DNA of 64,000 nt, taken from assembly GCF_001280425.1 (NCBI RefSeq), contig NZ_LIUF01000001.1:352945-416944 (forward strand), in the 5' to 3' direction. Position numbers and translations under genes: made by a program. Below are positions 1-64,000 of this stretch, piece after piece (the stretch's first letter is position 1; every line of letters starts with the position of its first letter). This DNA comes from Haloarcula rubripromontorii. Its GTDB lineage: Archaea > Halobacteriota > Halobacteria > Halobacteriales > Haloarculaceae. The notes beneath the pieces were generated by a model, which ran no database searches, was not told the origin of the DNA, and saw only the letters and a program-made list of their open reading frames with translations.

Positions 1-153
1 TGTCGCCACGGAAATCGGAACGCTGTCGAACGGATTTTTCGAGAACTGAAGCGTCGAACCTCGTCGTTTTCGAACTGCTTCAGTCACGTCGAACCGGAAA
101 CAGCCGAAAATTGGTTGCAAAGTTTCGCTCGCTGGCACAATGCTCCAAACTAA
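1..153 (+). CDS. IS6-family transposase, C-terminal end (cut by window edge)
   Basis: Only the last 50 codons are inside the window; frame 1 reads through to TAA at 151-153. The segment RNAVERIFRELKRRTSSF matches the end of haloarchaeal IS6-family DDE transposases: the E of VER should be the third catalytic acidic residue, followed by the basic helix and a tryptophan-containing tail (AENWLQSFARW). The enzyme would cut and join element ends for replicative transposition. The stop lies 11 bases from the stop of the oppositely oriented NUDIX gene, so the element's right end must lie in or very near 154-170. I cannot tell from here whether the element is intact. Confidence 0.8.
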   Translation, partial: CRHGNRNAVERIFRELKRRTSSFSNCFSHVEPETAENWLQSFARWHNAPN

Positions 154-163
154 ACACTACCGT

Positions 164-709
164 TCAGCGCTCGAACAGGGCATAGTACATGATACCGACG
201 GCGGATCGACTGTCACGGAGCGTGCCGTCGCGGACCGACTCGACCAGCGAGTCGAAGTCGGCAGTGTCGACCCGAATCGATTCGTTGTGGTCGAGGTTCT
301 GGTCGGCCGTGGCCTCGCATCCGCGTGCGACGTAGTAGTGAAACACATAATCGGTGTTTCCATTAGCCGGTTCGCCCGTGTAGAGGTGGTCGAGCGACGC
401 CGCTTCGTAGCCGGTTTCCTCGCGGAGTTCGCGGGCGGCGGCGACGCGTGGGTCGTCGTCTTCGTCTTCCATCGTCCCGGCCGGCAGGCCGCGATTGACT
501 CGGTGGACCGGCTGTCGCCACTCCTCGATAACGACCACGTCACCATCGGCGGTGAACGGAAGCACGATGACGCTCTCGCCGTGCTGTACGTAATCGAACT
601 CTCCCTCCGTGCCGTCGGGCAGGCGCACGTCCTCACGGATGACGTCGAATCCCGGACAGGCGTAGGCGGTCTCGGCATCAAGCGTCTCCCAGGTGAGTTC
701 CTCGTCCAT
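164..709 (-). CDS. NUDIX hydrolase (ADP-ribose pyrophosphatase type)
   Basis: 181-residue NUDIX-fold hydrolase. The box is clear: a Gly in GTMED, then AARELREETGY, giving the REx2EEx(T)G metal-binding helix. N-terminal residues form the strand/dimer region (VIVLPFTADGDVVVIEEWRQPVHR), typical of ADP-ribose or nucleoside-diphosphate-sugar pyrophosphatases, which clear toxic or regulatory nucleotide derivatives in the cytoplasm. I chose the ATG at 709 (MDEELTW) over an upstream ATG at 766 because the extra 19 residues look non-coding. Substrate is inferred from overall resemblance only. The neighbouring insertion sequence ends next to this gene's stop codon; the C-terminus (YYALFER) still looks natural. 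Confidence 0.85.
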   Translation of the reverse strand: MDEELTWETLDAETAYACPGFDVIREDVRLPDGTEGEFDYVQHGESVIVLPFTADGDVVVIEEWRQPVHRVNRGLPAGTMEDEDDDPRVAAARELREETGYEAASLDHLYTGEPANGNTDYVFHYYVARGCEATADQNLDHNESIRVDTADFDSLVESVRDGTLRDSRSAVGIMYYALFER

Positions 710-803
710 ACCGGCAGTGTGGCCCCCACCGGCAAAGTCGGCAGGGGTCCACGAACATGCAGGCACCAGACCGATACGACGTGGTGTGGTACGTGTAGTT
801 GGA

Positions 804-929
804 ATGAGGATATCGACTATCGTTCTCCTGCTCGGCGTCGTGTTGTTCGTCCTCCCGGTCCCCGGTACGTTTATCCCCGGAGGGCTGGTGCTCGTCGCGG
901 GCGCGCTGGCGCGGTGGGTCGGTCTCTGA
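804..929 (+). CDS. 41-residue hydrophobic membrane peptide
   Basis: A 41-codon frame starting ATG at 804 (MRISTIVLLLGVVLF). It encodes one continuous hydrophobic stretch broken by a Pro/Gly-rich turn (PVPGTFIPGG), so two short membrane helices or a hairpin. A longer in-frame start at 693 would overlap the NUDIX gene and adds no protein-like sequence. It lies between divergent NUDIX and convergent lipoprotein genes. Function unknown. Peptides of this pattern are common in haloarchaea and often missed in annotation. Confidence 0.55.
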   Translation: MRISTIVLLLGVVLFVLPVPGTFIPGGLVLVAGALARWVGL

Positions 930-942
930 GAGCGGCAGTGGG

Positions 943-3027
943 CTACAGTTTGTCGGCGGCCTGGGCCTGCTCGACCCGCCGCTCGGCCTGTTCGAGGCGG
1001 TTCCGGGCCGCGTTCGACAGCGGGTCCGGGAGGGCGTCGCTGGCGTCGTCGATTCTGGTCGCGACGCGCTGGAGTCGGTCAGCGACGGCCTGGAGTTGCT
1101 TGTCGGCGTTCCCGCGGTCGCCGGCCTCGGCCCGTTCAGTCGCCCGCTCGGCGGCCTCGACGACTGCCGCCAGCGCCTGTTCGAGGCCCCGAATAGCGTT
1201 CACGGGGCCGCTGTCGTCGAGGATGTCGTCGGCGCCCTCGGTCTGTTCGGCGACCGTCTGCCGCGTCTCCTCGGCGATGTCGGCGAGGAACGACGCCAGT
1301 GAGGCCTTGCCGGTCCGTGGCTCCTCGATTCGGGCGGCGACGTCCGCGGCGGGGTCGGGGTTCACCCGGAACGCACCGATCTCGTCGTCACGGTCCCGGA
1401 CCTCGGTCGTGTACGCGCCACCGCCGTGGACGTAGACGGCGTCGGGTTCCGACAGGGGGGCGTCGTACAGCCGGCCGGCGAAGTCGTCCTCGACGGCGAG
1501 GTCCGTGAGGTCACTGTCTGCCCCGGACGGGTCGACTTCGAGACGGGTGGCGTTTTCCCGTGCGACGAGCGGCACCTCGCCGTCGACGCCGGCCCGCGTC
1601 GGCCCCTCGCCGTCGCCGGCTTCCGGAACCGACACCGACTCGCTGTGTGGCGCGACGCCGGCCCCGTTGACGGTGAACTGGTGGTCGCCCGCGGGCACGT
1701 CCTGAATGACGGCCAGGCCCGCGAAGGTCGGGACGGCCTCGGGGTCGCTCTCAAGCAGTGCCACGGACTCGACGCTGGTGTCCTCGGTCGTCAGCCCCTC
1801 GTTTTCTGGTGCGTCGTCGTTCGAGACGGCTTCCGAGAGGCTGGCGACGAGGGTCCGTATCTCCGCCGGTGCACCGATGGCGTCGTAGCGCTCGGCCAGC
1901 GCCGCCCGGTGATTCGGCTCGGAGATGTCGGCGGCGGGGTTGTCGTACCGGGGTTGGTTCCAGGGCGCGCCGGTCGTCGTGATGTGGCCCGCGACGGCGT
2001 CCTCGGCGAACTGAGGCACGGCGAACTCGAAGCTCAGTTGTGGGCCGGTGAAATCGGCAATGTGTTCAAGCTCGCTGCTGGGCACGAGGTCGTACTCGAT
2101 GTCGGGGTCGGCCTCGCCGCGGTCGGTGTGCTGGAAGACGAGCCCGGTTTCCCGGGTCGGCAGATCCGTTGGCGGTGCCGAGAGGCTGTCGAACGAGCGG
2201 AGCGTCAGCCGCTCGGGAACGAGGTCTTCGCGGCTGACCGACGGGAGCCGCTCGTGTTCGTACAGCGGCGCGCCCTCGTACTCCGGGACGAGATAGGGGA
2301 GCCGCGAGCCCTCGTCGCGCGGGAGCCCGTAGGCGACGGGGATTTCCGCGAGGTCCTCGATGGTCTCGACGGCGCTGTTCGTGATGTCCGCGAACCGGTC
2401 ACCCTCCGGCAGCCGGGTGAACCGGTCGCGGGCGTCGTTGACCGACAGCGCGCTGGAGTGTGAGCCCAGTTCCGAGAGGATGCGCGGCACCATCTCCGGG
2501 TCTGGGTCCAGAAACTCGTTGTTGGGCACCTTCCGGGAGTGGGAGCTGGCGACGTACAGCTGCGGGTCGCCCGACTCCGTGTCGACGAACACGTGCAGGA
2601 CCTCCCAGTCGTGCCAGTGGAAGTTCGTCGTGAACTGGTCGAACGCCGAGTAGAACCAGAACTGGACGACGGCCAGCGGCGACTGCTCGTACTCGACGAC
2701 GTGGGAGAACACCGTCGGGTCCGGCGGCTCGCCGTCGGTCATCCGGTCGTGGTACCCGTCGAAGGCGTCGAACCCGTCGACGACGGTCTCGCCGTCCTGC
2801 TCGCTGGTGTAGGGCCGCGGGTCCGTCGGGAACCACGGTTCCGCCCGATCGAAGTACAGCGTCGGCGCGAACCGCCGGGCGAGTTCCGCGGCACGTTCGC
2901 CCTCGACTGTCGAGGCCGCGTCGTCGCTTTCGCTTTCGAGCGCCGAACAGCCGGCGACGGACGCGAGACCGATCCCGGCGACGGTCTGCAGAACCGCACG
3001 ACGGGACAGATTTTCCCGGTCGGTCAT
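943..3027 (-). CDS. Large Tat lipoprotein with Vps62/NLP-like domain and C-terminal coiled coil
   Basis: 694 residues. The N-terminus carries a twin-arginine motif (LSRRAVLQ), a hydrophobic segment and a lipobox ending AGC, so it should be exported folded and lipid-anchored outside the cell. Residues ~45-200 contain LARRFAPTLYFDRAE and, centrally, FHWHDWEVLHVFVD then QLYVASSHS; the HDWE core with a downstream YxxxxHS segment is the pattern of Vps62 and necrosis-inducing-protein-like folds. The middle (~400-560) looks like beta-sandwich adaptor sequence (PAGDHQFTVNGAGV). The last ~130 residues are Ala/Glu/Arg-rich heptads, likely a coiled coil. An upstream ATG at 3105 would put the signal out of place, so 3027 is preferred. 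Substrate and role unknown. Confidence 0.8.
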   Translation of the reverse strand: MTDRENLSRRAVLQTVAGIGLASVAGCSALESESDDAASTVEGERAAELARRFAPTLYFDRAEPWFPTDPRPYTSEQDGETVVDGFDAFDGYHDRMTDGEPPDPTVFSHVVEYEQSPLAVVQFWFYSAFDQFTTNFHWHDWEVLHVFVDTESGDPQLYVASSHSRKVPNNEFLDPDPEMVPRILSELGSHSSALSVNDARDRFTRLPEGDRFADITNSAVETIEDLAEIPVAYGLPRDEGSRLPYLVPEYEGAPLYEHERLPSVSREDLVPERLTLRSFDSLSAPPTDLPTRETGLVFQHTDRGEADPDIEYDLVPSSELEHIADFTGPQLSFEFAVPQFAEDAVAGHITTTGAPWNQPRYDNPAADISEPNHRAALAERYDAIGAPAEIRTLVASLSEAVSNDDAPENEGLTTEDTSVESVALLESDPEAVPTFAGLAVIQDVPAGDHQFTVNGAGVAPHSESVSVPEAGDGEGPTRAGVDGEVPLVARENATRLEVDPSGADSDLTDLAVEDDFAGRLYDAPLSEPDAVYVHGGGAYTTEVRDRDDEIGAFRVNPDPAADVAARIEEPRTGKASLASFLADIAEETRQTVAEQTEGADDILDDSGPVNAIRGLEQALAAVVEAAERATERAEAGDRGNADKQLQAVADRLQRVATRIDDASDALPDPLSNAARNRLEQAERRVEQAQAADKL

Positions 3028-3153
3028 CGGTCCCCCGTCGTTTCGATGCGTCGTCGGACAGGCCGCCACGTCGCTGTCTCCGACCCCAAAAATTCCATAC
3101 ACCATTCAGCGAACCGCGGATAAAAACCCTTCTGGCAGTCTCCCGATGTCCCG

Positions 3154-3750
3154 TCAGTACTGCTGGAACCCCGCCGTGTCCAGATAGTTGTGCGCGACCG
3201 TGATCGAGTGGTCAGCGTGGAGCGGGTTCGGCCCGAGCGAAACGCGCTCGTCCGCACGGTCGGCCAGCAGCGCCGCTTCGTCGTCCCGGAAGTCGTGATG
3301 GTCCGAGAGGACGAACACCGGGTCAGACGGTGGGGCAACGTCGACGATTGGGTCGCCGTCCTCGTGGAGTTGGACGACGCTTCCGCGGCGGGCCACGTCG
3401 TCGAGCGTCCCCTCGAACCCCCGTCGCGTGAGCGACACGCCCGGCGAGGTCTCGACCGGGACGTGCCCGATAGCCTCCTCCCGTTCCTCCAGAGCCTTGC
3501 GTATCAGCGCCGCCGTGGAGCGCTCGTCCGGGTTCAGCCGGCGGAGGTCGCTCCCGTCGAACGTGACGGTGTACGCATCTGATAGCGTCAGGTGGACGCG
3601 CACGTCCTCGCGGATGGCGTGGCTCAGGAAGAACGCGCTGGTGACACACCGACAGAGCACGTCGAGTCGGCCGGCCCCACCGGCCAAGTCGTCGAGCGAG
3701 AACTCCGGCGTCGTCGGGGCGTCGTGGCCGATGATGACGAACTGGCGCAT
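3154..3750 (-). CDS. trmY: TrmY-type tRNA (pseudouridine-54 N1) methyltransferase
   Basis: 198-residue SPOUT-family enzyme. It begins [22 protein letters not shown] and carries the C-terminal knot sequence [22 protein letters not shown], both characteristic of archaeal TrmY, which methylates N1 of pseudouridine 54 in the tRNA T-loop using S-adenosylmethionine. Length matches the family. TrmY acts after Pus10, which makes pseudouridine 54 in archaea; a Pus10 gene is present at 36369-37646, so both enzymes of this modification are in the window though not adjacent. Confidence 0.93.
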
Positions 3751-3911
3751 ACGGGTGCGAAGCCGGTCAGAAACTTACGTGCATCGACCGCGAACCCGGC
3801 TGCGCTCGGTCGCGCTAACGAGGAGCCAGATACCGAGTGTGTCCACCGTTGCGGTCACGGCGGCGGTGTCCTCCGCCGTGTCTATTTCCCACTGCGGGTC
3901 GAAACGCCGTC

Positions 3912-4376
3912 ATGCCCGTGTCAGCGTTCGACGAGTTCGACCACGAAACGCATATGCAACGCGCGTTCGAGCTGGCTCGGACCGCTGTCGACCGCGGCGA
4001 CCGGCCGTTCGGGTCTGTGCTCGTTCGTGACGACGAGATCGTCATGGAGGCGTCGAACCGCGTCCTCACTGAATCGGATGTGCGACGCCATCCGGAACTC
4101 CAACTGGCGCACCGAGCAATGCGCGAGTGTGACCCGGACGGGCGCGCGGAGATGGTGATGTACACGAGCACCGAGCCGTGCCCGATGTGCGCCGGCGGAC
4201 TCCGGTACGCCGGCCTCGGCAGGGTCGTGTACAGCGTCAGCAGTGAGGAGATGAGCCGTTTCAGCGGCCACGAGGAGTCAGTCCGCTCCGGCGAGATTCT
4301 CGCCGGCGTCACCGAGGTCGTTGGACCGATATGTCAGGAGGAGGGACTGGCGATTCACGAGGACTTTGACTGGTAA
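3912..4376 (+). CDS. Cytidine/guanine deaminase-family zinc hydrolase
   Basis: 154 residues. The zinc-site signature is present in two parts: HPEL near residue 62 (in place of the usual HAE) and TEPCPMCAGG near residue 96, giving the H, two C and the catalytic E. The closest general match is nucleoside/guanine deaminases of the CDA fold, which replace an exocyclic amine with oxygen. The start at 3912 (MPVSAFDEF) is chosen; the upstream extension to 3837 is Arg/Cys-rich and unlikely. The HPE variant keeps zinc-binding His and proton-shuttling Glu, so activity is expected, but the substrate is uncertain. Confidence 0.85.
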   Translation: MPVSAFDEFDHETHMQRAFELARTAVDRGDRPFGSVLVRDDEIVMEASNRVLTESDVRRHPELQLAHRAMRECDPDGRAEMVMYTSTEPCPMCAGGLRYAGLGRVVYSVSSEEMSRFSGHEESVRSGEILAGVTEVVGPICQEEGLAIHEDFDW

Positions 4377-4411
4377 GGCCGAGTCAGCACTGATTGCGGG
4401 AGTCAAATGAC

Positions 4412-4420
4412 TTATTATAT
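4412..4420 (+). promoter_or_regulatory. TATA box of the CBS-domain gene
   Basis: TTATTATAT lies about 25 bases before the ATG at 4440, the spacing expected of a leaderless haloarchaeal transcript. This supports the start at 4440 over the upstream ATG at 4407, which would lie before the transcript start. Confidence 0.65.
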
Positions 4421-4439
4421 GTGTTTGCCAATAAATGGT

Positions 4440-4856
4440 ATGAAATCACTTGACACACCAGTCGGGCAGGTGATGACGAAGCCGGTAAAAACCGTCGACC
4501 GCGAGCTTTCCGTCCGAGACGTTTCGAAGCTCCTTGCGTCAGAGGCGGTCGGTTCTGTCGTCGTCGAAACGGAGTACGGGGAGGGCATCCTCACAAAAAC
4601 AGACATCATTGCTGGCCTCCGCGATGGGATTGACCCGGATACGACGCCGGTCGGTGATCTGATGACAACTCCCGTCAAGACCATCGAAGCCGGTGCCCCG
4701 CTAGAGGAGGCAATCGATACGATGGTCGAGCAGAGCATCAAGCGACTCGTGATCGACGGACAGACCGACTGCGTCGGTATCCTCACGACCACAGACGTGA
4801 TGCAGGAGCTGTCGCCCGACCTAGACCGCGTCGTCGAGATGTTCGCCGAAGGGTGA
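4440..4856 (+). CDS. Tandem CBS-domain protein
   Basis: 138 residues made almost wholly of two CBS motifs: VGQVMTKPVKTVDRELSVRD at the N-terminus and VGDLMTTPVKTIEAG mid-protein. Such stand-alone CBS pairs bind adenosine nucleotides or S-adenosylmethionine and act as energy sensors, usually with an unknown partner. No other domain is fused. It is expressed from its own promoter, and neighbouring genes give no hint of the partner. Confidence 0.9.
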   Translation: MKSLDTPVGQVMTKPVKTVDRELSVRDVSKLLASEAVGSVVVETEYGEGILTKTDIIAGLRDGIDPDTTPVGDLMTTPVKTIEAGAPLEEAIDTMVEQSIKRLVIDGQTDCVGILTTTDVMQELSPDLDRVVEMFAEG

Positions 4857-5205
4857 CGGTCACAGGTCGAGAGGCTGTAGCAGTCGGTTAGACATCTAGC
4901 GCGTAGCGGTCGCAATGACTGAACCCATGTGAGACTGACGACTGACAGGCAACGTCTGTGTCCAGTGTGGCGAGCCGTCCCGCGAGAGACGGCGTCTCCT
5001 GAGCATGGCCAATCGCTGTCCGACGTGTTTCGAAGCCGCACTGTCCGGCGGTCCCACAGAGTGCTGTACGTAACGTCAGTGAGAAGGGCCACAGTCTGCG
5101 CCATTGACGCGGCGGGCGAGTATCGACGGAGCCAGATACCGGAAACGCTACAAACATTGTCTAAGCGTCCAGAAAGGGTTTATCAGGAGCGACGAATCGC
5201 TGCTT
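4857..5205. other. Intergenic region between CBS and lipoprotein genes
   Basis: 349 bases with no convincing intact gene. It includes a possible zinc-ribbon remnant at 4954-5073 (listed separately). The last ~40 bases hold TTTATC at about 5179, a plausible TATA box for the lipoprotein gene starting at 5206. Confidence 0.6.
4954..5073 (+). pseudogene. Possible remnant of a small zinc-ribbon protein
   Basis: One frame reads VCVQCGEPSRERR, then CPTCFEAAL, and ends TECCT before TAA at 5071. CxxC...CxxC spacing is that of the small zinc-finger proteins abundant in haloarchaea. There is no in-frame ATG or GTG: stops precede it, while ATGs at 4916 and 4926 lie in other frames, so a frameshift or 5' decay is likely. 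Weak call. Confidence 0.3.
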
Positions 5206-6726
5206 ATGCGCAGACGTGCCCTCCTCGCGTCGGTCCCGGGAGCGCTGGCCGGACTCGCCGGCTGTTCGTTCGGCACTCTTGACTCAGGCGAGACTGCCGA
5301 CGTAACGCCCGCTCCGCGCCCGACGCAGTCAGCGACCGATGCGAACGACAGCGGGACAGCGACGCCGACGGACGCCGAGGACCCGCCGCGACCGGACGAC
5401 CCGACGACCGTCATCGAATTGGTAACCGGGCCGCGAACCTACGCCCTCAGCTCACCGGGACTCTACACTGACGACGGGGCGCGAGTCGGACTCTGGTTCG
5501 ATCAGACGGCGACCGATGACCATCCGGCCACGCTTCGCGGCTGGCTCCAGAACGGCAACGAGTTCGAGAACACGTTCAGGATTGAGTGGCTTCCGGGCGT
5601 TGGACAGACACACAGCCGCCAGCCAGGCAGCTACAGCCACGAAGCCCGCCTCCATTTCGCGCCCACGGACAACAACGAACTTGCCGACGAAGTGCCCTCA
5701 CTCGGCCGAACAGACGAGGGATACTGGCGCGTCGACGACGTCGGGCCATGGATGCCTGACACCCACCGACTGGCCCCCGGAGAATGGGTCCAGCTGGAGT
5801 ACGCCCTTGTCGGCGAACCGGGGCAGTTCGAGCGGCCGACCGGGACCTACGAATTCCGCGGTCGGGACGGGCCACTCTCGGTCTCCGTCTGGGATACCCA
5901 AAGTCCCGGCCCGGAAACAGAGTCCCGGTTCACTGGCCGCTCGCTCCCGCCGTTTCCCGACGACGACCGTGTCCAGTGGTTCCACGAAGCAGATAAGACG
6001 ACCCCAGCCTTCGTTCGACCTAGTACTGAGCGGGCGGAACTGGATGCACAGGTCGGCTTCGTGATGGTTAACAACAGCCACGAGCGACTGCAATGTGGCC
6101 ACTGGGACCTCTACAAACTGGTCGACGGCGAGTGGTTCCACATCGCGCCAACAGTCCACACCGCGGACTGTCGCCTCCTGTCACCGGGCAGTCAGGAACA
6201 GTGGGGGCTCCGGGCATTCAACGGACAGGCAGTCGGGTGCAGCACCGGCGACTGCCACTGTGACGGTCTCACGCAAGCATACCTCGGCGGCGGCGAGTAC
6301 GCCGTCGTCGCCGGCTACGGGCACGCGAGGGCCAACAGCGGTGCGCTAGTCGAATTGGCCGGCGACCGCGCTACCGTGACGCCAACCGACGGCGTGTCGA
6401 CGGCGCGCGACGGCGACACTGTCACCGTGACGACTGGCCGTCACGGCGATGGGGCGCGTTCTGCCGACGCGACATTCTCGCTGACTCGCACCGATAGCGC
6501 GGGCGAGCAGGTGCTCGCCGAACAGGTGATGGCGAGCGGTCGGTTTGCCACGTCCGACGGCGGACTTCGCAACGCCCTCCCGTTCCTAACAGACGATGTG
6601 TCCCGGGTCGTTGTCGATACCGACGAGCGGGCCGTCGACGGCGTACTCGGATACGATTCCAACAGTCGACGGTTCCAGTTCCGCGGACAGGCGTACGAAG
6701 CGACTCGAGGCCGGGCCGACAGCTGA
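5206..6726 (+). CDS. Exported lipoprotein, unknown function
   Basis: 506 residues. The N-terminus MRRRALLASVPGALAGLAGC is a signal with a lipobox cysteine; a Thr/Asp/Pro-rich linker (residues ~30-65) follows, typical of haloarchaeal surface lipoproteins. The body has two beta-rich segments: ~70-230 (EFENTFRIEWLPG, GTYEFRGRDGPL) and ~280-430 (HERLQCGHWDLYKLVDGEW). The second holds a Cys-rich stretch (VGCSTGDCHC) that could form disulfides or bind metal. ATG at 5206 was chosen because it starts directly at the signal peptide and has a TATA-like element ~27 bases upstream. I do not recognise a family. Confidence 0.8.
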   Translation: MRRRALLASVPGALAGLAGCSFGTLDSGETADVTPAPRPTQSATDANDSGTATPTDAEDPPRPDDPTTVIELVTGPRTYALSSPGLYTDDGARVGLWFDQTATDDHPATLRGWLQNGNEFENTFRIEWLPGVGQTHSRQPGSYSHEARLHFAPTDNNELADEVPSLGRTDEGYWRVDDVGPWMPDTHRLAPGEWVQLEYALVGEPGQFERPTGTYEFRGRDGPLSVSVWDTQSPGPETESRFTGRSLPPFPDDDRVQWFHEADKTTPAFVRPSTERAELDAQVGFVMVNNSHERLQCGHWDLYKLVDGEWFHIAPTVHTADCRLLSPGSQEQWGLRAFNGQAVGCSTGDCHCDGLTQAYLGGGEYAVVAGYGHARANSGALVELAGDRATVTPTDGVSTARDGDTVTVTTGRHGDGARSADATFSLTRTDSAGEQVLAEQVMASGRFATSDGGLRNALPFLTDDVSRVVVDTDERAVDGVLGYDSNSRRFQFRGQAYEATRGRADS

Positions 6727-6773
6727 TACTCGTGTGGCGGCCTCTTTGCTTCTCAGTACCGTAGTTGAAAAAG

Positions 6774-6846
6774 TGGGCCGGCGCGAATTCGAATCGCGGT
6801 TACGGCCACCCGAAGGCCGAAGGATACCAGGCTACCCCACCGGCCC
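6774..6846 (-). tRNA. tRNA-Pro(CGG)
   Basis: The minus strand folds into a full cloverleaf: acceptor GGGCCGG/CCGGCCC plus discriminator A, D arm with GGTA, anticodon stem CGGCC/GGCCG with loop TTCGGGT (anticodon CGG, decoding CCG), variable TAAC, and T stem CGCGA/TCGCG with loop TTCGAAT. No intron. CCA is not encoded. The gene sits in the gap between a lipoprotein gene and a NUDIX gene. Confidence 0.95.
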
Positions 6847-6879
6847 GTGCGATAGCAGTCGAATAGAAGACAGGGTCGG

Positions 6880-6885
6880 TTTTAA
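6880..6885 (-). promoter_or_regulatory. TATA box of tRNA-Pro
   Basis: TTAAAA on the minus strand, about 34 bases upstream of the mature 5' end, in a locally AT-rich patch. This allows a short 5' leader to be removed by RNase P. Confidence 0.5.
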
Positions 6886-6943
6886 CGGTTGCGAAACAGT
6901 GAGAGGCGGAGCGGTTTCCCGTAGTCCTGTCGAAGCCCCGTGC

Positions 6944-7405
6944 ATGAGGGTCCACGACGAGTTCATCCCGCAGGAGACGTTCGCTACCTGTCTCGACAAC
7001 ATGCCACAGCCCTGCGTCGACCTCGTGGTCGAGTACGAGGGAGGTATCCTGCTGACGCGCCGGCAGAAGGAACCGGCGAAAGGCGAGTGGTTCTGGCCGG
7101 GCAGTCGCCTGTACAAGGGCGAGCGGCTCGACGACGCGGCACATCGAATCGCGCGCGAGGAACTGGGACTCAACCTCGTGACGGTCGAGCAACTCGGCAT
7201 CAGCGAGCACTTCTGGGAGACGTCGGCCGTCGACGGCGTCGACACCCGCCACACGATTCCCGTCGTCTACCGGGTCGAACCCGAGGGCGACCAGTCCGTC
7301 ACGCTGGACGAGCAACACGACGCGACCCAGGTCGTCACGGCCCCGCCCGAGGGGGCGAACCGCTACGTCACGGAGTACTTCGAGCGGTTCGACATCGGCG
7401 AGTAG
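6944..7405 (+). CDS. NUDIX hydrolase (GDP-mannose hydrolase type)
   Basis: 153 residues. NUDIX motif: GSRLYKGERLDDAAHRIAREELG, seen as a Gly, then a slightly altered helix ending REELG. The opening VDLVVEYEGGILLTRRQKEP and WFWPGSRL resemble GDP-mannose mannosyl hydrolases and related NDP-sugar NUDIX enzymes. Such an enzyme would trim nucleotide sugars or nucleotides in the cytoplasm. It precedes the sugar-nucleotide locus that starts 100 bases downstream, consistent with but not proving a role there. ATG at 6944 starts the conserved part; the upstream extension overlaps the tRNA. Confidence 0.82.
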   Translation: MRVHDEFIPQETFATCLDNMPQPCVDLVVEYEGGILLTRRQKEPAKGEWFWPGSRLYKGERLDDAAHRIAREELGLNLVTVEQLGISEHFWETSAVDGVDTRHTIPVVYRVEPEGDQSVTLDEQHDATQVVTAPPEGANRYVTEYFERFDIGE

Positions 7406-7511
7406 CGGGCCGCGAGCGCTCTGTCCTCGATTCGAGTACCGTCCGAGAGAACGGCAAGCGATTGAACAGAAGATTGATTACGCGTCGCAGTTACTCACTA
7501 TTTGAGTAACT

Positions 7512-8684
7512 ATGACCATCCTCATCACTGGCGGCGACGGCTACGTCGGGTGGCCGGCCGCGCTGCGCATCGCAGACCGAACGGACGACCGCGTCCTCCT
7601 CGTCGACAACTTCGCCCGCCGGGAGTGGGTCGAAGACGTTGGCGCGACGAGTGCGACACCGGTCGCAAGCATCGACGAGCGCCTCGACGCGGCCCGCGAG
7701 GTCCACGGCCTGACGAACCTCTCGTTCGTCGAGGGCGACCTCGCCGAGAAGTCCTTCGTCGACGAACTGCTGGCGGTCCACGAGCCGGACGTGGTCGTCC
7801 ACACCGCCGCCCAGCCGTCCGCGCCGTACTCCCAGATCAACGGCGAGCGGGCGAACTACACCCAGCACAACAACCTTCAGGCGACCCGGAATCTCCTGTG
7901 GGGCCTCGAAGAGCACGCCCTCACAGACACCCACTTCGTTGAGACGACGACGACGGGCGTCTACGGTGCGCCAGAGTTCCCGATTCCCGAGGGCGGCGCG
8001 ACGATGGAGAACCAGGGCGAGCGCGACGACGTGCCGTTCCCCAACATGGGCGGGAGCTGGTACCACGCGACGAAGGGCTTCGACGCACAGAACATGCGGC
8101 TGGCCCACACCCAGTTCGACATCCCGATTTCGGACGTGCGGACGGCCATCGTCTACGGAACCGAGACCGAGGAGACCCGCGCTGACGACCGGCTCAAGAC
8201 GCGCTTCGACTTCGACTACTACTTCGGAACGGTTACCCACCGCTTCTGTGCGCAGGCGGTCGCGGGCTACCCGGTCACGGTATACGGCAAAGGCGAGCAG
8301 CGCAAGCCGTTCATTTCGCTGGAAGACGCCGTCGAGGGGCTAGCCGAAGTCGCGCTGACTGATCCCGACGACCGACCAGAGGGGCTGACGGTGTACAATC
8401 AGGTCACGCGCGCAATCAGCATCGTCGAGATCGCCGAAACCATCGCTGACGTGGGCAGCGAGTACGACCTCGACGTTGCCGTCGAACACTTCGAGAACCC
8501 CCGCGACGAAGACGAGACTCACAAGATGGAGATCGAAAACGACCGCTACGCCGACCTCATCGGCGGCCAGTCACAGTCCTTCGAGGACGGCGTCGACGAC
8601 ATCTTCGAGACGCTGACCCGTTACGCCGACACCATCGAGGCACACGAGGACCGGTTCCTGCCGGGCGTCCTGAGCGAGGACTAA
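7512..8684 (+). CDS. UDP-sulfoquinovose synthase-like NAD-dependent enzyme
   Basis: 390-residue extended short-chain dehydrogenase. GGDGYVG near the N-terminus binds NAD; TTTTGVYG supplies the catalytic Thr and WYHATKG the YxxxK pair. The segments HTAAQPSAPYSQING, TQHNNLQATRNLL and AIVYGTETEET closely follow SQD1/Agl3, which convert UDP-glucose plus sulfite to UDP-sulfoquinovose. Length also matches. It is the first of four closely packed genes ending in aglB (gap of 2 bases, overlap of 8, gap of 48). From memory, the S-layer glycan of Haloarcula hispanica contains sulfoquinovosamine, so a role in N-glycan synthesis is the best inference. Confidence 0.85.
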   Translation: MTILITGGDGYVGWPAALRIADRTDDRVLLVDNFARREWVEDVGATSATPVASIDERLDAAREVHGLTNLSFVEGDLAEKSFVDELLAVHEPDVVVHTAAQPSAPYSQINGERANYTQHNNLQATRNLLWGLEEHALTDTHFVETTTTGVYGAPEFPIPEGGATMENQGERDDVPFPNMGGSWYHATKGFDAQNMRLAHTQFDIPISDVRTAIVYGTETEETRADDRLKTRFDFDYYFGTVTHRFCAQAVAGYPVTVYGKGEQRKPFISLEDAVEGLAEVALTDPDDRPEGLTVYNQVTRAISIVEIAETIADVGSEYDLDVAVEHFENPRDEDETHKMEIENDRYADLIGGQSQSFEDGVDDIFETLTRYADTIEAHEDRFLPGVLSED

Positions 8685-8686
8685 CG

Positions 8687-9619
8687 ATGGACGTGCTGGT
8701 CACCGGGGCCTGTGGCTACATCGGCAGCGCGCTGGTCCCGCTGCTCCGGGCGGACGACCGCGTGGACGATGTCGTCGTCTTCGACGACCTTTCTTCAGGG
8801 TCGCCGCGCGCGCTGCTCGGGACGCTCGGGGACGGCCTCGAATTCCGCCGCGGCGACGTCCGCGAGTACGGCGACGTGGAAAGCGCCATGCGCGGCGTTG
8901 ACCGTGTCATCCACCTCGCAGCCATCACCGGCGCGTCGAGCACCCACGACCGCCGCGAGGAGACGTTCGCTATCAACTACGACGGGACGGAGAACGTCCT
9001 GACGGCGGCGGGCAAACTCGGCGTCGACCACGTGGTCTTTGCCTCCTCGTGTAACGTCTACGGTCGCGCGACCAGCACCGACATCGACGAGACGGTCGAC
9101 CCGGACCCCATCAACCCCTACGCGGAGACGAAACTGCAGTCCGAGACGCTGCTCCGGGAGTACTGCGAGGAGTTCGACATGACCGGGACCGCCCTCCGGA
9201 TGGCCACGAACTTCGGCCACTCGCCGGGCATCCGGTTCAACCTCGTCGTGAACTACTTCGTGTTCCGCGCGCTCACCAACCGCCCGCTCACCGTCTACGG
9301 CGACGGCTCGAACTGGCGGCCGTTCATCCACGTCCAGGACGCCGCCCGCGCCTACGCCGAAGCGGTGTGCGATCCCGAATCCTGGGACGAACCGGTGTAC
9401 AACGTCGGATCGATGGAGTCGAACTACCAGATCTCGGACATCGCCGATCTTGTCGCAGAGGAGGTTGCCCCGGTCGACGTGACCTATCTCGAAGACGAAC
9501 ATCCCGGCCCGTCGTATCACGTCAACTTCGACCGACTGAGCGGGACCGGCTTCGAACCATCGTGGACGCTTCGGGAGGGCGTCCGCGACCTCGCGGAGAA
9601 ATTTACGACCAATGTCTGA
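8687..9619 (+). CDS. NAD-dependent nucleotide-sugar epimerase/dehydratase
   Basis: 310 residues. GACGYIGSAL is the NAD-binding glycine motif, FASSCNVYG carries the catalytic Ser and NPYAETK the YxxxK. The family interconverts UDP-sugars, for example glucose to galactose. It starts 2 bases after the sulfoquinovose-synthase-like gene and overlaps the next epimerase by 8 bases, so the three are translated from one message. Galactose is plausible as a product because haloarchaeal N-glycans often contain it, but the substrate cannot be read from sequence. Confidence 0.85.
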   Translation: MDVLVTGACGYIGSALVPLLRADDRVDDVVVFDDLSSGSPRALLGTLGDGLEFRRGDVREYGDVESAMRGVDRVIHLAAITGASSTHDRREETFAINYDGTENVLTAAGKLGVDHVVFASSCNVYGRATSTDIDETVDPDPINPYAETKLQSETLLREYCEEFDMTGTALRMATNFGHSPGIRFNLVVNYFVFRALTNRPLTVYGDGSNWRPFIHVQDAARAYAEAVCDPESWDEPVYNVGSMESNYQISDIADLVAEEVAPVDVTYLEDEHPGPSYHVNFDRLSGTGFEPSWTLREGVRDLAEKFTTNV

Positions 9620-10607
9620 TTCAGAACCCACGAGCGAACCGCCCCACGTCGCCGTCACCGGCGCTGCGGGCTACATCGGCAGTCGCGTCATCTACGAGCT
9701 ACAGCAGACCCACCCCAACTGGGAGATCACCGCTATCGACAACTTCTATCTCGGTACCGTGCAGTCCGTCGGCGATGTCGATATCGAACACGTCGACATC
9801 CGGAACCGGGACCGTCTGGAGGCGGCGCTAGACGGGGCCGACGTCGTGATGCACCTCGCTGCGATCTCCGGTGTCGACGACTGCGAGGAGAAACAAGACC
9901 TAGCGTATGAGGTGAACGTTCAGGGAACGGACAACGTTGCCTGGTTCTGCCGCAAGACTGGTGCAGCGCTGATTTTCCCGTTCTCGATGGCTGTTATCGG
10001 CGACCCACAGGAGTTCCCCATTACGATCGATCATCCACGGGACCCGCTGAACTGGTACGGGCGGACGAAACTGCTCAACGAGCGCGATATCGAGACGTAC
10101 GCCGACGGGGCGTTCCCCGCCCACCAGTTCATGATATCGAACCTCTACGGGAGCCACGAGATAGACGGTCAGACCGTCTCGAAGGGGACTGTCATCAACT
10201 TCTTCGTGAACCGCGCGCTCGCCGGCGAGACGCTGACAGTTTACGAGCCGGGAACACAGTCCCGGAACTTCATCCACGTCAAGGACGTAGCCCGGGCCTA
10301 CGTCGATAGCTGCGAACGGCTGCTAGAGCAACTGGACCGCGGCGAGACCGGCGTCGAGAAATATGAGATCGCGAGTGACGAAGACCCGGGCGTCCATACT
10401 GTCGCCGAACTCGTCAGTGACATCGCCGCCTCGGTCGCTGACATCGATGCCGACGTGGAACTGGTCGAGAACCCGCGGGGCGACGACGAAACGCTCGTCG
10501 ATTCGTTCCCGGTCGACACTGACCGAACGGCTGACGTGCTGGGCTGGACCCCGGAACACGACGTAGAGTCAGCGATCCGGACGGCACTGGAATCGACGAC
10601 CACGTAG
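9612..10607 (+). CDS. Second NAD-dependent nucleotide-sugar epimerase
   Basis: 331 residues. N-terminal GAAGYIGSRV binds NAD; FPFSMAVIG aligns with the catalytic Ser strand and NWYGRTK gives YxxxK. The C-terminal half has the usual substrate-pocket segments (NLYGSHEIDG, SRNFIHVKDVARAY). It overlaps the preceding epimerase by 8 bases and is followed 48 bases later by aglB. It is a diverged relative of its neighbour rather than a recent duplicate. Probable job: modifying a UDP-sugar for the glycan that AglB transfers. Confidence 0.85.
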   Translation: MSDSEPTSEPPHVAVTGAAGYIGSRVIYELQQTHPNWEITAIDNFYLGTVQSVGDVDIEHVDIRNRDRLEAALDGADVVMHLAAISGVDDCEEKQDLAYEVNVQGTDNVAWFCRKTGAALIFPFSMAVIGDPQEFPITIDHPRDPLNWYGRTKLLNERDIETYADGAFPAHQFMISNLYGSHEIDGQTVSKGTVINFFVNRALAGETLTVYEPGTQSRNFIHVKDVARAYVDSCERLLEQLDRGETGVEKYEIASDEDPGVHTVAELVSDIAASVADIDADVELVENPRGDDETLVDSFPVDTDRTADVLGWTPEHDVESAIRTALESTTT

Positions 10608-10655
10608 ACATCGAGTCCCGATGGATTTATTCGCCAGACCGGAAAGAGAAGAGAC

Positions 10656-12989
10656 ATGAGCGACACGCCCGGGGCGGGAGCGGTACTCGATGACCGGCCC
10701 GAGCTACGAGATGCGACAGAAGCCGTTCTGGCCGTCGACGACGAACAAGACGGCTGGACGTTCGACGATATCCCAATCGATTCGGGCCAGTTCGGCGAAC
10801 TCGTCTCCACGGGCATCGTCGAGAAAGACGGCGAGCAGTATCGAGTCGCCGACCCAGACGCTGTGCGGGCCGCGCTCGACGGCGAGCCTGAGACCGGTGG
10901 CGACAGCGGACGCGAGATGGCGCTCGGTGACGCACTGCGTTTTGATTTCGACGCGCGAGCAACCGGATTGCTCATCGCCGCCCTATCGGTCGTACTCGTC
11001 GCCCGAACCTACGTCATCGGGTCGATATATCGCGGCGACGACATCGTTCTCTCGAGTAACGACCCCTATTACTACAGATACCACGTCGAACAGGTCGCGG
11101 CAAACGCCGGCAGCGCGGCCGATTTCGGGGCGCTCTCCGTGCTTCCGGACGCAGTGACAAAGGGAGAGCCGCTTATGATCGCGACACTCTGGTGGGTTTC
11201 CAGCCTCTTTGGCGGGAGCAACGAAATTATCGGCCACGTTCTCGCCTGGTATCCGGTCGTGTCAGCACTCGTCACGAGCGTCCTGCTCTATCTGCTCGCA
11301 GTTCGGGTATCCAGCGACCGGCGTGTCGGCCTCGCATCGGTGCTGTTCCTCGCGTTTATTCCGGGCCACGCCTTCCGGACCAGCCTCGGGTTCGCGGATC
11401 ACCACGCCTTCGACTATCCCTGGCTGGCACTCACCGCCCTTGCACTCGTAGTCGCGCTAACGACGGCCACGAATCGAACGTCGCTTCGTCGACCACAGCC
11501 GTGGATTGCCGCGGTCGGCATCGGTGTCGGTACTGCCGGCCAGGTGCTCGCGTGGGAGGCCGGGCCGTTGCTCGTCCTCCCGGTCAGTCTGGTGGTGCTG
11601 GGACAGACACTGCTGGATGTCTCGAACGACCGGTCGGCACTGGTCAGCAACGCGCCGGTCCTTGCCGGCGTTAGCCTCGGTGCGATACTCGCCTGGAGTG
11701 TGCATACTGTCACCGGCTGGCAAACTGCGCTCGTCACTAGCGCGCCAGCACTACTGACACTGGGTACTGTCGTCGTCATTGCGACGGCGGAAGTAGCCCG
11801 GCGCTTCGGTGGTACTGTCGAACAACTGGCTGTGGTCGATCTCGGACTTGGTGTCGTTGGCCTCCTCGTCTTCCGCTTTGGCTTCGCCGAGCAGTGGGAC
11901 ACGTTCAATAGCCGGCTCGACTTGTTATTTCGATCCGACGCAATCGCCGAGACGTACGGACTGTTCAGCGCGGACGCATTTGGCTTCCTGTTTCTGCTCG
12001 GTCTGACGCTGTTCCTGGCGCTGCCGGCAATGGTGTGGGGACTTGACCTCGCGTGGAGCGACCAGAGCGGCTGGCTCGTCGCCAGTAGCTACGTCTGGGT
12101 GCTGTTCGCTCTCGCGGTGATTCAGGTCCGTTTCGTCGGCGAACTGGCCACGTTTCTCGCGCTGTTCGCCGGCCTTGCGTTCGTCTGGGTCGCCTCGTGG
12201 GTCGAACTCGCCCGTCCAGTACTCACGACCGGTGACAGGGACTTGCGAGACGTACTCGTTCCGGACAGCCGCGCGGTTGCGTCGCTGTTCGTGCTGTTCC
12301 TGTTGTTCGGATCCCTCGGGATAGTGCAGGTCCCGGTGAAGACGAGTCAGGTACTTGTCGAGGACGGGACGTACGACGCGGCGACTGCAATCGAAGCTGA
12401 CGCCGCCGAGCGGGGATTCGAATACCCGGAAAACTACGTCCTCAGCCGCTGGGGACAGAGCCGCGTGTACAACTACTTCGTCAACGGCGAGTCACGGAGC
12501 TTCAGTTACGCCCGCCAGAAGTACGGGCCATTCGTCGCAGAAACAGACCCTGATGCGGCCCTCAGTCGGATTTCCAACCGAGTCGGGTACATTGTAACGA
12601 CGGAAGCCGATATCGAGGAACCGACCACGATGTACGCTCGGCTACACCAGCACTTCGGAAGCCGCAACGGAGATGTGGACGGACTGGCACACTACCGCCC
12701 GCTCTTCACAAGCGAAGACGGAAGCCATAGAGCGTTCGCGGTTGTTCCCGGTGGGGAGATCAAGGGGACTGCGGCCCCGAATTCGACCGTCTCGGTCGTA
12801 ACGACGCTCGCTGTCTCAGGCAGGGAGGTCGACTACGAGCGCCAGACAACGGCCAATCGGAACGGTGACTTCACTGTTACCGTCGCAAACCCCGGGACGT
12901 ACACCGTGACGACCGACGGCGGAAACAAAACGACTGTCGAAGTCACGGAGCAGATGGTGTACAGCGGCGGTAATGTCACTGTCGAGTGA
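10656..12989 (+). CDS. aglB: AglB-type oligosaccharyltransferase with variant catalytic motif
   Basis: 777 residues; transfers a lipid-linked glycan to Asn of N-x-S/T sequons on the outer face of the membrane. Residues 1-95 are an unusual soluble cytoplasmic domain resembling a winged helix. About a dozen membrane helices follow (~100-545), with the metal-binding DPYYY loop near residue 136, and an exterior C-terminal domain (~550-777) ending in a beta-sandwich (TTANRNGDFTVTVANPGTY). The usual WWDYG motif is replaced: at about residue 598 the sequence reads VLSRWGQSRVYNYF. It follows the epimerase genes directly. The altered motif and N-terminal domain mark a divergent AglB subgroup; activity is inferred. 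Confidence 0.88.
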   Translation: MSDTPGAGAVLDDRPELRDATEAVLAVDDEQDGWTFDDIPIDSGQFGELVSTGIVEKDGEQYRVADPDAVRAALDGEPETGGDSGREMALGDALRFDFDARATGLLIAALSVVLVARTYVIGSIYRGDDIVLSSNDPYYYRYHVEQVAANAGSAADFGALSVLPDAVTKGEPLMIATLWWVSSLFGGSNEIIGHVLAWYPVVSALVTSVLLYLLAVRVSSDRRVGLASVLFLAFIPGHAFRTSLGFADHHAFDYPWLALTALALVVALTTATNRTSLRRPQPWIAAVGIGVGTAGQVLAWEAGPLLVLPVSLVVLGQTLLDVSNDRSALVSNAPVLAGVSLGAILAWSVHTVTGWQTALVTSAPALLTLGTVVVIATAEVARRFGGTVEQLAVVDLGLGVVGLLVFRFGFAEQWDTFNSRLDLLFRSDAIAETYGLFSADAFGFLFLLGLTLFLALPAMVWGLDLAWSDQSGWLVASSYVWVLFALAVIQVRFVGELATFLALFAGLAFVWVASWVELARPVLTTGDRDLRDVLVPDSRAVASLFVLFLLFGSLGIVQVPVKTSQVLVEDGTYDAATAIEADAAERGFEYPENYVLSRWGQSRVYNYFVNGESRSFSYARQKYGPFVAETDPDAALSRISNRVGYIVTTEADIEEPTTMYARLHQHFGSRNGDVDGLAHYRPLFTSEDGSHRAFAVVPGGEIKGTAAPNSTVSVVTTLAVSGREVDYERQTTANRNGDFTVTVANPGTYTVTTDGGNKTTVEVTEQMVYSGGNVTVE

Positions 12990-13057
12990 TTTTGGAGACA
13001 GGCACGCTGTAGGTCTGAAGCGAAACGACCATTGTACCCACCGAGAGAACAGAGGGT

Positions 13058-13531
13058 GTGCGCGTCTGGGTTCGTGCCGTCATCGTGGTTGTGCTGTGTG
13101 TGACACTCGGAGGACTGTTCGTCCACGCAGAGATAACAGAAGACGAATTGTCACCGTATCCAGATGCTGCGGACCTTTCGACCGGGTACGAGTCGTACGT
13201 CGGACAGCAGCTCATGGTGTTTGGAACAGTGACAGAGACTGGCGACGGCGGGATTGATATCCGAGTCGAGAGCGACGGGACGGCAATTACACTCAGGGTC
13301 ACTGAGACGAACACAGCCGTCGAATCCGGTGGCGTCGTCCAGGTGTACGGGACGCTCGAACCGGAGCAGACGATAGCGGCTGAACGCGTCGAAGTCGTCA
13401 ACAGCAGCCGGTGGGCCGAATTCTACAAGTACGGTGCCTCGGCTATCGGTGCCTTCGGATTCCTGCTGCTGTTCTTCCGGTACTGGCGTATCGATCGAGA
13501 CACGTGGACACTGGAGGCCCGCGATGGCTGA
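13058..13531 (+). CDS. Membrane-anchored OB-like protein, unknown function
   Basis: 157 residues from a GTG start. A membrane helix at residues ~5-24 and another at ~128-146 flank an exterior beta-rich domain (VGQQLMVFGTVTETGDGGIDIRVESDG, split by turns) that resembles a small OB or NfeD-like barrel. The tail is cytoplasmic and basic/acidic. It follows aglB by 68 bases and overlaps the next membrane-protein gene by 8 bases, so it is probably part of the same transcription unit. I do not recognise a named family. Confidence 0.75.
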   Translation: MRVWVRAVIVVVLCVTLGGLFVHAEITEDELSPYPDAADLSTGYESYVGQQLMVFGTVTETGDGGIDIRVESDGTAITLRVTETNTAVESGGVVQVYGTLEPEQTIAAERVEVVNSSRWAEFYKYGASAIGAFGFLLLFFRYWRIDRDTWTLEARDG

Positions 13532-14018
13532 CCTGCTGACGCACCTGCTCGCTCCGTACATCCTTCTCACGGTTACGAGTTGGCGCGTCGACTGGCTCGA
13601 CCAGCGCTGGGTCGTCGTTGGGATGGGCGGGGCGGCGATTCCGGATACAATAAAAGTCGGACTCGTGGTGAACGAGGAGACGGTCGAAGCACTTCTCGGC
13701 GTTCCGTTCACCTACAGGCCTCTCTCGACGCTCGGCGGAGTGCTGCTACTGTCCGGCATCATCGCCGTCGCGTTCGAGCGTCAGCACTGGCGACGGGTGT
13801 TCGGCCTCGTGACATTCGGCGGCCTCACCTCGCTCCTGCTCGATGGGATGCGGGTGTACGCCGACGGTCGGGCCAGCGCCTGGCTGTATCCGTTTACGAA
13901 CTGGCGGCCGCCGACACCGAGCCTGTACGTGTCTTCGGATCCGACGGTACTCGTGGTGGCGTTACTCGTTGCCGGGACGGTAGCTCTACTCGACAGACGA
14001 ATACGAGCGCGTCGCTAG
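13524..14018 (+). CDS. DUF457/YdjM-like membrane hydrolase-type protein
   Basis: 164 residues, four to five hydrophobic helices. Features of the YdjM/DUF457 metal-dependent membrane hydrolase group: an N-terminal HLLAPYIL helix, PDTIK after the second helix, and DGMRVYADG with a following WLYPF. The start at 13524 lies within the end of the previous gene (8-base overlap), indicating translational coupling. The substrate of this group is unknown. Position right after aglB suggests a membrane-lipid or surface-glycan role, which is inference only. Confidence 0.65.
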   Translation: MADLLTHLLAPYILLTVTSWRVDWLDQRWVVVGMGGAAIPDTIKVGLVVNEETVEALLGVPFTYRPLSTLGGVLLLSGIIAVAFERQHWRRVFGLVTFGGLTSLLLDGMRVYADGRASAWLYPFTNWRPPTPSLYVSSDPTVLVVALLVAGTVALLDRRIRARR

Positions 14019-14023
14019 CCGCG

Positions 14024-15331
14024 CTACCAAGTCAACCCTTCGTAGGTGAGACCGTCGCGTCGCTCGATGATGCGTCGGCCGTCGACGACGACAGGGTTAG
14101 CCATATCGTCGAATTCAGCATCGAGCGCCGCAAACTCGTCCCAGTCAGTGACAACGACAGCGCCGGATGCCCCCGCGAGAGCGTTCGCCGCGGAGTCGGC
14201 GTACTCGATGTCAGGGTAGCGCTCGCGCATGTTCTCGGTCGCGACTGGGTCGTAGGCGACGATGTCTGCGCCACGCTCCTGCAGTCCCTCGATGACCGGT
14301 ACCGCTCGCGTGTTCCGGATGTCGTCCGTTCCGGGCTTGAATGCCAGTCCGAGGACGGCGATTCGCTTCCCGGACACGTCGACGTGGTCATCGAGGAGGG
14401 AAAGGAGGCGCTCTGGCTGGGTGTCGTTCAGCTCAACGGCCGCAGAGAGAACTGCGGGGTCGTAGCCCCGCTCCCGCGCCGCGGCGATGATAGCGTCCGT
14501 GTCCTTCGGGAAGCAACTGCCGCCCCAGCCGACGCCGCTCCGGAGAAATTGCTCGCCGATTCGGTCGTCGAGTCCGATAGCGTCGGCTACCTCGTAGGCG
14601 TCGACGCCGAACTCCTTGCAGATGTTCCCGATGTCGTTGATGAGGCTGACTTTCGTCGCCAAAAACGTGTTGTTGGCGTACTTTATCATCTCGGCCTCGG
14701 CGATACCGGTTTCGACGACCGGGGTGTCGCCGTCAGCGGCCTCGCGCAGCGGTTCATAGAGATCGTGGAGAAGGTCCGTTGCGCGGTCATCGTCCGTCCC
14801 GAAGACGAGTTTGTCAGGGTTCAGGAAGTCCGCGACGGCCGTTCCCTCGCGCTGGAACTCGGGATTGGACGCGACGAGGAAATCCGTTCCACGTTCGAGA
14901 CCGGCGTCGGCAATACGGGCTGCAAGCCGGTTCTCGGTCGTGTTCGGGACGACAGTCGACTTCGTGACGACGAGATGCGGGCCCTCTGTCGCGTTCTCAG
15001 CGCCGGCCAGCGCCTCACCGATGGATGCCGCACCGGCTTCCATGAACTGGAGGTCGATGCTCCCGTCGTCGTTCGATGGCGTCGGGAGCGCTAGCATCGT
15101 CAGCTCAGTATCGAGAATCTCGGCGTAGTCGGTACTTGCCCGAAGGCGACCGCCGCCATGTTCAGCGACGAGTTCGTCGAGACCGGGCTCGTGTATCGGC
15201 GACTCGCCGTCGTTTACCGCGTCGACGATATCCTCATCGATGTCTATCGTTACGACTTCGTGCCCGAGATCTGCAAGACACGCCGCGACCGTCGTCCCGA
15301 CGTATCCGCTCCCGACAATACTGACGTTCAT
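14024..15331 (-). CDS. UDP-sugar 6-dehydrogenase (UDP-glucose/UDP-ManNAc type)
   Basis: 435 residues. N-terminal [20 protein letters not shown] is the NAD-binding fold (seen as GxGYVG), HEPGLDEL follows, and [11 protein letters not shown] supplies the catalytic Cys. The C-terminal domain has [19 protein letters not shown]. The family oxidises C6 of a UDP-hexose twice with NAD to give a UDP-uronic acid; Haloferax AglM is the relative in N-glycosylation. It runs opposite to the membrane-protein genes (6-base gap) and is divergent from the nucleotidyltransferase gene, sharing an AT-rich promoter region. Confidence 0.92.
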
Positions 15332-15355
15332 CAGGCACCAGTAGTCAAGGAGCGG

Positions 15356-15366
15356 ATATTATAATT
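15356..15366 (-). promoter_or_regulatory. TATA region for the UDP-sugar dehydrogenase
   Basis: AATTATAATAT on the minus strand, centred about 30 bases upstream of the ATG at 15331. It lies in an 88-base divergent spacer with two AT-rich blocks, one for each gene. Confidence 0.6.
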
Positions 15367-15390
15367 CGGGTCTTATAATTCGACAAGAGT

Positions 15391-15396
15391 TTTATC
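15391..15396 (+). promoter_or_regulatory. TATA box for the nucleotidyltransferase gene
   Basis: TTTATC about 26 bases before ATG 15420. The spacing implies a leaderless message and supports 15420 over the TTG at 15411. Confidence 0.6.
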
Positions 15397-15419
15397 GGAC
15401 GGCCAACGAATTGAGAGAC

Positions 15420-16175
15420 ATGAAAGCTGTCGTACTCGCCGCTGGTGAGGGGACCCGTCTCCGCCCGCTGACCGAAGACAAGCCAAAGGGAATGGTAGAG
15501 GTCGCGGGGAAGCCGATTCTGACGCACTGCTTCGAGCAGTTGATCGAACTGGGCGCTGACGAACTGCTGGTAGTTGTCGGCTACAAGAAGCAGGCCATCA
15601 TTAATCACTACGAGGACGAGTTCGATGGCATCCCGATCACCTACACCCACCAGCGCGAGCAGAGCGGCCTCGCTCACGCGCTCCTGACCGTTGAGGAGCA
15701 CGTCGACGACGACTTCATGTTGATGCTCGGCGACAACATCTTCGACGCAAACCTCCAAGACGTCGTCAACCGCCAAGCGGAGGAACGTGCCGACGCCGCC
15801 TTCCTCGTCGAGGAAGTGCCCTGGGAGGAGGCCGGTCGCTACGGCGTCTGTGACACCAACAAGTACGGCGAGATCACCGAGGTCGTCGAGAAACCGGAAG
15901 AGCCGCCGTCGAATCTGGTGATGACCGGGTTCTACACCTTCACGCCGGCCATCTTCCACGCCTGTCATCTGGTGCAACCCTCTAATCGCGGCGAGTACGA
16001 GATCAGTGATGCGATTGACCTCCTGTTGCACTCCGGGCGAACGATCGACGCGATCCGCATGGACGGCTGGCGAAACGATATCGGTTATCCCGAGGACCGC
16101 GACCAGGCCGAAAAACGGCTACAGGGCGAGGTTGACCCGGAGATGGCCGCCGAAAACATCGCCGCAAGCGAGTGA
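15420..16175 (+). CDS. Sugar-1-phosphate nucleotidyltransferase (AglF-like)
   Basis: 251 residues. Starts MKAVVLAAGEGTRLRPLTEDKPK, the pyrophosphorylase signature (G-x-G-T-R-L-R-P-L-T, with the Lys of DKPK). GDNIF supplies the metal-binding Asp, and VEKPEEPPSN the later conserved Lys. It joins a sugar-1-phosphate to UTP or dTTP, giving the activated donors used by the enzymes encoded nearby; Haloferax AglF (glucose-1-phosphate uridylyltransferase) is the closest functional analogue I can name. No hexapeptide-repeat domain is attached. Substrate uncertain. Confidence 0.88.
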   Translation: MKAVVLAAGEGTRLRPLTEDKPKGMVEVAGKPILTHCFEQLIELGADELLVVVGYKKQAIINHYEDEFDGIPITYTHQREQSGLAHALLTVEEHVDDDFMLMLGDNIFDANLQDVVNRQAEERADAAFLVEEVPWEEAGRYGVCDTNKYGEITEVVEKPEEPPSNLVMTGFYTFTPAIFHACHLVQPSNRGEYEISDAIDLLLHSGRTIDAIRMDGWRNDIGYPEDRDQAEKRLQGEVDPEMAAENIAASE

Positions 16176-16531
16176 GCGACGAAACCGTATCATCCCGCCA
16201 GTAACCAGTGTGACAGTACGGTCAGGTATGTCTCACAGTCGGACTGGATTTCAATCGAAAGGCTGGACCACCACCGTGCGACCATCTTTCACGGACAGCG
16301 TTAAACGGGGCGGGTATAACGAACGCTGGCTCGGCGTTGCGAGAGTCGACACGACCGGGGCGAGGCGGTCGCTGTGGGTACATCGCCTCACGAACGCCGC
16401 TTGTGTAGCACTCGCTCTCAGTAACACAACGGCCGTTCAGGGTTGTCGTGCTGCGTGGCCACACGCGGTCAGTTCAGTATTTGAGTCCCGGGACGCAGGA
16501 CTTATCCCGGAACTCGGCAATCACAGTGATA
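16176..16531. other. Intergenic region upstream of the sugar transferase
   Basis: 356 bases with no recognisable gene on either strand. TTATCC at about 16502, 30 bases before ATG 16532, is a likely TATA box for the downstream gene. The rest shows nothing I can name. Confidence 0.6.
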
Positions 16532-17947
16532 ATGGATAGTGGCTGGCGGTACCGGGTCACAAGTGTAGCCGGCGTTGTCGTGCTGACAGCGGTCGCCGTT
16601 GCACTTGTTAACAACGCTACCATCCAATCGATAGCGACAACCCTCCCGGTACTCAGTCGGCTCCCGACCGATCCCCCAACGGGGCCGGAGTTCACAATCG
16701 AGGTCTTGGTCACGATCGCCGTCGTCGTCAGTGTGTTCCTCCCACTGTACAAGCCCCGCCCGCGAAGAATTCTCGACGCGATAGCACTGGCCCAAAAGCG
16801 GGTGCTCGTGGCGGCTCTCGTTCTGGCGACGATCGGCTACTTCGACTATTCCTACAAGCTGCCGCGTTTGACTGTCGTGTTAGTGACTCCGTTATTACTG
16901 GTCGCACTGCCGGCGTGGTTTGTGTGGATTCGGAAGCGGCCGTCGTCAAACGGCGAGCGGACCATCGTCGTCGGCGACGATCTCCGTGTGATAGAGGAAG
17001 TGGCGAGCGAGGTTGACGGGACGCTGCTGGGCTATCTCTGTCCGACGAGTGTGATGACGACAATCGAACGGACCGAAGCCGTCGCCGACGGCGGCACCAA
17101 CCCGAGTGGGTTGGAACGATTGGGTGGCCTCTCGCGAATCGAGGACGTACTCGTCGAGTATGATGTCGATTCAGTCGTACTGGCGTTTGAACACGCCGAC
17201 CGAGCTGAGTTCTTCGGCGCCCTCGACGCGTGTTACGAGTACGGTCTCGACGCGAAAGTCCACCGCGACCATGCAGACTCTGTGTTGACCGCCAGCGGTG
17301 GAGTCGGGACCCTGGTCGACGTAGAGATCGAACCCTGGGACATACAGGACTACATTCTCAAGCGCGCGTTCGATATCGCGTTTGCATCGGCCGGGTTGAT
17401 CGCGCTATCACCGGTGATTATCGGGATTGGAGTCGGAATAAAGCTAGAAGACGGCGGCTCGATACTGTACCGGCAGGACCGGACAGCCGTGTTCGGCGAA
17501 ACCTTCTCCATCTATAAGTTCCGCTCGATGATCGAGAACGCGGAAGACGAAACCGGCGCGAAGATCAGTGACGAAGATGCGGGTGAAGTCGACCCACGCG
17601 TAACATCAGTTGGGCGAGTACTTCGACAGACGCACCTTGATGAGATTCCACAGCTCTGGTCGATACTACGGGGTGATATGAGCGTTGTCGGGCCACGGCC
17701 CGAACGACCGGAGCTTGACTCGGATATCCAGACCGGAGTCGTTGACTGGCAGAAGCGTTGGTTCGTCAAGCCGGGCCTAACCGGGCCCGCCCAGGTCAAT
17801 CACGTGACTGGAAAAGAGCCGGGCGAAAAGCTGCGGTACGACCTGGAGTACGTTCGCGACCAGTCGTTTAGCTACGATATGAAACTCGTTTCGAGACAGA
17901 TCTGGAGTGTTGTTATCGATATACTGTTCGCGTACAGAGACCCGTAG
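16532..17947 (+). CDS. Polyprenyl-phosphate sugar-1-phosphate transferase (WbaP/PF02397 type)
   Basis: 471 residues. Four to five membrane helices in residues ~5-135, a nucleotide-binding-like middle domain (GERTIVVGDDLRVIEEV, DSVVLAFEHADRAEFF), then the bacterial-type sugar transferase domain from ~270: RAFDIAFASAGL helix, YRQDRTAVFGETFSIYKFRSM, DEIPQLWSILRGDMSVVGPRPE, and PGLTGPAQVN. It moves a sugar-1-phosphate from a UDP-sugar onto a polyprenyl (dolichyl) phosphate, the first membrane step of glycan assembly. ATG 16532 has a TATA box 30 bases upstream. It lies with the sugar-nucleotide genes, so it probably starts the glycan finished by AglB or a related surface polysaccharide. Confidence 0.9.
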   Translation: MDSGWRYRVTSVAGVVVLTAVAVALVNNATIQSIATTLPVLSRLPTDPPTGPEFTIEVLVTIAVVVSVFLPLYKPRPRRILDAIALAQKRVLVAALVLATIGYFDYSYKLPRLTVVLVTPLLLVALPAWFVWIRKRPSSNGERTIVVGDDLRVIEEVASEVDGTLLGYLCPTSVMTTIERTEAVADGGTNPSGLERLGGLSRIEDVLVEYDVDSVVLAFEHADRAEFFGALDACYEYGLDAKVHRDHADSVLTASGGVGTLVDVEIEPWDIQDYILKRAFDIAFASAGLIALSPVIIGIGVGIKLEDGGSILYRQDRTAVFGETFSIYKFRSMIENAEDETGAKISDEDAGEVDPRVTSVGRVLRQTHLDEIPQLWSILRGDMSVVGPRPERPELDSDIQTGVVDWQKRWFVKPGLTGPAQVNHVTGKEPGEKLRYDLEYVRDQSFSYDMKLVSRQIWSVVIDILFAYRDP

Positions 17948-18182
17948 AACCGTTCACACGGCGCAGACTTCTTCAGCGAGCAATGGACGACAGTCCCGGA
18001 GGCGTTGGTGCCAGAACTCACTCAGTCCGGTCATGGGTGGGACCAGTTACAAGAAGCACAGCAGTTCGTGAGAAATGCACTGGGGTCAATGAGGGGCTGC
18101 GTACGAAATGATGAGCAGGAATCTGTTGTAAGGTCTGGAGACCAAGCGAAAAGGCCATACACTGGCCGGGAAATGCCCCTGT
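17948..18182. other. Intergenic spacer
   Basis: 235 bases. A 42-codon frame (17983-18111) shows no homology I recognise and no promoter. Nothing else seen. Confidence 0.5.
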
Positions 18183-19307
18183 ATGAAGTCGATGAAAGAG
18201 CCATTCGGTATCATCGACGACGAGGGGAATCTGTTTGGCGTTGTCAATATTATTGATGCCCTCGTCGTCGTGTTTGTTCTCGCTGCAGTTGTCGCTGGAG
18301 CCGGCCTGGTACTGGCAGACGATAGCGATTCGAGTTCAGCCCCGACGACCGAGACAACCAATGTAACACTGGATCTCGGTACCCAACCTGAATATATTAC
18401 TTCTCAAATATCGGCCGGTGACAGCTACAGCCCGTCGAAGAATTCGGACGTAACGATTACCGACGTGTATTTCACCCCACAAGATGGATCAACACGGGCG
18501 GTAGTTCGAGCCGAATTGTCGGGACCGGCTTCGGGAGAAACTATCCAGTACAGCGGCGCACCGCCACGATACGGCCGCCAGCTCGAGATTCTGACTGAGA
18601 CGTACTCCACAAAGGGGACGATTCGTGACGTTGGTGGTGGCTCCGAACTGACCACGACTGAGACAGAGGTAGTAGTCAGAGCGGATCTGTCAGAAACCGA
18701 CGCTAGGCGTCTCAGCCCCGGGCAACCGATCCGTGTGCAAGGACGAGAAGTGGCCACTATCGAATCGGTAACGGCATACGGGACCGACAATCCCGATACG
18801 AAGACCGTCTTCCTCGGATTAACACTCCAGAGCGCGACCTACGGCGAACAGCAGGCGTTCGGCGAGACGACAATCCGGCCGGGAGTAAGCCTCTCACTCC
18901 CGACGGAAGCGGGCCTTGTTAAGGGTAAAATCACGCGAGTCGGTGCGACAACGCAACGTGGCCAGCCCGCCACTCGCGATGTCAAGCTACAGTTGTCTAA
19001 CGTGTCACCGTTACTCGCGAACAGCATCTCTCCAGGGATGACAGAGTCGTTCGGTGGTGAAACAATCGCGCGGATTTCGGCTGTCCAGCGCCAGAATGCG
19101 ACAATCATCACCAGGGGACAGAATGGCGAGATATACGAGCGGACACATCCGATAAATCAAGACGTCACCGTCACCGCAAACCTCTCTGTTCGAGAGACCG
19201 ACACCGGCGTCACATTCAAAGGCCAGACACTCCAGCAGGGGCGCGTCGTGACACTGGATCTAGACACTATAACAGTCAAAGCGACCGTGATCTCAGGCCA
19301 TCGATAA
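18183..19307 (+). CDS. DUF4330-domain membrane-anchored protein
   Basis: 374 residues. The N-terminus GIIDDEGNLFGVVNIIDALVVVFVL is the DUF4330 signature followed by a single membrane helix (residues ~22-42). The exterior part is beta-rich with three similar units of ~90 residues, each with a YGxQ or equivalent turn, a beta hairpin and a charged loop (YGRQLEILTETYSTKG; YGEQQAFGETTIRPG; SFGGETIARISAV). In bacteria DUF4330 proteins are found with polysaccharide export genes, but no activity is known. Codons are less GC-biased than in the neighbours. Starts at 18183 and 18192 are both possible. Confidence 0.75.
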   Translation: MKSMKEPFGIIDDEGNLFGVVNIIDALVVVFVLAAVVAGAGLVLADDSDSSSAPTTETTNVTLDLGTQPEYITSQISAGDSYSPSKNSDVTITDVYFTPQDGSTRAVVRAELSGPASGETIQYSGAPPRYGRQLEILTETYSTKGTIRDVGGGSELTTTETEVVVRADLSETDARRLSPGQPIRVQGREVATIESVTAYGTDNPDTKTVFLGLTLQSATYGEQQAFGETTIRPGVSLSLPTEAGLVKGKITRVGATTQRGQPATRDVKLQLSNVSPLLANSISPGMTESFGGETIARISAVQRQNATIITRGQNGEIYERTHPINQDVTVTANLSVRETDTGVTFKGQTLQQGRVVTLDLDTITVKATVISGHR

Positions 19308-19326
19308 GAAGCACAGAGATGTCACA

Positions 19327-19719
19327 ATGGTGAAACAGCGTCTCCAGTCGGCTGTCGAGAACTCAACGCTCAAGTCGGTTTCCGAGGAGTTCATACGGGG
19401 TTTCGAGCGCTCGACGCTCGGCAAGACCTGGATTCAGGTCCTCGAGATAACGAGAGCATCCAGACTCTATCGCTGGCTCACGACAGAACCGGAGTCGACA
19501 ACTATCGTCATCGATCTACGTAAAACGCACACTTTCGGCCCAGTACTCGCTGTTCTCGACGCTGCCACGCCTCAAGTTACACGCTTCTGGGAAACGTCCC
19601 GTCTCGCCGCGGTGGCACGGGCTATCGAAAACGCCTTCTCTGGTTCGAAAGCAGTCAGGCTGATGGCAAAGATCTTCGAACCGCCGGAACCACCAGCAAA
19701 CGGCGACCAGCGCGAGTAG
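19327..19719 (+). CDS. Conserved-looking 130-residue protein, unknown function
   Basis: 130 residues, 19 bases after the DUF4330 gene and in the same direction, so probably co-transcribed. N-terminal half is rich in amphipathic helix (LKSVSEEFIRGFERS), then IVIDLRKTHTFGPVLAVLD, and a basic helix near the C-terminus (GSKAVRLMAKIF). No signal peptide and no convincing membrane span. It could be a peripheral membrane partner of the DUF4330 protein. I do not recognise a family. Confidence 0.65.
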   Translation: MVKQRLQSAVENSTLKSVSEEFIRGFERSTLGKTWIQVLEITRASRLYRWLTTEPESTTIVIDLRKTHTFGPVLAVLDAATPQVTRFWETSRLAAVARAIENAFSGSKAVRLMAKIFEPPEPPANGDQRE

Positions 19720-19734
19720 CCAGCTACGCCATTC

Positions 19735-21525
19735 TCATTCGACCGTCACGCTTTTTGCCAGGTTGCGCGGCTTGTCGATGTTCCGCCCCAGCAACGCGGC
19801 CGTGTGATACGACACTAGCTGCAGGTGCGTGTTCGCCAGCACAGCGGCGGCCCGCGGGTGGGTCTCCGGAATGTGGAGCACGTGGTCGGCGTATCGTTCA
19901 ACGTCGCTCTGTCCGTCGGTAATCGCGACCACCGGTGCGTCGCGGGCTTCGACCTCTTTGACGTTACCGATGGTCTTGCGGGCGCGCTCGTCGTCGCCGG
20001 TCACGATAGCGAACACCGGCGTGTTCTCGGTCACCAGCGCCAGCGGGCCGTGTTTTAGCTCACCCGCGGCGAAGCCCTCAGCGTGCTTGTAGGTGATCTC
20101 TTTCATTTTCAGTGCGCCTTCGAGCGCGACGGGGTTCTGGTATCCACGGCCGATGAAGAAGTACGCGCTGGCGTCCTGATACAACTCAGCGACTTCCTGG
20201 GCAGCAGATTCGTCGAGGACCTCCTGAACGTGACCGGGGAGGTCACGGAGCGCGCTGATGACCTGCCTGGCGTCGCCGGTCGAGGAGGTCCCGAGCGCGA
20301 GCAGGTTCAGCGCAGCCAGTTGCGAGGCGAAGGTCTTGGTGGCGGCGACGCCGATTTCCGGGCCAGCGCGGATGTACAGCGCGTGATCGCACTCGCGGGC
20401 CGCAGTGGAGCCGACGACGTTGGTCACAGCCAGCGTGCGCGCGCCCCGACGGCGGGCCGCCCGAAGTGCCGAAAGGGTATCGGCGGTTTCACCGCTCTGG
20501 GTGACGCCGACGACGAGCGCGTCACCGATAGGTGGGGTCGCAGTCGCGTACTCGCTGGCGAGGAACGCCTGTGCGGGGATGCCCGCTTCGCGGAACAGTT
20601 GCGCGCCGTGCAGGGCGGCGTGATACGAGGTCCCGCAGGCGACGAACTGGACGCCGGTCGGGGAGAGGTCGCCGAGGTCGCCGATGTCGACCGTGCCGGC
20701 GAGTTCGTCGACCCGGCCCCGCAAGCACTGCCGGAGCGCGCGCGGTTGCTCGTGAATCTCCTTGAGCATGAAGTGGTCGTAGCCGCTCTTGCCGGTCTCT
20801 TCGGGGTCCCACTGAACGGTGTCGACGTCCTTCTCGATGACGGTGCCGTCGGTGTCGGTGACGGTCCAGCCGTCGTCGTTGAGCCGAGCGAACTCGCCGT
20901 CAGCGAGGTAGACGACCTTGTCGGTGAAATCGCGGAAGGCGGGCACGTCACTCGCCAGGTAGGTCGCGTCCTCGCCGATGCCCAGGACGAGCGGCGAGTC
21001 GTTTCGAGCGGCAAACACCGAGTCACAGCCGGCGACGACGACGGCGATTGCGAAGCTGCCGTCGAGTCGGCCGATGGCTTCGCGAACCGCGTCTTCGGGG
21101 TCCGCACCGCTGCTCAGCGCGTCCTCGATGAGATGGGGAACCACCTCGGTGTCAGTGTCGGACGTGAACGTGTGGCCGGCCCCGACGAGTTCGTCCCGCA
21201 GGGACTGGTAGTTCTCGATGATGCCGTTGTGGACGACGGCGACGTCGCCGGTGCAGTCCTGATGCGGATGGGCGTTCTCGTCGGTCGGCGGCCCGTGCGT
21301 GCTCCAGCGGGTGTGGCCGATGCCGACCGACCCCGAGAGCGTCCGATCGGACAACGCTTCGCGCAGGTCGGCTATCTTCCCGGAGTGTTTGCAGAGGTCG
21401 ATGTGATCGTTCGCCAGGGCGACGCCCGCGGAGTCGTACCCGCGATACTCCAGCTTCGAGAGGCCGTGAACGAGCGTGTCGAGCGTTTCGTCGCCGCGGC
21501 CGACACAGCCGATAATCCCGCACAT
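19735..21525 (-). CDS. glmS: Glutamine--fructose-6-phosphate aminotransferase
   Basis: 596 residues. MCGIIGCVG exposes the N-terminal nucleophile Cys; the glutaminase domain includes HTRWSTHG and HNGIIENY. The two SIS isomerase domains show CGTSYHAAL, TQSGETADTL and the C-terminal KSVTVE. It makes glucosamine-6-phosphate from fructose-6-phosphate and glutamine, the entry to amino-sugar nucleotides. Its start codon shares one base with the stop of the upstream nucleotidyltransferase gene (TGATG), so the two are coupled: one makes the amino sugar phosphate, the other probably activates it. Confidence 0.95.
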   Translation of the reverse strand: MCGIIGCVGRGDETLDTLVHGLSKLEYRGYDSAGVALANDHIDLCKHSGKIADLREALSDRTLSGSVGIGHTRWSTHGPPTDENAHPHQDCTGDVAVVHNGIIENYQSLRDELVGAGHTFTSDTDTEVVPHLIEDALSSGADPEDAVREAIGRLDGSFAIAVVVAGCDSVFAARNDSPLVLGIGEDATYLASDVPAFRDFTDKVVYLADGEFARLNDDGWTVTDTDGTVIEKDVDTVQWDPEETGKSGYDHFMLKEIHEQPRALRQCLRGRVDELAGTVDIGDLGDLSPTGVQFVACGTSYHAALHGAQLFREAGIPAQAFLASEYATATPPIGDALVVGVTQSGETADTLSALRAARRRGARTLAVTNVVGSTAARECDHALYIRAGPEIGVAATKTFASQLAALNLLALGTSSTGDARQVISALRDLPGHVQEVLDESAAQEVAELYQDASAYFFIGRGYQNPVALEGALKMKEITYKHAEGFAAGELKHGPLALVTENTPVFAIVTGDDERARKTIGNVKEVEARDAPVVAITDGQSDVERYADHVLHIPETHPRAAAVLANTHLQLVSYHTAALLGRNIDKPRNLAKSVTVE

Positions 21526-22715
21526 CAGCGGACCACCTCCGCGTCTTCGCGGACAGTTCCATCGACTGTGACGCCGGTGGCGAGCCGAGCGTTGGGGCCC
21601 ACAAGCGACCCGGGGACGAAACTCACGTCACCGAGTGCGACGGCACGGTCGGCGATAACAGCGCCCAGCCGCTGGTCCTCGAACACCGCTGTACCGACCT
21701 GAACGTCGGCCGGGCCGCCGGGGACAACCGTGTTGACGCCGAGATTCACGTCCTGGCCAGTGACGGTGTCGACGAGAGTCGAGCTCGGGTCGACACGCGT
21801 GTCTGCGTCGAGGACGGTGTGCTGGATGACGCTGTTGGCCCCGATAGTGACGTTGCGTCCGAGCGCGACATTCGGACCGATGACAGCGTCCGGACCGATC
21901 TCACAGTCGGGGCCAATAACGGCCGGCGACTGGAGAGTCGCCTCGTCGTGGACACGTGCGGAGTTGTCGACCCAGACCTGTTCGTCTCGGGCCGATTCGA
22001 CGACCCGGCCCCGAGCCAGCACCTCGCGGGCGACGGTCAACAGGTCCCATGGGTATGTCGCGTCGACCCACATCCCGTCGACCTCGACCGCGCGGACACG
22101 GTCAGATTCCAGCAGGAGTTCGATTGTATCGGTCAGTGCCAGTTCGCCGGCGTGGCGCGTCGTTTCGTCGATCGCTTCGAAAATGTCACCGTCGAAGGCG
22201 TACACGCCGCCGTTGATGAGCCTGAACTCGTCGTGTTGTGGCTTTTCGACGATATCGACGATATCGCCGTCCTGTACCTCGACAGCACCGTACCGACTGG
22301 TGTCCTGTCGTTCAACCACAGCGATGCTCGTGTGCTCAGTCTCTGCATAGGAGGAGTCTACCGCCTCGATAGTGGCCGCGTCGACGAGACGGTCACCGTT
22401 CATCACCAGAACCGGGCCGTCGACAACGCTTCGTGCCTGGAGGAGTGCGTGCCCGCTGCCCAGCTGTTTTGTCTGGCTCACGTAAGAAATCGGAACGCCA
22501 CGGTACGTCGGACCGAAGTGGTCCTGCACGCGGTCGCGCTTGTAGCCGACGACGACGACCAGTTTCTCGATGCCTGCCTCGACCAGCGCGTCGAAGACGT
22601 GTTCGAGAATCGGCCGGTTTGCGGCCGGTAACATTGGTTTTGGCCGGTTTCGCGTCAACGGCCGGAGGCGAGTTCCCTCACCCGCAGCGAGGACCACAGC
22701 CGTATCGATGTGCAT
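21525..22715 (-). CDS. Bifunctional-type sugar nucleotidyltransferase with hexapeptide-repeat domain (GlmU-like)
   Basis: 396 residues. N-terminal pyrophosphorylase domain: LAAGEGTRLRPLTRNRPKPM, MNGDRLVD and VEKPQHDE. From ~250 a left-handed beta-helix of isoleucine/valine-spaced hexapeptides (PAVIGPDCEIGPDAVIGPNV). This is the architecture of archaeal GlmU-like and glucose-1-phosphate thymidylyl/uridylyltransferases; the helix domain may carry an acetyltransferase site or only form trimers. Translational coupling with glmS favours UDP-GlcNAc synthesis. A GlmM mutase gene is not seen in this window. Confidence 0.88.
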   Translation of the reverse strand: MHIDTAVVLAAGEGTRLRPLTRNRPKPMLPAANRPILEHVFDALVEAGIEKLVVVVGYKRDRVQDHFGPTYRGVPISYVSQTKQLGSGHALLQARSVVDGPVLVMNGDRLVDAATIEAVDSSYAETEHTSIAVVERQDTSRYGAVEVQDGDIVDIVEKPQHDEFRLINGGVYAFDGDIFEAIDETTRHAGELALTDTIELLLESDRVRAVEVDGMWVDATYPWDLLTVAREVLARGRVVESARDEQVWVDNSARVHDEATLQSPAVIGPDCEIGPDAVIGPNVALGRNVTIGANSVIQHTVLDADTRVDPSSTLVDTVTGQDVNLGVNTVVPGGPADVQVGTAVFEDQRLGAVIADRAVALGDVSFVPGSLVGPNARLATGVTVDGTVREDAEVVR

Positions 22716-22868
22716 ACCTGTTGCAGACGGAGGAGGGGCTTCAATATGGCGGCCTTACCGAGATTCGTCGGTGTCTACTCGCCACGCATGTCCAGATTAT
22801 GGTGTGAAAATCAAACGCAGCAGGCGACCGGGGCATCCAACCATATCAACTCAGTCCAGAGCCGCGGA

Positions 22869-23729
22869 CTACTGCTCGCCCATCCGCTCACCGGCGACTC
22901 GACGCCCCTTCGTCGTCAGGTTCACTTCAGTCCGTTCCCGGAGTACGCTTATTACATCGAGTTCGATCAGACGGTCGAAGATTTCCTCGGTTTTGTCGAC
23001 ATCGATACCGACGAAATTGGGGATGTCGAACGGCGATACGCCGGAGTGTAGTGCCATGATGACCCGTTTCTCCGTCGAACTCAGGTCCAAATCAGCTTGG
23101 TTCTGTTCGGCGCTCTCTTCGAGCATCGTCCGGAGGACAGTGGCGTGAAACTCCTCACCCGCGAGGTGTGTTTCGACGCTGATGTCGTCCTCGCTGTGCT
23201 CGACCTGAATGACCGTCCGCTCCTCGCCGCTGACCTGCTTCTCTTCGACAGCGAGATCACCGATGTCGGCGCGGTCGACGACGACGGCCTGCCCATCGGC
23301 CATCGCGAGCTTTAGCGCCTCGTCGCCGACTTTTATCCGGCCTTTCGTCCACTCGGCGGACTGGACGACGCCGCCTTTGAGCGCGGGGTGCTGGACCAGC
23401 ACGATTGCGCCGTCGAGACTCGCCCGGTAGAAGTCAGTCTCGAACGCCTCGTGGTCCGATGCCGACACGAGGATGACATCCTCGCCGACGTAGAGCGCAA
23501 CGTAATCGGAGACGCCAGCGCTCTGCTGGTTCACGTCGAACCGGTCGGCGATACGGTCGATGTCGGTCAGCGAGATCTGTCGCTTGTCGTCGCCCAGCAG
23601 GGCGACTCGCTCGGTGGTGAGGACGATGCGACAGTTTCGCCACTCGGCGTCGGTGAGACGCTGGCCCTGTGAGACCGCCTGAAGGAACTGTCCCTTTGTA
23701 TCGGCGATCTTCTTTTCGGTGTCGCTCAT
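22869..23729 (-). CDS. cheF: Taxis protein CheF (first copy)
   Basis: 286 residues, starting MSDTEKKIADTKGQFLQAVSQ at ATG 23729; upstream codons to 23933 run through an AT-rich promoter and are excluded. The N-terminal half is a PH-like/beta domain (WRNCRIVLTTERVALLGDDKR) and the C-terminal ~80 residues a winged helix (SSTEKRVIMALHSGVSPFDIP, split by the turn). CheF proteins connect CheY, CheC and CheD to the archaellum motor in archaea. A paralogue lies at 33348-34214, and no other che or arl gene is nearby, which is unusual. Confidence 0.9.
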   Translation of the reverse strand: MSDTEKKIADTKGQFLQAVSQGQRLTDAEWRNCRIVLTTERVALLGDDKRQISLTDIDRIADRFDVNQQSAGVSDYVALYVGEDVILVSASDHEAFETDFYRASLDGAIVLVQHPALKGGVVQSAEWTKGRIKVGDEALKLAMADGQAVVVDRADIGDLAVEEKQVSGEERTVIQVEHSEDDISVETHLAGEEFHATVLRTMLEESAEQNQADLDLSSTEKRVIMALHSGVSPFDIPNFVGIDVDKTEEIFDRLIELDVISVLRERTEVNLTTKGRRVAGERMGEQ

Positions 23730-23894
23730 ACCCCGTACCGGCCTCTCGTACCTCCGTTGTCCGCAGGACTCAATATAACTTCCGTCGCCAGTGTCGAAAC
23801 TGAGAACGGCCGGCTGCACTGGCGGGTCGCTCACAGCAGAGTTGTACACAATTAGATAGGATATTTTTTGCGTGCGGCGGTGTACTGTCAACTG

Positions 23895-25838
<1,944 letters not shown>

Positions 25839-25947
25839 ACTATTTCGTCTTATTCTATTTTTCCGAAGTCTTTCTCTGCCAGCGCCGACGGTGATAGGCG
25901 CTTCGTAGTTCTCTACTCGAAGATAGCCGTGTCTTTGGCGCAATACT

Positions 25948-25977
25948 TATTTCGATATCCTGTGAATTTCCGAAATA
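25948..25977. promoter_or_regulatory. Inverted repeat at the regulator's start (possible autoregulatory operator)
   Basis: TATTTCG at 25948-25954 and its exact complement CGAAATA at 25971-25977, ending 1 base before the ATG at 25979. A third copy, TATTTCG, lies at 25841-25847 just after the preceding acs-like gene. The arms are 23 bases apart centre to centre, about two helical turns, as for a dimeric repressor or activator site. Confidence 0.5.
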
Positions 25978-25978
25978 G

Positions 25979-27670
25979 ATGGGCGGCACAACTGACCGCA
26001 TCGGCGAGCGAGGGTACGAACAGCTTCGACGCGCGGCCGAGACACACCGGTCTGACCTCGTCCTCCGACTCGGTGCCGAGGTGGGACTCCGTCCGGCAGA
26101 GATGACCGCTGTACGGCTAGCCGACATCACCGAGTTCGATGGGCATCGCCTGCTTGCTGTTCGGGAAAACGGTGCCGTGGTCCGCGAGACCTACCTCCCG
26201 GACTCGGTCGAACACGATATACGAAAGTACGCAAACGCGGCCGGAGGGGACGACGACGAGCCGCTGTTTTCCGTCTCTGCACGTCGGCTCCAGATGCTCG
26301 TCAGCGAGGTAGCCGACCGAGCCGCCGAGACGACACCGCACCTGAAGGACGTGTCTTCGCGTGACCTCCGGTGGCGGTTCGCGGCGAGCCTGCTGGACGA
26401 CGGCGTCGCGCCGGACATCGTCTGTGCACTCGGCGGCTGGGACCGCCTCGACCGACTTGACCCCTTACTTGACGAACCGGACCGCCAAACCATCGTCGCG
26501 GCCATCGACGGGTCTAGCGGGCAGGCGGCCGCAAGCGAGCCGCAACGGGCCGTCAGCTGGATTACGGCAGTCAGCGAGGCGCTTGCGGCCGCCGCGACCG
26601 GTGAGGGAATTGCGACAACAGTCTGTGACCACCTGACAGAAGCAGCGGGCTTCGAGTTCGCCTGGCTCGCCGAACGGACCGGTGACGGACTGACACCGCA
26701 TACGACGGCAGAAATCTCGGAAGCGGCTGTCGAGCAGCAGATCGACACCCACATCGAGTCAGTCACTGCTCTGCTTGACGTGGGTGAGGTTCGTATCGTC
26801 GACGACGACAGTGGCCCGGTCGCGCTGGTGCCACTCGTCAGGGAAGACACCATCTCCGGTGTTGTCGGAGTCGCAACGGGCGGGGGTCTCACTGATACCG
26901 AACGTGCCGTACTGTCGGCGCTTGGCGTGCAGGTCGGCCACGCACAGGTCGCCGCCGAACGCAAGCGCCTCCTGCTCGCCGACACGGTGACCGAGTTGGA
27001 GTTCCACTGTGGAGACGATCGGACGTTTACCGCCGGAGTGTCCGAAGCGTTACAGTGTACGGTCGAATTGTCTGGCGTTGTTCCCGTTGCGGGCCAGTCG
27101 CTGCTGTACTACCTGATGGTCGAAGGGGCCTCGGCCGACGCGATACTCTCGTATGCGGACGACGACGACGGCGTGGCCGACGCCAGACTCCTCGAAGAGC
27201 ACAGCGACGGCGTACTACTGGAGGTCGTGGTCACCGACACGCCAGCACTCCAGCTCGTCGAAAGCGGTGGCCGCGTTCGCTCTGTGACAGCCACCGACGG
27301 CGTCGCGACTATCGCAGTCGAGCTTCCCAGCGAGGCCGACATCAGACCGACAGTCAACGCTGTCACTGACGCCTATCCAGAGACATCGTTGGCAGCGAAG
27401 CGAGAGACGGAACGACCGGCGGAGACGGACACCGGGTTCCGCGACCGACTGACCGACACTCTGTCAGACCGGCAAGAGACCGTCCTGCAGGCGGCCTACC
27501 ACAGCGGCTATTTTGAATGGCCGCGCGGATCGACTGCTGAGGAGCTAGCGGACTCGCTGGATATCTCGTCGCCGACGCTGCACAATCACCTCAGAAAGGC
27601 CCAGCAGAAGGTCCTGACCGCGTTTTTCGACGACCGGCCGACCGAGCCCCGACAGCCGGCAGACAACTGA
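25979..27670 (+). CDS. Integrase-like / GAF / Bat-HTH fusion transcriptional regulator
   Basis: 563 residues. Residues 1-175 resemble a tyrosine recombinase catalytic domain: GLRPAEMTAVRLADI matches the first catalytic Arg box and SRDLRWRFAASLLDDGV the His-x-x-Arg box. The first His is Arg, the Lys is absent and no nucleophile Tyr follows, so it should bind DNA without cutting. Residues ~190-330 look GAF-like, ~340-470 match the bacterio-opsin-activator domain, and ~488-545 the HTH_10 helix-turn-helix (LADSLDISSPTLHNHLRKAQ). It sits between two acs genes, so control of acetate use is the likely job. Confidence 0.85.
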   Translation: MGGTTDRIGERGYEQLRRAAETHRSDLVLRLGAEVGLRPAEMTAVRLADITEFDGHRLLAVRENGAVVRETYLPDSVEHDIRKYANAAGGDDDEPLFSVSARRLQMLVSEVADRAAETTPHLKDVSSRDLRWRFAASLLDDGVAPDIVCALGGWDRLDRLDPLLDEPDRQTIVAAIDGSSGQAAASEPQRAVSWITAVSEALAAAATGEGIATTVCDHLTEAAGFEFAWLAERTGDGLTPHTTAEISEAAVEQQIDTHIESVTALLDVGEVRIVDDDSGPVALVPLVREDTISGVVGVATGGGLTDTERAVLSALGVQVGHAQVAAERKRLLLADTVTELEFHCGDDRTFTAGVSEALQCTVELSGVVPVAGQSLLYYLMVEGASADAILSYADDDDGVADARLLEEHSDGVLLEVVVTDTPALQLVESGGRVRSVTATDGVATIAVELPSEADIRPTVNAVTDAYPETSLAAKRETERPAETDTGFRDRLTDTLSDRQETVLQAAYHSGYFEWPRGSTAEELADSLDISSPTLHNHLRKAQQKVLTAFFDDRPTEPRQPADN

Positions 27671-27681
27671 AACCCTGTTTC
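27669..27681. promoter_or_regulatory. Short inverted repeat upstream of acs
   Basis: GAAAC-CCT-GTTTC, overlapping the regulator's stop codon and centred about 34 bases upstream of the acs TATA box. A candidate activator site; weak on its own. Confidence 0.35.
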
Positions 27682-27705
27682 ATGTTATCGTAGTTAGACC
27701 CCCCG

Positions 27706-27712
27706 TTTATAT
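27706..27712 (+). promoter_or_regulatory. TATA box of acs
   Basis: TTTATAT, 31 bases before ATG 27741. It fits a transcript with at most a few leader bases. Confidence 0.65.
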
Positions 27713-27740
27713 GGCCGCTGTGAAATATCGATGATAGACC

Positions 27741-29735
<1,995 letters not shown>

Positions 29736-29780
29736 GCCGTAGCGGCGAACAGCACCACGAATTCTCAAGCTTTCAAACCC

Positions 29781-30215
29781 ATGTCAAGAGACACGCCTGC
29801 GGACCGAGAAGAGTCAACTATCCAACCAGACGGCGGTACAGCGCCCGCCCACGAGGACGTCGACTACCTCGACAGGGAGGTGAACCTGTTACGGCCAAGC
29901 ACACCGTTTATGCGCGACCACCTGAAGATCATCTGGAGCAGTTTCGTGCTCTGGGCGCTGGTCGTGTTCGGGCCGGTGACGCTGACCGCACTTGCGCCGG
30001 AGATGATGACCGTGCAGACGCCCCTGTTCGGCTTCCCGCTGCACTACTTCCTCGTCTCGTTCGGTGCGCCAACGGGTGCGCTCATCCTGGCGGTGGTGTA
30101 CACGCGCTACCGAGACGCGCTCGACCAGAAGTACGGTATCGACCCCGATTCCGTCGAGAGCACGGCCCCAGAGGCCGGCGAAGCGACGGCCGCTGACGGA
30201 GGTGTCGAGCAGTGA
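29781..30215 (+). CDS. Sodium/solute symporter small subunit (DUF4212)
   Basis: 144 residues. A charged N-terminus with DYLDREVNLL is followed by two membrane helices (~50-75 and ~90-113) with FGFPLHYFLVSFGAPTGAL between and within them, the DUF4212 pattern. Acidic C-terminal tail. DUF4212 proteins are encoded next to SSS-family symporters and act as small subunits. The stop TGA overlaps the GTG start of the symporter gene (GTGA), so they are made together. Confidence 0.9.
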   Translation: MSRDTPADREESTIQPDGGTAPAHEDVDYLDREVNLLRPSTPFMRDHLKIIWSSFVLWALVVFGPVTLTALAPEMMTVQTPLFGFPLHYFLVSFGAPTGALILAVVYTRYRDALDQKYGIDPDSVESTAPEAGEATAADGGVEQ

Positions 30216-31882
30216 CGGTCCCGCTACAGGCCGAAGCGCTCGACATCTCGTTCAAGCTCGTCCCGGCGATCATCGTCTTCCTGATGATGGCCTCGTTCCT
30301 CGTCATCGGCTACGTGTTCAAAGTGGCCGACACAGAAGGGATGTGGGTCGCAGGCCGCGGCATCGGCAACATCGAGAACGGGATGGCCATCGGCGCGAAC
30401 TGGATGTCCGCCGCCTCGTACCTGGGGCTCGCCGGACTGGTTGCGCTCTCGGGGTTCTACGGGCTGGCGTTCATCGTCGGCTGGACGACCGGCTACTTCG
30501 TCCTGCTCATCTTCCTCGCGGCGCAGATGCGCCGCTTCGGGAAGTACACCGCGCCGGACTTCGTCGGCGACCGGTTCAATTCGCCGACCGCTCGCGCGCT
30601 AGCCGCGTTCACCACGCTACTCATCGCGTATGTCTACTCCGTCGGCCAGGCCCGCGGCATGGGGCTGGTCGGTCAGTACGTCTTCGGGCTGGAAATCATC
30701 CCGATGATCGTCGTGATGATGACCATCACTGTCGGCTACCTCGCGCTCTCGGGAATGCTGGGCGCGACGAAGAACATGGCCGTTCAGTACACCATCCTCA
30801 TCGTCGCGTTCCTTGCCGGCGTGTACGTCGTCGGCTTCTCGCAGGGGTACTCGACGATACTCCCGCAGATCGAGTACGGCGCGCTGATCGCCGACCTCGG
30901 TCGCGAGTTCTCCGCACCGTTCGTGAACCAGCCGTTCTACCTCTGGATCGCGACGGCGTTCTCGCTCATCGTCGGGACCTGTGGCCTCCCGCACGTCCTC
31001 GTTCGGTTCTACACGGTCAGAAGCGAGCGCGTCGCTCGCTGGTCCTGCGTGTGGGGGCTGTTCTTCATCCTCCTGCTCTACTGGGCGTCGCCCGCGATGG
31101 CAGCCTTCGGCGTCGACCTGTTCCAGACGACGACCGGCGCGAGCGCCTACGCTGCTGAAGGCGGTATGTCCGGCGCTGAGGGTGACGTGATCGTCGTCCT
31201 CGCCGCGCAGTTTGCCAACCTCCCGACGTGGTTCGTCGGCCTCGTCGCGGCCGGTGCGATGGCCGCCGCCATCGCGACGACCGCCGGGCTGTTCATCACG
31301 GCCTCCTCCGCAGTCGCGCACGACATCTACACCGAACTGATCAACCCTGACGCGACCCAGCGCCAGCAGGTGCTCATCGGTCGCGGAACGATCATCGGCA
31401 TGGGCGCGCTGGTGACGGTGACCGCGTTTAACCCACCGGCGCTCATCGGCGAACTGGTCGCCTACGCGTTCTCACTCGCGGGCACCGTACTGTTCCCGAT
31501 GTTCTTCCTCGGCCTCTGGTGGGAGAACACGAACCGTCAGGGCGCACTGGCCGGGATGGTGCTCGGCCTGCTCATCTGGATCACCTCAATCATCAACAGC
31601 GTCCTGCCGAGCTACATCGGCGCGCTCGAAGCGATTGCCGGTGAAGGAGGGGCAATCGTTCCAATCTACGCCCAGTACGTCCCACCCATCGGCGCTGCGC
31701 TGATCGGGACGCCGCTCGTGTTCATCGTCACCATCGCCGTCTCGCTGGCGACGCCAGAGCCGCCCATGGAGACGAAGAAGATGGTGCGACAGTGTCACAG
31801 CCCCGAACCAATGGGACAGCAGGAGACCGCCGCAGACGTCGTCGGCGACAACACCGGCGGCGGCACCCCCGCAGACGACTAA
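30212..31882 (+). CDS. SSS-family sodium/solute symporter, probable acetate permease
   Basis: 556 residues, 13-14 membrane helices, GTG start overlapping the small-subunit gene. GRGIGNIENGMAIGANWMSAASYLG in the first third is the region that lines the substrate and sodium sites in the family. GTCGLPHVLVRFYTV is the conserved middle segment of ActP-like permeases. The context (acs before, UspA after) makes acetate or another short monocarboxylate the likely substrate, driven by sodium in a halophile. Family assignment is firm, the substrate inferred. Confidence 0.9.
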   Translation: MTVPLQAEALDISFKLVPAIIVFLMMASFLVIGYVFKVADTEGMWVAGRGIGNIENGMAIGANWMSAASYLGLAGLVALSGFYGLAFIVGWTTGYFVLLIFLAAQMRRFGKYTAPDFVGDRFNSPTARALAAFTTLLIAYVYSVGQARGMGLVGQYVFGLEIIPMIVVMMTITVGYLALSGMLGATKNMAVQYTILIVAFLAGVYVVGFSQGYSTILPQIEYGALIADLGREFSAPFVNQPFYLWIATAFSLIVGTCGLPHVLVRFYTVRSERVARWSCVWGLFFILLLYWASPAMAAFGVDLFQTTTGASAYAAEGGMSGAEGDVIVVLAAQFANLPTWFVGLVAAGAMAAAIATTAGLFITASSAVAHDIYTELINPDATQRQQVLIGRGTIIGMGALVTVTAFNPPALIGELVAYAFSLAGTVLFPMFFLGLWWENTNRQGALAGMVLGLLIWITSIINSVLPSYIGALEAIAGEGGAIVPIYAQYVPPIGAALIGTPLVFIVTIAVSLATPEPPMETKKMVRQCHSPEPMGQQETAADVVGDNTGGGTPADD

Positions 31883-31886
31883 ACCA

Positions 31887-32360
31887 ATGTACGACAACAT
31901 CCTCGTTCCGACGGACGGCAGCGAAACCGCCGAAAACGCGGTCGACCAGGCAGTCGACATCGCCTCGAAGTACGGCGCGACGGTTCACGCGCTGTACGTC
32001 GTCGACGTCGACGCCACCAGCTACTCGCTGGGGACAGAGCAGGTCGACCGTATCCGACAGGGTTACCTCGACGAGATGACCGAAGTGAAAGCCGACGCAG
32101 ACGAAGCGACCGGCTACGTTCGCGACCGGGCCGCCGAACACGGCGTCGAGGTCAAAGAGCACGTCACCGCCGGCGAGCCGGCCCGCGCCGTCCGGAAGTT
32201 CGTCGAGGACAACGATATCGATCTCATCGTGATGGGATCACACGGTCGCTCTGGCCTCAAGCGTGTCATTCTCGGTAGCGTCACGGAGAAGGTACTGCGC
32301 CGAACGCGGCTGCCGGTGCTGGTCGTCGACGTGCACGGTGACACGGACATCGAGGCGTGA
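31887..32360 (+). CDS. Universal stress protein (UspA family)
   Basis: 157 residues. Starts MYDNILVPTDGSETAENAV; the ATP-binding motif GSHGRSGLKRVILGS is complete (G-x2-G-x9-G-S), so it should bind ATP. It begins 4 bases after the symporter stop and is likely in the same operon. UspA proteins next to transporters in archaea are thought to regulate transport by energy state; here that is inference. Confidence 0.92.
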   Translation: MYDNILVPTDGSETAENAVDQAVDIASKYGATVHALYVVDVDATSYSLGTEQVDRIRQGYLDEMTEVKADADEATGYVRDRAAEHGVEVKEHVTAGEPARAVRKFVEDNDIDLIVMGSHGRSGLKRVILGSVTEKVLRRTRLPVLVVDVHGDTDIEA

Positions 32361-32412
32361 CTAGCATGGGACAGACCCGACACCGACCGCCACAGACGAC
32401 GCGAGGTCGCCG

Positions 32413-32628
32413 ATGAGCGTCGTCGACACCCTCCGTGACCACGTACGCGACCACAAGCGGGGGATGTTCGTCGACCTCGTGTTCGCCATCGCCTGGGTGA
32501 CCGCCGTGAGCGTCATCTTCGACCTCCTGTCGGCTCCACAGTGGGCGTACTACCTGACGCTTGCCGCTGGCGTTGTCGCGTACTACGGCTTCTTCTGGTC
32601 GCTTGAGATGGCGATGGAACAGCAGTAA
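32413..32628 (+). CDS. 71-residue two-helix membrane protein
   Basis: 71 residues with two membrane helices (VDLVFAIAWVTAVSVIF and WAYYLTLAAGVVAYYGFF), basic N-terminus (RDHVRDHKRG). It lies 52 bases after UspA in the same direction and before a terminator-like hairpin, so is the last gene of the acetate module. Similar small proteins are found beside haloarchaeal acetate symporters, but I cannot name a family. Confidence 0.75.
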   Translation: MSVVDTLRDHVRDHKRGMFVDLVFAIAWVTAVSVIFDLLSAPQWAYYLTLAAGVVAYYGFFWSLEMAMEQQ

Positions 32629-32655
32629 GTCGCCCTCTGTTTGCACGAAAGCGAC

Positions 32656-32681
32656 GGGTCCCCGGCCGTTTCGCGGGACCC
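32656..32681 (+). terminator. Hairpin after the acetate operon
   Basis: Perfect inverted repeat GGGTCCC (32656-32662) and GGGACCC (32675-32681) with a 12-base loop, 27 bases after the last operon stop. No U-run follows, so termination is tentative. Confidence 0.35.
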
Positions 32682-32780
32682 TCTGAGAACCACACAGCCG
32701 GTGGCCGAGTCGCCGCGATACCCGTACTATCCAAGCACCCCTCTATGCTCAGGCCTGGCGAATTTCGGCCCTGCCGGTAG

Positions 32781-32788
32781 TAATAATA
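32781..32788 (+). promoter_or_regulatory. TATA box of the 83-residue protein gene
   Basis: TAATAATA, 26-33 bases before ATG 32814, supporting that start over the TTG at 32802. Confidence 0.55.
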
Positions 32789-32813
32789 CCATGTAGGTGC
32801 ATTGACCCTTTCG

Positions 32814-33065
32814 ATGGCAGCAGTCGCTGTGGAGTCAGCAATGATATACGAAAGTTCAACAGGAGAGTACTACAGTGGTCTCGACATCTGGATGCGCTTC
32901 GAGTCGGGGTTCTGGGAACCACACGATTGGAGTCAGGCAACAGGCCAGGAATGGGTACAGACCGAGGCAGGTGACATCCTCACTCTGACGCCAGTCCCGG
33001 AATCAGCGCTCCCCGACGGAGTATCGGTGACGGAAGCTGAGGATGTCGAGTACCTGCCCGAGTAA
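32814..33065 (+). CDS. Hypothetical 83-residue acidic protein
   Basis: 83 residues from ATG 32814. Strongly acidic, with aromatic segments IYESSTGEYYSGLDIWMRFESG and DWSQATGQEWVQ (seen in two parts). No signal peptide and no membrane span. The promoter spacing and acidic composition support it as a real gene, but I do not recognise a family. Confidence 0.6.
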   Translation: MAAVAVESAMIYESSTGEYYSGLDIWMRFESGFWEPHDWSQATGQEWVQTEAGDILTLTPVPESALPDGVSVTEAEDVEYLPE

Positions 33066-33347
33066 GGACGGCAGGAGCAGGCGCAACGCTGTCTGAGCTG
33101 TCGGTGCTACAGCAAGACCCGCAGACGAACCACCGTTCCGAGTCATACTGAGTGCGCCGTTCGGCGGTGCTGTCCTACCGCTCGGCTCGGGACTGGATCA
33201 CGCATGAGTTTTATTCGAGGCCCCTCGCTCGGGCGCTCGCTACTCATGGCTTTGCCGTTCGTTCTGTGGCGGGTAGCGCCACGCCGCTCACGGGTCACTA
33301 TCTTCCCCGTTCGCTATCCGAGGGACCTCCTTCCGGTCGTCCCCTCG
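33066..33347. other. Convergent intergenic region
   Basis: 282 bases between the 83-residue gene and cheF, which converge here. It has GC-rich, low-complexity stretches of the CTCGCTCGG type at 33220-33245 and no convincing gene. ORFs through it have no coding character. Confidence 0.5.
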
Positions 33348-34214
33348 CTATTTTTCACTCATCGCTTCACTCGCCATATTCCGCCCCTGCGCGTTCAACG
33401 CGACTTCGGTCCGAACTCGGACCTCGTCAACCGCACCGATATCGAGCAGTTTCTGGTATATTTCTTCGACCTCGTCAGGTGTCGTCCCGACGAAGTCAGA
33501 CATCTCGAACGGAGAGACACCGGAGTACAGCGCCATCAACACCTGACTCTCCATCTCCGAGAGTTCGTAATCGTCCTCGCGATCCTCGATAACGCGGGTA
33601 AAGAGTGTCTGCAGCGCCCGCGTATGGTGGTCCATCCCTGAGATGTGGGTTTCGACGCTGCGGTCCTCGTCGTCGGTGTGTTCGACCTCGATGACCTCCC
33701 GCTCCTGACCCATCACCGTGCTGGTCCCGGTTTCGATGGTCCCGACGTCTTCGATTTCGAATGACGTGCTCTTGCCGCCGGGGAACTGAAGGCGGATGAT
33801 GTCGTCGTCCAGTTGAAACCGCGCCTTGCTCCACTCGGCATCCTCCTGAACCACGCCGCCGACGACCGCTTGCTGTCGCGCGAGGATGACCTCGCCCTGT
33901 AGCGTCGCCCGGACGTACTCCGTCTCGAAGTCGTCCAAATTCGGCGTATCGACCAGCAGAACGTTGTTTCCGACCTCCAGCGCGGTTGCGCCGCCGGTCC
34001 CACCGTCTGGAACCAGATCGTCGGGGTTCGACGGGAGGGTGATGCTGGAGTGGGGAATCGGCTGTTTCGAGCCGTTCGTCGCCAGAATGAGTCGCTTGTT
34101 GGTGACGATGAGTCGGCAGGAGCGCCACTTCGGGTCGGACACCTGGTCGCCGTCGCGGACGACGTACTGGAAGTCCCCCGACGTGTCGACTAGCTTGCGT
34201 TCGTCACCACTCAT
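33348..34214 (-). CDS. cheF: Taxis protein CheF (second copy)
   Basis: 288 residues from ATG 34214 (MSGDERKLVDTSGDFQYVV). Same plan as the copy at 22869: a beta-rich N-terminal domain (WRSCRLIVTNKRLILATNG) and a C-terminal winged helix (SGVSPFEMSDFVGTTPDEV). The two copies share many positions, for example ALYSGVSPF against ALHSGVSPF, but are clearly diverged. CheF links chemotaxis response regulators to the archaellum. The copy is isolated from other che genes and sits next to uppP. Confidence 0.9.
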   Translation of the reverse strand: MSGDERKLVDTSGDFQYVVRDGDQVSDPKWRSCRLIVTNKRLILATNGSKQPIPHSSITLPSNPDDLVPDGGTGGATALEVGNNVLLVDTPNLDDFETEYVRATLQGEVILARQQAVVGGVVQEDAEWSKARFQLDDDIIRLQFPGGKSTSFEIEDVGTIETGTSTVMGQEREVIEVEHTDDEDRSVETHISGMDHHTRALQTLFTRVIEDREDDYELSEMESQVLMALYSGVSPFEMSDFVGTTPDEVEEIYQKLLDIGAVDEVRVRTEVALNAQGRNMASEAMSEK

Positions 34215-34269
34215 GGCCGCTGATATTAGGGATTTGACGCCGAAGGGTAAATAAGTTCCAGCACCGCTC

Positions 34270-35082
34270 TCACAGCGCGACAAGGAGTCCGCCGACGACG
34301 CCGAGCGCGCCAAACACCGTACAGACCGCCCAGAACGGGACCTGCCGCACCAGTCGGACCAGCGCGTCGACGGTGAGATAGCCGACGACAGCGCTGACGG
34401 CCAGGGCGACGACGGCCGGCAGCGGGTCGATTGCAGGAACGCCGTCGTCGACCAGCACAAGCGCATTCGCGCCGAGCGCGGCCGGAATCGACAGCAGGAA
34501 CGAGAGGCGAAGCGACGACTCGCCCTCGTGGCCCCGGAGCAACAGCGCACTCACTGTCGTCCCGGACCGGGAGACACCGGGAAGAATAGCCAGCCCCTGC
34601 AACACACCGACGAGGACGGCGTCGAGCCAGTCGGGAACCTCACGCTCACCCAGCGACAGCGCCGCGGCGAACCGCTGGAGGAGGCCGGTGATGACAAGCA
34701 GGCCACCGACCAGCGCCAAGAAGAGCCCGCCCTCTAGCTCCGAGACGGCCGCGTCGAGGGCCATGTACGCGGGAAGTCCGGTGACAGCCGTCGCCGCCGT
34801 CGCGATGACGATAAACGAGAGGTCCGCCGTCTCGTCGGCGAACGGCCGGCGCGAGAGCTGTCGAATCGAGTGCAGAATCGTCCTGACCTCGGTGCGATAG
34901 TAGGCCGTGGCCGCGACAGCCGTCCCGGCGTGGAGAAAGAGCGCGAGGCGGGTCGCGGCGGCGGGCGAGACGCCCGTGACCACCGTCGAGGCGAGTGCGA
35001 CGCCGCCCTCGCTGGAGACCGGAATCCACTCCAGCACTCCTTGCAGCAGACCCAGCAGAATAGCGACGAGAATCGGGTTCAT
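34270..35082 (-). CDS. uppP: UppP/BacA-family polyprenyl diphosphatase
   Basis: 270 residues, eight membrane helices. Active-site motifs: LLGLLQGVLEWIPVSSEG, with the Q-x3-E pair, and GVSRSGTTVSALLLRG. It removes the terminal phosphate of a polyprenyl diphosphate, recycling the lipid carrier used in glycan assembly. In a haloarchaeon the substrate would be a dolichyl-type carrier, which links it functionally to the 7.5-22 kb glycan genes. ATG 35082 starts directly at the first helix; the divergent mscS starts 90 bases away. Confidence 0.9.
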   Translation of the reverse strand: MNPILVAILLGLLQGVLEWIPVSSEGGVALASTVVTGVSPAAATRLALFLHAGTAVAATAYYRTEVRTILHSIRQLSRRPFADETADLSFIVIATAATAVTGLPAYMALDAAVSELEGGLFLALVGGLLVITGLLQRFAAALSLGEREVPDWLDAVLVGVLQGLAILPGVSRSGTTVSALLLRGHEGESSLRLSFLLSIPAALGANALVLVDDGVPAIDPLPAVVALAVSAVVGYLTVDALVRLVRQVPFWAVCTVFGALGVVGGLLVAL

Positions 35083-35171
35083 ACCCACGGAGCGGACGCC
35101 GCGGGACAAAGGCGGTTCGGTTCGCCCCGCTGACGGGACAGTATATATACGACCGGTAGCCAAGCGGAGGT

Positions 35172-36287
35172 ATGCAACTGGGAAGCGGTGCTGTGGACCT
35201 GCTGTCTGGGCTGCCGGCCTGGCAGGGGTTTCTGCTACTCGTCGGCAGTGGGGTAGCCCTCGCGCTGGGCATTCGCGTGGTCGGTGACCGACTGCTCAGA
35301 CGGATCACGCCCCGCATCGAGGGCGATGTCGACGATATCGTCTTCCGTGGAATTCACACCGCCATGTACGTCACGGTCGGCCTGGGCGGGGCCTACGCCG
35401 GCGCACAGATTTACGACGTCCGGCCGGCCGTCGCCGTCTCGCTGGAAGCCGGGACGCTCTCGCTGGTCGTCATCGTCTGGATGGTGACGCTGCTGCGCAT
35501 CGGCCGCCAGGCGTCCGCCATCGCGACGGATTCGGCGTACATCGACCGCCAGATGGTCCCCATCCTCCAGAACGTCTGGAGCGCGGTCGTCTCCGGCGGG
35601 GGTATCCTGCTCCTGCTGGTCCTGTGGGACATCGACGTCACACCGCTACTGGCCTCAGCAGGGATTATGGGTATCATCGTCGGCTTGGCGGCCCGGGACA
35701 CGCTGGCGAACTTCTTCGGCTCGCTGTCGCTGTATCTCGATGGAACGTACGCAGTTGGCGACTTTGTTGTCCTCGAAAGTGGCGAACGCGGCCGCGTCGA
35801 GGACATTTCCGTCCGCTCGACGGTCATCCGCACCCGCGACGACATCCTCGTCACCGTCCCGAACTCGAAGCTCAACAACGCCGCCATCGTCAACGAGTCG
35901 ACGCCGCGGCGCAAGCGCCGGATTCGCGTCCCCGTCGGCGTCGCCTACGGAACGGACATCGACCGGGTCGAGGATATGCTTCTGGAACTAGCCGAAACCG
36001 AGGACCTCGTGCAGGAGCGACCGAACCCGCGAGTCCGGTTCCGGGCGTTCGGCGACTCGGCGCTGAACTTCGAGCTGCTGTGCTGGGTCGGCAATCCGGC
36101 TCTGACAGCCCGTGCCACGCACGAACTCAACAGCGCGATCTACAAACGGTTCCAGACCGAGGGCATCGAAATCCCGTTCCCACAGCAGTCTATCTCCATC
36201 TCGACCGAAGAGATTCCGGGCGACCTGTTCGGTCGGGGACAGTCGAAGGGCACAACCACGGACGGCGGCGGCATAGTTCGCGAGTGA
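35172..36287 (+). CDS. Small-conductance mechanosensitive channel (MscS family)
   Basis: 371 residues. Three to four N-terminal helices; the pore helix is TPLLASAGIMGIIVGLAARDTLANFFGSL (Ala/Gly-packed, seen in part), followed by the MscS beta domain (YAVGDFVVLESGERGRVEDIS) with the conserved STVIRTRDDILVTVPNSKL. The C-terminal alpha/beta domain ends in IPFPQQSI. It opens on osmotic downshock to release solutes, an obvious need in hypersaline water. Confidence 0.93.
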   Translation: MQLGSGAVDLLSGLPAWQGFLLLVGSGVALALGIRVVGDRLLRRITPRIEGDVDDIVFRGIHTAMYVTVGLGGAYAGAQIYDVRPAVAVSLEAGTLSLVVIVWMVTLLRIGRQASAIATDSAYIDRQMVPILQNVWSAVVSGGGILLLLVLWDIDVTPLLASAGIMGIIVGLAARDTLANFFGSLSLYLDGTYAVGDFVVLESGERGRVEDISVRSTVIRTRDDILVTVPNSKLNNAAIVNESTPRRKRRIRVPVGVAYGTDIDRVEDMLLELAETEDLVQERPNPRVRFRAFGDSALNFELLCWVGNPALTARATHELNSAIYKRFQTEGIEIPFPQQSISISTEEIPGDLFGRGQSKGTTTDGGGIVRE

Positions 36288-36368
36288 GCGCGAACAGGTC
36301 ACAGCGCCCACGACCCAGCGACCGAGAGGTCGAAACGCAGTTACGATGGCGACGCGTCGGCTCAGGCA

Positions 36369-37646
36369 ATGAGCATACTGGAGGACGCCCGCGCGGCGCT
36401 TGCGACCGGGCCGCTGTGTGATTCCTGTCTCGGCCGGCTCTTCGCCGACCGGAGTTTCGGACTGGCCAACGCCCAGCGGGGCCACGCCCTGCGGGTGACG
36501 GTCGCGCTCGCGGACGACGACCCCTTCGAGGACAGCGAGGACTGCTGGGTCTGTGAAGGCGAGTGCGACCGCTTCGACTGGTGGGCCCAGCAGGCTGCCA
36601 GCGCGGTCCGTGGCTACGACTTCGACACATACCAGGTCGGGACGAAAGTGCCGCCGCTGCTCGAAGAGAACGACGAACTGCTCCGGGAGGACGTAGGCCT
36701 CGAACCGGACGCCGGCGAGGCGCTGAAGACCGAACTCAACCGCGAGGTCGGCAAGCGCATCGGCGACCTGACCGGCGCGGAAGTGGAGTTCGGCCGGCCG
36801 GAAGTCCAGCTCACACTCGACCTCGCGACGGACGAAGTGGAGACACACGTCAACTCGGCGTTTGTCTACGGCCGCTACCGCAAGCTCGAACGCGACATCC
36901 CCCAGACGAAGTGGCCCTGCAACGACTGCAACGGGACCGGGCTGTGGCAGGGCGAGCCCTGCGACGGCTGTGGCGGCAGCGGCTACCGCTACGACGAGAG
37001 CGTCGAGCAACTGTCCGCACCCGTCGTCCGCGAGGCGATGGACGGCGAGGAGGCCGTGTTCCACGGAGCCGGTCGCGAGGACGTCGACGCGCTGATGCTC
37101 GACTCCGGCCGCCCGTTTGTCATCGAGGTGATGGAACCCCGCAAACGCGACGTGGATACCGACGACCTCGAAGCCGATATTAACGCCTTCGCCGACGGGA
37201 AAGTCGAAGTGACGGACCTCCACCTGGCGACCCACGAGATGGTCGAGCGCGTCAAGGAACTAGACGCCTCCAAGACCTACCGGATGGACGTGGAGTTCGG
37301 GGAGCCGGTCGACGCCGATGCCCTGCAGGATGCGCTGGCGGAACTTGACGGGGCGACCATCCAACAGGAGACGCCCCAGCGTGTCACCCACCGACGGGCC
37401 GACATCACCCGGACGCGGACGGTGTACAACGCCGAGGGCGAACTGACCGACGAGCGCCACGCCGACCTCCGCATCCACGGCGAGGGCGGCCTGTACGTGA
37501 AGGAACTCGTCTCCAGCGACGAGGGGCGGACGGAGCCGAGCCTAGCCGGCCTGCTCGACACGGACGCAGTGGTGACCGCACTCGACGTGGTCGACGTACA
37601 GGGTGAGGACGAGCCGTTCGCGAAAGCCGAGTATCTCAAGGAGTAG
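36369..37646 (+). CDS. pus10: tRNA pseudouridine synthase Pus10
   Basis: 425 residues. The N-terminus has zinc-binding CxxC pairs (CDSCLGRLF near residue 17; CWVCEGEC near 60) followed by a THUMP-like region; the catalytic segment is AGREDVDALMLDSGRPF, with the Asp of DVD. It isomerises uridines 54 and 55 of tRNA. A DnaJ-like cysteine pair set (CNDCNGTG, CDGCGGSGYR) at ~184-205 is inserted before the catalytic domain, as in some haloarchaeal orthologues. Together with TrmY (3154-3750) it would make the m1-pseudouridine 54 of archaeal tRNA. Confidence 0.93.
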   Translation: MSILEDARAALATGPLCDSCLGRLFADRSFGLANAQRGHALRVTVALADDDPFEDSEDCWVCEGECDRFDWWAQQAASAVRGYDFDTYQVGTKVPPLLEENDELLREDVGLEPDAGEALKTELNREVGKRIGDLTGAEVEFGRPEVQLTLDLATDEVETHVNSAFVYGRYRKLERDIPQTKWPCNDCNGTGLWQGEPCDGCGGSGYRYDESVEQLSAPVVREAMDGEEAVFHGAGREDVDALMLDSGRPFVIEVMEPRKRDVDTDDLEADINAFADGKVEVTDLHLATHEMVERVKELDASKTYRMDVEFGEPVDADALQDALAELDGATIQQETPQRVTHRRADITRTRTVYNAEGELTDERHADLRIHGEGGLYVKELVSSDEGRTEPSLAGLLDTDAVVTALDVVDVQGEDEPFAKAEYLKE

Positions 37647-37707
37647 TAGCCTGCTACTGGCAGCGCAACCACTACTGGCGCCGCAGTAGGGGGTCACTAC
37701 GGGTGAA

Positions 37708-37722
37708 ACGGTTGTGAACCGT
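37708..37722. promoter_or_regulatory. Palindrome upstream of the beta-helix protein gene
   Basis: ACGGTT-GTG-AACCGT, a perfect 6-base inverted repeat, 23 bases upstream of TATATC-like promoter sequence (37746-37752). It fits an operator for a dimeric regulator, or the end of the pus10 transcript. Confidence 0.4.
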
Positions 37723-37774
37723 CTAAGCGTTTTATTCGTACCCCAGATATATCAACGGTGCTGCGGGGAGACAC

Positions 37775-38932
37775 ATGACACGAGAGCAGACCACGTTTTC
37801 ACGACGAGCGGTGTTACGCCACGGGACAGTCGCTGCCGGTGTGCTGGGATTCACAGTGGGCACAGCGAGCGCAGCGACGACAGTTTCCGGAGGCGGCGAC
37901 GCGCTACAGACAGCCATCGACGACGCGAGCGACGGCGAGACGCTCACAGTCGGCGATTCAGCGACGTACGACCCTATTGTCGTCGACGTTGAGGTGACAA
38001 TTGAGACGAGTGCGAGTCCGACAATCGAGGGGGATGGCGGGACTGACGCGGCGGTGAGTGTCAACGCAGACGGCGTCAAGCTTGACGGGTTCACCGTCAC
38101 GAATCCGGGTGGATTGCTCGGCGTGAAAGTCGGGCGCGGCTACGACGACACGACCCTCAGTAACAATACAATCGAAGACATCGGCCCGACCGGCCGGCTC
38201 GGCGTGACCGGCGTCGTCGTCGGTCAGGGCGACCACTCGGGCATCGAGATCGTGAACAACACGATTCAGAACCTCGACCAGGAAACGACGGACGATTCGG
38301 GGTTCCCGACGGTCAACGGGGTACTCTTCGACGCCGACAACAGCGACCCTGGGACCGTGAGCGACACCACGGTCAACAACAACACGATTCGAGACATCGA
38401 GAGCGACATCGCGCCGCTCGGTATCGTCGTCCAGCACGAGACCGACGGCGTCGACATCAACAACAACGAGATTCGGGACCTCGAAGCCGCGGACGATACC
38501 GACTCTGACCCGTCCGACAGCGTGGACTTCGACTTCACGTTCGCACAGGGCATCAACATTGCATCGCCCTCGACGAACGAGACCACCATCGCCCACAACG
38601 TCATCGAGGACATCACCAGCGCGGAGACGATTCTTCCGGAAGCGGTCAAAATCGACGGTGACGGGGGTGGCCTGACGTTCCGGTCCAACCAACTGCTCGT
38701 CGCGGTCGGGCTGAACAACCGGAACGGGACCGACAGCGGGAATCGCGACCCGTCGAGCGACCCACAGGTCGACGCGAAGAACAACTACTGGGGGAGTCGC
38801 AAAGGGCCAGAAGAAGCCGATTTCAACCTAGACGCGGACGACGACGAGCGGAGCGATGTCGTCGGTAACGTCGACTTCGAGCCGTTCCTCCGGAACCCAC
38901 CGGGCGGGAAGGGGCGCGGCCCCAACAACTAG
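37775..38932 (+). CDS. Secreted right-handed beta-helix protein
   Basis: 385 residues. A Tat signal (SRRAVLRHGTVAAGVLGF, then SAA cleavage) is followed by a repetitive region of ~22-residue coils with NN/NT turns (NNTIEDIG, NNTIQNLD, NNTIRDIE, NNEIRDLE, HNVIEDIT), the hallmark of pectate-lyase-like beta-helices (PbH1/NosD type). The C-terminus has NYWGSRKGP, usual in such proteins. Probably a cell-surface or extracellular carbohydrate-binding or -cleaving protein; no catalytic residues can be assigned. Confidence 0.85.
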   Translation: MTREQTTFSRRAVLRHGTVAAGVLGFTVGTASAATTVSGGGDALQTAIDDASDGETLTVGDSATYDPIVVDVEVTIETSASPTIEGDGGTDAAVSVNADGVKLDGFTVTNPGGLLGVKVGRGYDDTTLSNNTIEDIGPTGRLGVTGVVVGQGDHSGIEIVNNTIQNLDQETTDDSGFPTVNGVLFDADNSDPGTVSDTTVNNNTIRDIESDIAPLGIVVQHETDGVDINNNEIRDLEAADDTDSDPSDSVDFDFTFAQGINIASPSTNETTIAHNVIEDITSAETILPEAVKIDGDGGGLTFRSNQLLVAVGLNNRNGTDSGNRDPSSDPQVDAKNNYWGSRKGPEEADFNLDADDDERSDVVGNVDFEPFLRNPPGGKGRGPNN

Positions 38933-38984
38933 CGACCCGGTCGCGACCGGAACCTGTTTTTACACCGCCGTCGACGTGCCAGCC

Positions 38985-39620
38985 ATGCGATTTGGCGTCG
39001 ATGAGGCTGGGAAAGGGCCGGTTCTGGGGTCGATGTTCGCTGCTGCTGTCAAGGCCGACCCGGCAGTCCTACCTGACGGTGTCGGTGACTCGAAAGACAT
39101 CAGACCGGAGCGACGCGAGCGGTTGGCCGAGGAGATCCGCGAGTTGGCAGACGCCGTCGGCGTCGCCGAGGTCCCGGTCGAACGTATCGACGCCGACGGC
39201 ACGGACATGAACACGCTGACCGTCGACGCGCAGGCGGCGGCACTCTCGGAAGTGGCCCGAACCGGCCTGTCGGGGACGGTCGACGCCGGCGACACCGACG
39301 CGGCGCGGTTCGGCCGCCGGGTCGCGGACGCGGTCGAGGCTGATGTGACCGTGCGGGCAGAACACGGGGCCGACGAGACGGACCCAGTGGTCGGCGCGGC
39401 CTCCATCATTGCGAAGGTGGCCCGCGACACACACGTCGCGGAACTGGCCGAGGAGTACGGCGACGTGGGGTCTGGCTATCCCAGCGACCCGACGACGCGA
39501 GCCTTTCTCGCAGAGTACGTGGACCGCCACGGCGAGTTGCCGGGGTGTGCCCGCCGCTCGTGGTCGACGTGTGACGACGTGCTGGCGGCGGCGGAACAGG
39601 CGTCGCTGGGCGATTTCTGA
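38985..39620 (+). CDS. rnhB: Ribonuclease HII
   Basis: 211 residues. FGVDEAGKGPVLG is the N-terminal active-site motif (D-E pair), and VGAASIIAKVARDTHV holds the third region. It cuts RNA of RNA/DNA hybrids, including single ribonucleotides in DNA. The start at 38985 is 28 bases after TTTTTAC, a possible TATA box; the longer upstream frame overlaps the beta-helix gene and is rejected. It converges on the candidate structured RNA. Confidence 0.93.
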   Translation: MRFGVDEAGKGPVLGSMFAAAVKADPAVLPDGVGDSKDIRPERRERLAEEIRELADAVGVAEVPVERIDADGTDMNTLTVDAQAAALSEVARTGLSGTVDAGDTDAARFGRRVADAVEADVTVRAEHGADETDPVVGAASIIAKVARDTHVAELAEEYGDVGSGYPSDPTTRAFLAEYVDRHGELPGCARRSWSTCDDVLAAAEQASLGDF

Positions 39621-39639
39621 ACGAGAGACCCCGACAGAG

Positions 39640-40000
39640 GCGGTGTGGAGTCGGACGGGAGCTGTTTTCCACAGCCCGTACGGCCCTTCCAGCATGTGTC
39701 CGACTGTAGCCGGACTCTCACCGGCCTCGCCCGTTCGGGCTTTACCCGGGCTCGCACCGGGTTTTGTCGATGTGCTGGGTTCCCGAACGCCACTTACGTG
39801 ACATCCGGTAGTTGGCCTTCGCACCGGTCCGGCCGGCCGGGCCGGCGGTGGGCTGGTTCGGTTCTCCTTCGGAGCGTTCACCTCGGAGTCGTGTGACGGA
39901 CCGCTCGGTTGTTGCCCCCAACGCGTCCCGTTCCGTCCAGTGTGGACAGTCTGAGACCCGTCGTCCGATGGCTCCCCGCATCTGGCGGGATGTGTACATT
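39640..40000 (-). ncRNA. Candidate structured RNA between rnhB and secD
   Basis: About 360 bases of dense secondary structure without coding sense. Minus-strand helices (plus coordinates): 39655-39679, 9 pairs with a 2-base bulge and GGAAA loop; 39709-39725, 5 pairs; 39729-39740; 39744-39762, 6 pairs; 39805-39827, 5 pairs; 39864-39874, GAA loop; 39911-39922. GGAG plus UCGGAC near one end can pair with 39963-39975 at the other, closing the fold. Loops on the minus strand are purine-rich (GGAAA, GUAA, GAA), favouring that strand. A TATA-like box lies at 40010-40017. I looked for RNase P and SRP signature sequences and found none, so no family is named. Confidence 0.55.
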
Positions 40001-40009
40001 GGAGCCGTG

Positions 40010-40017
40010 GGATAATA
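40010..40017 (-). promoter_or_regulatory. TATA-like box for the candidate RNA
   Basis: TTATTATC on the minus strand in an AT-rich patch. A start ~25 bases downstream falls at about 39985, just before the first helices of the structured region. Confidence 0.45.
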
Positions 40018-40108
40018 AGTCAATCTAAAAGAATTTGGTAATTCTTCACATGAAAATAGTTGGCACTGGACTACCAGAGACAGCAGCTAAAAGACGGGCC
40101 GCGAGCGG

Positions 40109-41665
40109 TCAGTCCTCGTCCAGCACGAGACTCCGAAGGATATCACCGTAGGCCGGCCGTGTCACGAGCACACCGATGAGGACGCCCACGATGGTAATGA
40201 TGGCGAACCCGGAGAGGTCACCGAGCGAGAGGACCATCAGCGGGCTCATGGCGACGATGGTCGTCGCCGCGGCCGCGCCGATGACCCAGAACGCCTTGCG
40301 GAAGCGGCTCTGGAACACGCGCCCGGTCTCGACTTTCCCCTGCTGGAGAATCTCGTCGGCGATGATGATGAGGTCGTCCACCCCCGTCCCGATGACCGCG
40401 ATGAACCCGGCCAGATGCGAGAGGTTCAGCGGATACTGGACGAAGGCGACGAACCCGAGGAGGATGAACACCTCCGACAGCGCCGTGACGATCATCGGCA
40501 GGGCGACCTCGGGCCGTCCGTACCGGAGATACACCACCAGGCTCACTGCGATGACGGCGAGAATGCCCGTCAGGAGGGAGCGCTGCTGGAACTCCTGAGC
40601 GAGCGCAGACGAAAGCGTCTGGCTTTCGGCGTTGTCAAAGTTGAGCGGAGCCGGCAGCCGGCCGGCCTTCAGCGCGAGCTCAAGCTCAGTCGCTTCAGAC
40701 ATATTGCCGGTCTGCATAATGAACTGCGGGTTGTTGACGAACTCACCGTTCTGGTAGGACTGGCCAAGTCCCGGGTCGACGCCGCCGACGAACACCGGCT
40801 CGCCGTTCAGCGTCGTCACCAGACAGTCCGCCTGCGAGTTCTGGAGGTTATCGTGGTCGTAATCCGAGCGCCGGCAGGTCGACCCGCTACCGAAGCCGGC
40901 CTCGACCATGTCGTTCGCGTAGCGCTCGGCCACACTCTGTTTGACCGTTACGGGAACGTGCGTTCCCTGCGTCTCGGTTCGCTGTGCCGACCCGATACCG
41001 GCGAAGTCACCCTGTGAGAGGACCTGCTCGCGGACGTACGAGCCGTTCTCGGTGTTGTCGTGGACGGCGTACACGCGGACGACGCCACGCTCTTCAAGCA
41101 GACCGATGAGTTCCTCGCGCCCTCTGTCCGGGGCCGTGACGCTGATGAAGCTCCGACCGCCCGGCGAACTGACTTGCTGCACGGAGCCCCCTGTTAACGC
41201 TGATTCGCGTAGTTTGTCGTTGATGACCGATACCATATTCTCCCGGGTTTCTCGTGTCACGCCGGGCCGCACCTCGTTCGGCTGGTACCCTTCTGCTTCG
41301 AGTGCAGACTCGACCTCCGAGGTGGTGACATTGTTCGAGAACACCTCGACGGTTTCGGTCCGATTCGAGACGCGCACGTCTATCGGGTCAAGGCCCAGAC
41401 GGTCCGCCATAGATTGGGCAAGATCAGCTTCGTCAGCGGGCGCAACGTCGACCCCTTCAGCAGTGGCACCGACGATTGGGGCCTGAATGCGTGTGCCACC
41501 GCTGAGCTGAATGCCGTACTGGAGGTTCGTCGTCTGGTTGGCGGCCCCGGCCCCCTCAGTATCCGATGTCCCGGGCGGAACACCAGGGATGAATAGCGCG
41601 ACAGCGCTGAGTAACAACAGTGAGACCAGCGCAACAACGCGCCAGTTCTCCTTGAGTGTACTCAT
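40109..41665 (-). CDS. secD: Protein-export membrane protein SecD
   Basis: 518 residues. First helix ~8-27, a large exterior domain (~30-340) containing LQYGIQLSGGTRIQAP, and five more helices at the C-terminus with GTGVDDLIIIADEIL and RVFQSRFRKAFWVIG, the RND-type signatures. With SecF it uses the ion gradient to assist late steps of Sec export. Its start overlaps the secF stop by 4 bases; secF-before-secD order is typical of haloarchaea. Confidence 0.95.
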   Translation of the reverse strand: MSTLKENWRVVALVSLLLLSAVALFIPGVPPGTSDTEGAGAANQTTNLQYGIQLSGGTRIQAPIVGATAEGVDVAPADEADLAQSMADRLGLDPIDVRVSNRTETVEVFSNNVTTSEVESALEAEGYQPNEVRPGVTRETRENMVSVINDKLRESALTGGSVQQVSSPGGRSFISVTAPDRGREELIGLLEERGVVRVYAVHDNTENGSYVREQVLSQGDFAGIGSAQRTETQGTHVPVTVKQSVAERYANDMVEAGFGSGSTCRRSDYDHDNLQNSQADCLVTTLNGEPVFVGGVDPGLGQSYQNGEFVNNPQFIMQTGNMSEATELELALKAGRLPAPLNFDNAESQTLSSALAQEFQQRSLLTGILAVIAVSLVVYLRYGRPEVALPMIVTALSEVFILLGFVAFVQYPLNLSHLAGFIAVIGTGVDDLIIIADEILQQGKVETGRVFQSRFRKAFWVIGAAAATTIVAMSPLMVLSLGDLSGFAIITIVGVLIGVLVTRPAYGDILRSLVLDED

Positions 41666-42525
41666 CGTTTGACCCCCTCGTACTTGTACCAGCGAAGCAA
41701 CGTGACGTTGAGCATGTAGGTGTTCATCAGGTCAGCAGCCAGTCCCACGACGAGAACGAACCCGATAGAGGCCATCAGTTCGATACCGAATATCGTCGCC
41801 GAAATCGCCATCACCGCCATTGCCGCCATCGAAGTCAGCGTCATCGTCACACCGGTCCGCATCGCGCGGTACGTCGACTCGTAGAACCCGCCGGACCGCC
41901 GGAGGACGTGGTTGTTCAGCAGAATATCTGAGTCGACGCTGTAACCGATGAGCATCAGCAGCGCGGCGACGGTTCCCAGGGAAAGCTTGATTCCCAGCAG
42001 GTTCATCACCGCGAGCGGGATGACAAGGTCGGAAAACGCCGAAAGGACAACCGCGATGCTCGGCACGATCGACCGGAACATCGCAAAGACAAGCAAGCTC
42101 ATCCCGAGGAAGGCGACACCGATGCCGACGACCGCGAGCCGCTGGTTCTCCTGCCCGAATATCGGTGAGGTCGTTCCGCTACCGAGGAACTCCATCTGGT
42201 CGCTCGACCGCGCGGTTTCCTCGATAGGCTCCAGATTCGACGAATCGAACGTGATAATGTAGCGGTTCTCACCTTCGACCTGTTGGACAGAAACCACGGG
42301 CTCGTCGAACGTATTGTCCCTGAGTTCCGCCTGTGAGAGAGACGACTCGACGGTGAGTTCCGAACCGCCCGTGAAGTCGATGCTCGGAGAGACCGGCGCA
42401 CCGGTGACCAGATACCAGCCACCGAGCACCGCAAGTGCCAGACCGAGCACTACCAGCGGAACCGCCACCAGTTGGCGGTTCGAGTACTGGGTGTAATCGA
42501 CTTCCGGGACCTCGAACTCGAACAT
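41662..42525 (-). CDS. secF: Protein-export membrane protein SecF
   Basis: 287 residues, six membrane helices. SIDFTGGSELTVE follows the first helix, and GYSVDSDILLNNHVLR with RTGVTMTLTSMAAM are the SecF family signatures. Forms the SecDF complex with the next gene. No SecY, SecE or other Sec gene is in the window. Confidence 0.94.
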   Translation of the reverse strand: MFEFEVPEVDYTQYSNRQLVAVPLVVLGLALAVLGGWYLVTGAPVSPSIDFTGGSELTVESSLSQAELRDNTFDEPVVSVQQVEGENRYIITFDSSNLEPIEETARSSDQMEFLGSGTTSPIFGQENQRLAVVGIGVAFLGMSLLVFAMFRSIVPSIAVVLSAFSDLVIPLAVMNLLGIKLSLGTVAALLMLIGYSVDSDILLNNHVLRRSGGFYESTYRAMRTGVTMTLTSMAAMAVMAISATIFGIELMASIGFVLVVGLAADLMNTYMLNVTLLRWYKYEGVKR

Positions 42526-42626
42526 GACCGAACGATGTGAGACGGGCGCGAATAAGCCTTCTCAATCACTGCCGCTGACATCCAGCGTGGCCGTACATCT
42601 ATGACAGTCTATCACGTATATCCGGT

Positions 42627-42941
42627 ATGTCAGAGCGCGCCAGCAGGGTCGAACTCTCGTATCCAGCAGACCTCAGCGGATGGGGCCGCGACAAGATCGA
42701 CGGCTCGCCGTTCCGTGCGTACCTTCGGAAGACACACGACACCGCCGCACCAGGGGACGTGTGGACGGAGTTCGTCGGCGTCGGTTGCTGTGGCGACACG
42801 CTGGACTTCCCGCTTCGGGTCGAATCCGTCGACGGCGGCACAGCAGTGACCGAAGACACCGAGTTCGTGTACACTGAGCGCGAGGCGTGTGGTGTTGCCG
42901 GCGGCTGGCAAGTCCAGAGCGCTGCCGGACCGACCGAATAA
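42627..42941 (+). CDS. Hypothetical 104-residue acidic protein
   Basis: 104 residues, divergent from secF. SELSYPADLSGWGRDKIDG-like opening (starts MSERASRVELSYPADL), then RAYLRKTHDTAAPGDVW and FVGVGCCGDTLDFPLRVESV. The CC pair and a later Cys could bind metal. No signal or membrane helix. It looks conserved in codon use; I do not recognise a family. Confidence 0.7.
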   Translation: MSERASRVELSYPADLSGWGRDKIDGSPFRAYLRKTHDTAAPGDVWTEFVGVGCCGDTLDFPLRVESVDGGTAVTEDTEFVYTEREACGVAGGWQVQSAAGPTE

Positions 42942-42967
42942 GAGGTGTGAGCGGCTGAGAGAACGCG

Positions 42968-43441
42968 TCAGTCCGGGAGGTAGCGCACGCTGACAACGCC
43001 GTCAGTCGTCCGGACTTCGACGCGGTCGACGCCGAGTCTGGCCGCTCGTGAGAGGGTGGCCTCGTCCTCGACGACATCTGCCGCAGCCTCGGCTGTCTCG
43101 TCGTCCGGAACCGTCAGAACGTGTACCTCGCCCTCGCCGGCGCGCTCGACTGTCGTTAGCTCGCCCGGTGCTTGGTCGGCCGCGATTTCGGTCGTCTGTG
43201 CCGTCGGCGCGAGGTCGACCGTCTCGACGGGAATTGTTCGCCGCTCAGCGACTTCGGTGAGGGTGTACGTGACTTCCATCGGCGGCTCCGGTTCGACTGT
43301 CCCCTCGACTACTTCGCCGGCTTCGATACCGGGATTACCCGACAGTGTCAGCACCTGTGAGTCCGCGACGTTCCGAAGCGTCGCCGACGCGTCGTCAGCG
43401 TTTGTGACAAGAAATGTTCCTTCGATTGCTGTCATAGACAT
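42968..43441 (-). CDS. DUF5812-like haloarchaeal protein
   Basis: 157 residues (or 155 from the ATG at 43435). EGTFLVTNADDASATLRNV, VVEGTVEPEPPMEVTYTL and the rest resemble, from memory, the haloarchaeal family annotated DUF5812. N-terminal half is beta-rich; C-terminal half alternates helices and strands (DETAEAAADVVEDEATLSRA). Cytosolic, function unknown. Confidence 0.7.
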   Translation of the reverse strand: MSMTAIEGTFLVTNADDASATLRNVADSQVLTLSGNPGIEAGEVVEGTVEPEPPMEVTYTLTEVAERRTIPVETVDLAPTAQTTEIAADQAPGELTTVERAGEGEVHVLTVPDDETAEAAADVVEDEATLSRAARLGVDRVEVRTTDGVVSVRYLPD

Positions 43442-43530
43442 GGATTCGTGACGGGCGTTCTTGCCCGTTTCGACCCGGGAATGGACTGTCGGGTCATCTC
43501 AGGGGAGCGGGCGGCTGTAGGCCTGCGGGA

Positions 43531-44073
43531 CTACTTCAATAGCCGATGGGTCAGATAAATCCCCAGCGTCGCGAGCAGCGGGGGGACGACGCCGGCAATC
43601 GGCGGCAGCGAGTAGAAGAACCCGACGACGGCGCTCTGTGTCGGTTCGCGAAGCTCCGCCGGAGCGGAGGTCAACAGTGCGAGGTATATCGACCCGATGA
43701 ACAGGAACGCGGCGAGGGCGAGGGCGCGGTCGTAGGCGACCGAGGACCCCGTCCGTCGGTGGCGGCGCGCGACAGAGAGCACCGGGGCCAGCAGCGGCGC
43801 GACCAACAACAGTCCAACGAACAGGAAGAAGCTCCGGGAGAAAGTGAATGTCCCGCCGCGGACACTCCCGGTCTCGGCGAGTTGCGTTATCAGTCCAAAG
43901 GTGAACACGAGCGTAATCGCCACGGACAGCAACAGTGCGACTGGGACGTACGCTTTGAACAGCAGCGAGTCGCTGGCACGGAACGCGTACGGGAACGCGC
44001 CGGGGAGCCCGTTGTACGGTTCGGGCCGGTCGTCGTCGGCTGTGACGGACTGCTCTGCCGTCGCGTCTGTCAT
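43531..44073 (-). CDS. Multi-helix membrane protein, unknown function
   Basis: 180 residues with four or five hydrophobic helices (VPVALLLSVAITLVFTFGL; FFLFVGLLLVAPLLAPVL; ALALAAFLFIGSIYLALL; two more near the end). Acidic cytoplasmic N-terminus with YNGLPGAFPYAFRASDSLL. It diverges from pgi across a 126-base spacer. Family not recognised. Confidence 0.75.
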   Translation of the reverse strand: MTDATAEQSVTADDDRPEPYNGLPGAFPYAFRASDSLLFKAYVPVALLLSVAITLVFTFGLITQLAETGSVRGGTFTFSRSFFLFVGLLLVAPLLAPVLSVARRHRRTGSSVAYDRALALAAFLFIGSIYLALLTSAPAELREPTQSAVVGFFYSLPPIAGVVPPLLATLGIYLTHRLLK

Positions 44074-44199
44074 ACCTGTTGGTTAGGCGAGCGCGTGGTT
44101 AAGCGCGGTGTTGTCCGACCAGCGGTGACTGCGGCTCCGCGTCCGCTGCCTGCCGTGCCGTCCGGGAGTTGTTTGTACCCGCCCGTCGACACGCCCAGT

Positions 44200-45510
44200 A
44201 TGCACGTCGATATCGGAGCCGCGCTTGCCAGTGCCGCCGACCCGGGCGTCGAGCGAGCGACGCTAGAAGATCTAGACGAGCGGGTGGCGGCGGCCCACGA
44301 GCGAATCGAACAGGGGCGAAACGACGATGAGTTCGGCTACGCGTCGCTGAACCTCCCCGACGCGACCGACGCACAGACCATCCGCAATGCCGTCGACCCG
44401 GTCGCCGACGCCGAATCTGTCATCACCGTCGGCATCGGTGGCTCAGCGCTAGGGGCGAAAACAATCACGGAGGCGCTAGCCGAGGACCCGGACAGCCACG
44501 TCGTGCTGGATAACGTCGACCCGGAGCACGTCCGGCGGACGCTCGACGGCCTTTCGCTTGCCGACACCGCGATCAACGTCGTTTCGCGGTCGGGAACGAC
44601 GGCGGAGACGCTGGCGAACTTCCTCGTCGTCCGCGAGGCCTACGAGGACCGCGGCGTCGACTGGACCGAGCGCATCGTCGTCACGACGGGCGAGTCCGGG
44701 CCGCTCCGGGCACTCGCCGACCAGCACGACCTGCCGACGCTGCCGGTCCCGGAGGGCGTTCCGGGCCGGTTCAGCGCGCTCTCGTCGGTCGGGCTCGTCC
44801 CGCCGGCTATCCTCGGCATCGACATCGAGGGACTGCTTACCGGCGGCCGGGCAGCGGCCGACGACCTCGCACCGTCGCTGTACGACTCGCCGGCCTACGC
44901 CTACGGCGCGATGGCCTATGCACTCGAAGAAGAAGGTGCGATAGTCAACGCTGTTATGCCCTACGCCGAGCGGCTGGAGTCCTTCGGCGAGTGGTTCGCA
45001 CAGCTCTGGGCTGAGAGCCTGGGCAAGGACGGGCGAGGCCAGACACCGGCGCGGGCGCTTGGCGCGACCGACCAGCACTCCCAGCTCCAGCTGTATCGCG
45101 CTGGCCACCGGGACAAAGTCGTCACGTTCGTCCGTCCCCGGGAGCGTGCCGACGTGCCGATTCCCGAACCGGACCACGAGGACCTGTCGTATCTCGCTGG
45201 AACCGATCTCGGCGGCCTCATCGACGCCGAGTACGAGGCGACGGTGGCGAGCCTGCCGGCGGCTGACCGACCGGCACTGGAAGTGGAGATCGACCGCCTC
45301 GACGCCGAGAACCTCGGCGAACTGCTGTACGCGATGGAGGCCGCCTGCGTCCTCGTCGGCGAACTCGCGGATGTTGAGACGTTCACCCAGCCGGCCGTCG
45401 AGTGGGGCAAAAACGCCACGCGGGCGCTCATCCGCGGCGAAGACACCGAGGAGACGGCGGTCATCGACGACCGCGAACGGCTACGGATCGGCGAAACGGA
45501 GTCCCTTTAG
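44200..45510 (+). CDS. pgi: Glucose-6-phosphate isomerase
   Basis: 436 residues. TVGIGGSALGAKTI, VVSRSGTTAETL and ALGATDQHSQLQLY are the SIS-fold phosphoglucose isomerase signatures, and QPAVEWGK lies near the C-terminus. It interconverts glucose-6- and fructose-6-phosphate, and so feeds GlmS and the sugar nucleotides made elsewhere in the window. ATG 44200 begins the conserved N-terminus; the long upstream frame opposes the membrane-protein gene. Confidence 0.95.
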   Translation: MHVDIGAALASAADPGVERATLEDLDERVAAAHERIEQGRNDDEFGYASLNLPDATDAQTIRNAVDPVADAESVITVGIGGSALGAKTITEALAEDPDSHVVLDNVDPEHVRRTLDGLSLADTAINVVSRSGTTAETLANFLVVREAYEDRGVDWTERIVVTTGESGPLRALADQHDLPTLPVPEGVPGRFSALSSVGLVPPAILGIDIEGLLTGGRAAADDLAPSLYDSPAYAYGAMAYALEEEGAIVNAVMPYAERLESFGEWFAQLWAESLGKDGRGQTPARALGATDQHSQLQLYRAGHRDKVVTFVRPRERADVPIPEPDHEDLSYLAGTDLGGLIDAEYEATVASLPAADRPALEVEIDRLDAENLGELLYAMEAACVLVGELADVETFTQPAVEWGKNATRALIRGEDTEETAVIDDRERLRIGETESL

Positions 45511-45533
45511 GCCGGCGCAACAGACTGCCGACA

Positions 45534-46676
45534 ATGGACGACACTGCCGCGAACTGGGGTGTGCTCGCTGCTGGCCTCGGTCTCGTCGTACTCGTCGCCA
45601 CAGAAACCGGCGTCGTCGGCTGGATGACACCGGCGACGGCTATCGGCCCAGTCACCGCCCGACAGGTCGCTGTCGCCGGCTTCGTCGTCGCCGCGCTCGT
45701 CTTCTCACTTGTCCGTCACGGCGCACTCGGCCGCAGACAGGGCGGTCTGGGCGCGACAGGCGCGAGCGTCGTCGCAACCCTCGCGACGCTCATCGCGTTC
45801 TTCGGGCCAGAATTCCGTACTGGCGTCGAGGCCACCGTCGGCATCGCCGTGTACCTCACAGTGCTGGCCGGCGGCGTGACGATTGCGCTGGGCTGGGCGC
45901 TTTCGACCGGCGTGCCGAACAACCGACTGTACACGGTCGCCAGAGCGCTCTCGGTCGCAACGGGAATCGGACTGGCCGGCTTCCTCGTGGGTACGGTGTT
46001 CGCCCAGTTCGTCGTTCTCGGGGCCGCGGCGGGAGGGCTGGTCAGCGCCGCGGCGCTAGAAGGCGGGACTGTCACCGGACCCACGTACATCACGCTCACT
46101 GTCGGCATCGGCGTCGGCTTCGTCGGGTTCGGGGCGGCCGTCGCCAGCCGGCTAGACCGAACCTGGGCCGACCTTGACCTCCGTCGCCCCGGCCTCCGCG
46201 ACATCGGCTACAGCGTCGGCGGCGTCGTCGTCCTTATGCTCGCGCTGTTTGGCTTCAGTTACCTCATTCAGGCGCTCGGGCTGGAAGCCGCTCGGAGCAG
46301 CGTCGAGGAGTTGGCCCGCGAGGACCCGTCGTTCCTGCTCGTGATGGTCCCGCTGGCGTTTCTCACTATCGCGCCAAGTGAGGAGTTTATTTACCGAAAT
46401 CTCATCCAGAAGTATCTCTACGACGATTTCGGTGATCTGCAGGCGATTGTACTCACAAGTGCTGTTTTCGGCGTCGTTCACTTCGGACAGTACAGTACTG
46501 GGACGCCGACACAGACCGTCCTCTCGTTGCTGCTGGTGTTCGTCCTGTCGACACTGCTGGGCCTGAGCTACCTCAAGACCGAGAACCTGCTCGTGCCTAT
46601 CTTTATTCACGGGGCGTTTAACGCTATCCAGTTTCTCACTTTGTACATCGAAATTACAGGAAATCCAGCAATCTGA
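45534..46676 (+). CDS. CPBP-family intramembrane metalloprotease
   Basis: 380 residues, about ten membrane helices. The C-terminal Abi/CPBP domain has PSEEFIYRNLIQKY (EExxxR), GVVHFGQY and IHGAFNAIQF, the conserved Glu/His sites. The family includes CAAX prenyl proteases and bacteriocin-immunity proteins; the haloarchaeal substrate is unknown. It starts 24 bases after pgi and may be co-transcribed. Confidence 0.88.
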   Translation: MDDTAANWGVLAAGLGLVVLVATETGVVGWMTPATAIGPVTARQVAVAGFVVAALVFSLVRHGALGRRQGGLGATGASVVATLATLIAFFGPEFRTGVEATVGIAVYLTVLAGGVTIALGWALSTGVPNNRLYTVARALSVATGIGLAGFLVGTVFAQFVVLGAAAGGLVSAAALEGGTVTGPTYITLTVGIGVGFVGFGAAVASRLDRTWADLDLRRPGLRDIGYSVGGVVVLMLALFGFSYLIQALGLEAARSSVEELAREDPSFLLVMVPLAFLTIAPSEEFIYRNLIQKYLYDDFGDLQAIVLTSAVFGVVHFGQYSTGTPTQTVLSLLLVFVLSTLLGLSYLKTENLLVPIFIHGAFNAIQFLTLYIEITGNPAI

Positions 46677-46702
46677 GCCGTCTGACTGCTGTCTGACGGG
46701 TG

Positions 46703-46708
46703 TTTATG
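46703..46708 (+). promoter_or_regulatory. TATA box of the ribbon-helix-helix gene
   Basis: TTTATG, 25-30 bases upstream of ATG 46733, supporting this short gene. Confidence 0.5.
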
Positions 46709-46732
46709 CGACATACCGTTGTAAGCGATGGC

Positions 46733-46879
46733 ATGGCTCGGCGGTTCACCATCGTCTGTGATGACGACCAAGCGCGGATTATCGAAACGCTTGCGCGACG
46801 CTACAGCATCACAGAGGAGGAAGTACTTTCGCAGCTGGTCGAGCTCGGACTCGAAGCCCGGGATGAACAGACCGTCTAA
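46733..46879 (+). CDS. 48-residue ribbon-helix-helix protein
   Basis: A very short gene, 48 codons: MARRFTIVCDDDQARIIETL, then ARRYSITEEEVLSQLVELGL and an acidic end. The N-terminal strand followed by two helices is the CopG/Arc-type DNA-binding fold, acting as a dimer. The last 4 bases overlap the end of the converging nob1 gene. It could be a chromosomal regulator or an antitoxin-like protein, but no toxin partner in the same direction is seen. Confidence 0.7.
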   Translation: MARRFTIVCDDDQARIIETLARRYSITEEEVLSQLVELGLEARDEQTV

Positions 46880-47334
46880 GCCGGGTTCTTCCGCGATAGT
46901 GAGCTGCCACAGATGGGACAGCGGTCGCGATTCTCGTCGAACTCACGGCCGCAGCCGGCACACTGGAACAGCCACTCCCGCTGTTCGGATATCCCTTCGC
47001 GGGCGATGACTTCAACCGCCACGTCGAGTTTCTCCGCGACGTTTTGCATCGCGTAATCGTCGGTGACGAGTCGGCTGTCGAGTTCGAACGCGGCCGCGAT
47101 CAGCCGGATATCGGTCTCCGAGAGCTCCGCCAGATCACCGGTCTCACCGGCGGCGCGCTCGATGCGCTCGACGGTGTTGTCCTCGGGAATGTGAAGGTGC
47201 ATCCCCGAGCCTTCGAGGGCGTCGAAGCGATAGGCAGCCTCGTCTTCCAGTTCCTCTCTGACGAGCGGAATCGTCGCTATCTGCTCGTCGGTGTGGTACT
47301 CGTTGATAAATGCCGAGGAATCGAGAACGTACAT
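46876..47334 (-). CDS. nob1: Nob1-type rRNA-maturation endonuclease (PIN plus zinc ribbon)
   Basis: 152 residues. PIN domain: YVLDSSAFINEY with the first catalytic Asp, LSETDIRLIAAAFE and RLVTDDYAMQNVA with the later acids. The zinc ribbon is CAGCGREF and CPICGSSL. It cuts the 3' end of 16S rRNA precursor. The gene begins directly after the stop of the PRC-barrel gene (no gap), so the two form an operon. Confidence 0.92.
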   Translation of the reverse strand: MYVLDSSAFINEYHTDEQIATIPLVREELEDEAAYRFDALEGSGMHLHIPEDNTVERIERAAGETGDLAELSETDIRLIAAAFELDSRLVTDDYAMQNVAEKLDVAVEVIAREGISEQREWLFQCAGCGREFDENRDRCPICGSSLSRKNPA

Positions 47335-47574
47335 CTACCGTTTGACAATCATGTGGTCTTTCACCGCCTTGACCCGCTCAACCGGGACAAGCAGGCGGCC
47401 CTGGTCACTGTACTCGAAGTTCGTGTTGCGGAGCGACTCCGCGGGGTCGATAACGAGGTTGTGTAGCGCGCCCGAGGAGAAGTCCATCGTGATGTTGTAG
47501 AGACTGCCGATTTCCGCGCCGTCAGTCCCCATCACGTCTTTGCCCGACAGGTTTTCCGCAAGTATCGCGGCCAT
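47335..47574 (-). CDS. PRC-barrel domain protein
   Basis: 79 residues. ILAENLSGKDVMGTDGAEIGSLYNI and LVPVERVKAVKDHMIVK are the PRC-barrel pattern, a small beta fold found at the end of RimM. With nob1 directly downstream it may take part in small-subunit ribosome maturation, as RimM does in bacteria; that role is inferred from context. Confidence 0.9.
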   Translation of the reverse strand: MAAILAENLSGKDVMGTDGAEIGSLYNITMDFSSGALHNLVIDPAESLRNTNFEYSDQGRLLVPVERVKAVKDHMIVKR

Positions 47575-47760
47575 ACCCCCTTGTTCCGAACGAGGTTACA
47601 TAAACGCCACGGGGATGTCCGACAGGTGAGCAGGGCATCGTAACTGTTGCCGAGAGCTGACGCGTCGGCAGCTGACAGAGTCACTGAGAAACACCGGCGA
47701 CAACGGAGGTCAGAACAGTCACAGCAGCAGCCCTAAGCGACAGGCACCCCACAAATACGC

Positions 47761-48303
47761 ATGGACCAGAACAGGCGTCAGTTTCTCGGCGCGCTCACAG
47801 CCGTCGTTACCGGGACTATCGCGGGCTGCAGTGGTGGCGACAGCGAAGATCCGTCACCAACGGAGACAGCCACCGCTACGCAGGTACCGACCCGTACTGC
47901 GACGGCAACATCGGCTGATTCGGTTACGACACCGACGGAGACCGCCACTCCAACGGACACACTGACTGAGACGGAGACACCAACTGCCACACCGACACCG
48001 ACCGAGACGCCGGTCGACGCCGACCAGGAAGTCGCCGTCGCGCCGGGCGATTTCGTCTTCGACCCGGAAACCTTCGAAATCCCGGTCGGAAGCACCGTGC
48101 TGTGGGTCTGGGAGGGCGGCGGCCACAACGTCAAACCGACCGCGACGCCGGAAGATAGCGACTGGTCCGGGACGCCCGGCGATGGGACATATTCCAGCGG
48201 TTACCAGTACGCCCACACCTTCGCGGTCCCCGGCGAGTACGAGTACCACTGTGTCCCCCACCAGAGCCTCGGGATGACGGGGTCGTTCACTGTAACAGAG
48301 TAA
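47761..48303 (+). CDS. Halocyanin-type blue copper protein
   Basis: 180 residues. Tat-type start NRRQFLGALTAVVTGTIAGC with a lipobox, then a ~70-residue Thr/Pro/Glu-rich linker, then a plastocyanin fold (~85-180). Copper ligands can be read: His in GGGHNV, Cys and His in YHCVPHQ, and Met in LGM. A membrane-anchored electron carrier facing the outside. The repeated TET/TPT linker is low-complexity. Confidence 0.92.
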   Translation: MDQNRRQFLGALTAVVTGTIAGCSGGDSEDPSPTETATATQVPTRTATATSADSVTTPTETATPTDTLTETETPTATPTPTETPVDADQEVAVAPGDFVFDPETFEIPVGSTVLWVWEGGGHNVKPTATPEDSDWSGTPGDGTYSSGYQYAHTFAVPGEYEYHCVPHQSLGMTGSFTVTE

Positions 48304-48397
48304 CGCCCGCTTAGCCCGACGTTCGGTCGCGCGCGTCTGATGACGACGAACTTAACTGCCACCGACGACTCGGTTCTGACAACTTCTGGAGCCATCT

Positions 48398-50203
48398 ATG
48401 TCTGACACGGACCCCACCACAGCCACCGACGACACCCTGCGGACGCCCATCGTCGCCGTTCTGGGCCACGTCGACCACGGGAAGACGAGCCTGCTCGACA
48501 AGATCCGCGGTTCGGCCGTCACCGCCGGCGAATCGGGCGCGATCACACAGCACATCGGCGCAACAGCCGTCCCGCTGGACGTGATTTCCGAGATCGCCGG
48601 TGATCTGGTCGACCCGACGGACTTCGACCTGCCCGGCCTGCTGTTCATCGACACGCCAGGCCACCACTCCTTCTCGACGCTTCGCTCCCGTGGTGGCGCA
48701 CTCGCCGATATCGCCATCCTGGTCGTCGACGTCAACGACGGCTTCCAGCCCCAGACGCTGGAGGCCATCGACATCCTCAAGCGAACCCAGACGCCGTTCA
48801 TTGTCGCCGCGAACAAGATTGACACCGTCCCCGGCTGGAACCCCAACGAGGGCCAACCGGTCCAGCAGACGATGGACGCCCAGTCCGACCGCGTCCAGTC
48901 AGACCTGAACGAGAAACTGTACGAGATTATCGGCGAACTCTCGGACAACGGCTTCTCCGCAGATATGTACTGGCGGGTCCAGAACTTCCAGGCCAACATC
49001 GGCGTCGTGCCGGTGTCGGCTGAAACCAGTGAGGGCATCCCCGACCTGCTGACGGTGATGATGGGGCTGTCCCAGCGGTACATGAAAGAAGAGATGGAGA
49101 TCGACACCACCGGCCCCGGTGTCGGGACCGTCCTCGAAGTGAAAGACACCCAGGGATTTGGAACGACGCTCGACGCCATCATCTACGACGGGACCATCCG
49201 CAACGACGACACCATCGTCGTCGGCGGACTCCAGGGACCAATTGTCACTGATGTGCGCGCCCTGCTCCGTCCGCGCCCGCTCGAAGAGATTCGGACCGAA
49301 CAGGAGTTCGAACAGGTCGAGCAGGTCGCGGCCGCCGACGGTGTCAAGATCGCCGCGCCGGACCTCGACGACGCGATGGCCGGCGCGCCGATCCGCGTCA
49401 TCCGCGACCGCGACCGCAGCGAGGTCATCGCCGAGGTGGAGCAAGAACTCGCCGAGATCGAGGTCACGACACAGGAAGAAGGGGTCGTCATCAAGGCCGA
49501 CACGCTCGGCTCGCTGGAAGCCCTCTCCAGCACGCTCGAAGAGGAGGAGATTCCGGTCATGCGCGCCGAGGTCGGCGCAGTGGCACCACGAGACGTGCGG
49601 GTCGCCGAGACAGCCGGCGAACCGACGAACCAGGCGATTCTGGCGTTCAGCGTCGAGGTGCTCGACGATGCCCGGGACCTCGCCGAGCAGGAGGACGTGG
49701 AACTGTTCGAAGACGACGTCATCTACCAGCTCGTCGAGTCCTACGACGACCACGTCACCGCCATCGAGGAGGCCCAGCAAGAGCAGATTCTGGAGAACAT
49801 CACTCGTCCCGCGAAGTTCCGGATTCTGCAAGACCACACCTTCCGCCAGTCCGACCCCGCTGTCGTCGGCGTCGAAATCCTCTCCGGTGAACTCCGGCGG
49901 AATGTCAACGTCGTCAGATGGGACAACGGCGAGGCAAACCGCGTCGGGACCCTCAAGACGATTCAGGACGAGGGCGAAGATGTCGATTCGGCCCGCGCCG
50001 GCGAGCGCATGGCCGTCTCGATTCAGGGGCCGACCGTCGGCCGCCAGATAGAGGAAGGCGACGACCTCTGGGTCGAAATCCCCGAAAAGCACGCGAAGAT
50101 TCTCGAACAGGAACTCAAGGAGGATATCTCCGTCGACGAACGCGAGGCGCTGTCGATGTATCTGGAGAAACACCGGAACCGCGACCCCTTCTGGGGGAAG
50201 TAA
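48398..50203 (+). CDS. infB: Translation initiation factor aIF5B (IF-2)
   Basis: 601 residues, the archaeal length. The G domain starts VAVLGHVDHGKTSLLDKI, with DTPGHHSF and NKID; domains II-IV follow, including FRQSDPAVVGVEI. It helps join ribosomal subunits with initiator tRNA using GTP. A short spacer separates it from halocyanin. Confidence 0.96.
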   Translation: MSDTDPTTATDDTLRTPIVAVLGHVDHGKTSLLDKIRGSAVTAGESGAITQHIGATAVPLDVISEIAGDLVDPTDFDLPGLLFIDTPGHHSFSTLRSRGGALADIAILVVDVNDGFQPQTLEAIDILKRTQTPFIVAANKIDTVPGWNPNEGQPVQQTMDAQSDRVQSDLNEKLYEIIGELSDNGFSADMYWRVQNFQANIGVVPVSAETSEGIPDLLTVMMGLSQRYMKEEMEIDTTGPGVGTVLEVKDTQGFGTTLDAIIYDGTIRNDDTIVVGGLQGPIVTDVRALLRPRPLEEIRTEQEFEQVEQVAAADGVKIAAPDLDDAMAGAPIRVIRDRDRSEVIAEVEQELAEIEVTTQEEGVVIKADTLGSLEALSSTLEEEEIPVMRAEVGAVAPRDVRVAETAGEPTNQAILAFSVEVLDDARDLAEQEDVELFEDDVIYQLVESYDDHVTAIEEAQQEQILENITRPAKFRILQDHTFRQSDPAVVGVEILSGELRRNVNVVRWDNGEANRVGTLKTIQDEGEDVDSARAGERMAVSIQGPTVGRQIEEGDDLWVEIPEKHAKILEQELKEDISVDEREALSMYLEKHRNRDPFWGK

Positions 50204-50233
50204 GCGGTACTCAGTGCGCCGTTTGCGCGAGTA

Positions 50234-50245
50234 ATAATATTTAAT
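50234..50245 (+). promoter_or_regulatory. AT-rich promoter element before the 64-residue gene
   Basis: TAATATTTAATT about 30-40 bases before ATG 50274, in an otherwise GC-rich region. Confidence 0.5.
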
Positions 50246-50273
50246 TAGGGGGAGTGTCTCTGTACAGACACGA

Positions 50274-50468
50274 ATGCCTGGGTCCCCGTCGATGCCCGAC
50301 CTCGTGCTTGCCAGCATCGCCCTCTCGATGCTGCTGGCGTCGCTCGGCGCAGTCGTCACCTCGATCAGCTTCGTGACTGCGCTGAGTGCCGGCAGTCTCC
50401 CGGCGACCGGCTCCATCGGCTATGCGCTTTTTTATAATCCACCAGTCGCCAGCGGCGGTCGCGCCTGA
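50274..50468 (+). CDS. Small hydrophobic membrane protein
   Basis: 64 residues (58 from the internal ATG at 50292). Two hydrophobic segments: LVLASIALSMLLASLGAVV, and a second around SFVTALSAGSLPATG. The strong AT-rich promoter favours it being expressed. Unknown function. Confidence 0.5.
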   Translation: MPGSPSMPDLVLASIALSMLLASLGAVVTSISFVTALSAGSLPATGSIGYALFYNPPVASGGRA

Positions 50469-50520
50469 TATCGGCGACGACATGTCACCGTGACCGTGCT
50501 GCAGAAAACTGAGAGCGGCG

Positions 50521-50874
50521 CTACTGTGCTGTCGGCGACGTGTCGTCGCCCATCACTTGCTTGACCTGCAGTGCGGCGGAGGCGGCGATGCCCTGGGCGA
50601 GGTCGTCGCGCTCGGCGTCGGAGATGCTCGCGCTTTCCGGGTCCTCGGGCGTGTAGTCGGCGCTGACGACCGACCCGACCGGGGGCTGGACCGCGATTGT
50701 GGCCCGCGGGCCCGTCGTGCTGTTGCTGATTTCGGAGCCGACGACGAACTCACCGGGCAGGAGTTCGCGGGTCCGGGCGGCGACACTCGAGAGGTCCCGA
50801 CGGAGTTCCTCGCGCTGTTCCGCCGTCAGCGTTACTTCTTCCGGTTCCCCACCAAACGACGTATTGCCGTACAT
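50521..50874 (-). CDS. DUF5811-like haloarchaeal protein
   Basis: 117 residues. LTAEQREELRRDLSSVAARTR, LLPGEFVVGSEI and ATIAVQPPVGSVVSADYTP fit, from memory, the haloarchaeal DUF5811 family. Mixed helix/strand, cytosolic, function unknown. It shares direction with the arginine decarboxylase gene 84 bases upstream of it. Confidence 0.7.
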   Translation of the reverse strand: MYGNTSFGGEPEEVTLTAEQREELRRDLSSVAARTRELLPGEFVVGSEISNSTTGPRATIAVQPPVGSVVSADYTPEDPESASISDAERDDLAQGIAASAALQVKQVMGDDTSPTAQ

Positions 50875-50957
50875 GAACGTTCTCTGTCTCTATGCGGGGG
50901 AAGACTAAAAACCCAGGGTCCAGCACAGGTCTGGCCGGCACCGTCGGAACACGCGGC

Positions 50958-51428
50958 TCACATCACCGGGTGGCTCTCGCCGTAGGTGGCGAGCACGACG
51001 GCACTGGCGTATTCGGCGTCGTCGGACGCCGACTCGACGTAGACGTTCTCCTCGACGAACTCCCAGTCACGGAGGTCCCGGCCGGCGGCTAACCCCTCGC
51101 GGATTTCCGTCCGGACCGCGTCCTCGCTGGTGCCGTCGACCTCGTAGAAGATGCCCGGGCCGTCCTCGCTCCGGGCCCAGCCGATGCCCGCCGCACCGCG
51201 TTCACCCGGTGCGACGGTCGCCGAAGACTGGACGACCTCCAGCGCCTCGCCGGGCGGTCCCAGATCCGGTGCTGACCCAGTCACCTCGATAGTCGGCTCT
51301 GCAGGGATGACAGAGGACAGCGAGATGAGGTTGTAGTTGTGGACGCCCGCCTCGGCGAGTGCTGCGTCGTACGCGGCCAGCGCGGTCGGGCCGGTCGCAG
51401 TCCCCCACACGACCCGAATGGTACTCAT
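50958..51428 (-). CDS. pdaD: Pyruvoyl-dependent arginine decarboxylase
   Basis: 156 residues. The self-cleavage site is in NLISLSSVIP: cutting between the two Ser makes the pyruvoyl group on the alpha chain. AAGIGWARSEDGPGIFYEVD carries the conserved Glu region. It turns arginine to agmatine, which archaea need for the agmatidine of tRNA-Ile2 and for polyamines. The length matches the proenzyme. Confidence 0.93.
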   Translation of the reverse strand: MSTIRVVWGTATGPTALAAYDAALAEAGVHNYNLISLSSVIPAEPTIEVTGSAPDLGPPGEALEVVQSSATVAPGERGAAGIGWARSEDGPGIFYEVDGTSEDAVRTEIREGLAAGRDLRDWEFVEENVYVESASDDAEYASAVVLATYGESHPVM

Positions 51429-51470
51429 AGGCGACAGTCGACGGTCCGCGGGGTAAGGGGTTTCGCTTCG

Positions 51471-52685
51471 CTACGCCGGGACGAGTCTGTAGCACATCCC
51501 CGGGCGGTCCGGGTCGCCCTCGACGGCACGCTCCGCGTAGTAGATGCCATCAGCGGTCACCAGCGGCGCACTCGTCACGTGCCCGCGGCTCTCGACGGCC
51601 CAGGACACCGTCCCCGAGTCCCTGTCTAGCGCGTACAGTCGCCCGTCGTAGGACCCGACGAGGACGTGCTCGCGGGTGGCGACGGTGCTCCCGATAATCC
51701 ACCCGCCGGTGTCGTACCGCCACTGCTCCGCGCCGCTGTCGAGGTCGATTGCGTACACCCGGTCGTCGTGGCTGCCGACGTAGACGGTGCCGTCGTGGAC
51801 TGCCGGCGCGCACATCACGTCGGCGTCGGCCTCGAAGGTCCACAGTTCCGAGCCGTCGGTCACATCGACGGCGGTAACGGTCGCTGCCCACGACGGGACG
51901 ATAGCGGTCCCGTCAGCGACGGCGACAGGGGCTTTGACATCGCCGCCAGTGTCGTACCGCCAGACCCGTTCGAGGGCTGGAAACGACCACGCGTAGCAGT
52001 AGCCGTCGTTGGAGCCAAACAGCAAGCGACCGTGTTCGCGGTCCAGCGCCACCGTCGAGTGTGGGTGGTCGGTCGGCCGACTGTCGCGCCACTGCACGTC
52101 CCCGGTCGCGGCGTTGACGGCGACGACGCTCCCGCTCGGTGCGGCGTGTTCGACAGCGACGTACAGCGACCCGTTGTAGTATGTCGGACTCGCGCCGATA
52201 GCATCACCCAGCTCCGTCCGCCAGCGCCGCCGTCCGGTTTCGAGGTCCAGCGCCGACAGCGCGCCGTCGTAGGCGCCAATGTAGACGGTGTCGTTGGCGA
52301 TGGCCGGCGTGCCGTGGCTTCCACGCGTTGCCTGCGTGACCGTCGTCGCCCACTGGACCCCGCCGTCCGGTGCGATGGCCCGCACGCGGCCGGTGTCATC
52401 GGCCAGAATCAGGTCACCAGTCGGAGCCAGCGCGGGGCTGCCTTTCGCGGCGGTGTGGTCCCCGCGGTTGGTCGGCAACTCCCAGGCCCGCTCGACGGCA
52501 CCGGGGACTGAAATGTCCTGATACCCCTGGTTCAGGGGCCCCTGCCGGAACTGCGCAGCAGCGTGTTCGTCAAGCGCCGTCGATGCGAGCGGATTGAACT
52601 GTGACTGGCACCCCGCAATCGACCCGGCCGTCGTCGCCGCGAGCGTCCCCAGAAACGCCCGCCGCGTCCGTGCGCGCTCTGTCAC
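51471..52685 (-). CDS. PQQ-type beta-propeller lipoprotein
   Basis: 404 residues. Tat/lipobox N-terminus (TRRAFLGTLAATTAGSIAGC). The rest is seven or eight blades with the repeating pattern VYxGxxDGxLYALD and W (VYIGAYDGALSALDLETG; VYVGSHDDRVYAIDLDSG; VLVGSYDGRLYALDRDSG), the PQQ-like or BamB-like propeller. It lacks clear PQQ-ligand residues, so it is probably a scaffold or binding protein on the outer face. Confidence 0.88.
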   Translation of the reverse strand: MTERARTRRAFLGTLAATTAGSIAGCQSQFNPLASTALDEHAAAQFRQGPLNQGYQDISVPGAVERAWELPTNRGDHTAAKGSPALAPTGDLILADDTGRVRAIAPDGGVQWATTVTQATRGSHGTPAIANDTVYIGAYDGALSALDLETGRRRWRTELGDAIGASPTYYNGSLYVAVEHAAPSGSVVAVNAATGDVQWRDSRPTDHPHSTVALDREHGRLLFGSNDGYCYAWSFPALERVWRYDTGGDVKAPVAVADGTAIVPSWAATVTAVDVTDGSELWTFEADADVMCAPAVHDGTVYVGSHDDRVYAIDLDSGAEQWRYDTGGWIIGSTVATREHVLVGSYDGRLYALDRDSGTVSWAVESRGHVTSAPLVTADGIYYAERAVEGDPDRPGMCYRLVPA

Positions 52686-53036
52686 GGACGCCGATACCGG
52701 GCGGGGTGGCTTAAATCGGGCGGGCCGCGAGGAGGCCCGGCCGTCGTCGACGAACCGGGGGACGGGAAGCCGACCCGACCTGGTTCCGGCGGCTGCACGT
52801 TTCGGTGAACGAATCGCTCAAAACATGCGCGTATTCAGATTCGTGAGTGAAATCAATCATACAGAACAGTCTGTAAAAATATATAAATATACCTATACTA
52901 AAGAATTTACTCTCTGAAACTCTTTCTCAGATACTCAAAAGCTATTTTATAGGCTTATTTTACTAATTACGAGTTTTCTTTTCATATTTGTTTACCCCCA
53001 TGATTTATAATCTATGGCTGTTACGTGAGCGATTGC
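52686..53036. other. AT-rich promoter region of the sugar ABC operon
   Basis: 351 bases. The part at 52820-53010 is strikingly AT-rich (runs such as AAAAATATATAAATATACC and TTTTATAGGC) beside GC-rich flanks. No gene fits. It holds several TATA-like elements and is likely the control region of the transporter operon, which begins at 53037. Confidence 0.65.
53004..53011 (+). promoter_or_regulatory. TATA box of the ABC operon
   Basis: TTTATAAT, 26-33 bases before ATG 53037; it supports that start over the GTG at 53025. Confidence 0.65.
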
Positions 53037-54362
53037 ATGCAGAAGAATTCAAAACGCACTCGTCGAACGTTCATCAAAAGCGCCGGCGTCATCGGGACAG
53101 CGGCACTCGCCGGCTGCAGTGGCGGCTCCGATTCGAGCACGGAGGACGGCTCCGGCGGCGAAAGTTCGGACGGGGCCACGACCGGCACCGGCTCGGAGAC
53201 GATGGCGGACGAAATCGTGTTCTACAACGCCGGGTCGCTGGAGTTCGACCCCGGAACGGAAGCCAACATCGAGCGGTTCGAGGAGGAGACCGGCATCTCC
53301 GTGGAGGTCAACGAGGTCCCCTGGAGCAACCTCAAGACCAGCCTGACGACCATCTGGCGGAATCAGGACAGCACTGTCGACGCGTTCAACGGACCGACCT
53401 GGTGGCTGGCGGACTTCGTCAGCTCCGACTGGCTCGAACCGCTCGGCCTCGGCAGCGACCACATGGGGAAGTTCCCCAGTTCGCTGACCGACCTCGTCCA
53501 GTTCGACGGCCAGACCTACATGGCCCCCGAGTTCGGGAAGTGGGGCAGCTACCTCTACGACCAGCAGTACCTGAACGAGCAGGGCTTCGACGCGCCGCCG
53601 GACACCTGGGACGAGGTGCTGAGCCAGGGCGAGCAGCTCTCACAGGGCGATAAGTCCGGGTTCGCGTTCACGTGGTCCGGCAAGTCCGTGTTCAGTTTCA
53701 AGCAGTTCCTTTACCAGGCCGGCGGCCAGCTGTTCAACGACAGCTACGAACCCGTGTTCGTCGAGGAGGGGACCGAAGTGCTGGAGTTCTTCAACGGGCT
53801 CCGCGAGCGTGGCATCATCCCGGACGGGATGTCCAGCCTCGGCGAGGGCGGCATCGGCGACAACTTCATCGCCGGCCAGTACGCGACCGTCGAGTCCTGG
53901 ACACCGCTCGGGTCACGCGCCATCGACGAGTGGGAAGAGGGTCGCATCGGCAGCGCCAAGCCGCCGAAAGGGCCGGAGAGCCGCGCGACCTTCCAGGACA
54001 CGAACGGTATCAGCGTCTCGGCGTTCTCCGAACGGAAGGACGCGGCCAAGGAGTTCGCCCGGTTCATGACGACCCGCGCGTCCTCCAAGAACAACATGCT
54101 CGTCGAGGGGAACCCGGCCGTCGTCCCGGAAGTGTACGAGGACGACGAGGTGCAAAGCGAGTACCCGTCCTGGCTGCTCGAGGACATGCGGTTCAACCTC
54201 GAAAACGCACAGAGCGAGACCTACATGGCACAGCCGCAGGTCGACGACTACCTGAACGAACAGCTCACGCCGGCGCTGCTCGGGAACAAGGACCCCGAGG
54301 CGGCACTCAACGACGCCTACAGCAACATCGAGCGCCTCTACCAGGACATCGGCCTGCTCTGA
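53037..54362 (+). CDS. ABC transporter sugar-binding lipoprotein
   Basis: 441 residues. Tat signal RRTFIKSAGVIGTAALAGC with a lipobox, then an Asp/Ser/Glu linker. The body is a family-1 extracellular solute-binding protein (EIVFYNAGSLEFDPGTEANI, LAGGxLF-like FLYQAGGQLFNDSY, and GEGGIGDNFIAGQYA). It binds a carbohydrate outside the membrane for the permeases downstream. Ligand unknown; Glu/Asp/Trp-rich pockets suggest a glucose- or maltose-type sugar. Confidence 0.93.
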   Translation: MQKNSKRTRRTFIKSAGVIGTAALAGCSGGSDSSTEDGSGGESSDGATTGTGSETMADEIVFYNAGSLEFDPGTEANIERFEEETGISVEVNEVPWSNLKTSLTTIWRNQDSTVDAFNGPTWWLADFVSSDWLEPLGLGSDHMGKFPSSLTDLVQFDGQTYMAPEFGKWGSYLYDQQYLNEQGFDAPPDTWDEVLSQGEQLSQGDKSGFAFTWSGKSVFSFKQFLYQAGGQLFNDSYEPVFVEEGTEVLEFFNGLRERGIIPDGMSSLGEGGIGDNFIAGQYATVESWTPLGSRAIDEWEEGRIGSAKPPKGPESRATFQDTNGISVSAFSERKDAAKEFARFMTTRASSKNNMLVEGNPAVVPEVYEDDEVQSEYPSWLLEDMRFNLENAQSETYMAQPQVDDYLNEQLTPALLGNKDPEAALNDAYSNIERLYQDIGLL

Positions 54363-54390
54363 ACGGCGCGGTCCAGGATTTATATACAAT

Positions 54391-55329
54391 ATGTCAATCG
54401 AAAAGAGCCCGTTGCGTCGCAAACTCGACAAACTGTTCGTCCCGCTGACCGTCGGGCCGACACTGCTGTGGATCGCCGCGATAATCGTCTATCCGACAGC
54501 GAAGTTGCTCTTCAGTAGCTTCCAGTTCCGGAACCCGGTGACAAACGAGATGGAGTTCGTCGGCCTGCGGAACTTCCGGCGGCTGATTTTCGCGCGCGAG
54601 GGGGGCCAGGCCGCCCTCGGCGTGTTCAACCCCAGTTTCGTCTCGATTACGACGAACACGGCCATCTACGTCGGTTTCAGCGTCTCCATCTCGTTCCTGC
54701 TGGGGCTGGGCATCGCGCTGTTGCTCGACAAGGACCTGAAAGGCCGGGGCTGGTTCCGAACGGCGGTCATCGTCCCGTGGATTCTCCCGTACGTGATGAG
54801 CGGGCTGATGTGGCGCTGGATGTTCCAGTCCGACTTCGGCGCGATAAACGGGGCGCTCCAGCGACTCGGTATCATCTCCGGGAACATCCCGTTTCTCTCC
54901 GACGGCGCGCTCGCCATGGTGGCGCTCATCATCGCCGACGTCTGGGTGTTTACCCCCTTCATCATCATCATCCTGCTCGCGGGCCTGCAGAACGTCCCCG
55001 AGCAACTGTACGACGCCGCCGAGGTCGACGGTGCGAGCCGCTGGTCGCGGTTCTGGAACGTCACGTACCCGTTCCTGAAACCGTCGATACTGGTGGCGCT
55101 GACCATCCGCATCATCTTCGACATCCGGGCACTGGACCTGGTCTGGGTGATGACCCAGGGCGGCCCCGGGAAGTCGACTGAAGTGTGGGCCTCCTGGCTG
55201 TACCGGACCGCACAGGTGTTCAACGAACCCGGGTCCGGTGCCGCACTCGGAGTCGTCCTGCTGGCCGTGACCTTCGCCATCGTGGCCAGTCTGTACAAGA
55301 TATTCGGCGAGTCACCCTACCAAGCATGA
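54391..55329 (+). CDS. ABC sugar permease (MalF/UgpA type)
   Basis: 312 residues, six membrane helices. The EAA loop that contacts the ATPase is EQLYDAAEVDGASRWSRFW, with the conserved Gly. It forms the channel with the next gene and starts 28 bases after the binding protein; its last 4 bases overlap the next start. Confidence 0.93.
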   Translation: MSIEKSPLRRKLDKLFVPLTVGPTLLWIAAIIVYPTAKLLFSSFQFRNPVTNEMEFVGLRNFRRLIFAREGGQAALGVFNPSFVSITTNTAIYVGFSVSISFLLGLGIALLLDKDLKGRGWFRTAVIVPWILPYVMSGLMWRWMFQSDFGAINGALQRLGIISGNIPFLSDGALAMVALIIADVWVFTPFIIIILLAGLQNVPEQLYDAAEVDGASRWSRFWNVTYPFLKPSILVALTIRIIFDIRALDLVWVMTQGGPGKSTEVWASWLYRTAQVFNEPGSGAALGVVLLAVTFAIVASLYKIFGESPYQA

Positions 55330-56246
55330 GTACGAAGAAATCACCGCTCAACCGACTGCGCCGGTCGCTGGGACTGGAGACACAGAACGAGTGGCCGTCC
55401 GTCGCCCGAGAGCGACTGCTGGCCTACGGACTGCTTGCCGTGTACGTCCTGGTCATCTGGTTCCCGATTTACTACATCTTCATCACGAGCCTCAAGCCGT
55501 CGAGCGAGGTGCTCTCGCTTCCGATTACGTTCCTCCCGCAGGACCCGACGGCACAGAACTACGTGGACATCTTCACGAACCGACCGTTCGACAACTACAC
55601 GATAAACAGCATGATCGTCGCGACGACGACGACGCTCATCTGTATCACCCTGGGGACAGTCACCGGGTACAGCTTCTCCCGTTTCGACTTCATGGGGAAC
55701 AAGTCGCTGCTGTTGTCGATTGTCGGCGCGCGGATGATTCCCCCCATCGCGCTCATCGTCCCGTTCTTCCAGATAATGTCGAACCCGCCGCTCGTCGGTG
55801 GGTTCACCGGAAGTCTGTACGACACGCGGCTGGCGCTCATCCTCACGTACACGTTCTTCAACCTCCCGTTTGCCGTCTGGATAATGAAAAACTACTTCGA
55901 CGGCATCCCGGAATCGCTGGACGAACAGGCTCGCATCGACGGCTGTTCCCGCTGGGAGGCGTTCGTCAAGATTATTCTGCCGATGGCGAAGCCGGGCATC
56001 GCGGCCACCGCCATCCTCGCCTTTATTTTCTCGTGGAACGAGTTCGTCTTCGCGCTCGTTCTCACGTCCTCGGAGCAGGCCCAGACGCTACCGATAGCCG
56101 TCTCGCTGTTCGTGGCTGACGACTTCGTCGACTGGGCACACCTCGCAGCCGGCGGGATGATCGCCGCGTTACCCGGCATCCTGTTTGGCCTGTTCTTCCA
56201 GCAGTACATCGTGAGCGGACTCACACAAGGAGCAGTCAAGGAGTAA
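55326..56246 (+). CDS. ABC sugar permease (MalG/UgpE type)
   Basis: 306 residues, six membrane helices. EAA loop: PESLDEQARIDGCSRWEAFV. A basic N-terminus (KKSPLNRLRRSLGLE) mirrors the preceding permease. ATG 55326 overlaps the preceding stop in ATGA. It pairs with the MalF-like subunit. Confidence 0.93.
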   Translation: MSTKKSPLNRLRRSLGLETQNEWPSVARERLLAYGLLAVYVLVIWFPIYYIFITSLKPSSEVLSLPITFLPQDPTAQNYVDIFTNRPFDNYTINSMIVATTTTLICITLGTVTGYSFSRFDFMGNKSLLLSIVGARMIPPIALIVPFFQIMSNPPLVGGFTGSLYDTRLALILTYTFFNLPFAVWIMKNYFDGIPESLDEQARIDGCSRWEAFVKIILPMAKPGIAATAILAFIFSWNEFVFALVLTSSEQAQTLPIAVSLFVADDFVDWAHLAAGGMIAALPGILFGLFFQQYIVSGLTQGAVKE

Positions 56247-56252
56247 CTAACT

Positions 56253-57383
56253 ATGGCACACGTAGAACTCACCGACCTCGTAAAGCAATTCGACGACGTC
56301 ACCGCAGTCGACGGCATCTCACTCAACATCCCCGACGAGAGCTTCACCGTCCTCGTCGGCCCGTCCGGATGTGGCAAGACCACGACCCTGCGTCTCATCG
56401 CGGGGCTCGAACGGGCGACCGACGGTGAAATCCGCATCGGCGAGAACGTCGTCAACGACGCACGCGCATACGAGCGCGACATCGCGATGGTGTTCCAGAA
56501 CTACGCGCTGTACCCGCACAAGACGGTGCGGGACAACATGCGGTTCGGGCTGGAACAACACGACACGGCCGAGGACATCATCACCGAGCGGGTCCAGGAA
56601 ACCGCGGAACTGCTACAGATAGAGGAGCTCCTGGACCGGCGACCGTCAGAACTGTCCGGCGGCCAGCAACAGCGGGTGGCGCTGGGCCGGGCTATCGTCC
56701 GCGACCCGGCGGTGTTCCTGATGGACGAGCCGCTGTCGAACCTAGACGCGAAGCTCCGGGTCCAGATGCGCGCCGAACTGAACAAACTGCACGAGGAGCT
56801 GTCGACGACGACCGTCTACGTCACCCACGACCAGGTCGAGGCGATGACGCTGGCCGACCAGATAGCGGTCATGGACAACGGGCAGATACAGCAGGTCGGG
56901 GAACCGACCCATGTGTACTCGAACCCGCGGAACATGTTCGTCGCCGGCTTCCTCGGCTCGCCGAGCATGAACTTCCTCGAAGGGACTCTCGAAGAGTCCA
57001 GCGCCGGCAAGTTCGAACTGGACCTCGGCGGCGCGACGCACAACGTCCCCGACGAGTTCACCGACGCGCTCGAACCGTACCTCGGCGACCGGGTGACACT
57101 CGGCATCCGTCCGGAGAACATCGCGCTCAATCAGGACGGCGTGCCGGCGAACGTCCACCCGGCGGCGGTGGAAGTCGTCGAACCCCAGGGCGAGAAGACC
57201 GTGCTCGAACTCGAACTCGACACCGGCCAGAGTATCAAGGCCGCTGTCGACCCGGACACGACCGTCGAGATGGGCGACGCGGTGAACCTCCGGTTCGACA
57301 GGGACTCGCTCCAGTACTTCGACCCTGCCACCGGCGAATCGCTGACCTACGATTCGAAGGTCGAGCGACAGGCGACCGTCTAA
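56253..57383 (+). CDS. ABC transporter ATP-binding protein (MalK/UgpC type)
   Basis: 376 residues. Walker A GPSGCGKTTTLRL, Q-loop VFQNYALYPHKTV, signature LSGGQQQRVALGRA, Walker B VFLMDEPLSNLDAKLR, and the switch His in VTHDQVEAM. The C-terminal TOBE/regulatory domain (~240-376) has GIRPENI. It energises carbohydrate import by the two permeases before it. Confidence 0.95.
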   Translation: MAHVELTDLVKQFDDVTAVDGISLNIPDESFTVLVGPSGCGKTTTLRLIAGLERATDGEIRIGENVVNDARAYERDIAMVFQNYALYPHKTVRDNMRFGLEQHDTAEDIITERVQETAELLQIEELLDRRPSELSGGQQQRVALGRAIVRDPAVFLMDEPLSNLDAKLRVQMRAELNKLHEELSTTTVYVTHDQVEAMTLADQIAVMDNGQIQQVGEPTHVYSNPRNMFVAGFLGSPSMNFLEGTLEESSAGKFELDLGGATHNVPDEFTDALEPYLGDRVTLGIRPENIALNQDGVPANVHPAAVEVVEPQGEKTVLELELDTGQSIKAAVDPDTTVEMGDAVNLRFDRDSLQYFDPATGESLTYDSKVERQATV

Positions 57384-57385
57384 CG

Positions 57386-57556
57386 ATGGCGACGGAGATA
57401 ACCGACAGGATGACAGCCGTCGACCTGCTCGCGTTCGGGGCCGCATTCGGGCTAGCGGGTCTCGCAGCGGCCAACTACGCGAGTGGCATCTACGGCGGCG
57501 CGATAGTCAGCAGCGTTGGGACCGTCGTCGCGGCACTGTTCGGTGTCCTTAGCTGA
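57386..57556 (+). CDS. 56-residue small membrane protein
   Basis: 56 codons, starting 2 bases after the ATPase stop. MATEITDRMTAVDLLAFG, then Ala/Gly-rich helices (AAFGLAGLAAANY and IVSSVGTVVAALFGVL). It is the fifth gene of the ABC operon and ends before a strong hairpin. It could be a small accessory or regulatory subunit of the importer. Confidence 0.65.
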   Translation: MATEITDRMTAVDLLAFGAAFGLAGLAAANYASGIYGGAIVSSVGTVVAALFGVLS

Positions 57557-57650
57557 TACTGGGAGAGAGTTTTTTATGAACGTCTTCATACTAGATGATA
57601 TAACATCGAAGGTAATCGAGAACTCTCGCAGACCGCGGTATTGCGACGCC

Positions 57651-57668
57651 GGCCCCGCTCCCGGGGCC
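57651..57668 (+). terminator. Hairpin after the ABC operon
   Basis: GGCCCC-GCTCCC-GGGGCC, a perfect 6-pair stem followed by a T-rich stretch (TTCTTT); placed between the small membrane protein and the regulator gene, so a plausible terminator. Confidence 0.5.
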
Positions 57669-57771
57669 AATTCTTTCGGGGTTGATGATGACAAGAACTA
57701 ACATAGACACACGTTGTAGGCCGAACTCCTCCACAGGGTCCGGGCCCGCCGATGTAGCACTGTAACAGAAC

Positions 57772-58539
57772 ATGATACCTGATGAACGACGGAAGGAAAT
57801 CGTTCGACAAGTGAACAAGTCGGATCGGGTCACGGTCGAGGAGCTCACCGAGGAGTTCGGCGTCTCCGAGGCGACGATCCGACGGGACCTCTCGTCACTC
57901 GCGGAAGACGGACTCATCGAACGGTTCCACGGCGGTGCCCTCCCGGCGTCGGAACAGGAGGAAAACGGGACGACCGACAGCATCGACAACCCGAACGGCA
58001 AGCGAGCAATCGCCGAGCGGGCCATCGACGAACTGGAAGACGGCGACGCCGTCTTCTTCGACACGGGGCCGACGGCGCGGGAAGTGGCGAAAGCCATCCC
58101 GGAGCAGGTGTCCCTGCTCGCCGCGACGAACTCGCCGGAGAGCGCGTTCGAACTCCGCGAGACCTGCGGCGAAGTCAAGGTCGTCGGGGACTCGCTGCGC
58201 CAGACCTCGGACGCGCTGGTCGGCCCCAGCGCCGAGTCCTACCTCCGGAAGACGAACTTCGACATCGTGTTCCTCGAGACCGATGCCGTCCAGAGCGACG
58301 GCGGCCTCTCCGTCTCGAACGAGGACGAGGCACGCATCAAGACACTGCTCTGTGAGGGCGGCCGGCACGTCATCCTGGTCGCCGACGGGAGCAAACTCGA
58401 CAGCCGGAGTTTCCGCGAGTTCGCAACGCTCGACGACATCGACATGTTCATCACGGACGTGTCGCTGAGCGACGAGATGCGGAGGGTGTTCGAACAGGCC
58501 AACGTCACCGTGGTCGACAATCTGCTGGCCGTTCCGTGA
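57772..58539 (+). CDS. glpR: DeoR-family transcriptional regulator (GlpR type)
   Basis: 255 residues. N-terminal HTH: RVTVEELTEEFGVSEATIRRDLSSL, split around the recognition helix ATIRRDL, then IERFHGGALP. The C-terminal sugar-phosphate sensor domain has VFFDTGPTAREVAKAI and LVADGSKLDSRSF. DeoR/GlpR proteins repress sugar-use genes until a sugar phosphate binds. Its place right after the ABC importer suggests it controls that operon, probably through the AT-rich upstream region. Confidence 0.9.
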   Translation: MIPDERRKEIVRQVNKSDRVTVEELTEEFGVSEATIRRDLSSLAEDGLIERFHGGALPASEQEENGTTDSIDNPNGKRAIAERAIDELEDGDAVFFDTGPTAREVAKAIPEQVSLLAATNSPESAFELRETCGEVKVVGDSLRQTSDALVGPSAESYLRKTNFDIVFLETDAVQSDGGLSVSNEDEARIKTLLCEGGRHVILVADGSKLDSRSFREFATLDDIDMFITDVSLSDEMRRVFEQANVTVVDNLLAVP

Positions 58540-58568
58540 GCCACCCAGAATAGCTGCCGGGGCCGACG

Positions 58569-59789
58569 CTACGCGAACGCGACCGGCACGCTGCTTGCGT
58601 CGTCGTCGGCTTCGATCTTCTCCAAGGCGTCGTGGAGGTCGGACTGCTGGACCGTTGTCCGGCCGTCGCGGATGGCAAACATCCCGGCTTCGGTCGCCAG
58701 TGAGGCCAGTTCCGCGCCGGAGAGGCCGTCGGTCTCGGTGGCAAACGCACCCAGATCAACGTCGTCGTCGAGGTTCATCTCCTCGGTGTGGATTTCGAGG
58801 ATGCGCTCGCGGCCCTCGACATCGGGGTTCGGGACTTCGATGAGGCGGTCGAAGCGGCCGGGCCGCAGGATGGCGCGGTCGAGCATATCGAAGCGGTTGG
58901 TCGCCGCGATGATGCGGATTTCACCGCGCTCGTCGAAGCCGTCCATCTCCGAGAGCAGTTGCATCATCGTCCGCTGGACCTCGGCGTCGCCGGAGGTCTT
59001 CGACTCCGTTCGCTTGGCCGCAATAGCATCGATTTCGTCGATGAAGATGATAGCCGGTTCGCGCTCGGCGGCGAGTTCGAACAGGTCCCGGACCAGTCGC
59101 GCCCCCTCGCCGATGAACTTCCGGACCAGTTCGGAGCCGGCCATCTTGATGAACGTCGCGTCGGTTTCGTTGGCGACGGCTTTCGCCAGCATCGTCTTCC
59201 CCGTGCCGGGCGGGCCGTGCAGCAGGACGCCGCTCGGCGGCTCGATGCCGACCTCGCGGAACTGGTCGGCGTTGACCAGCGGCTCCTCGACGGCTTCCCG
59301 GACCTCGCGGATCTGCTCTTCGAGGCCGCCGATATCCGAGTAGGAGACGTCGGGGGAGCCATCGACCTGCATCGCCTGCGCGCGGGCGTCGGTCTCGGGG
59401 TCAAGGATCTGCTTGACACCGAAGGAGTCGTTGATGGCGACGCGGTCGCCGGCCTCCAGCCCGTCACGGATAGACGGCGAGACTTCAGTCAGCACTTCCT
59501 GATTGTTGCCGTGCTGTTTGACGACGACGCCGTCGTCGGTCAGCTCCTCGGCTGTCGCGATGTACAGCGAAGAGGTTTTGAGCGTCTCGTTTTCCCGTTC
59601 GAGCTGGTCGACCTCGTCCGTGAGGTCGTGTTGCCGGTCACGGGCGGCGTCAAGCTGCTCAGTCAGCTGTTCGTTGACCTGTACGATCTCTTTGAAATGT
59701 TCCCGGAGTGCCTCCAGACGCTCGTCAGGCGTCATATCGGGATCAAGTTCCAACCGTGGTCGTTCCGGAAGCGAGGGACTGCGCGACAT
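58569..59789 (-). CDS. pan: Proteasome-activating nucleotidase (PAN)
   Basis: 406 residues. N-terminal coiled coil (VNEQLTEQLDAARDRQHDL), an OB domain, then AAA+: HGPPGTGKTMLAKAV (Walker A), IIFIDEIDAIAAKR (Walker B), and the second region of homology ATNRFDMLDRAILRPGRFD. It unfolds substrates and feeds them to the 20S proteasome. The C-terminus ends VPVAFA rather than a clear hydrophobic-Tyr-X gate-opening tail. Start at ATG 59789 avoids an upstream weak extension. Confidence 0.94.
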   Translation of the reverse strand: MSRSPSLPERPRLELDPDMTPDERLEALREHFKEIVQVNEQLTEQLDAARDRQHDLTDEVDQLERENETLKTSSLYIATAEELTDDGVVVKQHGNNQEVLTEVSPSIRDGLEAGDRVAINDSFGVKQILDPETDARAQAMQVDGSPDVSYSDIGGLEEQIREVREAVEEPLVNADQFREVGIEPPSGVLLHGPPGTGKTMLAKAVANETDATFIKMAGSELVRKFIGEGARLVRDLFELAAEREPAIIFIDEIDAIAAKRTESKTSGDAEVQRTMMQLLSEMDGFDERGEIRIIAATNRFDMLDRAILRPGRFDRLIEVPNPDVEGRERILEIHTEEMNLDDDVDLGAFATETDGLSGAELASLATEAGMFAIRDGRTTVQQSDLHDALEKIEADDDASSVPVAFA

Positions 59790-59938
59790 TTGGATGGTCG
59801 ATACTATACGGTTGAGACACAAAGTGCCTTCGGGTCACAGGGGGGTGAAACAGTTATGAGTGTCGAGACGGGGCTGTAGCGGTCAGTGAGACCGGTGGCT
59901 CGAACAGTCGGGCAAGCAGCGAGTCGCCGCTGGCCGCC

Positions 59939-61729
59939 CTACAACAGCTCGGCGAACTCGTCGAGATAGTCGCTGTACGTCGAGAGCGCGGACTCGACCG
60001 GGTCGGGACTGGCCATGTCGACGCCAGCATCGCGAAGCAGTTCCAGCGGGTACTGCCGCGAGCCGCTCCGGAGGAAGTCGACGTACCGCTGGGCAGCGGG
60101 TTCACCCTCTTCCAGAATCCCGTCGACGAGCGCGACAGCCGCCGAGATGCCGGTCGCGTACTGGTAGACGTAGAACGCGCGATAGAAGTGGGGAATACGC
60201 ATCCACTCGCGGGCGATTCGGTCGTCAAGTGCCGCGGGCTCGTAGTAGTCGCCCTTCAGGTCGGCGTAGAGATCGTCCAGTCGGTCGGGCGTCAGCGGCT
60301 CGCCGGCCTCGGACATCTCGTGGGTCCGCTGTTCGAACTCGGCGAACATGGTCTGGCGGTACAGCGTCGAGCGGAACCGTTCGAGGTACTCGTTGAGGAT
60401 GTGCCGGCGCAGTCGCTCGTCCTCGACGGTGTCCAGCAGGTGGTGGGTCAGCAGCGTCTCGTTGACCGTCGAGGCGACTTCGGCGACGAAGATCTCGTAG
60501 CCGGAGTAGACGAACGGCTGTTCCTCGCTGGTGTACTTGGAGTGCATCGAGTGGCCGAGTTCGTGGGCCAGCGTGTACATCGACTCGACGTCGTCCTGGT
60601 AGTTCATCAGGATGAACGGCTGGGAGTCGTAGGTGCCCCCGGAGTACGCGCCGGACTGCTTGTGCTGGGTCTCGTAGACGTCGACCCACCGCGAGTCCAG
60701 GCCCTCGGCCAGCCGGGACTGGTAGTCATCGCCCAGCGGGGCGACGGCCTCGGTGACGTACTCGCAGGCCTGCTCGTACTCGATTTCGGGCGACTCCTCC
60801 TGGACGAGCGGGACGTAGAGGTCCCACATCCGCAGTTCGTCGGCCCCGATGGCCTCGCGTTTCAGGTCGGCGTGGCGGTGGAGCGTGTCGAGGTTGTCGT
60901 GGACGGTGTCGACAAGCGTATCGTACACCTCAACGGGAACGTTCGGGCCGTCGAGCGCGGCCTCGCGGGCGGTGTCGTAGTTCCGGGCGCTGGCCATCTT
61001 CACGTCCGTCTTGACGGCGTTCTTGTAGGCCGTCCCAACCGCATTTCGGACCGTCTCCCACTCGTCGTAGAAGGCCTCGTAGACGCGCTGGCGGAACTCT
61101 CGGTCGGGGTGTTTCTGCAGCGTCGTGAAGTTGTTGAGCGTGATCGGCTGCTGGTCGCCGTCCGGGTCCTCGACGGTCGGGAACTCCATGTCGGCGTTTG
61201 CCAGCATGTTGTACACCTCGCCGGGCGCGCCGGTGACCTCGCCGAGTTCGGCAAGCAGGTTCTCCACCTCGGCCGAGCGGGTGTGGTCTTTCATCCGGAG
61301 CACGTCGTCGAAGTAGTGCTCGTAGGGTTCCAGCCCCGGCTCCGCGTCGATCATCGCCTCGATGTCGTCGTACTCTAACTCCTGCAGTTCGGGTTCGAGG
61401 AACGACGCGGCCGAACTGGCTTCCGAGGAGAGGGACTGCGAGCGGGCGGTCAGCGCCTGGTACGTGTCGTCGGTCGTGTCCTCGTCCCGGCGCATCCGGG
61501 CGTAGGCGGCGACGTTCGACACTGTCCGCATCAGTTCCTCGTAGGTTTCCAAGGTCTTCAGCAGGGTGGCGGCGTCCTCGGTGGCCCGTCCCTCGTAGGC
61601 CGACAGGTCTTCGATTAGTTCCTCCGCTTCTTCGTAGGCAGCTTCCCAGTCCTCGTCGCTGGCGTAGAGGGAGTCGAGGTCCCACTTGTACGCCTCGTCG
61701 ATGTCGCTCCGTGCGGGTACCGAACTCAT
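59939..61729 (-). CDS. pepF: Oligoendopeptidase F (M3B family)
   Basis: 596 residues. Zinc motif AHELGHSMHSKY near residue 385 and the third ligand in SGYEIFVAEVASTVNE. N-terminal helical lobe (KWDLDSLYASDEDWEAAY). It cleaves peptides of about 7-17 residues, downstream of the proteasome; PAN next door may reflect shared protein-turnover work. ATG 61729 (MSSVPARSDIDEAY) is preferred over an upstream start. Confidence 0.94.
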   Translation of the reverse strand: MSSVPARSDIDEAYKWDLDSLYASDEDWEAAYEEAEELIEDLSAYEGRATEDAATLLKTLETYEELMRTVSNVAAYARMRRDEDTTDDTYQALTARSQSLSSEASSAASFLEPELQELEYDDIEAMIDAEPGLEPYEHYFDDVLRMKDHTRSAEVENLLAELGEVTGAPGEVYNMLANADMEFPTVEDPDGDQQPITLNNFTTLQKHPDREFRQRVYEAFYDEWETVRNAVGTAYKNAVKTDVKMASARNYDTAREAALDGPNVPVEVYDTLVDTVHDNLDTLHRHADLKREAIGADELRMWDLYVPLVQEESPEIEYEQACEYVTEAVAPLGDDYQSRLAEGLDSRWVDVYETQHKQSGAYSGGTYDSQPFILMNYQDDVESMYTLAHELGHSMHSKYTSEEQPFVYSGYEIFVAEVASTVNETLLTHHLLDTVEDERLRRHILNEYLERFRSTLYRQTMFAEFEQRTHEMSEAGEPLTPDRLDDLYADLKGDYYEPAALDDRIAREWMRIPHFYRAFYVYQYATGISAAVALVDGILEEGEPAAQRYVDFLRSGSRQYPLELLRDAGVDMASPDPVESALSTYSDYLDEFAELL

Positions 61730-61781
61730 AGCCCGCTCTTGGGACGGGGCCGAAGTAAGCCTTCGTTTCAGCGGCGGGGAG

Positions 61782-62609
61782 CTACAGTCCGTCAGCGATG
61801 TGGTCGGCGACTCGCGCAGTTGTTCGAGCAGTCGCGCGCCGTCGGGCGAAGACTGTCCGGGCATCCACAGCGGCGTCGTCGTCCCGAGTAAAATTCACGT
61901 CCGGGTAGGAGACATCGGTCAGCACCAGCGGTTCGGGCGGGGCGGGTGGGACGCCGTCCGGGCCAAGAACGGGCTCCGGCGAGAGGACGCGGTCGACCTT
62001 CGACAGCGGGGCCGAGCCGTCCGCGACGGCCGCCGCGAGCGAGACGAGCCGGCGGACCAGCCCGCGGCAGAACCCGCCGGCACTCACCCGGACGACGAGA
62101 AACTGGCCCTCCCGGGTCCAATCGATACTGACGGCCCGCTCGGTGCCGGTGTCGTCGGACGTGAGGTTGTGAAAGTCATGTGTCCCGGCGAGCGCGTCGA
62201 CAGCGTCGGCCCACCGCTGGTCGTCGACGGGGTCGCGTCCGGGCCGGTCGGCGTCCGTCGGGGCGTGCAGGTAGTAGGTGTAGCTGCGCTGAGCGGCGTC
62301 GTGGGTCGCGTGGAAGCCGTCGGGGACCTCGGCGCTTGCCCACACGCGAATGTCGTCCGGTAGTTCGCCGTTGAACGCCACCGGTGAGAGCCACGCCGGC
62401 GCGTCGAAGGCGACGGTCTGTGCTCGTGCGGATACGCCAGCGTCGGTCCGGCCGGCAGCGGCGTACCGCTCGGGTAGCCCCTCGCCGCGCTCGCAGACGC
62501 CGAGGCGGACGAGCGCCGAGCGGAGCCGGCCCTCGACCGTGTCCACGTCAGGCTGGCGCTGGAACCCGTGGTACGGTCGGCCGTCGTAGGCCACGCGATA
62601 GGCGCGCAT
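61782..62609 (-). CDS. truA: tRNA pseudouridine synthase A
   Basis: 275 residues. AYRVAYDGRPYHGFQRQP at the start and AAGRTDAGVSARAQTVAF around the catalytic Asp. It makes pseudouridine at 38-40 of the anticodon arm. Slightly longer than bacterial TruA owing to the C-terminal tail. ATG 62609 is chosen. Confidence 0.94.
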   Translation of the reverse strand: MRAYRVAYDGRPYHGFQRQPDVDTVEGRLRSALVRLGVCERGEGLPERYAAAGRTDAGVSARAQTVAFDAPAWLSPVAFNGELPDDIRVWASAEVPDGFHATHDAAQRSYTYYLHAPTDADRPGRDPVDDQRWADAVDALAGTHDFHNLTSDDTGTERAVSIDWTREGQFLVVRVSAGGFCRGLVRRLVSLAAAVADGSAPLSKVDRVLSPEPVLGPDGVPPAPPEPLVLTDVSYPDVNFTRDDDAAVDARTVFARRRATARTTARVADHIADGL

Positions 62610-62704
62610 ACCGATTTCTCGACTGCGAGCCACTTGTCTCGTCCGAATCTCAGTCGCTGGGAAGGATAGACGAACTTAGGCGTCCTGAGGACAAAGAAGG
62701 GAGT

Positions 62705-63211
62705 ATGTCCAACGCCGCCGCGGCGGATCACGACTTCCCTCGCCCGCCCGAAACGTTCACCGACCACGACGGGCGGACGGTGACAATCGAGGCTTACGAC
62801 GGCGACATTGACCCACTCGTGGAGATGTACACTGACTTCGGCCCCGACTCCCGGTCACAGGGCGTGCCACCACGGACTGAGGCGGATGTCCGTGACTGGC
62901 TACCGAACCTTGTCGAAGACGGCCTGAACGTCGTTGTCTGGCACGAGGATCGCGCCGTCGGCCACGCCGTCCTCGTTCCGTATCAGGACACCTCGGAGCT
63001 TGCGATCTTCGTCCATCCGGACTACCAGCACGCTGGCATCGGCTCACAGCTCATCCGCGTACTGCTTGGCTACGGACAGGAGAACGGACTTGACCGCGTC
63101 TGGCTCTCCGTCTCGAACACGAACCACGTCGCCCGAGCGCTGTACGAGTCGGTGGGCTTCGAGACGATTGCCAAAGAACGCGTAGAGATGGAGATGGAAC
63201 GGGCGCTGTGA
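62705..63211 (+). CDS. GNAT-family acetyltransferase
   Basis: 168 residues. The acetyl-CoA-binding core is LAIFVHPDYQHAGIGSQLIRVLL (split before QHAGIGS) followed by WLSVSNTNHVARALYESVGFE. Substrate unknown. It diverges from truA; TATA-like sequence is weak. Confidence 0.9.
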   Translation: MSNAAAADHDFPRPPETFTDHDGRTVTIEAYDGDIDPLVEMYTDFGPDSRSQGVPPRTEADVRDWLPNLVEDGLNVVVWHEDRAVGHAVLVPYQDTSELAIFVHPDYQHAGIGSQLIRVLLGYGQENGLDRVWLSVSNTNHVARALYESVGFETIAKERVEMEMERAL

Positions 63212-63275
63212 GCGGCCCACTCACGAACGGCCACACGCAGGGATAGTGGCTACGCGGCAGTAGACCCTGACGCCG

Positions 63276-63707
63276 TCATTCGGTTTCGAGGGAGACTTCC
63301 CTGTCGGTCTTACGGACCTCGTTTTCGGTTCCGCTGTTCGCTGAGAGAGATTCGGTCTCCAGCAGGCGGTCCAGCCGCCGCTCGAACTCGCTGTCTGTCA
63401 GTTCGCCGCGGGCGTAGCGCTCTCGGAGGTGATCGACCGGGTCCACCGTCGGTTCCGTTGCGTTGGGTGCATCGGCTTCATCCTGTGCTGTCTCATCCGC
63501 CGGGGACTCGATCATCGGCAGTTTCGACCCCAGAAGGGCGACGAGCGGAGCGAGGATGACCCACCCGAGAATGATCGAGACCGGTGCAATCACGTTGCCG
63601 AGGCCGGCCACACCCCCAAGCATGGCGATACCCAGCGAGAGTATCGCGATGGTCGCAACGAGCTTCCATCTCGGGAGGGCGATGGAGGGGAGGTTCATGT
63701 CGTCCAC
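63276..63707 (-). CDS. Membrane protein with C-terminal SHOCT domain
   Basis: 143 residues. Two N-terminal membrane helices (VATIAILSLGIAMLGGVAGL; SIILGWVILAPLVALL), an acidic linker and a SHOCT motif (VDHLRERYARGELTDSEFERRL). SHOCT domains are short oligomerisation-type motifs in haloarchaeal membrane proteins of unknown role. Confidence 0.85.
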   Translation of the reverse strand: MDDMNLPSIALPRWKLVATIAILSLGIAMLGGVAGLGNVIAPVSIILGWVILAPLVALLGSKLPMIESPADETAQDEADAPNATEPTVDPVDHLRERYARGELTDSEFERRLDRLLETESLSANSGTENEVRKTDREVSLETE

Positions 63708-63759
63708 TCAACACGCTGGTCGCAAAAAGCTACTGTCACAATCCGACCGCGAGGTCGCG

Positions 63760-64000
63760 CTACTCCGCGAAGTCCTCGAACGTCGGCCGGTCGTGATCGC
63801 CGGGGAACGCCGAGAGCGGGACGCTCACCTGCTCGCCGTCGTCCATCTCCTTGAGCGTCACCTCGTCGTTTTCGAGGTCCTGCTCGCCGACGATGACGAC
63901 CGTCTCGGCGTTGATGCCGTCGGCGTAGCCCATCTGCGCGCCGAACGAGCGGTCGGCTACGTCGCTCTCGACGACGTGCCCGCGCTCACGCAGCTCCCGT
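63760..64000 (-). CDS. hisS: Histidyl-tRNA synthetase, C-terminal end (cut by window edge)
   Basis: 80 codons visible, ending at the stop at 63760-63762. RELRERGHVVESDVADRSFG and NAETVVIVGEQDLENDEVTLK match the anticodon-binding domain of class IIa synthetases, and the wording is closest to haloarchaeal HisS. The rest lies beyond the window. Confidence 0.85.
   Translation of the reverse strand, partial: RELRERGHVVESDVADRSFGAQMGYADGINAETVVIVGEQDLENDEVTLKEMDDGEQVSVPLSAFPGDHDRPTFEDFAE

Follow-up and report, generated by a model that had tools for sequence, protein, structure and literature searches.

A non-coding gap between rnhB and secD in Haloarcula rubripromontorii appears to encode, on the minus strand, an RNA of a family that is well supported as structured by comparative sequence analysis, is undescribed, and is found almost exclusively in haloarchaeal genomes that also carry HARP, the protein-only (RNA-free) RNase P. 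The RNA-HARP link is strong, with phylogeny only partly corrected, and is new relative to the preliminary description of this DNA, which had suggested a structured, undescribed minus-strand RNA and is borne out in that by the lack of an Rfam match, the conservation of the gap and strong covariation. We propose the name HARP-associated RNA for the family. The reading preferred here, to which we give a probability of about one half, is that of a HARP-dependent client or partner RNA, likely bound by HARP, which would trim the 5' end down to the base of the terminal helix.

The locus and the RNA gene

The window, that is, the whole stretch of DNA analysed, comprises 64,000 nucleotides (nt) of Haloarcula rubripromontorii (GCF_001280425.1, NZ_LIUF01000001.1, positions 352,945-416,944, forward strand). 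The gap between rnhB and secD, described earlier as some 490 non-coding bases, measures 488 nt and contains no credible coding sequence. Its features and flanks, in positions of the window, are the following.

38986-39620, plus strand: rnhB (ribonuclease HII), flanking gene (TIGR00729, 162.8 bits)
39630-39992, minus strand: predicted gene of the RNA, some 360 nt long (from alignments A1/A5, RNAalifold and the spacing to the promoter)
40012-40029, minus strand: conserved promoter block TTTAGATTGACTTATTAT, kept in the alignment of L002-L016
40012-40021, minus strand: TATA-like box GACTTATTAT, inside the promoter block
40109-41665, minus strand: secD, flanking gene, with the RNA downstream of it on the same strand (NF006215, 781 bits)

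The promoter block is conserved through Haloarcula and Halapricum-type relatives, and the TATA-like box, which the preliminary description had already placed upstream on the minus strand, lies within it at the expected spacing. Because the box precedes the predicted start by about 25 nt, the RNA is taken to begin near 39990 and to end near 39630 on the minus strand, promoter and terminal helix together indicating the likely ends, and it is probably transcribed from its own promoter. The earlier choice of the minus strand as the structured one agrees with folding against dinucleotide shuffles of the gap, in which the minus strand reached z = -3.9 with 0 of 100 shuffles as good, whereas the plus strand was not better than its shuffles (z = +0.25). 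Between the TATA box and the RNA start, imperfect palindromes such as TATGATGTGACGTATCATA are seen in several relatives (L084, L085, L119 and others), their placement being operator-like (columns about 58-82 of alignment A5), and a GGTAACGTAC-like motif recurs across families in the same interval.

Covariation and the fold of the RNA

Double-sided compensatory changes were found in 49 of 90 consensus pairs among 26 close relatives, in 30 of 33 core pairs among 81 diverse relatives, and in 41 of 56 pairs in a full-length alignment of 34 short-form relatives, the last of which backs the terminal helix and the outer helices. For the core (81 sequences), 548 compensatory cells were observed against 165.5 in shuffles, and 91.6% of cells were paired against 70.6%; none of 500 shuffles was as high on any measure, and the signal was lost in controls with slid partners. 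The architecture predicted from these alignments is a long helix between the 5' and 3' ends, enclosing a multi-branched core whose joints are near-invariant and rich in purines, its parts (all on the minus strand) being given here from the 5' end, with the 3' partners last.

39972-39989: terminal helix P1/P1b, 5' strand CCCGCCAGATGCGGGGAG, pairing with the 3' end (test of cognate against swapped ends)
39962-39968: P2, 5' strand TCGGACG, partner 39651-39657 (compensatory changes)
39921-39961: P3 hairpin, of differing length between families (8 pairs, 6 with double-sided change)
39869-39920: P4-P4a-P5 domain (core model A4, helices 1-4)
39864-39867: P6, 5' strand GGAG, pairing with CTCC at 39658-39661 (long-range pairing test)
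39859-39867: near-invariant GGAGAACCG, containing the P6 5' strand
39850-39856: P7, 5' strand CCAGCCC, pairing with GGGCTGT at 39671-39677 (long-range pairing test)
39824-39845: P8 hairpin (core helix 5, 8 of its 9 pairs changed on both sides)
39804-39822: near-invariant GCGAAGGCCAACTACCGGA, running into P10
39783-39808: P10 hairpin (core helix 6, 9 of its 10 pairs changed on both sides)
39709-39761: three small hairpins, P12-P14, as an optional insert (alignments)
39653-39677: 3' conserved block GGGCTGTGGAAAACAGCTCCCGTCC, with the P7 and P6 3' strands, the start of the P2 3' strand and an unpaired GAAAA
39651-39657: P2, 3' strand CGTCCGA, partner 39962-39968 (compensatory changes)
39630-39650: terminal helix P1/P1b, 3' strand (test of cognate against swapped ends)

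Two of the helices suggested in the preliminary description fared differently. The long-range closing helix, put forward there as a possibility, is real: the 5' and 3' ends of the same RNA pair at a mean of -22.0 kcal/mol, whereas swapped ends reach only -14.3 (p = 5e-5 by permutation), the terminal helix being about 10-17 nt long among relatives. The stem rated best, nine base pairs with a GGAAA loop in the region 39650-39680, is unconserved, with 72.5% of cells paired and shuffles doing equally well; its bases are instead divided between two long-range helices with 96.8% pairing, a level that none of 500 shuffles reached, and covariation thus rules out the GGAAA hairpin as a component of the fold. 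The P12-P14 insert is present in Haloarcula and near relatives, absent in L024-L026 and many other relatives, and elsewhere missing or swapped for segments of other lengths.

Comparison with known RNAs

No known family accounts for the gap RNA: Rfam 15 (4227 families) gave no match to the window at gathering score, permissive E-values gave only chance matches in the gap (E 2.8 and 4.7), and no family matched the RNA loci of the relatives, including those outside Halobacteriales. Archaeal RNase P RNA (RF00373) resembles it in being archaeal, several hundred nt long, multi-branched and closed by a long-range helix, and archaeal SRP RNA (RF01857) in size class and in end-to-end pairing as the closure. 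The preliminary description had found signature sequences of neither in the gap; both true genes lie at other loci of the same genome, and the gap RNA has no detectable match to either model. The RNase P RNA is found at position 582053 of contig C1 with 136 bits (gathering cut-off 84 bits), a whole-genome search with RF00373 returning nothing at the gap even at E up to 10, and the sole SRP RNA match of the genome, on contig C5, scores 208.6 bits (gathering cut-off 96.5 bits).

Type III toxin-antitoxin RNAs are made up of short repeats in tandem, which precede the toxin gene and share an operon with it. They share with the gap RNA that a structured RNA is encoded near a nuclease gene, but the gap RNA is a large, unique, single complex RNA, and wherever HARP adjoins it, the two are on opposite strands. 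Another group of haloarchaeal noncoding RNAs, the circular omega-RNAs of IS200/IS605 elements (PMC12558985), are possible ligase-made circles, as the gap RNA could be too, yet no TnpB or transposase is among the recurrent neighbours of the latter. That the RNA belongs, unrecognised, to a known class, be it RNase P, SRP, TnpB omega-RNA, a riboswitch or a 5' leader, would be in keeping with its RNase P-like size and complexity; given the Rfam results, the RNase P and SRP genes elsewhere, the lack of a transposase among the recurrent neighbours and a downstream gene that varies or is convergent, it is extremely improbable.

The literature searched, consisting of the main texts of openly accessible papers, holds no account of the RNA, and the haloarchaeal transcriptome papers examined report no expression of it in their main texts; an earlier survey of structured RNAs mentions no haloarchaeal motif.

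Distribution and genomic neighbourhood

At the DNA level, relatives turned up in 48 of the 146 genomes searched in the window's family. The gap is conserved, the RNA being syntenic between rnhB and secD in the Haloarcula relatives (L001-L013) and adjoining other genes in other genera; regulation of secD or rnhB in cis was rejected on the grounds of these changing neighbours and of the position of the RNA, which follows secD on the same strand. A covariance model of the 153-nt core (R1) matched 117 of 392 Halobacteriales genomes, with E-values down to 4e-42. Three marginal matches were dropped, and the 114 RNA-positive genomes used in further counts represent 45 genera and 11 families. A second model, rebuilt from a diverse sequence set (R2), extended the family beyond Halobacteriales by three relatives, whose cores align clearly. 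It is rare for a multi-branched RNA this large, strongly covarying and present in some 30% of the haloarchaeal genomes sampled, to belong to no known family.

Some genomes carry more than one copy, either in tandem (L074:5122-5271 and 5566-5714; L066:5198-5295 and 5358-5498; G190:C288:2004-2255) or far apart on one contig (G381, G432 and G361). Phage, viral and plasmid origins were each considered and rejected: no phage matched, the lone IMG/VR match (15.9 bits) overlaps an HNH-like open reading frame (ORF) and was judged to be chance, and a plasmid search returned only a copy on a Halorussus megaplasmid and a chance match in Streptomyces.

Across 60 loci from diverse families, the commonest neighbour of the RNA is a PIN_5 protein, and no other gene family repeatedly adjoins the RNA across several families. 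This neighbour is HARP (PF08745, 266 bits; TIGR03875 above cut-off). The RNA-adjacent proteins match seven solved RNA-free ribonuclease P sequences (E 6e-39) and retain acidic PIN motifs, for example DSREDFDLL and TEDTGI. HARP lies within about 250 bases of the RNA in at least 24 RNA-positive genomes, always on the opposite strand and mostly 90-210 nt from the core. It is found on the 5' side of the RNA in some families and on the 3' side in others, and RNA and HARP have therefore been juxtaposed more than once.

Adjacency goes with the absence of the Rnl3 ligase. Among genomes that have both RNA and HARP, the two are neighbours in at least 23 of the 45 without ligase, against 2 of the 61 with it, a tally that combines the listed positions (19 and 2) with four further genomes (G228, G276, G321 and G333). 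Two Halorarius genomes outside the 392-genome sample (G065 and G066) likewise have the RNA next to HARP and no ligase. The genes for RNA, HARP and ligase all sit together at G157:C74:7725-9866 and at G216:C3:576991-579141, the ligase gene lying between the other two in G216. In the window's genome, HARP and ligase sit side by side on another contig, away from the RNA. HARP sequences are nearly identical between an RNA-positive and an RNA-negative Haloarcula genome, so no change in HARP marks the RNA carriers there. In Halorussus halophilus, RNA and HARP are found on a 532-kb plasmid (L154, NZ_CP044524.1, 418514-424620), the RNA occupying an unannotated gap beside WP_158059337.1, annotated as 'RNA ligase partner protein'; the pair may therefore move horizontally. 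The genome with the tandem copies of L066 (G147) has two HARP genes.

Co-occurrence with HARP and the Rnl3 ligase

HARP is present in 106 of the 114 RNA-positive and 57 of the 278 RNA-negative Halobacteriales genomes, with 8 genomes having the RNA only and 221 neither (odds ratio 51), and it accompanies the RNA in all three RNA-positive genomes outside Halobacteriales, two of which have a ligase above cut-off. Six of the eight exceptions are incomplete genomes. When the Rnl3 ligase, scored by TIGR01209, is included, the 392 genomes divide as follows.

RNA, HARP and ligase: 61 genomes
RNA and HARP, no ligase: 45 genomes
RNA, no HARP, no ligase: 8 genomes
HARP and ligase, no RNA: 56 genomes
HARP, no RNA, no ligase: 1 genome, 85% complete
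Ligase, no RNA, no HARP: 1 genome
None of the three: 220 genomes

Among HARP-positive genomes, the RNA thus occurs in 45 of 46 without ligase, against 61 of 117 with it, and only 1 of 163 has neither ligase nor RNA, from which it follows that HARP is retained in company with at least one of the two, ligase or RNA. A tie of the RNA to the ligase rather than to HARP was rejected as the weaker association (odds ratio 4.5 against 51). Kinship was corrected for coarsely, by genus-level tables and one-per-genus draws. The association of RNA and HARP persists when counted by genus (both 42, RNA only 3, HARP only 17, neither 33; p = 7e-10) and within the window's genus, Haloarcula (10, 0, 7 and 9; p = 0.004). 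The relation between RNA and ligase in HARP-positive genomes, drawn as one genome per genus and ligase state, has a median p of 0.005 and a worst of 0.024. A re-search with R2 of 40 of the 57 HARP-positive, RNA-negative genomes, which scores pre-selected candidates only, gave just two marginal matches (E 0.04 and 0.1), so the absence of the RNA from these genomes looks real, and HARP can therefore do without the RNA where it has the ligase.

The pairing of HARP with Rnl3 has been described before, with the ligase in 665 of 751 HARP genomes (Seshadri and Gopalan, mBio 2025, PMC12153264). As far as the available portion of that gene co-occurrence survey goes, it raises the question of why certain HARP genomes are ligase-free and leaves them largely unexplained, and its main text mentions no partner RNA. 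The HARP concerned is the same, as is its patchy spread in haloarchaea, and the ligase link is reproduced here; what the present data add is an RNA that covers nearly all ligase-free HARP genomes in Halobacteriales.

Possible relationships between the RNA and HARP

Since the RNA is nearly always found in HARP genomes, it is a testable candidate partner or substrate of HARP. HARP recognises the elbow of pre-tRNA and is sensitive to stem length there (PMC9051087). By analogy with pre-tRNA, which is cut at the acceptor stem, HARP would most likely bind the RNA and trim the 5' end back to the base of the terminal helix, after which RNA and protein would work together, or HARP might be required simply for maturation of the RNA; where Rnl3 is present, it could seal the juxtaposed ends into a circle. 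Against such a client or partner role stand two nearly complete RNA-positive genomes without HARP (G144 and G178) and the 57 genomes with HARP and no RNA, and, with a terminal helix of variable length, a fixed HARP ruler is at most a conjecture. HARP knock-outs, according to the accessible part of PMC12153264, had no phenotype in two archaea, with no growth phenotype in Haloferax volcanii, a HARP-positive, ligase-negative species that is predicted to carry the RNA. A wider proposal, which we advance tentatively and consider possible rather than probable, is that HARP in halophilic archaea is a ribonucleoprotein with a dedicated large RNA that substitutes for or complements the Rnl3 ligase. If true, this would supply the missing cellular role of HARP, and as the RNA is near-constant in those genomes and often lies beside HARP, a specific and cheap test in laboratory strains is at hand.

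The main rival to a client or partner role fits the same presence-absence rule and holds that HARP, a PIN nuclease of the VapC group, cuts cellular RNA at some cost and requires an antidote, either Rnl3 resealing the cuts or the RNA occupying HARP as a decoy. The near-absence of HARP genomes with no safeguard of either kind (1 of 163) speaks for it, as does the placement of the RNA gene beside HARP mainly where the ligase is absent, and a toxin-antitoxin idea for HARP and the ligase is raised in the part of PMC12153264 available. Yet 61 of the 106 genomes with RNA and HARP have the ligase as well, the two genes are far apart in many genomes, and several hundred structured bases exceed the needs of a decoy, so that we regard an antidote role as unlikely, though deserving of serious attention. 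Distinctly unlikely, in our estimation, is the absence of any direct link, with RNA and HARP retained or lost together through ecology or shared ancestry and their adjacency inherited: the distributions do partly follow clades, the strict one-per-genus test reaches only p of about 0.005, and in Haloarcula the RNA adjoins secD rather than HARP, but the adjacency occurs in several families and on both sides of the RNA, the association holds within a genus, and the same pairing recurs outside Halobacteriales. The dependence of the RNA on ligase absence among HARP-positive genomes, together with unpaired joints as near-invariant as those of large ribozymes, would also suit an RNA enzyme or ribonucleoprotein that replaces the ligase by rejoining or modifying HARP products; this is very improbable in view of the genomes that hold both RNA and ligase and of a sequence that bears no sign of catalysis.

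Other features of the window

Upstream of rnhB, at 37775-38932 on the plus strand, lies an ORF of 385 amino acids with repeated NNTI / NNxI motifs, of right-handed beta-helix type by eye, which recurs in L002 and partly in L005 and was not found beside most other relatives. The sole tRNA of the window is tRNA-Pro(CGG), at 6773-6846 on the minus strand.
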